A stretch of 26,199 bases of DNA from a virus, in IMG/VR virus record IMGVR_UViG_3300017975_000037, positions 1 through 26,199 of that record. One strand, 5' to 3'. The notes beneath the pieces are model-generated. The model was not told the origin of the DNA, ran no database searches, and saw nothing but the letters and a program-made list of their open reading frames with translations. The first letter of the stretch is position 1; every line of letters starts with the position of its first letter. This document shows positions 1-26,199 of the stretch, piece after piece. The position numbers were made by a program, and so were the translations under genes.

Positions 1-75
1 AAGTAGGCAGCAGAGAGCCGAGTGAGCTTCCGGGCGGAGCGGAGAAACCCGTTTGCGGGCGGCTTGGTCTAGAAT

Positions 76-107
76 GGTGACGCCGGAAGGGGCGCGGCGC
101 CGTCACC
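76..107 (+). promoter_or_regulatory. Hairpin abutting the start codon of the first gene
   Basis: GGTGACG (76-82) and CGTCACC (101-107) are exact inverted repeats, and the 3' arm ends directly at the ATG at 108. The purine-rich GGAAGGGG (85-92), the only Shine-Dalgarno-like run nearby, lies in the loop. If it forms, the stem would place the loop-borne ribosome site close to the ATG. The role is inferred. The 75 bases before it hold no feature I can support. Confidence 0.4.
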
Positions 108-1007
108 ATGGCATACGACATTTATGATCCGCCGAGCGGGCGAACGCGGCGATGGAGTCACCGCAAGAGCGGACGAACGGCGATGCCGTGGTGGGCGCGG
201 ATCCTGGTGACGGTTCTTGTTGCTGCGATCTTGTGGACGATTGCGTGGGATAGGGCGAACCGCTGGCTGCGGAAAAGTCGGGAGGCGCCGAAGAGCGCCG
301 CGACGGTGACGGCATCGTCGCAGCCGCGAGAAGCGGAATGGCAGGGCGAAACCTCCATGGCGCTTGAGGAGGCTTCGCGCCAGGCAGTCGCTGGAAATAT
401 CACGAAGGCGGAAGTGGCGCTGGACCGAGCGGCAGCAATGGTGACGGGGGCTCGATTCCGGTCGCAGAATGCAACGCCGGCATTTTTTGAGACGAGCGTG
501 GGTCAACTTGACCGCATCGTTGCAAGCCATCCTGAAAATGAACGACTGCGCGAACATGCGGCATTGATGCGGATTGAGCTGGCGCAGTTCCGATCCGCGA
601 TAGAGATTGCGCCACCGGAAGCGAGCGAAGCAAATCGCGTGGCGATCGGGGCGCCGCGCACACTCGCGCGAGACGCCACATTGGATCCGAGATCGGCCGG
701 CGGGAGCACGCTCGACGCGAGAGTGATGCCATCGAGCGCAGAAATATTGGAGCCGCCGGCTTCGCGGTTGTTTGTGGACGATGTGCGAGTGGAGAATTTG
801 ACGCTCGACGGCGCGACGCAGACGCTCGATGGAATGCACTGGAAGAACGTGACTTTTGTGGGCACGCGATTGCGGTATGAGGGCGGGGAATTGGATCTTC
901 AAAACGTACATTTCGTGCGGTGCACGTTCGGATTTACGACGGACGAGCGCGGAGTGAGGTTGGCGAACGCGGTCGCGCTCGGGCAGACTTCGCTAGTGAT
1001 CGACTAG
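108..1007 (+). CDS. Single-pass membrane protein of unknown function, phage head region
   Basis: I do not recognise this 299-residue protein. A basic N-terminal segment of about 25 residues (DPPSGRTRRWSHRKSGR) is followed by one hydrophobic segment at about residues 29-47 (WWARILVTVLVAAILW), so it is probably a type II membrane anchor with the rest outside the cytoplasm. The middle is Ala/Glu-rich and probably helical. The last 80 residues (from about 220) have short alternating hydrophobic and polar strands (VRVENLTLDG, HWKNVTFVG, LDLQNVHFVRC) like a small right-handed beta-helix or pentapeptide-type fold. It lies 58 bases before the portal gene on the same strand, so it is probably co-transcribed with it. 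An internal ATG at 183 would put the hydrophobic segment at the very N-terminus; I kept 108 because the basic leader looks coherent and a purine-rich run precedes it. Confidence 0.7.
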   Translation: MAYDIYDPPSGRTRRWSHRKSGRTAMPWWARILVTVLVAAILWTIAWDRANRWLRKSREAPKSAATVTASSQPREAEWQGETSMALEEASRQAVAGNITKAEVALDRAAAMVTGARFRSQNATPAFFETSVGQLDRIVASHPENERLREHAALMRIELAQFRSAIEIAPPEASEANRVAIGAPRTLARDATLDPRSAGGSTLDARVMPSSAEILEPPASRLFVDDVRVENLTLDGATQTLDGMHWKNVTFVGTRLRYEGGELDLQNVHFVRCTFGFTTDERGVRLANAVALGQTSLVID

Positions 1008-1089
1008 TTCGAATCCCAAGACAATTCAAACCGGTGCGGCGTCGAAGTGCGGCGCGAGTGAATTCGTGCGCCAACAAGGCGAGAGGCGA

Positions 1090-3591
1090 ATGGCCATCCA
1101 GAAATCGTTTCCGAAAGCGGATCCGGCGATTGTGGCAGTGGAAGGCCCGGCAAACGGTTCCGGCAGCGGAGTGGAGCCGGGAATGGGCGCGGGGGCGCGT
1201 CGAAGAGCGAGCGTTGTGGTGGACCCATCGGCGCGACATGCGCCCGCGGGCGGTTCGTCCATCGGCACCTCAATGAGAGCGTTGACGGCCCCCGCGAACG
1301 AGTCGGCGAGCGGCGCCGACAGCACGGAAGACTTTCCGTACGGGCCGAACAACGAGCAGCTTCCGGAGCGGTTGCAGGAAGCACTGCGGCGGCTGGTGCA
1401 GCAGTACTCGACGGAATCGGAGTCCACGCGGCGGCAGGAAATCCGGAGAATCAAGCAGGCGCACCAGTTCTGGCGAGGATTGCAATATTTGTGGTGGAAC
1501 GAGCGGGATCAGAACTGGCATCTGCCGTTCGAGCAGAAGATGACGAGCAGCTCATCGCTCGAGGATTTGCCGCGGTACGAATTCGTGACCAACATCTACC
1601 AGGCGTTTGGGCTGTCACTGGTGTCGGTGCTGTCGCAGGATGTGCCGCGGGTGAGATTCTTCCCTGCGTCGGCGCAGGCGGAGGAGGATGTGGCCGCGGC
1701 GAAGGCGGCGACGGAAGTGGCGGGGCTGGTCGAGCGAAACAACCGCGTAGGAAATTTGATTGTGGAGGAAGCGTTTCACTTGTGGGCGGACGGGAAGGTG
1801 GGCGCGTACGTCCGGTTCGTGGTGGATGGGCAGCGATTCGGATTCCATCCAGAGACGGAGATTGCGGGACGCGAAGTAAAGTTGGGCGCGGACGTGTATG
1901 TGTGCCCGAATTGCAGCACGGAGACGGAACCGAAGAGGGGGGAGGCAACGAGCGCCGTGGCAGGCGCGAACGTCGGTGGAGCCGCGGCGACGATTGATCA
2001 GTGTTCTGCATGCGGGGCGTTGCTGACGGAAGAGGATTTTGTGGCGGCAGAAATGGTGACGGTGCCGTCCGCCGAAACAAGATTGCGGGTGCCGAACGGG
2101 CAAGAGGTGATGACGATCGTCGGCGGGTTAGAACTGAAGACGCCACCGTGGGCCAACGAGATGCATGAGTATCCGTACCTGCAATGGAACGTGGAGGTAC
2201 ACAAAGCACGGTTGCGCGCGGCTTATCCACACGCGGCAGAGAAGATTGGCGCGCCGGTGGCGACGGGCGGACAGCAGTATGAGCGCCTGGCGCGACTGGC
2301 TCAATCGCAGGGCGGACCGCTGACGGAGGGGGGAGATTTCAACATCAACCTGGTCACGTTTCAGAGGACATGGCTGCGGCCGTGGGCATTTTTTGAACTG
2401 GAAGACAAATCGCTGCGGGATGAACTGCTGGAACTGTTTCCGGACGGTGCCTACATCGCACTTGCGGGGGACACGTACTGCGAATCGCGCAATGAAAATA
2501 TGGACGACCACTGGCGCGTGATGCATGCTCTTCCGGGCGATGGATCGAGCGGGCGGCCGGCGCTCGGGGACGCGCTGATCAGCGTGCAGGAGCGGTTTAA
2601 CACGCTATCGAACTTGCAGATCGAGACGTATGAGTACGGGATCCCGCCGATTTATGCCGACAGCGATGTGCTCGATTTTGATGCACTGCAAAATCAGACC
2701 ACGGAACCAGGGGCGCACTATCCGGCGCGAGCGAAACCCGGTCAGTCGCTTGCGGCGGGATTTTTTCAACCCGCGCCAGCAGAAATTCCTCCCGACATGG
2801 CGGAGCATGCCGCCAATTTGATGGGGCCGGTGGCGCAATTCTTGACCGGCGCATTCCCGGCGCTTTTTGGCGGGGCGATGGCGAATAATGACACCGCGTC
2901 GGGCTATGCGATGGCGCGCGACCAGGCGATGGGGCGGATAGGACTCGTGTGGCGCAGGATGAAATTTTTCCACGCGGACGTCATGTTGCTGGCGGTGGAT
3001 TGTTTCCGGCGGAACCGGCCGAATGATGTTGAAGTGACACTACTGGGGGCGGGCGCGGCATTCGAGTCGAAATGGATCCGGCTGGCGGATTTGAAGGGAA
3101 ATCTATTCAGTTATCCGGAAACGGACGAACAGTATCCGACGCTGTGGTCGCAGCAGCGCGCGGTGCTACTGCAGTTGCTAGCGAACCCCGATCCCGAGCT
3201 CCAGGCGGTGCTGGCACATCCGGAGAACATGGCGCTGATCAAGCGGCTGATTGGACTAGAGGAGTTCGTCATTCCGGATGAAGAGTCGCGAACGAAGCAG
3301 TACCGGGAAATCGCGCAACTCGTCGGCGAAGCGCCGGTGGTGAGCCGCGACAGGGTGAGCGGATCGGAAACGATTTTACCGAGCATCTTGCCGGATGAGT
3401 TTGCGGACAATCACCAGGTGGAGCTAGAAATTTGCATGCGGTGGTTTTCGGCGGATGCGGGACAAGTGGCGAAGATTGAGGCGCCGGCGGGCTACGCCAA
3501 TGTGCGGGCGCACGCGATGCTACATAAGGCTTACATGATCAAGCAGGCGCCGGGCGCACCAGTGATGGCGAAGGCGAAACAGAGGCTGTGA
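1090..3591 (+). CDS. Phage portal protein (P22-size), with inserted zinc ribbon
   Basis: This protein of about 833 residues most likely forms the dodecameric portal ring through which DNA is packaged and ejected. Support comes from its size, its place before scaffold-like and capsid genes, and its texture: a flexible Ala/Gly/Ser-rich N-terminus (to about residue 75), a helical entry region (RRIKQAHQFWRGLQYLWWNE), a segment with FVTNIYQAFGLSLVSVLSQDVPR, and a long alpha/beta body with a Met/Ala-rich helix near NNDTASGYAMARDQAM. No terminase is visible, so the call is by context. A treble-clef-like zinc ribbon (Cys272-x2-Cys275 and Cys305-x2-Cys308) interrupts the body, which is unusual. The start is taken as ATG 1090 because GAGAGG lies 4 bases upstream; an in-frame GTG at 1066 would add 8 residues. 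The stop is followed 28 bases later by the end of a convergent gene. Confidence 0.75.
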   Translation: MAIQKSFPKADPAIVAVEGPANGSGSGVEPGMGAGARRRASVVVDPSARHAPAGGSSIGTSMRALTAPANESASGADSTEDFPYGPNNEQLPERLQEALRRLVQQYSTESESTRRQEIRRIKQAHQFWRGLQYLWWNERDQNWHLPFEQKMTSSSSLEDLPRYEFVTNIYQAFGLSLVSVLSQDVPRVRFFPASAQAEEDVAAAKAATEVAGLVERNNRVGNLIVEEAFHLWADGKVGAYVRFVVDGQRFGFHPETEIAGREVKLGADVYVCPNCSTETEPKRGEATSAVAGANVGGAAATIDQCSACGALLTEEDFVAAEMVTVPSAETRLRVPNGQEVMTIVGGLELKTPPWANEMHEYPYLQWNVEVHKARLRAAYPHAAEKIGAPVATGGQQYERLARLAQSQGGPLTEGGDFNINLVTFQRTWLRPWAFFELEDKSLRDELLELFPDGAYIALAGDTYCESRNENMDDHWRVMHALPGDGSSGRPALGDALISVQERFNTLSNLQIETYEYGIPPIYADSDVLDFDALQNQTTEPGAHYPARAKPGQSLAAGFFQPAPAEIPPDMAEHAANLMGPVAQFLTGAFPALFGGAMANNDTASGYAMARDQAMGRIGLVWRRMKFFHADVMLLAVDCFRRNRPNDVEVTLLGAGAAFESKWIRLADLKGNLFSYPETDEQYPTLWSQQRAVLLQLLANPDPELQAVLAHPENMALIKRLIGLEEFVIPDEESRTKQYREIAQLVGEAPVVSRDRVSGSETILPSILPDEFADNHQVELEICMRWFSADAGQVAKIEAPAGYANVRAHAMLHKAYMIKQAPGAPVMAKAKQRL

Positions 3592-3619
3592 GCGCTGCGC
3601 AGCCGGGCACCGGGAAGAA

Positions 3620-4492
3620 CTAAAGCGTGCGCTCGATCGAGCTGCTCGAGACGCGCGAGGAGCCGTAAGCACTGCGCTGGGCCGGCGGAGGAGCGACAAG
3701 ACGGACGACATGGAGCAAGCGCTCGGGCTTGAAGGGCTTGGCCATGCAGACGACCGCACCAAGCTGATGGCTCGCGGAATAGTCGGCGGGCTGAGCCGAG
3801 CGCGTGAGCAGAATCACGGGCACGCGCTGCAGGCGATCATTGCGCTTGATGATGAGACAGAGATCGTGGCCGGACATGTCCTCGGCTTCAACTTCGGCGA
3901 GGAAGGCAGCGGGAGTCGTGGTGCGCAGGACTTCGAGAGCCTGCTGCGCAGTGGGAACAATGACGACGGTGTAACCGTCATTCTGTAGAATGGCGCGCAT
4001 AGTATCGGCGATGCGCTGATCGGGTTCGACCGCGAGGACAATGGACTGCTGTTTCAAAGTCGAGGCGGATTCCGAGTTGGCGCCGCAGACGTAGGGGTCG
4101 GAGGAGGCGGCTTTCTTTTCGCTCTTGGCCTCGGCCTTGGCGGATAGAAATTGAATGGCAATGGCGAACTGGCCGTCATCGGATTTGGTGACGCGCACGA
4201 TTTCGGCGGGCTGAGCCTGATTGAGGGCCGCAGCGGCGCTGGAGTAGGGGAAGGTGACGTCCAGCCGGAGACCCTTCCAGTAGCCGGCGCGGGCGCTCAT
4301 GAAGAGCAGGCCGTCGCGTGAGACGTCCACGCTCTTGCAAATTTCCTCAATCGGGTCGGGGGAGTTCGCAGCCTTGATGTGAACCTGGGCAGAGATTTTC
4401 GCACGCTTGCGGCGGCGGCGTTCCACTCCATTGTGTCCAGGTCCAGCGGATTTAACGGGTGCTTCTGCGGAGTCAACAGTCATCGTGCTCAT
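3620..4492 (-). CDS. PilZ domain plus degenerate receiver (REC) domain protein
   Basis: This 290-residue protein joins two bacterial signalling domains. Residues about 22-118 match PilZ, the c-di-GMP binding fold: an Arg cluster ERRRRKR (24-30) and the D-x-S-x-x-G motif DVSRDG (56-61). Residues about 150-268 match a response-regulator receiver: IVLAVEPD (first strand), LLTRS with Thr230, and the conserved Lys252 in AKPFKPERLL. The phospho-acceptor Asp is replaced by Glu200 (LAEVEAEDMSG), and the acidic pair of the Mg site reads Glu156-Pro157, so it is probably a pseudo-receiver locked in one state. No DNA-binding or output domain follows; the tail is Ser-rich. It is encoded against the phage genes, between portal and scaffold, and diverges from the scaffold gene across a 220-base gap. 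The ATG at 4492 has AGGTGTGGG just upstream. It is probably a moron gene or a host-derived insertion. Confidence 0.85.
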   Translation of the reverse strand: MSTMTVDSAEAPVKSAGPGHNGVERRRRKRAKISAQVHIKAANSPDPIEEICKSVDVSRDGLLFMSARAGYWKGLRLDVTFPYSSAAAALNQAQPAEIVRVTKSDDGQFAIAIQFLSAKAEAKSEKKAASSDPYVCGANSESASTLKQQSIVLAVEPDQRIADTMRAILQNDGYTVVIVPTAQQALEVLRTTTPAAFLAEVEAEDMSGHDLCLIIKRNDRLQRVPVILLTRSAQPADYSASHQLGAVVCMAKPFKPERLLHVVRLVAPPPAQRSAYGSSRVSSSSIERTL

Positions 4493-4649
4493 CCCACACC
4501 TCAGAATTTTTTGCAGGGGGCGAGGGCGGCGCTAAGGGCACTGCCCGTCGAAGGGGTCTCGGGATTCTCTCACTTCCCCCGCTGTACGTACTTTTACTTA
4601 GGAAGCGCGAAGCAAGGAATAGTACCTTGGTTTCAATTTGGGAAACCTT

Positions 4650-4678
4650 TTGGCAAGGCATGACTAGTACCGCATAAG
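4650..4678 (+). promoter_or_regulatory. Candidate sigma70-type promoter for the scaffold gene
   Basis: TTGGCA (4650-4655) and CATAAG (4673-4678) are separated by exactly 17 bases and match the -35 and -10 consensus at 5 of 6 and 4 of 6 positions. They lie 35 bases before the scaffold start, in the divergent gap between the PilZ-receiver gene and the scaffold gene (4493-4713). That gap is poorer in GC than its surroundings and should also hold the promoter for the leftward gene, for which I see no convincing boxes. Confidence 0.4.
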
Positions 4679-4713
4679 TCTTTATAGCAGAGGTGATTAC
4701 GAAGGAGTGGAGC

Positions 4714-5802
4714 ATGACGCCACATGTAGCGACGCCACCGGTTGTTTTGCCGCAGAAAAGTGAGGCGTCTCCGCCAACCGTGAAAGGAAAAGCGGAACCG
4801 ACGTGCGGGAATTTGAGGCGGAACGCGACGGATGAGGAGATCCTGGGACTTGAAGCCAAGACCGGGAAGGGCTCACGCGCCGTGCCGGAAGTTGAGCCTG
4901 GTCCTGATGCGCGTGAACACGACGACGAAGCAGGAGCTGGCGAGGGGAATGCCGGAAAGCTGAACGAACTGCTGGAGGCGAATCCGGAGCTAAGGTCCGT
5001 GTGGCAAGAAGCGCAGGAGTACCGCAAGGTATTCGCGACGCCGCAAGAGGCTCAAGCGGCCACGGCACTGCTGGCAGACCTGGACAAGATGGATGCGCTG
5101 TTCTTTTCAGGGCGGCCGGAAGATCACAGGGAACTCGCGAAATCAATTGCGGAGCTTGATCCGACTGCATTTGCGTCGCTGGCGAGGGCGATCAACGCGC
5201 ATTTGGCGAATGGCGCGACGCGGGAGGGTCAGGACGGTTCATCAGCGAAGAACACTTCGGCAGAGGATCAAGCGCGGAACACGGAACAGAATCGTGAGCG
5301 GCCGGAAGCGCCAGGTTTGAGCGAGAGGCAAGCCGAGTTTTTCCACGGGGCGAATGCGTCGGCGGTGGAAGGGGTTCTCGAGGCTATCGAGGGGCAAGTA
5401 GAACGATTGCTGCCGGAGGGAGTTTCGAGGAGCGCGCGGTCGCGAGTAGTGGGGGAAATTTACAGGGAGCTGGATACGTCATTGCGCTCGAACCGTCAAT
5501 TGGCCCAGCAATTGCGAGAAGCTTTCCGGTCCGGATCGCAGGATACTGATCATCAACGCGCCGTGGTGGCGCTGATTGTGGGGCGTGCGAGGCAGGCGCT
5601 GCCGGGCGTAGCGAAGAGGGTGCTGCAGGAATGGACTTCGACGCTGGTGACGGCGAATCAGGAGAGGCGCGCACGGCAGCGGACTGCGGAGCGGCGGGTG
5701 GACATCGCGGGAAGTGGGTCGGGGAATGATGGGCGTCGGGGGATGAAGCCCCGGGATATAGATTATGCGCGGATGTCGGATGCGGACATTCTGAATCTGT
5801 AG
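4714..5802 (+). CDS. Probable phage scaffolding protein
   Basis: This 362-residue protein is highly charged, largely helical and has no cysteine-rich or enzymatic motif. It has an acidic, Pro/Gly-rich N-terminus, a helical block (KLNELLEANPELRSVWQEAQ), a second block around 195-310, and a basic C-terminal third (RRARQRTAERRVD) that ends in a short acidic peptide, YARMSDADILNL. Acidic/helical body plus basic tail, upstream of the capsid gene, is the usual layout of scaffolding proteins, where the basic helix docks on the coat protein. The start is ATG 4714 because AAGGAG sits 6 bases upstream; a GTG at 4693 has no ribosome site. Normally scaffold and coat genes are adjacent; here two other genes (5816-7197) lie between them. 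Identity by position and composition only. Confidence 0.6.
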   Translation: MTPHVATPPVVLPQKSEASPPTVKGKAEPTCGNLRRNATDEEILGLEAKTGKGSRAVPEVEPGPDAREHDDEAGAGEGNAGKLNELLEANPELRSVWQEAQEYRKVFATPQEAQAATALLADLDKMDALFFSGRPEDHRELAKSIAELDPTAFASLARAINAHLANGATREGQDGSSAKNTSAEDQARNTEQNRERPEAPGLSERQAEFFHGANASAVEGVLEAIEGQVERLLPEGVSRSARSRVVGEIYRELDTSLRSNRQLAQQLREAFRSGSQDTDHQRAVVALIVGRARQALPGVAKRVLQEWTSTLVTANQERRARQRTAERRVDIAGSGSGNDGRRGMKPRDIDYARMSDADILNL

Positions 5803-5815
5803 GCGGGCGGTCGCG

Positions 5816-6418
5816 ATGCCTTTCGTCAACGGAAAGTTTTACATGAATCCGGCGTATGGCCGGGCAATAGAGAGGGCCAGGGACGCTGCGCAAAATTCGA
5901 GTGAGGCCTCAGGTGAGCACTGGGTGACTATCGATGGGCGGCACGTGCTGATACAAGAGGAGAATGACGAACACGCTGGCACTCGACATGCGGCAAGACA
6001 GAAATCGCAGGCGCAAAGCAGTGAAACGCCAAAGCCCAAGGGACTGCCCACATCCGGTGCGGCTAGTATCTATGCTGATAAATTCCAAGGAAGAAAGACC
6101 GCGAATGGAGAGACGTTCGACCAGGACGGATACACCGCAGCCCTACTTCCGCGGAGCCGATGGCAGGCAGTGAAGCTAGGTACACACGTCGAATTGACTC
6201 ACAACGGCAACAGCGTGGTCGTAGAAATCAATGATAGGGGCGAGGGAGATAGGAATCCTGAGTCCCCCCGAACGCTTGACCTTTCGCGGACGGCGGCGTC
6301 CGCCTTGACCGACAAAGAAATTAACGACGACGAGGATTCAAGAAACGTGGGCCTCATAACTTTGGATAAGATTAAGGTGGTGTCAAGGGATACTCCTTTA
6401 GGGCCGGTAGATCGCTAA
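5816..6418 (+). CDS. RlpA-like double-psi beta-barrel protein with virion-type leader
   Basis: Residues about 79-192 of 200 match the RlpA/DPBB fold: GAASIYADKFQGRKTANGE (81-99), YTAALL, LGTHVELTHNGNSVVVEINDRG with Asp140, and TLDLSRTAASAL (153-164). RlpA proteins are lytic transglycosylases that cut peptidoglycan glycans lacking stem peptides. The His that RlpA has in its TAAH motif is Leu110 here, so catalysis is uncertain. There is no signal peptide; instead a distinct leader (MPFVNGKFYMNPAYGRA ... HWVTIDGRHVLIQE, 1-48) and a polar linker (49-78) precede the barrel, suggesting delivery with the virion rather than by Sec. A hand count of one 60-base line (6061-6120) gives 27 G/C, against 41 in a capsid line (7561-7620), so this gene looks foreign to its neighbours. 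It starts 13 bases after the scaffold stop and is followed 14 bases later by a Sec-exported protein. Confidence 0.75.
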   Translation: MPFVNGKFYMNPAYGRAIERARDAAQNSSEASGEHWVTIDGRHVLIQEENDEHAGTRHAARQKSQAQSSETPKPKGLPTSGAASIYADKFQGRKTANGETFDQDGYTAALLPRSRWQAVKLGTHVELTHNGNSVVVEINDRGEGDRNPESPRTLDLSRTAASALTDKEINDDEDSRNVGLITLDKIKVVSRDTPLGPVDR

Positions 6419-6432
6419 GGTGGTGTGAAAAC

Positions 6433-7197
6433 ATGCGGGCGCGTGCTGGGCGGGTTTTTCAGTTCGCTCTGATTGTAGTGTGGCTTGCGCTATGCTGCCG
6501 GACTGCCAAAGCGCAGAGCGTCGTTTTCAAGCAATTTCCTGGACGGGAGGGAATTGGGATTCTATGTTGGAGCAACCCGGTGGAAGGGGCCGGTTTCATA
6601 TCGCAAATTGTAGTATTTCAGACGAATCATAATGGGAGCACAAGAATACTGTGGGAGTCATCGCTCGACAATTCGTACTCTCCCGAGATCCGATTCATTC
6701 CGGAGATTGTGTTGGAGGGGCTGCCTCTTGCGTTGGTGGAACGCAAGACGGGCGCCGCATCGGGGGAACTGGATGTAATTGGGAGGAAGGCTGGACGGGT
6801 GGTCGTCCTGGGTGAGCTAGAGGGTTTCGAGTTTGAGATTACAAGGCTGGAGGATGCCAAATTACCATTCGTTGTGGCTCATCAAGACGCGAACATTCTG
6901 GACGTCCCGGAAATATACCGTTGGAACGGAAGCCGGTTTCTAGAGGATAGCCGTTCGCACCCGGACTACTATCGGGAACTGCTGGCTGAAGACAGAAATA
7001 AGCTCACTAAGGATACAAGTGGGGTGGTTCTGTTGAATTTAGCGCGGATCGCTTTGCTTTCAGGTGATCGAGCTGATGCGAGAGGGATTCTGGAGAGTGC
7101 ACTTTCGAGAGAGCGCAGCAAGGGGGATGAAGCCGACAAGGAGACAATTCGACGAATTGAAGTTGCACTCCGCTCCCTAACGCGAAACACGGAGTGA
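6433..7197 (+). CDS. Sec-exported protein of unknown function, possible partner of the RlpA-like protein
   Basis: I do not recognise this 254-residue protein. Residues 1-28 form a clear signal peptide: basic MRARAGR, a hydrophobic core FQFALIVVWLALCC, and a likely cleavage after TAKA. The mature part is beta-rich at first (VVFKQFPGREGIGILCW, ISQIVVFQT, GRVVVLGELEGFEFEI) and ends in helices (LARIALLSGDRADARGILESALSRE), the last part resembling a single TPR-like hairpin. It starts 14 bases after the RlpA-like stop, so the two are probably co-transcribed. It is also poorer in GC in places (24 of 60 in line 6601-6660, hand count). Possible roles are immunity against the hydrolase, superinfection exclusion or a virion accessory factor; none can be chosen from sequence alone. 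Confidence 0.65.
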   Translation: MRARAGRVFQFALIVVWLALCCRTAKAQSVVFKQFPGREGIGILCWSNPVEGAGFISQIVVFQTNHNGSTRILWESSLDNSYSPEIRFIPEIVLEGLPLALVERKTGAASGELDVIGRKAGRVVVLGELEGFEFEITRLEDAKLPFVVAHQDANILDVPEIYRWNGSRFLEDSRSHPDYYRELLAEDRNKLTKDTSGVVLLNLARIALLSGDRADARGILESALSRERSKGDEADKETIRRIEVALRSLTRNTE

Positions 7198-7393
7198 TCG
7201 TACTGCGATTTTTGATGGCGGACAGAATCAAGACGGTCCGACGAAGAGCAGCAAGAATTACCAACCCCAGTCCGAAGAGGACACCCCGCCCAGTGCCCTG
7301 AATGAAGGGCGTAATTGGAAGAAGGCCGGCTTAGAGCCGGCTTTTTTATTTTGCGGAAGAGAGCGCGTGGGCAGCGCAACGGAAAGAAGATAA
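7181..7393 (+). pseudogene. Orphan coding-like stretch without a start codon
   Basis: An open frame of 70 codons runs from just after a stop at 7178-7180 to TAA 7391-7393, shifted by one base from the end of the upstream gene. It has no ATG, GTG or TTG early in it. From about 7246 to 7333 its third codon positions are mostly G or C and the translation is protein-like (FDGGQNQDGPTKSSKNYQPQ, then SEEDTPPSALNEGRNWKKAGL). The coding-like part ends where the terminator stem begins. It looks like the displaced C-terminal end of an older gene, perhaps a former end of the RlpA-type protein upstream. No family recognised. Confidence 0.35.
7322..7347 (+). terminator. Rho-independent terminator before the capsid gene
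   Basis: GCCGGC (7325-7330), a 5-base loop TTAGA, GCCGGC (7336-7341) and six T's (7342-7347) form a classical intrinsic terminator; the outer A-A-G can also pair with the T run. It would end transcription from the scaffold/RlpA/exported-protein unit 68 bases before the capsid start, so the capsid gene needs its own promoter or partial read-through. No convincing promoter boxes are visible between 7348 and 7415. Confidence 0.8.
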
Positions 7394-7415
7394 ACCCAAG
7401 GGAGATTCGAACAAC

Positions 7416-8690
7416 ATGGCACAAATGCAAAACGCGCAATCGGTTGCGTTGCAACTAGAGAAGGTGAGGGACAAGCTCCCCTTGCTCTATGAGCGGGACG
7501 ACATCCTGCTGACGATGATCCAGCAACGCGGCGACGTGGAACGCGTCAGCTCGCGGAACATGCGCCTGCCGTTGCAAATTCGTCCGGGAGGCAAGGCGGG
7601 CCTGGCGAACATGGACGGCGGGGACCTGGGACGCGGGTCTGGAACAACCTACGACGTGGCGCAAGTGACGCCGGTATTTTTCACCAACGCGGTGGAAATC
7701 ACCAAGTTGGTGGAGTATGCGTCGAATGCGCCCGAGAAGGCGATCGAGAATGCGGCGAAGCGAGAAGTGAAGAACGCGATGGCGCAATTCCGGTCGTTTC
7801 TCGACAAGGTGATGCAGACGAACGGAAACGGGGTGCTCGGGACAGTCAGCTCGATCACCACGACTGGGTTGCCGAGCGGAGTGGCAGCACAGTTCGGAAT
7901 GGCGAAGCCGCCCGGGGCGTCGCTCGTGTATTTCAACCAGACGATTCAGGTGTACGACCCAACGTTGACGACGAACCGGGGCTCGGCGAACATCCTGCTG
8001 GTGGATCCGTTCAACGCTTTCATCCAGGTGGATTCGCTGCCGACGGGAACGAGCGTTAACGATTTGATCGTGCATAACGGGTTGACGGGAGCGCAGCCGG
8101 TGTCGCTTTTTGGAATCTTGTATCACCAGACGAACGCGACGACCGGGACGTGGCTGAACCTAAACCGCGCGACTTATCCGGTGGAATTGGCGACGCCGAA
8201 CGTGAACGGAAACAACTCGACGCTGACACCGGGAGCGGTGCGACTGGCGATTAACAAGGTGAGAAAATCGTTGGGGTCGAACCAGGTGTCGAAGCTGATT
8301 GCGTACACCTCGGTCGAGCAGGAGCATCAGTGGGAGCAGCTTGGGGTCACGATTTCGCAGATTATCAAAGAAGGCGCAGGCGGGCGCGCCAGCGATCTCG
8401 ATTTGCTCTTCACGGGCGAAAAGACGATGGCTGGGGTTCCAATCAAGTCGAGCATCAACGCGAATTCCACGCGGGTGGATTTTCTCGATCTTTCGCACTG
8501 GGGACGCGCGGTGATGCAGGACATTGATTTCTACGATGTCGGGGGACAGACGGTGTTTCCGATTTACGGAGCGAGCGGCGGGCTGGCTTCGGCATATATC
8601 TTTTACTTCGTGACGGGATTCCAGGTATGGAACGAATCGCCACGCAGCGGGGCGTATATCAACAACCTGGCAATACCGACGGGGTACTGA
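7416..8690 (+). CDS. Phage major capsid protein
   Basis: This 424-residue protein is the likely coat subunit. Its length, position after scaffold, and layout fit: a helical N-terminus (ALQLEKVRDKLPLLYERDD), a block VSSRNMRLPLQIRPGGKAGL, a strand/long-helix pair with AVEITKLVEYASNAPEKAIE, and a C-terminal strand-rich part with IDFYDVGGQTVFPIYGASGG. These features are typical of HK97-fold coat proteins, but I assign no subfamily. There is no visible protease domain and no long N-terminal delta domain. The ATG at 7416 is preceded by AAGGGAG about 13 bases upstream, a longer spacing than usual. The gene is richer in GC than the two genes before it. Confidence 0.8.
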   Translation: MAQMQNAQSVALQLEKVRDKLPLLYERDDILLTMIQQRGDVERVSSRNMRLPLQIRPGGKAGLANMDGGDLGRGSGTTYDVAQVTPVFFTNAVEITKLVEYASNAPEKAIENAAKREVKNAMAQFRSFLDKVMQTNGNGVLGTVSSITTTGLPSGVAAQFGMAKPPGASLVYFNQTIQVYDPTLTTNRGSANILLVDPFNAFIQVDSLPTGTSVNDLIVHNGLTGAQPVSLFGILYHQTNATTGTWLNLNRATYPVELATPNVNGNNSTLTPGAVRLAINKVRKSLGSNQVSKLIAYTSVEQEHQWEQLGVTISQIIKEGAGGRASDLDLLFTGEKTMAGVPIKSSINANSTRVDFLDLSHWGRAVMQDIDFYDVGGQTVFPIYGASGGLASAYIFYFVTGFQVWNESPRSGAYINNLAIPTGY

Positions 8691-8701
8691 ACGACGGCGT
8701 T

Positions 8702-8731
8702 CGTGGGGGCGGCGAGCGAGCCGCCCCCGCG
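8702..8731 (+). promoter_or_regulatory. Strong GC hairpin between capsid gene and next gene
   Basis: GGGGGCGGC (8705-8713), loop GAGCGA, GCCGCCCCC (8720-8728) form a perfect 9-base stem, extendable outward by a G-T pair and two more pairs to 8702-8731. There is no T run, so it is not a standard terminator. It starts 12 bases after the capsid stop and its base touches the ATG at 8733. It could limit read-through or translation so that capsid is made in excess of downstream proteins, or protect the 3' end of the capsid mRNA. Confidence 0.5.
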
Positions 8732-8732
8732 G

Positions 8733-9338
8733 ATGCAAATTTCGTGGGGTTCGCTGTTGGTGAATGAGATTCGATTGATTCGAGTGATTCGAGAGACGCA
8801 TGAGGCGCCGGCAGCGGTGCAGGAGAGGATTGCTCGCGCGGGCGGGTCGAACCGCTACGGCGAGCCGAATTTCCGCGTGGTGTGGGGCGCGGCGCGGCTC
8901 GCTTGGATCGGCGGGCGATGGACGGACCGTGACGCGAACGGACACGTGATTCGCGAGACTGTGGAGCTGCGGCGAGCCCCGAAGTATGTCCCACAGAACC
9001 GGTGGCACGTGGAGAGGTGGATGCCGCCGGAGATGTACGGGTCGCCGGAAGAGTGGTATGAGCAGACGATTGAGGTGGAGGATGGGATTCAGGTAGCGGC
9101 GCTGGGGCCGTATCCAACGCGGGGTGAGTACGAGCATTGCTTTACGCTGGAGAGCGCGGACCGGGAATTTATTCCGTTATCGGCGGCGGCGTGCGATTGG
9201 ATCGCGAGCGCGGTCGAATGGGCGCGGAGACAAGCGCGAGGGCGCAGGCTCGGGGCGTTAAATGCAAGAGAGGCAGTGCGCGAACGGAACTGGGATCGCA
9301 TGGCGGATGAAGTCTTAAATGGAGATTTCGATATGTAG
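8733..9338 (+). CDS. Conserved-looking phage protein of unknown function after the capsid
   Basis: This protein of about 201 residues is rich in Trp, Arg and Glu and has no membrane segment. Notable stretches are NRYGEPNFRVVWGAARLAWI and GRWTDRDANGHVIRE near the N-terminus, then PKYVPQNRWHVERWMPPEMY, and a C-terminal basic helix (IASAVEWARRQARGRRLG). Similar Trp-rich proteins of unknown role sit near capsid genes in other phage genomes, in my recollection; I do not assign a function. The start is uncertain: ATG 8733 lies at the foot of a hairpin and lacks a ribosome site, GTG 8703 would place the whole hairpin inside the coding region, and GTG 8760 is also in frame. The next gene begins 41 bases after the stop. 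Confidence 0.65.
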   Translation: MQISWGSLLVNEIRLIRVIRETHEAPAAVQERIARAGGSNRYGEPNFRVVWGAARLAWIGGRWTDRDANGHVIRETVELRRAPKYVPQNRWHVERWMPPEMYGSPEEWYEQTIEVEDGIQVAALGPYPTRGEYEHCFTLESADREFIPLSAAACDWIASAVEWARRQARGRRLGALNAREAVRERNWDRMADEVLNGDFDM

Positions 9339-9379
9339 GAGTTGTGGCTAGAAGCGGTGAAGGAAAGGAAAATCAATTG

Positions 9380-10042
9380 ATGACGGCGCTGATGGGAACA
9401 AACGGCCCGCGAAACATCATGGACGAGACGCGGCCGCACGGGGATACGGCGGCGACCGTGACGATCGCGTCGGTCTCCGACCAGGACTGGTACATTTCGA
9501 GGACGCATGGGGTGTATCACATCCCGGCGTGCGCGAAGGGGCAGCCGTACGCAGTGCTGCTGGTGAAATCGCGCGGAGACGCGCTGGATCTTGGCGATAA
9601 CCGGAAGTACCCGTTCATGATTTCGGCGCGGGAGATTGCTGACGATTTGACGCAGGATTTGCACGATCACGGTGTGTTTGTGTGTGCCGGGGCGAGACCG
9701 AGGGATGAAGAGTTGGCGGAAGCAGTGGGGCGGCGAGATGGGTTTTATCAGCGGCTGGTAGCGGAAGGGGACACGATGTGGTCGCGGGGTCACTCATTCC
9801 GGGAAATTTCGGACTTACACCGGCGAGCAGCTATCGCGTTGGGGCTCGAGCGTGAGTGGGCGTATGTTCCGGTGCGTCTGATTGATTGTCCGATATGCGG
9901 CGAGAAGGTGAAACCGTGGGTGGCTGTGTGCCGGCACTGCCGGGGGATTTTGGATCCCGAGAAGGCAGCTAAGCATGGTCTGGGCACTGGGGGCACGGAA
10001 TTGAAGGTGAGGGAGAGAAGTGGGGGAGTGCAGGGCGGCTAA
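9380..10042 (+). CDS. Zinc-ribbon protein of unknown function
   Basis: This 220-residue protein ends in a compact zinc ribbon: Cys170-x2-Cys173 and Cys184-x2-Cys187 (CPICGEKVKPW ... CRHCRGIL). The front part has a mixed alpha/beta body with DQDWYISRTHGVYHIPACAKG and a helical middle (ARPRDEELAEAVGRRDGFYQ). It may be a structural head protein whose zinc knuckle stabilises a small fold, since nothing suggests an enzyme. I chose ATG 9380 because GGAAAGGAAAA precedes it; a GTG at 9344, six bases after the upstream stop, is in frame and would add 12 residues. It follows the Trp-rich protein gene closely and is probably in the same transcript. Confidence 0.65.
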   Translation: MTALMGTNGPRNIMDETRPHGDTAATVTIASVSDQDWYISRTHGVYHIPACAKGQPYAVLLVKSRGDALDLGDNRKYPFMISAREIADDLTQDLHDHGVFVCAGARPRDEELAEAVGRRDGFYQRLVAEGDTMWSRGHSFREISDLHRRAAIALGLEREWAYVPVRLIDCPICGEKVKPWVAVCRHCRGILDPEKAAKHGLGTGGTELKVRERSGGVQGG

Positions 10043-10210
10043 GCCTTCTTTTTCGTAGCGCTTCTCCCAAATATAGAAAAACGCCCCGAGAACGCCGAAG
10101 AAGCGACGGGTGCGACTGGCAATGCCGCTGACGCGCTGCGCATGCTGCAGCATGTGCAGCCTGGCCTTCATGTTCCTTGCCTCGATCTGTTTATAAGCGG
10201 GGTTCTTCAT
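9815..10210 (-). CDS. Possible small basic protein, opposite strand
   Basis: A 131-residue frame starts at ATG 10210 with GAGG six bases upstream. The first 60 residues look protein-like: MKNPAYKQIEARNMKARLHM, then a basic helix, then FFGVLGAFFYIWEKRYEKEG, and third codon positions there are mostly G or C. The second half runs antisense through the end of the zinc-ribbon gene for about 230 bases and has a low-quality, Pro/His/Ser-rich composition typical of a shadow frame. It may be a short gene that lost its native end, or chance. I do not recognise it. Confidence 0.25.
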   Translation of the reverse strand: MKNPAYKQIEARNMKARLHMLQHAQRVSGIASRTRRFFGVLGAFFYIWEKRYEKEGLAALHSPTSLPHLQFRAPSAQTMLSCLLGIQNPPAVPAHSHPRFHLLAAYRTINQTHRNIRPLTLEPQRDSCSPV

Positions 10211-10480
10211 CAAGGACCTCGTGTAGTGGGCCGAGAGGATACCCCATCTGTCCGGGATGTCTATTGGCAAATGAAAGCGTGTCAGTAACGGACGGTGGAA
10301 ATCGAGGCGGGGAGCTGAGAAGCGTGCAAGTGACGAACAGGAATACTGGGAATGAGCGGGACTTGTCCGCCGGACGAGACGAAGTGAGGAACAGTGAAAC
10401 TCCACGCTGCGGGAATTGGTTAGGATTTACAATCCCAGCTGAAGCCCAGGATCTAGGATTCGCAAGAGAAAGGGAGGCCG
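10043..10480. other. 438-base gap before the tailspike gene
   Basis: Apart from the possible opposite-strand frame in its first 170 bases, this stretch has no supported gene. The same-strand frame after the zinc-ribbon stop stays open to about 10284 but has no start and poor codon-position bias. The right end holds the tailspike ribosome site AAAGGGAGG. No convincing promoter boxes or intrinsic terminator are visible. Confidence 0.4.
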
Positions 10481-13400
10481 ATGCCAATTAAGGGGATGGT
10501 GCGGACGACTGCGCTTGTGATGGCGATGTGCCTTGTAAGTGTCTTTTTGGCGACGCCGAGTGCGAGAGGCCAGGGCTCGCGCAAGGATGACATTGTCTTC
10601 GGACCCTCGGGGCATCCGATTGCAGGGGCGACAGTGACTGTGTGTGTTGCGACCGCGACGGGAACGCCGTGCGCGCCACTGGCCACGCTCTATATAGACG
10701 CAACGTTGACGGTGACGGCACCCAATCCGTTCCAGGCCGATGGGATCGGGAATTATCACTTCTATGCACCCGCAGGGCGGTACCAGGTGCAAATCAGCGG
10801 GCCACAGGTCAGCGGGACGATCACTTTCCCCGACGTGATCCTTCCGGCGGACTTGTCCTCGACGAGCTCGGGGAACAATATTTCAGCATTTGGGCTGACG
10901 CTCGGCGGAAACTTGAACGTCGCGGGGAACGCGACGATAACGGGGACGCTGACTTCTGGGACATTTAGTCCGGGAACATTTGCGCCCACATCCATCACTG
11001 TTGGCGGGAGCGAAACTGTGCTGGGGCCAAGGCCACGGGTGGATGTGACGGCCTACGGAGCGAAAGGCGACGGAACGACGGACGACACGTCGGCTATTAA
11101 TTCAGCAATAACGGCCTCTTGCAATACCACCCTTGGGAGCAGCCATCCAGATTTGTACTTCCCTCCAGGAACTTATGCGGTTACGCAGACACAGCTTCCG
11201 TCTACGGCAGGTATTTTTGAAGTGCCGTGCAGCAATATTAAGTTCGTAGGCCTTGGAAGCTCTGGAACCGCTTCATTCGGACGGGCTGGCGTCGCGCGGA
11301 TAATGGTGACCACGGTAGGATCGAATCCCAACCTGGCCGCAGTGTTCGATGTACGCTACCCGAACGCACAATCGAACGTCACATTCGAGAATTTGCAAGT
11401 CACAGGCTACAATCGCGGCATCGAGATTTACACCACCAACGATGTGGTTTTTCAGAATGTGACAGTAACGGCTGCAATTACGGGCTCGACAGACAACCAC
11501 CCGTTGGTGATGAGCAATAATTTCTGGTTTGAATGGCATGGTGGCGATTGTCTTTTCCCCGGCACCAACACGCTCTATTGCGTCCTAATGAAAGGCGACA
11601 TTCCGTTAGGAAGCGAAGCTCCACTTGTTGGGTTAGCTGAATTTGACAATCTACAAGGGGCTGGAGGTGGATTTCAATACAGCCAGCGCGTCAATACGAA
11701 CGGCAGCGGGCCGGGAAATTTGGCATTTAGAGATATTCGGGCGTGGGAATCCATCGGTACAGCAATGCTCTATGTGTCGAACGACACCGGAAACGCCGGC
11801 ACCGCAGCCATGCCACAGTTTAGTGGATTGATCTTCGACGCGGTGAATACATCAGATGCGACAAACCAGAACAATGCACTCGTAGAATTTAACTCCTCCG
11901 GCTCTGTTTTAGGCGGGGTAGTGATAACTCAGCCATCGACTGGAAATGCCGGAGCGGGCGTTACCATTCGCATGGATGCGGGGAGTCTGACCGGTTGCTA
12001 TTCCTTTGGGTTGAACCTATTTAATGAGAACATCGTTGTGGATAGCAACGGAAATCCAATTGGTTCTTGCACAGTTTCTAATTCCAATGGCTTCGACTAC
12101 GCTGTAAACACCAGCGATGCGGGAGCGAGACTTCGTACCGATGTCTTCGGTCTTCAGGAAATAGGCTCCGCGTTCAGGGCTTTTGCCGGTGGCAGCCGGT
12201 TCGCTGCCGTAGGTATTGACCCTGCGAACGGCTTCATGTTGAACGGTGTGCAGGGTTTCGGCTGGACCTCTAGTGTCAAAGCAAATTCGGTCAATAGTCT
12301 CGATATTCAATTCGCAAATATTCTCCCGCCCACAAACGTGGCCGCCACTCCCACTACGGGGGGCGGCATTGCGGCAGGGACTTATTATGTAACTGTCTCT
12401 TCGACTTCAGACAATTGCACGACTCAATCTGCCCCTTCCATTCAGAGTTCTGCTGTTACTTTGTCGGGCAGCAACAACGCCATTAGCGTTTCCTGGACAC
12501 TTCCAGCGACAAGTCTTGTTTCGCCGAGTGGTTTTTGCATTACAGCTGCCACCACGCCCAATTTGAACGGCATCATTTGGAATCCTGGGACGTCGCAAAA
12601 GACTTTTATTTCGGGCGGCACAACGACAAGCACGACTTTGACAGCCCTAGCAAGCATAGCGGGAACAAATCCACTTATTTCAACTTTAGCTGCGGCGCAT
12701 CGCTTCACACCGACATCTTTGGGAATCAATAACACGAATCCTCAATACAACCTTGATGTGAATGGTAGCGCGGCTGTGAATTCGCTGAATCAGGTGCAGA
12801 AGGCGGAGCGCTTTTCGGGCGCGGACGCTGCGGCGAAACTCAACGCATGTCTCGCCGCGGCCGCAACTACATCAAGTCTTTGCGATGCGCGCGGCTTGAC
12901 AGGGACGCTGACAGGCGCGTCGCACCTTTCGATTCCGGCAGGAACGATCCTCTTATGGGGACAGGCGCAATTAACAATCACTGACACGGCCACGAATGAC
13001 GCAATCGAACTGTCAGGCGATGGCGCATCCATTTACGGTTACCAGGAGAGCGGAATCACCACGCTGCCAAACACGGACAATTCAGGGTATATCGCGTGCG
13101 CGGTGGCGGGATGCACGACCGTAAAGAAGCCGAACCAATCGAGCTCCAAGATTAACTTCGTGCACATCGTAGGGATGTACCTGCAAGCGAATGGCGCAAA
13201 CTCGAAGGTCATTGATCTGACGAGCGTCGGGCACTCTGTGGTGGAGAGCAACAATCTTGCGCTCGGCATCGGCGGAAATTCATACGGGATATTTGGCGAT
13301 TCCTCGACGGGAGATTTTGACAGCACCAACACGTTGATACGACACAACAATATCGGACTAAATTCGACTGGAGACACTTGCTTCAGCTTTGCCGGAATTT

Positions 13401-15244
13401 ATAACGCGATGGTGGTGGAACAGAATGTTTGCACATTGGCGCCGGCCGCGTCCTATGGCTACGTGCTTAAAAAAGACTCGAACGGCAACTATCCCGACAA
13501 TGACGAGATTTACGGCAACGATTGCGAGTCTTCCTCTCAGGCGTTTGGGCAAATCTGTTACAACATCATCGGCGCCCTTTCGGTGACACTCGGCCCCAAT
13601 AACCGCTGCGAAAACGTATATAACTGCGTGCAGTTCCCGACAGACGGGTCGGCCAACGGCATTCACTTGCTGGATCCTTACCTATCGCTAAGCAATGCCA
13701 ACCAGGTGAACCCGAATGAGCCGGCGACAGCAACGGTGGCGATCGACAACAACGGACACAATTGGCTCCCATCCATGCACTATGGGCAAAACGATCTAGC
13801 TGGTCCGAACCTGCTCGGCAACGCGGGGTTCGAGGGATGGCAGAACTCGACGACGCTTTATTACTGGGGTGGCGCAAGCGGCACGAACATCAACCAAGCG
13901 GGCAGCGGGATTTATGTGCAGGAGGCGAGTGCCGGCTCCGACCCTGGCGTGGATTCCTTCACGCAGGGAACATATAACGTCCGGGTCGGTGATGGAGCAA
14001 CGGCGGGGCTTGGAGTCAACTCCGGATGCATTCAGGTGGACCCGTTGCGGGAATATACATTGATGTTCCGTGTGGCATCGAGTTCGACATCGAATAACTT
14101 CCGTCCCGGATTCCGGTTTTACTACGACCCGAATTGCACCGAGGCGGACAAGATAACGAGCGTGGCGACCAACGCACGCGTGCTGGCTCCGACAAACTAT
14201 GCCAGCAACTTGCAATCCACCAATGCTTCTTTAACCTACAACAACGGAATTACGTGCAACTGCAACGTGACAGGAGCTGATTGGCAAGTTTCGACGGCTA
14301 ATACCTGGACAGTGAATCGCAATTACGGAATCGTATTTCGCGTTCCCAATGCGTTCGGCAATTCGAGCACGGTGGCACATTCGATGAGGATATTCCTGCT
14401 CGAGAATACGGCCGCGGCAAACAACTATGTATATTTCGACGACGCGATCCTAAGCCAAGGGCCTGCGAGCCCGGATATCAGGCCCGCCGCGCTTGCCGAC
14501 AGCGGGAACGGCGGGACGGTGAATGGGTATTCGAATTACAATTTTTCCGGAACTGTATCGTTGCAATCGAATACAGCAAATGTGGGGACGTTCGCGCACA
14601 GCATCACGGCCAACCGGACGTGGACACTGCCGGATGCCGCCGGGCCGGTGATTGTGCAGACCGGCTCAACGCCGATCAATAATGATTGCGCACAATTTTC
14701 GGTCTCGGGCAGCACGGTGACTATCAAGGATAGCGGCGGCGCGTGCGCATCTACTGGGGCACTGGCTTCGTGGGGACTCCAGCACGCAGGGTCGGGCCAG
14801 AGTTTTTCGTCGAACGCGGTGAAAGTATGGGGCATCATCATTCCCTATGCCGTGAACTACAGCCACATTGACTACGACGTTTCGACCCTTGATTCGAGCA
14901 CTTCGGACTTTTATGACCTGGGATTGTACGGGCCGTGTGCTGTCAATACTTCGAGCTGTCCCCTTGTGACTCACATCGGGGCGCAGAATTTGACCGCATC
15001 GGGCTACAAGCAGGCCAGCGTGACGAGCGGAACGATCCAGCCGGGACTATACTGGGTCGCGATGACGGGAAACGCGACGACGGCACAATTGGCGACCACG
15101 TCCGTGAGCGAATGGACCGTTTGTCCCTCGACGAATTCCTCGACGACGTCCAGCAGTGGAGCACTGCCGTCGACGATCGCGACACCGAATTGCAGCGCCC
15201 CGCAGTGGACGGGAGCGGCGGTGGTCAGCATCGGATTCGAATAA
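10481..15244 (+). CDS. Giant tailspike/tail-fibre protein with Sec signal peptide and two beta-helix regions
   Basis: This 1587-residue protein most likely binds and perhaps cleaves host surface glycans. Domains in order: signal-like peptide 1-31 (core ALVMAMCLVSVFLA, cleavage near SARG); a carboxypeptidase-regulatory-like Ig fold about 35-125 (GHPIAGATVTVC, YHFYAPAGRYQVQI); a pectate-lyase-3-type beta-helix from about 185 (VDVTAYGAKGDGTTDDTSAI, then LYFPPGTYAV) to about 610; an Ig/FN3-like insert about 617-735; a motif NPQYNLDVNGSA near 755; a second beta-helix from about 775 (AERFSGADAAAKLNACL) to 1095; a carbohydrate-binding-module-like jelly roll about 1108-1330 (NLLGNAGFEGWQN); a strand-rich tip to the end. 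The helix opening motif is seen in phage tailspikes. Catalytic residues cannot be placed. ATG 10481 has AAGGGAGG upstream. A Sec signal on a tailspike is odd; the alternative is a secreted cell-surface adhesin or glycanase. Confidence 0.8.
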   Translation: MPIKGMVRTTALVMAMCLVSVFLATPSARGQGSRKDDIVFGPSGHPIAGATVTVCVATATGTPCAPLATLYIDATLTVTAPNPFQADGIGNYHFYAPAGRYQVQISGPQVSGTITFPDVILPADLSSTSSGNNISAFGLTLGGNLNVAGNATITGTLTSGTFSPGTFAPTSITVGGSETVLGPRPRVDVTAYGAKGDGTTDDTSAINSAITASCNTTLGSSHPDLYFPPGTYAVTQTQLPSTAGIFEVPCSNIKFVGLGSSGTASFGRAGVARIMVTTVGSNPNLAAVFDVRYPNAQSNVTFENLQVTGYNRGIEIYTTNDVVFQNVTVTAAITGSTDNHPLVMSNNFWFEWHGGDCLFPGTNTLYCVLMKGDIPLGSEAPLVGLAEFDNLQGAGGGFQYSQRVNTNGSGPGNLAFRDIRAWESIGTAMLYVSNDTGNAGTAAMPQFSGLIFDAVNTSDATNQNNALVEFNSSGSVLGGVVITQPSTGNAGAGVTIRMDAGSLTGCYSFGLNLFNENIVVDSNGNPIGSCTVSNSNGFDYAVNTSDAGARLRTDVFGLQEIGSAFRAFAGGSRFAAVGIDPANGFMLNGVQGFGWTSSVKANSVNSLDIQFANILPPTNVAATPTTGGGIAAGTYYVTVSSTSDNCTTQSAPSIQSSAVTLSGSNNAISVSWTLPATSLVSPSGFCITAATTPNLNGIIWNPGTSQKTFISGGTTTSTTLTALASIAGTNPLISTLAAAHRFTPTSLGINNTNPQYNLDVNGSAAVNSLNQVQKAERFSGADAAAKLNACLAAAATTSSLCDARGLTGTLTGASHLSIPAGTILLWGQAQLTITDTATNDAIELSGDGASIYGYQESGITTLPNTDNSGYIACAVAGCTTVKKPNQSSSKINFVHIVGMYLQANGANSKVIDLTSVGHSVVESNNLALGIGGNSYGIFGDSSTGDFDSTNTLIRHNNIGLNSTGDTCFSFAGIYNAMVVEQNVCTLAPAASYGYVLKKDSNGNYPDNDEIYGNDCESSSQAFGQICYNIIGALSVTLGPNNRCENVYNCVQFPTDGSANGIHLLDPYLSLSNANQVNPNEPATATVAIDNNGHNWLPSMHYGQNDLAGPNLLGNAGFEGWQNSTTLYYWGGASGTNINQAGSGIYVQEASAGSDPGVDSFTQGTYNVRVGDGATAGLGVNSGCIQVDPLREYTLMFRVASSSTSNNFRPGFRFYYDPNCTEADKITSVATNARVLAPTNYASNLQSTNASLTYNNGITCNCNVTGADWQVSTANTWTVNRNYGIVFRVPNAFGNSSTVAHSMRIFLLENTAAANNYVYFDDAILSQGPASPDIRPAALADSGNGGTVNGYSNYNFSGTVSLQSNTANVGTFAHSITANRTWTLPDAAGPVIVQTGSTPINNDCAQFSVSGSTVTIKDSGGACASTGALASWGLQHAGSGQSFSSNAVKVWGIIIPYAVNYSHIDYDVSTLDSSTSDFYDLGLYGPCAVNTSSCPLVTHIGAQNLTASGYKQASVTSGTIQPGLYWVAMTGNATTAQLATTSVSEWTVCPSTNSSTTSSSGALPSTIATPNCSAPQWTGAAVVSIGFE

Positions 15245-15339
15245 GACAAGTTCGGCTGCCAAGAAAGTTGCCTTTCGCGCACCTGGAGTGTGAATGCAGG
15301 TAGCGGCGTATTCGGATTGGTTTGCCCATCACGGCGGAA

Positions 15340-15642
15340 ATGAGCACCTCTCATAAGAATCAGTACAAAGGGCTCGCAGACCTTGAAGTCTGGCTGAAGG
15401 GGATTGCAGCGGCAGCGATTTCGGGCGGGGCCAATGGAATTGTCACCGGCTTTGCGGCGATCGGTATCGATCCGAACCATTTCAATCTCCAGGAGGGGTT
15501 CCACCACACACTGACGATTGGCGGAGTCAGCGCGGCGATCAGCGCAATTCTTGGTGTAGCGCTGTATTTGAGGCAATCACCATTGCCTCATGAGGGATTG
15601 GATTTGGATTCGCGGAGCGAAGAGCCTCGGTTACCGAGGTAG
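15340..15642 (+). CDS. Small two-helix membrane protein, holin-like
   Basis: This 100-residue protein has two hydrophobic segments, about 18-42 (WLKGIAAAAISGGANGIVTG) and about 58-80 (TIGGVSAAISAILGVALYL), joined by a short polar loop, and a charged C-terminal tail rich in Asp, Glu and Arg. This is the layout of class II holins, which open the inner membrane at lysis, but short two-helix proteins are not diagnostic. It lies between the tailspike and adaptor genes rather than beside the transglycosylase. The ATG at 15340 has GGCGGAA almost touching it; an in-frame TTG at 15322 would add six residues. Confidence 0.6.
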   Translation: MSTSHKNQYKGLADLEVWLKGIAAAAISGGANGIVTGFAAIGIDPNHFNLQEGFHHTLTIGGVSAAISAILGVALYLRQSPLPHEGLDLDSRSEEPRLPR

Positions 15643-15703
15643 TGAGTAGCACACATCGCTTCTTGCCTTTTAATACCGGCGGAAGAGTTTCCCGGAGGCA
15701 ATC

Positions 15704-16420
15704 ATGCCCGTTTTACCGACAACGGCGTATTCACAGGCGGAAGACGCGCTCAATCTCGCGCGAGCACTCGTGAACGACTCCGCCGGTGCCGTGTTCACGG
15801 ACACGCTGTTGATGCCGCTGCTCAATTCGGTTTATCGCGGATTGCAGCGTGAGCTGGCGGAGAATGGGGTAAGCGTGCTTACGGAACAGCAGGATATCGA
15901 GCTGGACGTGAATGGATCCACGGGAATAACCAGCACTGAGATCAGCGACGTATCGAGCCCCCAGCTTCCGACCGATTGCTTGATGCCGCACATGCTGTGG
16001 GAGCGTGCGACGGCGAATACGACAGATGTGCTGGTGCCGATGGAAAAATTCATGAGCGGCGGCAGCATGTTGAATCTGCAGCCGAGCACCTACTTGCGGC
16101 TATGGGAATGGCGGGAAGACAAGATTAATCTAATCGGGGCGACGCAGTCCATCACTGTGCGGGTGCGATATGAAAAGGTGCTCCCACAGCTCACGCTGGG
16201 AACGGACCCGGTGATGATTCGGTCGGCGACAGATCCGCTCGGATATGCGACCGCGGCGCTAGCGGCACGTTCGCGGGGGGCGCGGGCACTCGCAGCAGAT
16301 CTGCTGGGCGCGGCCCAGCAAGCGACCGAGAATTTGATTCATCGGTACGTTCGGCCGGAGCAAGTAAAAGCCCGACGGCGGCGGCCCTACGGCTACCGAC
16401 AACGGGTGATTTACTTGTAG
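15704..16420 (+). CDS. Head-tail adaptor-like protein
   Basis: This 238-residue protein resembles the ring proteins that sit below the portal in podoviruses (the P22 gp4 / T7 gp11 type). The N-terminal third is helical (QAEDALNLARALVNDSAGAV, then LLMPLLNSVYRGLQRELAEN), followed by a strand-rich middle (VLTEQQDIELDVNGSTGI, ITVRVRYEKVLPQL), a helical Ala-rich part (LAARSRGARALAADLLGAAQ) and a basic C-terminal tail (KARRRRPYGYRQRVIYL) suited to docking on the portal. It has no catalytic motif. ATG 15704 has GGAGG seven bases upstream. The stop is 19 bases from the end of a convergent gene with no terminator between them. The call is by fold texture and position. Confidence 0.6.
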   Translation: MPVLPTTAYSQAEDALNLARALVNDSAGAVFTDTLLMPLLNSVYRGLQRELAENGVSVLTEQQDIELDVNGSTGITSTEISDVSSPQLPTDCLMPHMLWERATANTTDVLVPMEKFMSGGSMLNLQPSTYLRLWEWREDKINLIGATQSITVRVRYEKVLPQLTLGTDPVMIRSATDPLGYATAALAARSRGARALAADLLGAAQQATENLIHRYVRPEQVKARRRRPYGYRQRVIYL

Positions 16421-16439
16421 GGAAGGTGGACTTCAGAAT

Positions 16440-18467
16440 TCATTGGACTACGAGTTGTAGAGGAAATCCCCGCGCTGCATTGAGCGACGTGCCGGCGGCA
16501 TTTTGCACGGTTGCCTGAATGAGGAAGTTCGTCGTGCCGGCGGGTGTGCCGATGGTTGCACGCTTCCCATGACCGCCGCAGCCGCCGATCAGTCCGGCAA
16601 TTCCTAAACACAGGACAGCAAGTGATCCCAAGCGGATCTGTTGCGCGCGGGGGGATACAGCCGCGCGCGCGATCATAAAAACTGCCAAGGCGGCCAATGG
16701 AAAAGCAGCGAGGAGCGGCAAGCAGCCTGAAGGAGAAACCTTGTCTCCGAGGGATCCAGGGATTGACCCGAGATCGCCTGTGACACGAGATGTGGTTTGG
16801 ATTGTGAGCGTGAAGGGGACAGTGGTGTCGGGCATGGCCGTGACAGACGGAGGAGAGAACGTTGGCACCGTGAGTGCCGGCAAATCAGTGGGTGGGGCAA
16901 CGGGCCCGATAGGGCTTGCAATAGGCGGAGCCACAAACGTGATTGTGTAAGGGGAGTTCGCGGGAAAATTCCCATCGGTCGTGAGTTGGAGATTATAGGT
17001 GGCGGTCGTGCCTGCAACTGCGGTGACGGACATATTTTGAGTGCCTGCAAGAGCGATGGAGAAATCGGCGCCGACACCTGTCAGGGCCGCGGTGAGGTTT
17101 GTGCCGGCGGTGTACGAGACCATGAGTTGGGCTGAACGTGCCGCTGTAGCGCGGGGTTCAAATACGACGTTAATGGTGCAACTGGAATTTGCAGGAAGGG
17201 TGGTGGTGCAGGAAGTCGCCTGGGCTTGAAAGTCGGACGGATTTGCTCCCTGGAAGCTGTTGACGACAAGACTTGTGAGCTCAGCGCTGGTCCCGTTAGT
17301 GAGTGTGAATGGCGCGGGAGGAGAAATACCGCCGGTGGGTTCGACGCCGAAATCGTTCGAGGAAGGCGACAGAGTGACCGTGTTCAACGGTTGGCCTAAG
17401 TTCTGATACTGCACGATGCGATTGCGGCCCTGATCTGCGACGAATAGATCGCCCGCCGTGTCGAAAGCAATTTCGCCGGGAGATGAAAGCTGAGTGGCGA
17501 CGACGGAAATTCTTGCGGTAGTGGAATCGTAACGAAGAAGTTCATTGGCTGCTGCGTCGGCAACGAAGAGATTGCCCCCGCCGTCGGTCGCCAGGCCTGC
17601 GGCACAAATTCCAGCAGAATTCACGCCACTCGCTTGCGCGCTGATACAGGATGAAGAGCGGCCTACAAAGCCGGTGACGGCTATTATGGCGCGTGTCTGG
17701 GCGTCGATAGAGAAGACAGTTCCTGTTTCAGGGGAAGCCACAAAGACCCTACGGGCGTCCGGGGTGACGGAAATGCTCGCTGGTTGCGCTACGTGCGCGA
17801 GCAATTCTGCAGGACCGGGAAGCTCAGAAGTGGCGGCATGCAAGACCAGGACAGCGTTTGCGCCGTGGTCCGCGACGTAGAGGTTTCCCGCGTGATCAAG
17901 AGCGATTCCCATAGGTTCGATGAGTTCAATTAACTGGTGCGGTGCCCAGTGTCCGAGAATGCTGCGAATCACACCGGACTCACTGCTGGATGATCCTGCG
18001 ACGCGTCGGATGGTGGAATTGCCACTATCAGCGATGAATATGGTCGCGTCGGAAGCGACGGCCACGCCGCTGCGCATGAGCAGAGAATCCAGTTTCAAAT
18101 CGAGTTGAGCAGAGGTTGCGGGGCCACCATCGCCAAGCGAGCCAGCCTGGGCGACGCCGGCAACAAGCATAAGATTTGGAGCTGCGACTATCGGAGCGCC
18201 GGCGGGCGAAATGAGAGCGACGGGATCAAATGCGAACAGGCGGTTCGGGCTATCGAAAACCGTGAGGTAGACCGGGGAATTCACGGACTGGTCAGCGGCC
18301 GGTCGGGACTGGGCAAGTCCAAGCGAACGGACCGGCAGATTGTTCGCGATAACTAGGGGGGCTGTGGTTGCGCCGCCGGAGGGTTCATTCGCGCCGGGGG
18401 GCAGGGAACGTGCCACCACTGCCGAAGCAATCACCCCCAAAGCGCAGAAGACCACCGGTCGTCGCAA
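16440..18467 (-). CDS. Exported NHL-repeat protein with Ig-like domain and C-terminal membrane segments
   Basis: This 675-residue protein is host-style cargo. A signal peptide covers about 1-20 (VVFCALGVIASAVVA). Residues about 100-360 are NHL-type beta-propeller repeats, each with a strand pair such as ATIFIADSGNSTIRRV, GNLYVADHGANAVLVL and GDLFVADQGRNRIVQY. Residues about 365-470 are a choice-of-anchor/HYDIN-like Ig domain (FTLTNGTSAELTSLVV, CTINVVFEPRATAA). Residues 470-575 are another Ig-like stretch, and two hydrophobic segments lie at about 583-601 and 613-632, the second ending in a lipobox-like LIGGCGG, before a 40-residue tail. The start is TTG 18467, chosen because GGAGAG lies five bases upstream; no ATG gives the signal peptide. 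It is encoded against the virion genes, between the adaptor and the small virion protein, and is probably an acquired host gene. Function unknown; surface binding is plausible. Confidence 0.75.
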   Translation of the reverse strand: MRRPVVFCALGVIASAVVARSLPPGANEPSGGATTAPLVIANNLPVRSLGLAQSRPAADQSVNSPVYLTVFDSPNRLFAFDPVALISPAGAPIVAAPNLMLVAGVAQAGSLGDGGPATSAQLDLKLDSLLMRSGVAVASDATIFIADSGNSTIRRVAGSSSSESGVIRSILGHWAPHQLIELIEPMGIALDHAGNLYVADHGANAVLVLHAATSELPGPAELLAHVAQPASISVTPDARRVFVASPETGTVFSIDAQTRAIIAVTGFVGRSSSCISAQASGVNSAGICAAGLATDGGGNLFVADAAANELLRYDSTTARISVVATQLSSPGEIAFDTAGDLFVADQGRNRIVQYQNLGQPLNTVTLSPSSNDFGVEPTGGISPPAPFTLTNGTSAELTSLVVNSFQGANPSDFQAQATSCTTTLPANSSCTINVVFEPRATAARSAQLMVSYTAGTNLTAALTGVGADFSIALAGTQNMSVTAVAGTTATYNLQLTTDGNFPANSPYTITFVAPPIASPIGPVAPPTDLPALTVPTFSPPSVTAMPDTTVPFTLTIQTTSRVTGDLGSIPGSLGDKVSPSGCLPLLAAFPLAALAVFMIARAAVSPRAQQIRLGSLAVLCLGIAGLIGGCGGHGKRATIGTPAGTTNFLIQATVQNAAGTSLNAARGFPLQLVVQ

Positions 18468-18573
18468 TCAACTCTCCTAGTTCGACGCTTTGGATTCACC
18501 AGCAGGCAATCGGGTTGCGTCAAGAACCTTAAATCATAGCACGAGGCAGAGGCGCGGAAGGCCGCCGCCGCAA

Positions 18574-18614
18574 CTTTTTCACAAGAAAAAGCGCTTAGCC
18601 GGAAGCGGCTGCGC
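18574..18614 (+). promoter_or_regulatory. Two adjacent hairpins in the divergent leader
   Basis: CTTTTTC (18574-18580), ACAA, GAAAAAG (18585-18591) form one perfect 7-base stem. Directly after it, AGCCG (18597-18601), GAAG, CGGCT (18606-18610) form a second, flanked by GCGC arms at 18591-18594 and 18611-18614. The ribosome site GGAGGA of the next gene starts four bases later. They lie in the 159-base gap between two divergent genes, so could act as mRNA leader structure for the rightward operon or, read leftward, near the NHL gene promoter. Confidence 0.4.
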
Positions 18615-18626
18615 TACGGAGGAACC

Positions 18627-18980
18627 ATGGCACTCACATTTACGCTTGTGGACACGTGGGACGATGGCAGACGAATCCACGTCTCCGGCACGGTCGCCGC
18701 GTCAGGAAACTATACGACCGGTGGCGACACGCTCGATCTCTCGCAGGTTCCGATCATCGCCTCGACACAGCCCCCCATCACCGGGACCTCGTGGATGGAT
18801 GGGCTCTCTGGCTACGACTATGTATTTTACCCGGGCACGGCGATGAATTCGAACAAAGTGAAAATATTTCAACAGGGATCCACCTCCGGTGCGTTTCCAG
18901 AACTCGCCGCGGGAGCGTACCCCGGGGGAATTGCCGCCGACACAATCACTTTTTACGGAATATTCCCGAAATTGCAGTAG
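18627..18980 (+). CDS. Small beta-rich phage protein, possibly virion
   Basis: This 117-residue protein is all beta in texture: repeated short strands (LTFTLVDTWDDGRRIHVSGT, YDYVFYPGT, TITFYGIFPKL) with Gly/Thr/Ser turns and no membrane segment or charged coil. It is probably a small structural protein such as a decoration or fibre-associated subunit, but I do not recognise a family. It starts the rightward operon: ATG 18627 has GGAGGA upstream, and the next gene begins 12 bases after its stop. Two hairpins precede its ribosome site. Confidence 0.65.
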   Translation: MALTFTLVDTWDDGRRIHVSGTVAASGNYTTGGDTLDLSQVPIIASTQPPITGTSWMDGLSGYDYVFYPGTAMNSNKVKIFQQGSTSGAFPELAAGAYPGGIAADTITFYGIFPKLQ

Positions 18981-18992
18981 GGCCTGTGCCAG

Positions 18993-21377
18993 ATGAGCAT
19001 TGAAACTTTCACGCCTCTCCCGCTAACGACGTTCGGCTCCTGGGTAACGCTGCTCGACCCGTCGGACGTGCCGCCAGGAATGTCGCCCAGCCTTGCCGAC
19101 GTGGAGTTCTTCCCAGGCGGAGTGCGCACACGGCCCGGTCTCGTTTCCCAGTTTCCGCTGATGCCAGGCACCCCGAACATCAATGGCCTGAAAACCTACG
19201 GGACGACGAATCTCGTCCAGCGACTGCTGGTCCTCGACTCGCTCGGCAATCTTTACAAGGAAGGCTCTCCCGGTGTTCTCTCGAATATCGCTGCAGGAAT
19301 CCGGCCGAGTCTCTACTTTGCCTCGACGACACAATTTGGCCGTGAGTACATGGCCTTTTCGGATGGGCTCGTCGGGCAGGATTTGCCGCGACAATACGAC
19401 GACACGTACTTTGATCGTGTGAGCCAGGTGGGGCCCGGCGAGGGTCCCTCGGTTGCCGACGCCGCCGATCCAGGCAGCATTTCACCAGGCGTGCATCAGT
19501 GCGCGGTCGTTTTCGCGACGAGGCAAGGCTACTGGACAGTTCCTTCTCCGCCGATTGGCTGGACGGCGGTTGGCTCAAAGAAAGTCAATATCACAAACAT
19601 TCCCACCGGGCCATCGAATATTGTTCAGCGCCTGCTAACGTTCACCGCGGCGGGTGGTGCCAGTTTCTATCACGTGCCGGCGACGATGGTGATCAATGAC
19701 AATACCACCACGTCGCTCGAAGTGGATTTCTCCGACACAATCCTGCTCAGCGGCGTCAGCATGGATTACCTATTCGGCCAAATCGAGCTGCCCAATCAAG
19801 TCGGTGTAGTGGACTATGCCGAGCGGATTTTCTGGTGGGGCGAACGGTCGAAAATGCCGAACTGGCGTAATCCCACCTTCGACGGTGGCTGGGACGCATC
19901 GGGCAACGGGCGCCCCCTCGGGTGGCAGTTAGATCCCGTAAACGGAGCCGGCGGAAGCCGCGAATCCGTCGACGTAATTTGGGGTGATGCCTACCGGATC
20001 ACGGCGGACGGTGTGACAATTGTCCGTGGCGAGATTTCGCAGAACGCCATCACGGACGCAACGGGGAATCCATTGTTTCTGAACAACACGGATTATTCCG
20101 TGCGCGCTCGCATAAAGCGCAGCTCGAATTTGTCGGCGGGAACCCTGCGCATCAATGCCTACAGCCCTTCTATGGGTCTTATCGGTACGGGTTTGGCCAT
20201 CACACCCGTTCAGGCAACCACGGCATATCAGGAATTCACGGCCGACCTCTTTCCGCCCCAGACTTCACTGCCCTCAGATCTCATGCTGCGAGTTTATGCG
20301 GACGGGCTGCCGGCACCCAGCGGGGAGTCTTTCCTGGTGGACAACATCGAAGTCTTTGCAACCAATGCGGCCCAGAACGCCTCGCTCGTGCGCGCTTCCG
20401 CCACGGAGGCTCCGGAAAGCTACGACGGTGTGAGTGGCATCATGGAAATCGCTGTAAATAACGGGCAGGGAATTCGCTGCGCGTTCAAGCTGCGCAACAA
20501 CCTCTACTTCGTGAAAGAGCGCAGCATGTACGTCACGGCGACGGACGGGGTTAATGAGCCGGCGCTTTGGGCGGTTGAAGAGGTCTCGAATAAAGTCGGC
20601 ACACCCTCCGCGCATGGTGTTGGCATCGGTGAGGAGTGGGTCGTGATCGCGGGCCGCTCGGGCCTCTACTTATTCGACGGCAGTGAGCCCATCAAGCTTT
20701 CGCAAGAGATCCAGCCCACGTGGGACACCATCAACTGGCAGTCCGGCCAAGTTCTATGGGTGCAAGTGGACACGCAGCATAAGCGAATCCTCACCGGTGT
20801 CCCGATGGGGAGTGCCACGCAACCGAATCAGATCCTCATGCTCGACTATACGGAAGGATTCCAGGACCCGCTTGTCTCCATGTTCACGACGCCGGAGCGC
20901 GCGCGGAAATGGGCGCAGTGGATGATCCCGGCAAATTCGTGCGGCCTCATTGAACGGCCGACAGGCGTCGCGCAGATCTTTCTCGGAACGAACAATGGCA
21001 GCACAAAAATCTATGCGCTGACGGAAGGTCAGTACTCGGATGACGGCAATGCGATCAATTCCTTTTACACGACTGCGTATCTTTCGAGCACAGGGATCAG
21101 CGGCCGGAATTTGTTTGGTTACCTCACCGCGTACGTGCAAGGCGCAGGATCGCTGGCGTTGTCTTCCTATTCTCCCGGCGATGCAGTCGAAACATCGCTT
21201 GGTACCTGGACGCTTGCTTCGCCTGCGAGCCGGGACATGGAGCAGTTCACGAACGTGCTGGCCGAGCGCATTTCTTACCAGGTTGGCACGAATGCAGTGG
21301 GCTCTTGGTTCTCAATGACGAAACTCGTGCCCTGGGCCAAGTCGGATCCGTTTGCAATTGTTCGCGGCACAAATTAG
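18993..21377 (+). CDS. Large virion protein, tail-hub/stabilisation-like beta-propeller with inserted carbohydrate-binding-like domain
   Basis: This 794-residue protein is strand-rich. The N-terminus (DPSDVPPGMSPSLADVEFFP, then VRTRPGL) and the C-terminal half (LRNNLYFVKERSMYVTATDG, EEWVVIAGRSGLYLFDG, HKRILTGVPMG) look like blades of a propeller. Such proteins close the portal vertex in short-tailed phages (the P22 gp10 hub group), and the place between adaptor-level and ejection-type genes agrees; this is inference. Residues about 288-455 form a separate jelly-roll-like module (NWRNPTFDGGWDASGNGRPL ... ESFLVDNIEVF) like carbohydrate-binding modules, so the protein may also touch the cell surface. 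ATG 18993 is 12 bases after the upstream stop. It could instead be a surface-fibre or baseplate-like protein. Confidence 0.65.
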   Translation: MSIETFTPLPLTTFGSWVTLLDPSDVPPGMSPSLADVEFFPGGVRTRPGLVSQFPLMPGTPNINGLKTYGTTNLVQRLLVLDSLGNLYKEGSPGVLSNIAAGIRPSLYFASTTQFGREYMAFSDGLVGQDLPRQYDDTYFDRVSQVGPGEGPSVADAADPGSISPGVHQCAVVFATRQGYWTVPSPPIGWTAVGSKKVNITNIPTGPSNIVQRLLTFTAAGGASFYHVPATMVINDNTTTSLEVDFSDTILLSGVSMDYLFGQIELPNQVGVVDYAERIFWWGERSKMPNWRNPTFDGGWDASGNGRPLGWQLDPVNGAGGSRESVDVIWGDAYRITADGVTIVRGEISQNAITDATGNPLFLNNTDYSVRARIKRSSNLSAGTLRINAYSPSMGLIGTGLAITPVQATTAYQEFTADLFPPQTSLPSDLMLRVYADGLPAPSGESFLVDNIEVFATNAAQNASLVRASATEAPESYDGVSGIMEIAVNNGQGIRCAFKLRNNLYFVKERSMYVTATDGVNEPALWAVEEVSNKVGTPSAHGVGIGEEWVVIAGRSGLYLFDGSEPIKLSQEIQPTWDTINWQSGQVLWVQVDTQHKRILTGVPMGSATQPNQILMLDYTEGFQDPLVSMFTTPERARKWAQWMIPANSCGLIERPTGVAQIFLGTNNGSTKIYALTEGQYSDDGNAINSFYTTAYLSSTGISGRNLFGYLTAYVQGAGSLALSSYSPGDAVETSLGTWTLASPASRDMEQFTNVLAERISYQVGTNAVGSWFSMTKLVPWAKSDPFAIVRGTN

Positions 21378-21418
21378 ATCGTGTAGCGAGCACACCTGGA
21401 AATCGTTCTCCCCACTCG

Positions 21419-22429
21419 ATGCTGACTGTTCCACAAATTGAAGCGCTGCGGCGCACGAATCCGCAGCTCTATGAAGCGATGAAGCGGCTCGCGCAAGCGT
21501 CGCTAGGCCCGAATCAGGGCTGGAGCCTGGATAGCCAGGTCACCGACGGGACAAATTATGCGCGCATCGTGTCTACAGCTCTGACGGCAGGAAAACTCGA
21601 TCCGACGAGACCGGGGATGCTGATGAAGGGCTCGGTCCCGCCCACCTGGTCGGGCGCGATGACCTACGTCTCAACCACGACGACCATCACCTGGAGGTGG
21701 ACCGGCCTTTCGATATCGCGCGCGGACGGCACGAACACTTCGGTTCCCGATGGATCGCTGGATGTAACCGGCCTGACGCCAGCGACGACGTATTATTTTT
21801 ATCCTTATTGGGATGATGTGGCGCTGGCAATCAACTGGGTGGCAAGCGGCGTCGGCACTCCCCCCAACGCTCAAACCGCAAAAACAAATTCCGCCGCGCA
21901 GCAGCAATCGTTGCAGGGACTTATTCCACTCTCGCAAGGCGCCATAACAGCGGCGACAACGGCTTCCGGCACGGGCGGCGGCTCAGGAGGCGGCAGCGGG
22001 AGCTGCCTGCGTGCTGGCACGATCGTGCTCACTGAAGAGCGAGGCAGCGTTCCGATCGAATCCTGTATCGTCGGAGAACATCTCAGGTGCCCCGGCGCGG
22101 CGGCGGGAAGTGAGGCTTGGACGCGGGTCCTCCAATTACAGGTGCGCGACGCAGACACTTTCATTCGGCTGCATTTCTCAAACGCCGAGACTCTCGACGT
22201 GACGCCGCACCATATCTTCACGCTCGCGGACGGCTCGCCGATGCGCGCCGAGCGGCTTTGCTTGAGCGACATTCTCGTGGGGCGCTTCGGCCGCGTCACG
22301 CTCAAGAAGATCGAGGCCATTGTCGAGAACAGCAAAAAAGTGACGTTGAGCTGCGAGCCAACGCACCAGTTCTTTGCAGGCGGTTTTGCGGCCAGCGTGC
22401 TGACGCACAACTACACGTTCACCTCATGA
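21419..22429 (+). CDS. FN3-like phage protein with C-terminal Hint (intein/BIL-type) domain
   Basis: This 336-residue protein has a helical start (1-35), an FN3-like domain about 75-150 (TTTTITWRWTGLSISR, then LDVTGLTPATTYYFYPYW), a Gln/Ala linker, a Gly/Ser spacer (183-195) and a full Hint domain at 196-331. Hint landmarks: Cys196 opening CLRAGTIVLTEERGSVPIE; block B VTPHHIFTLADG with Thr262-Pro263-His264-His265; and the end block THQFFAGGFAASVLTHN closing on His330-Asn331. Hint domains cut at their own ends through an N-S shift and Asn cyclisation. Only five residues (YTFTS) follow, and the +1 residue is Tyr, which cannot act as splicing nucleophile, so cleavage or transfer is expected rather than splicing. 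It starts 41 bases after the hub-like gene without a strong ribosome site; ATG 21305 inside the upstream gene is in frame but unlikely. The next gene starts 4 bases after its stop. Confidence 0.8.
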   Translation: MLTVPQIEALRRTNPQLYEAMKRLAQASLGPNQGWSLDSQVTDGTNYARIVSTALTAGKLDPTRPGMLMKGSVPPTWSGAMTYVSTTTTITWRWTGLSISRADGTNTSVPDGSLDVTGLTPATTYYFYPYWDDVALAINWVASGVGTPPNAQTAKTNSAAQQQSLQGLIPLSQGAITAATTASGTGGGSGGGSGSCLRAGTIVLTEERGSVPIESCIVGEHLRCPGAAAGSEAWTRVLQLQVRDADTFIRLHFSNAETLDVTPHHIFTLADGSPMRAERLCLSDILVGRFGRVTLKKIEAIVENSKKVTLSCEPTHQFFAGGFAASVLTHNYTFTS

Positions 22430-22433
22430 GCTC

Positions 22434-22766
22434 GTGATGACAGGGCGCCGTTACTACCTCACGACTTATGGCGACTGGCTGCGGCACTCCGCGCGGTTTG
22501 CGAATTCGCACTGGCTGTCCTTGAGCGAGCAGCGGAACGAATCATCGCCAATTCTCGTTCTCATCGAGGCCGACGAAGGCGTGCATCTCGTTTTAGAAGA
22601 TGACAAGGCATTCAAAGCGCTGCCGCACCCGCTCACGCAGAAGCCCATTTCGGAGGCCGCCCAGATCGCACTCGCCGGGCAAGGGATTGCGCAGGGGGCC
22701 ACCACATTTGAAGTTGCAGAGTCGCTAGGCAGCAAACATCCGCTCCTGCGCTATCGCGTATTTTGA
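22434..22766 (+). CDS. Small phage protein of unknown function
   Basis: I do not recognise this 110-residue protein. It begins RRYYLTTYGDWLRHSARFAN, has a beta-type middle (ILVLIEADEGVHLVLEDD), then a mixed tail ending HPLLRYRVF. There is no signal, membrane segment or metal motif. It starts 4 bases after the Hint-domain gene and ends 3 bases before the GNAT-like gene, so the three are translationally coupled. GTG 22434 and ATG 22437 are adjacent in-frame starts. A role as partner or target of the Hint protein is possible from position only. Confidence 0.6.
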   Translation: MMTGRRYYLTTYGDWLRHSARFANSHWLSLSEQRNESSPILVLIEADEGVHLVLEDDKAFKALPHPLTQKPISEAAQIALAGQGIAQGATTFEVAESLGSKHPLLRYRVF

Positions 22767-22769
22767 CCC

Positions 22770-23174
22770 GTGTCCGTCCGCGCCTATACGGAAGCCGACC
22801 TCGATGCGCTGCGGCGCATGCACGAGCAACAGGGGTTCGACTACGCGTTTCCTGACATTGCGGACCCGGTTTTTGTCTCGAAGCTCGCGGTCGTGGACGA
22901 TTCCGGCCAAGCGGTTATGGCCTCGCTCGCGCGCCTGACATGCGAGATTTATTTGCTAGCGGATTCAAAAGCCGGGACACCGCGTGAGCGCTACAAACGG
23001 ATGTTGCAGCTGCACAACGTAGCCGAGCATGACCTGCTCTCGCGTGGTCTCGACGACGCGCATGCCTGGCTGCCGCCGTCCATCGCCAAGCGATTCGGGC
23101 GGCGGCTCGAAGCGCTCGGCTGGGTGCGCGATGATGCTTGGACGCCTTATTGCCGGCGCCTTCGCCTGAAGTGA
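22770..23174 (+). CDS. GNAT-like acetyltransferase, reduced
   Basis: This 134-residue protein has the outline of a GNAT N-acetyltransferase: the opening SVRAYTEADLDALRRMHEQQ, a strand with LAVVDDSGQAVMASLARL, and the closing helix-strand RRLEALGWVRDDAWTPYCRR. The usual acetyl-CoA loop (Q/R-x-x-G-x-G/A) is not evident where it should be, near 70-85, and the middle helix carries RERYKRMLQLHNVAEHDLLS instead, so activity is doubtful. GNAT proteins use acetyl-CoA to modify amines. It starts with GTG three bases after the preceding stop. Substrate unknown; modification of a phage or host protein is possible. Confidence 0.6.
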   Translation: MSVRAYTEADLDALRRMHEQQGFDYAFPDIADPVFVSKLAVVDDSGQAVMASLARLTCEIYLLADSKAGTPRERYKRMLQLHNVAEHDLLSRGLDDAHAWLPPSIAKRFGRRLEALGWVRDDAWTPYCRRLRLK

Positions 23175-23259
23175 AGCCGGTGTAAATTCCGACATCGGGA
23201 TAAGGAATCACTTCATTTCAATTCTTCGAATTCGAGTTTCTCTTCTCTCGGGGGGACCT

Positions 23260-23814
23260 ATGTCTCGTGGAGCGCAACACACGACCCGTCAACTGGCCGA
23301 CCAACAATTGCAACAACAGAACCAACTCATTTCGCAGGCGAATCAGCAAGGCCTCCAAGACCGCTCATTACTCATGCCCTCGATCCAGAGTCTCTTGACC
23401 AGTCCCGGCTATACTCCGGCGCAGCAATCGGACATCACGCAGCAAAGCATGGGCGCCACTAACACCGCCTTCGATGCGCTGCGTGAGCGCGCCGCCAATC
23501 GCGCCGCCGCTACCAACGACACGGCCGGCTTTGCCGACTTGACCGCACAACTCGGCCGCGAGCAGGCACAGGCCCTCGCGAACCAGGCGCAGCAGAACCA
23601 AATCGCGTTCGCCAATCAACAATACAAGGAGCAGCTCGCCGGGTTGAATGCGCTAGGGCAAACTTACGGGATTGACACAAATTTGCTTGGCCACGCCATG
23701 GGCGTTCCGGCGCAGTTGCTCGGCGTCCGTCAGCGCGCGTCCGGGGGATCCTCAACTGGCGGGATGGGTGGCCTTTTCGGAGTGGGCTCCGGCATCGCTT
23801 CGCTTTTCGGATAG
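23260..23814 (+). CDS. Gln/Ala-rich protein, ejection-type candidate
   Basis: This 184-residue protein is strongly Gln-, Ala- and Asn-rich and mostly helical (QLADQQLQQQNQLISQANQQ; GREQAQALANQAQQNQIAFA), with a Gly-rich amphipathic end (GGMGGLFGVGSGIASLFG) that could insert in a membrane. Podovirus ejection proteins that are injected with DNA have similar helical Gln/Ala-rich bodies, and the position after the tail genes and before lysis genes agrees. No enzymatic domain is seen. ATG 23260 has a G-rich run (GGGGGG) five bases upstream. The call is by composition. Confidence 0.5.
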   Translation: MSRGAQHTTRQLADQQLQQQNQLISQANQQGLQDRSLLMPSIQSLLTSPGYTPAQQSDITQQSMGATNTAFDALRERAANRAAATNDTAGFADLTAQLGREQAQALANQAQQNQIAFANQQYKEQLAGLNALGQTYGIDTNLLGHAMGVPAQLLGVRQRASGGSSTGGMGGLFGVGSGIASLFG

Positions 23815-23866
23815 GCAAGAGCGAAGGAGTAGCTGCTGGAGCATCCCGCTAGTCCCCTGGGTCCTC

Positions 23867-24127
23867 ATGCGCAAGTTCCTTGATCCCTATTGGTGGAGAT
23901 TCGCACTGGCATTACTGGTGCAATTTGTTGTTTTTATCCGCTGGATCTATCGGCGCATTCGCGATGATGAGCTCAACCGGGCATTCATCCGCGATATGGC
24001 CACGAACCATCTACCACGCATCTACGAACTGCTCGAGAAGCTCTGCGGTCAGCAGGGAATTGAGCAGTCACCGCGACCTCCGATCCGCTGGGTGGACCTA
24101 CGTGGCCGCCGGAACGTGCCTCACTGA
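23867..24127 (+). CDS. Small single-pass membrane protein upstream of the transglycosylase
   Basis: This 86-residue protein has one hydrophobic segment at about 9-27 (WWRFALALLVQFVVFIRWIY) followed by a basic stretch RRIRDDELNR and a helical polar tail. Its stop is two bases before the transglycosylase start, so they are coupled. It could be a pinholin or signal-anchor partner of lysis. The ribosome site before ATG 23867 is weak. A longer frame starting at 23672 would overlap the Gln-rich gene and is not favoured. Confidence 0.5.
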   Translation: MRKFLDPYWWRFALALLVQFVVFIRWIYRRIRDDELNRAFIRDMATNHLPRIYELLEKLCGQQGIEQSPRPPIRWVDLRGRRNVPH

Positions 24128-24129
24128 AA

Positions 24130-24564
24130 ATGAACTCGCCCTCTCCCGCATTGCTTGCCCTTACGCGCACAAGTGCCGTCCAACATTTGTTGGACCCGGC
24201 CCTCGTGTGCGCGGTCGTCGAGCAGGAATCGGCTTGGGACACATTTGCGGTTCGGTACGAGCCTGCTTTTCGATCCCGTTACGTCGCGCCCCTAAACCTG
24301 CCTGCCACCGAAGAAATCACACGTTCCATTTCGTGGGGGTTGATGCAGGTCATGGGACAGGTTGCGCGCGAGCATGGATTCTCGGAGATGCCCCTCGCCG
24401 CACTTTGTGATCCAGCTTACGGGCTGAATATAGGCTGTGAAGTCCTTTCTGCAAAAATGACCGCGGGGGGTGGCGAACCCTCTCGAGCACTTCAGTTGTG
24501 GAATGGCGGCGCAAATCGCAGCTATGCAAGCGAAGTTCTTTCGCGCGTTTCTCGATATCGCTGA
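24130..24564 (+). CDS. Lytic transglycosylase (SLT domain)
   Basis: This 144-residue protein is a compact SLT-type lytic transglycosylase, which cleaves the MurNAc-GlcNAc bond to form anhydroMurNAc. The landmarks are all present: catalytic Glu33 in CAVVEQESAWD, the ISWGLMQVMG motif (67-76), the LNIGCEVLSAKM helix (99-110), and the ALQLWNGGANRSYASEV motif (120-136). There is no signal peptide, so export would rely on the holin or on virion carriage. It starts two bases after the small membrane protein. It is about the minimal size for the domain and looks intact. Confidence 0.88.
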   Translation: MNSPSPALLALTRTSAVQHLLDPALVCAVVEQESAWDTFAVRYEPAFRSRYVAPLNLPATEEITRSISWGLMQVMGQVAREHGFSEMPLAALCDPAYGLNIGCEVLSAKMTAGGGEPSRALQLWNGGANRSYASEVLSRVSRYR

Positions 24565-25012
24565 ATTTGATGCACTGGAATTTGTCCGACTTCCGGCGCT
24601 GGTGGCATTCGCCCGCTCGTTGGCGCTGGATTCGCGTCGTCGGGGTATCGAAATGTACCTCTGGCGATGCGATCCGGAAACTTAATGACGAACTCGTAAA
24701 ACGGCCGGTCAGTGCGTCACATTTCGTGCCAGTGGGCGTCGGCGCCCATCGAGCAGGTAGAATCGTCCGTGCTTGGCGGGGGAGGGCCTCATACAGGCAT
24801 GCTGCCAGGGTGGCGAGCTCTTTGACCGCCACGGCCACATCGGATAAACAATCCGACCGAACTGATCGAACCGTCTTTGCGTTCTCTCCGCGCCCTGAAA
24901 TTCTGCGAACAACTCGTAGCCTTTCCAATTTCGGCGATCTTATCTAGTAGTTGTCGCCAGATTTCTCAGAAAAACATGACGCAGGCAGGGAATATCGAGA
25001 TTCGAGGCAATC
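24565..25012. other. 448-base gap after the transglycosylase
   Basis: Overlapping frames exist on both strands, but none combines a ribosome site, a good start and convincing composition. A small stem TGGGCG-TCGG-CGCCCA lies at 24733-24748 and another CGGAT-AAACA-ATCCG at 24841-24855; neither has a T run. The right end holds GAGG six bases before the next gene. It may be a degraded gene. Confidence 0.4.
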
Positions 25013-25786
25013 ATGTCCCGTACGATTGAAGTTGCAGTTCTTGCCTTTGTACTCCTAGTGGTTGGGTTGGCGCTTCATGCATGGCTCACTTCCCGGGACG
25101 CCCAGCTTCGCCTCCAGGCGGCTCTGGCTGCTCAAAAGCAGTTGCTCGATGCTGCCGACGCCCGCGAGCGACATCGCAACGCGTCATTAAACAACACCCT
25201 AACACAAATCGAAGCTCTCAAACGAGCGACGCAAACTCCAGAACAAATTCTTCACGAGCTTCCGAATTACCTGCCCCTACCGCAACCGCTCACCATGACG
25301 TTGCTTTCCGATTCAATCCCCCCAAGGCTGCCAGCTACCGCGCCTTCCGAAAATCCTCCACCTAAGGTGCTACCAAGCTCTGGAATTACTCAGCAGGGAA
25401 CTGACGAGTGCTTGAAAACGGCGAGCGGGTCTACTTGTCAAGATCCAAATCCAAACTCCCCCGTCAGTTCGCATCTCCCGAGCGGAACCGCAGTACATAA
25501 TCCGTATTCATCGACTAGCGCCGAGATTCCTGCTGTCGATTTGAAACCGCTTTATGACTACGTCCAGGATTGCCGTGCCTGTCAGACCCAGCTTGCTACG
25601 GCGAAGCTCGATGCTGCCGACAACGCGACGAAAATTGCTGCTCTTATGCGCGAGCGGGACGCCGCCCTCACAACAGCGAAAGGTGGAGGCTTCTGGCAGC
25701 GCCTGCGAAGAGACATTGTTTGGTTCGCGGTTGGCACCGGTGCGGGAGCCGTCGCAGTCTGTGGCATGGGTCATTGCCGCCCTTAG
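25013..25786 (+). CDS. Membrane protein with coiled coil, spanin-like
   Basis: This 257-residue protein has an N-terminal membrane segment about 7-25 (VAVLAFVLLVVGLALHAWL), a coiled coil about 28-75 (LRLQAALAAQKQLLDAADAR), a Pro/Ser-rich middle (85-175), a second coil about 177-222 with Cys187-x2-Cys190, and a C-terminal hydrophobic segment about 235-251 (IVWFAVGTGAGAVAVCG). The N-terminal anchor and periplasmic coil resemble an inner-membrane spanin (Rz), which acts in the last lysis step, but the second membrane segment and the length (Rz is about 150 residues) differ, so it may be another phage membrane protein. ATG 25013 has GAGG six bases upstream. Confidence 0.55.
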   Translation: MSRTIEVAVLAFVLLVVGLALHAWLTSRDAQLRLQAALAAQKQLLDAADARERHRNASLNNTLTQIEALKRATQTPEQILHELPNYLPLPQPLTMTLLSDSIPPRLPATAPSENPPPKVLPSSGITQQGTDECLKTASGSTCQDPNPNSPVSSHLPSGTAVHNPYSSTSAEIPAVDLKPLYDYVQDCRACQTQLATAKLDAADNATKIAALMRERDAALTTAKGGGFWQRLRRDIVWFAVGTGAGAVAVCGMGHCRP

Positions 25787-26199
25787 CTCCGTACCTCGTA
25801 GCTAGTCAGGACGTTCGGGGCCGCTTTGCATCTGATTTCAACTATATTTGACATTGGCAGTGTGCTGCAACTGTCCTCTATTAAGAAATGAAAGCCAACC
25901 CCCCACCCTTCGTACTTTCGTCACATCACAAATCGTAACGTTACACCGCCATTTTCTCTCCTGCCGATTTGATATGTCGATCGACGTCTACAACCCCTCC
26001 ATAAACCATGAGGGTTAGTTTCGAATCTTAGGCGAACTCTTTGAATCATTCCTCCCCAATCTCAGACGAAATCACGCCGATGGAGTGCTCCAGTCAAAAC
26101 CAGACAGTCAGGACCTCGGATTTTTGTGTACCTGTGAAAGCCAAGAAGCCCTCAGGCGGGGTGCGATTTTGGACTCCGCATTGCGGCCGGTCGTGATTG
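25787..26199. other. 413-base terminal stretch without a supported gene
   Basis: This end is poorer in GC than the rest and has no convincing frame. It contains a perfect 10-base palindrome GTAACGTTAC (25935-25944), a possible operator, and a TTGACA (25848-25853) without a matching -10 box. It may be the border of the phage late region. Confidence 0.4.

Follow-up and report, generated by a model that had tools for sequence, protein, structure and literature searches.

The window, by which we mean the whole stretch of DNA analyzed (a 26.2 kb virus record), encodes a 336-aa protein that ends in a Hint domain, and the evidence supports placing this domain with A-type bacterial intein-like (BIL) domains rather than with inteins. 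The best explanation, and in our judgment a likely one, is that an autoprocessing A-type BIL Hint has become fixed to the end of a fiber- or adhesin-like phage protein. Autoprocessing is predicted because the domain has the Hint fold, is of the BIL type, keeps the class 1 catalytic residues, and is followed by no +1 nucleophile. As the usual splicing is impossible without that nucleophile, the protein probably cuts itself or hands its front part to another molecule. The features on which this reading depends are collected in Table 1.

Table 1. Positions of the parts of the Hint-bearing gene, and of the major head protein gene, in the window
Feature	Position	Strand	Basis or remark
Whole gene, 336 aa: front part, Gly/Ser linker, Hint domain, 5-residue tail	21419-22429	+	
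N-terminal helical part, residues 1-56	21419-21586	+	AF2 helices 4-13, 15-29, 44-56 (low confidence)
Beta-rich fiber-type domain, residues 76-141	21644-21841	+	AF2 strands 76-141 (pLDDT about 65-74)
Linker: PLSQGAI motif (residues 170-176) and Gly/Ser spacer to Ser195	21926-22003	+	
Hint domain, Cys196 to Asn331 (C-terminal 136 residues)	22004-22411	+	Profile, predicted structure, conservation
Cys196 (Cys1), N-terminal nucleophile	22004-22006	+	Invariant in 21/21
Block B TPHH, Thr262 to His265	22202-22213	+	Invariant in 21/21
His330-Asn331, Asn-cyclization pair	22406-22411	+	Invariant in 21/21
Tail YTFTS, five residues; +1 is Tyr, not Cys/Ser/Thr	22412-22426	+	Followed by TGA
Major head protein	7416-8690		PHROG 14242 match

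Fold and class of the C-terminal domain

Taken alone, the protein gives nothing above the cut-off in single-sequence scans against Pfam (including its Hint families), NCBIfam, and PHROG; the nearest approach is a subthreshold match to TIGR01445 (intein_Nterm; E 0.19) that starts at residue 196. Profiles were therefore needed. The profile search proposed in the sequence-only reading gave Hint/intein matches at the level of the family (TIGR01445 matches 12 of 16 members, best E 0.0016), whereas PF07591, which that reading had named, matches one member of 16 (E 0.026). When a 16-member Hint profile was run against all PDB chain sequences, there was one credible match, to the Clostridium thermocellum A-type BIL (2LWY, “bacterial intein-like domain”; E 0.006); the alignment is co-linear and spans positions 4-134 of 140. 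On the NrdA inteins of Caulobacter phages the same profile scores 28.8 bits, compared with 6.5 bits for the best of 2,400 shuffles.

Structure prediction led to the same place. The AF2 model of the domain (27-row Hint alignment; pLDDT 72.5) is essentially all-beta, although it is poor for the last 17 residues, which include His-Asn and the tail (pLDDT below 50). In a Foldseek search, 2LWY ranks first (E 4.6e-9, TM 0.78/0.84), followed by Tetrahymena BIL2, gp41-1, class 3 DnaB inteins, and Hedgehog, and the best 50 of 57 PDB matches at E ≤ 0.001 are all Hint-superfamily structures. Profiles and predicted structure together put the assignment well above chance, and the claim of a complete C-terminal Hint domain holds. 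Its limits, read from the letters as Cys196 to His330-Asn331, prove exact on translation of 21419-22429, in which Cys196, TPHH (262-265), His330-Asn331, YTFTS, and TGA are all in place. The gene starts with ATG, and the start Met is invariant in 16 aligned members.

A-type BILs are defined by a C-terminal His-Asn, which B-type BILs lack (PMC7765530), and BILs are without a +1 nucleophile and mostly give cleaved products (PMC7664689). In addition to the Hint fold, we found Cys1, the block B TxxH, and the terminal His-Asn in 21 of 21 intact proteins, and in all of them +1 is Tyr rather than Cys, Ser, or Thr. Thus, the BIL-type reading is supported, as is the missing +1 nucleophile on which it turned. 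The domain shares all of these properties with 2LWY, but the two are only about 24% identical. A-type BILs are also placed in variable regions of nonconserved bacterial proteins, whereas the phage Hint stands at the extreme C-terminus of a conserved phage protein; this mismatch concerns distribution and leaves the domain itself unaffected.

The second-best fold match, BIL2 of Tetrahymena BUBL (PDB 6Y75, 6TMM), is an isopeptide-forming BIL. In both systems the N-flank ends in a flexible, Gly-containing stretch; however, BIL2 is flanked on both sides by ubiquitin-like domains and has RGG before Cys1, where the phage family has GSGS or GSGN (residue -1 is Ser or Asn). The closest sequence relatives in named phages are the class 1 inteins in the ribonucleotide reductase of Caulobacter phages CcrColossus and CcrPW (32% identity over 91 aa), which share a DVTPxH block and a Cys..EP..H block before the end. 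These inteins differ in having a C-extein with Cys at +1, a long middle part, and a penultimate Gly where the phage Hint has His. They too have a Cys shortly before the EP..H block (cf. Cys281 and Cys312 of the window Hint, both invariant in 21/21). With the Hedgehog Hog domain the phage Hint has in common the fold family (PDB 1at0, E 5.2e-6) and, as predicted here, an N-flank that is released or transferred with nothing spliced, but it lacks the sterol-recognition region, keeps His-Asn, and has Ser or Asn at -1.

Other classes were considered and set aside. A class 1 intein would have a +1 nucleophile and a C-extein, and here YTFTS is followed by the stop; nor is the domain sporadic with empty alleles (see below). 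Class 3 inteins lack Cys1 and have a WCT motif with Cys at F:4, whereas Cys1 is present here, Cys312 is not at F:4, and block B has no Trp (manual alignment by eye). Hog membership is contradicted by the missing sterol-recognition region and by the mere five residues after the Hint, and a polymorphic-toxin PT-HINT (PF07591) by the lack of a downstream toxin domain, only the pentapeptide being present, as well as by the single member matched.

Relatives, conservation, and selection

The gene is present in five IMG/VR contigs (72%-76% identical) and twelve Acidobacteriota genomes. A profile of the front part only found it in 17 of 95 genomes of one Acidobacteriota order, five of which had been missed by the Hint search; in a phylum-wide sample of 396 Acidobacteriota genomes, only the seed genome was found. 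From its presence in these genomes we infer that the host of this uncultured soil phage belongs to the Acidobacteriota. Hint sequence is present in all 17 gene-bearing genomes, and none has a Hint-free copy; the copy is intact in 15, has an in-frame stop in L036, and is decayed in L038. The Hint thus belongs permanently to the protein and is under selection, unlike a mobile intein of sporadic occurrence.

Among the 21 intact proteins aligned, viral and from Acidobacteriota genomes, the Hint differs by up to 45%. Nevertheless, Cys196, TPHH, Cys281, Cys312, Thr329, His330, and Asn331 are invariant, as are, around the ends of the Hint, Ser-3, Gly-2, Tyr+1, Phe+3, and Ser+5; the block F His316 is kept in 20. 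pN/pS is 0.235 for the Hint, 0.157 for the linker, and 0.12 for the tail, values to be read with the caveat that synonymous sites are close to saturated. The Hint and its five-residue tail are under purifying selection, and front and Hint distances correlate across the 21 proteins (r 0.86, Mantel p 0.0002). The idea that self-processing might serve as a variation mechanism finds no support, the domain being fixed, conserved, and co-evolving with the front. A link to Mtd or a diversity-generating element, which consisted of one subthreshold Pfam match (mtd_2nd, E 0.075), was dropped. In one relative (L028, 3842-4702), an in-frame deletion has taken out the PLSQG motif together with most of the linker, yet GGSGS-Cys1 and the Hint are intact.

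Front part, second Hint lineage, and genomic setting

The front part had been described as FN3-like, a label that we could not confirm: there is no Pfam FN3 match, and the low-confidence AF2 model of the full-length protein (built with six close relatives; pLDDT 39) has no fold match. That model suggests a beta-rich domain. Stretches homologous to residues 76-141, with similar PLSxGxI motifs and Gly-rich linkers, are present in L006, L023, and L025. In L082-L084 (about 4001-4372), a 37% identical front domain and Gly-rich linker are followed by fiber-like repeats in place of the Hint; by this comparison, the Hint behaves as an exchangeable C-terminal module.

A second set of Hint domains has the same layout and is related to the window lineage only at the level of Hint motifs. 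hhalign between the two is not significant (E 0.11), and the matches of a second-lineage profile that includes the linker to the window family (E down to 5.8e-13) are inflated by Gly-rich composition. These Hints form the C-terminus of a Phage-tail_3 tail protein with a window-type front domain at 42% identity (L006), of long proteins containing the front domain at 43%-45% (L023 and L025, in which we read a LamG-like part, with no profile match), of a PHROG tail protein (L021), of a PHROG virion structural protein (L045), and of repeat proteins (L042 and L046); a bacterial genome (L095) encodes a further protein with the layout. A Gly-rich linker precedes Cys1 in most cases (not in L021 and L042), and 4-6 residues follow His-Asn in most (L021 runs further). 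Cys1, TxxH, and His-Asn recur. The +1 residue is Y, F, L, K, V, G, A, or N, never Cys, Ser, or Thr, which alone is weak evidence because the lineages in this set are few. The two phage tblastn matches to the second lineage that were opened were rejected, as neither is a structural protein: one is an intein in a DNA-polymerase-like protein, and the other a short frame with an intein-like beginning at a Cys. Tandem Hints also occur. On a 463-kb contig (IMGVR_UViG_3300033405_000001; L042, 6001-6720), two C-terminal Hints are joined HN-KAAV-C, and a protein of an Acidobacteriota genome (L099, 90-2159) has at least three, separated by HNKGG(G)C and followed by a Ser/Gly-rich stretch and then a likely membrane helix.

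The protein at 21419-22429 is a putative virion protein. The structural setting proposed for it gains indirect support from the other C-terminal Hints, whose carrier proteins have matches in tail or virion families. The window also encodes a 1587-aa pectate-lyase-like protein and an SLT transglycosylase, and has a weak spanin match. The order of the neighbors (18627-21377 and 22434-23814) is kept in most relatives whose contigs extend there; named phages gave no match to the 794-aa gene upstream. A gene that lies among the structural genes but on the other strand (16440-18467, minus) encodes a 675-aa NHL-repeat protein with an Ig-like part; it is kept at 30%-44% identity in most relatives and looks like a cargo gene. 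Two relatives (L030, 8430-11264; L031, 8424-10832) have 2.4-2.8 kb of metabolic-type genes directly 3′ of the Hint gene that are absent from the window; by eye, both include a dienelactone-hydrolase-like gene, L030 a carboxymuconolactone-decarboxylase-like gene, and L031 a short-chain dehydrogenase.

Predicted processing and its rivals

In Hint chemistry, Cys1 forms a thioester with the N-flank, which the +1 nucleophile then takes over; without that nucleophile, cleavage dominates (PMC7664689, PMC4031507). In Tetrahymena, BIL2 passes its N-flank on to lysines, with formation of an isopeptide bond (PMC8616854). Because of this established chemistry and the BIL2 precedent, we favor an N-S acyl shift resolved by hydrolysis or an outside nucleophile. 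Cys196 would attack the Ser195-Cys196 peptide bond, and the front part, which ends in a flexible Gly/Ser arm, would then be bound to it as a thioester. Since +1 offers no side chain for the takeover, water, or an amine or thiol from a different molecule, would resolve the thioester, and cyclization of Asn331 would free the pentapeptide YTFTS. What results would be the front domain ending in a Gly-rich stretch; it would either come away from the Hint or become attached to an acceptor on the virion or cell. The invariant His-Asn and tail suggest that the C-terminal side matters, whether via Asn cyclization or via a tail that completes the fold. This counts against plain hydrolysis, which alone would not need a well-kept Asn and tail; against BIL2-like conjugation counts the RGG end, which the phage Hint, with Ser or Asn at -1, does not share. 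It is conceivable, if rather doubtful, that the front domain is covalently docked in this way, via the Hint thioester on its Gly-rich arm, to an amine or thiol of virion or host, free of enzyme and ATP, and that phages have put more than one Hint lineage to this use.

The main rival, which we consider unlikely, is splicing free of side chains: Asn331 would cyclize first, and the freed amino group of YTFTS would attack the Cys196 thioester, giving a product that ends ...GSGS-YTFTS with the Hint excised. The invariant, strongly selected Tyr+1, Phe+3, and Ser+5 fit a tail retained in the product, and there is a reported precedent for BIL ligation without nucleophilic side chains (Aranko 2013, as cited in PMC7664689 and PMC4031507). 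However, cleavage products are reported to predominate for BILs (PMC7664689), and tail conservation could reflect only completion of the Hint fold. Less probable still is a catalytically silent Hint, kept as a structural cap or binding tip. Such a plain tip role is conceivable given that the homologous front in L082-L084 bears fiber-like sequence in the Hint's place, but a silent fold should lose some of Cys1, the block B Thr and His, and the terminal His and Asn, all invariant in 21/21, and Cys1, TxxH, and His-Asn recur in the other lineage on structural proteins. That the domain is an ordinary intein, or a decayed one left by a mobile element after loss of endonuclease and C-extein, is very hard to credit despite the resemblance to the Caulobacter-phage NrdA inteins (28.8 bits), given a C-extein of at most five residues, no endonuclease, no +1 nucleophile, no Hint-free gene copy in the 17 genomes, co-divergence of front and Hint, and purifying selection.

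The chemistry and the domain type are already known. We could not find a precedent for phage structural-type proteins that end in a conserved domain of the self-processing type, and this setting seems new: the open-access literature searched contained no description of Hint domains regularly used on phage tail or structural proteins. Such proteins do exist unremarked, since UniProt holds “Fibronectin type III” proteins of uncultured Caudovirales (A0A6J5NYB8, A0A6J5MFV5) that are of similar size and, compared by annotation only, have the same Hint fold.

When a Hint domain turns up in a phage, it is generally taken for a selfish intein in an enzyme of replication or packaging. The ones described here, which belong to at least two Hint lineages, form a fixed C-terminus on tail- or fiber-type proteins, and the residues that are kept point to shedding or covalent transfer. 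If active, they would give phages a novel route to the maturation or attachment of surface proteins, and they would be a reservoir of natural Hint domains that evolution has adapted to N-terminal release or conjugation.
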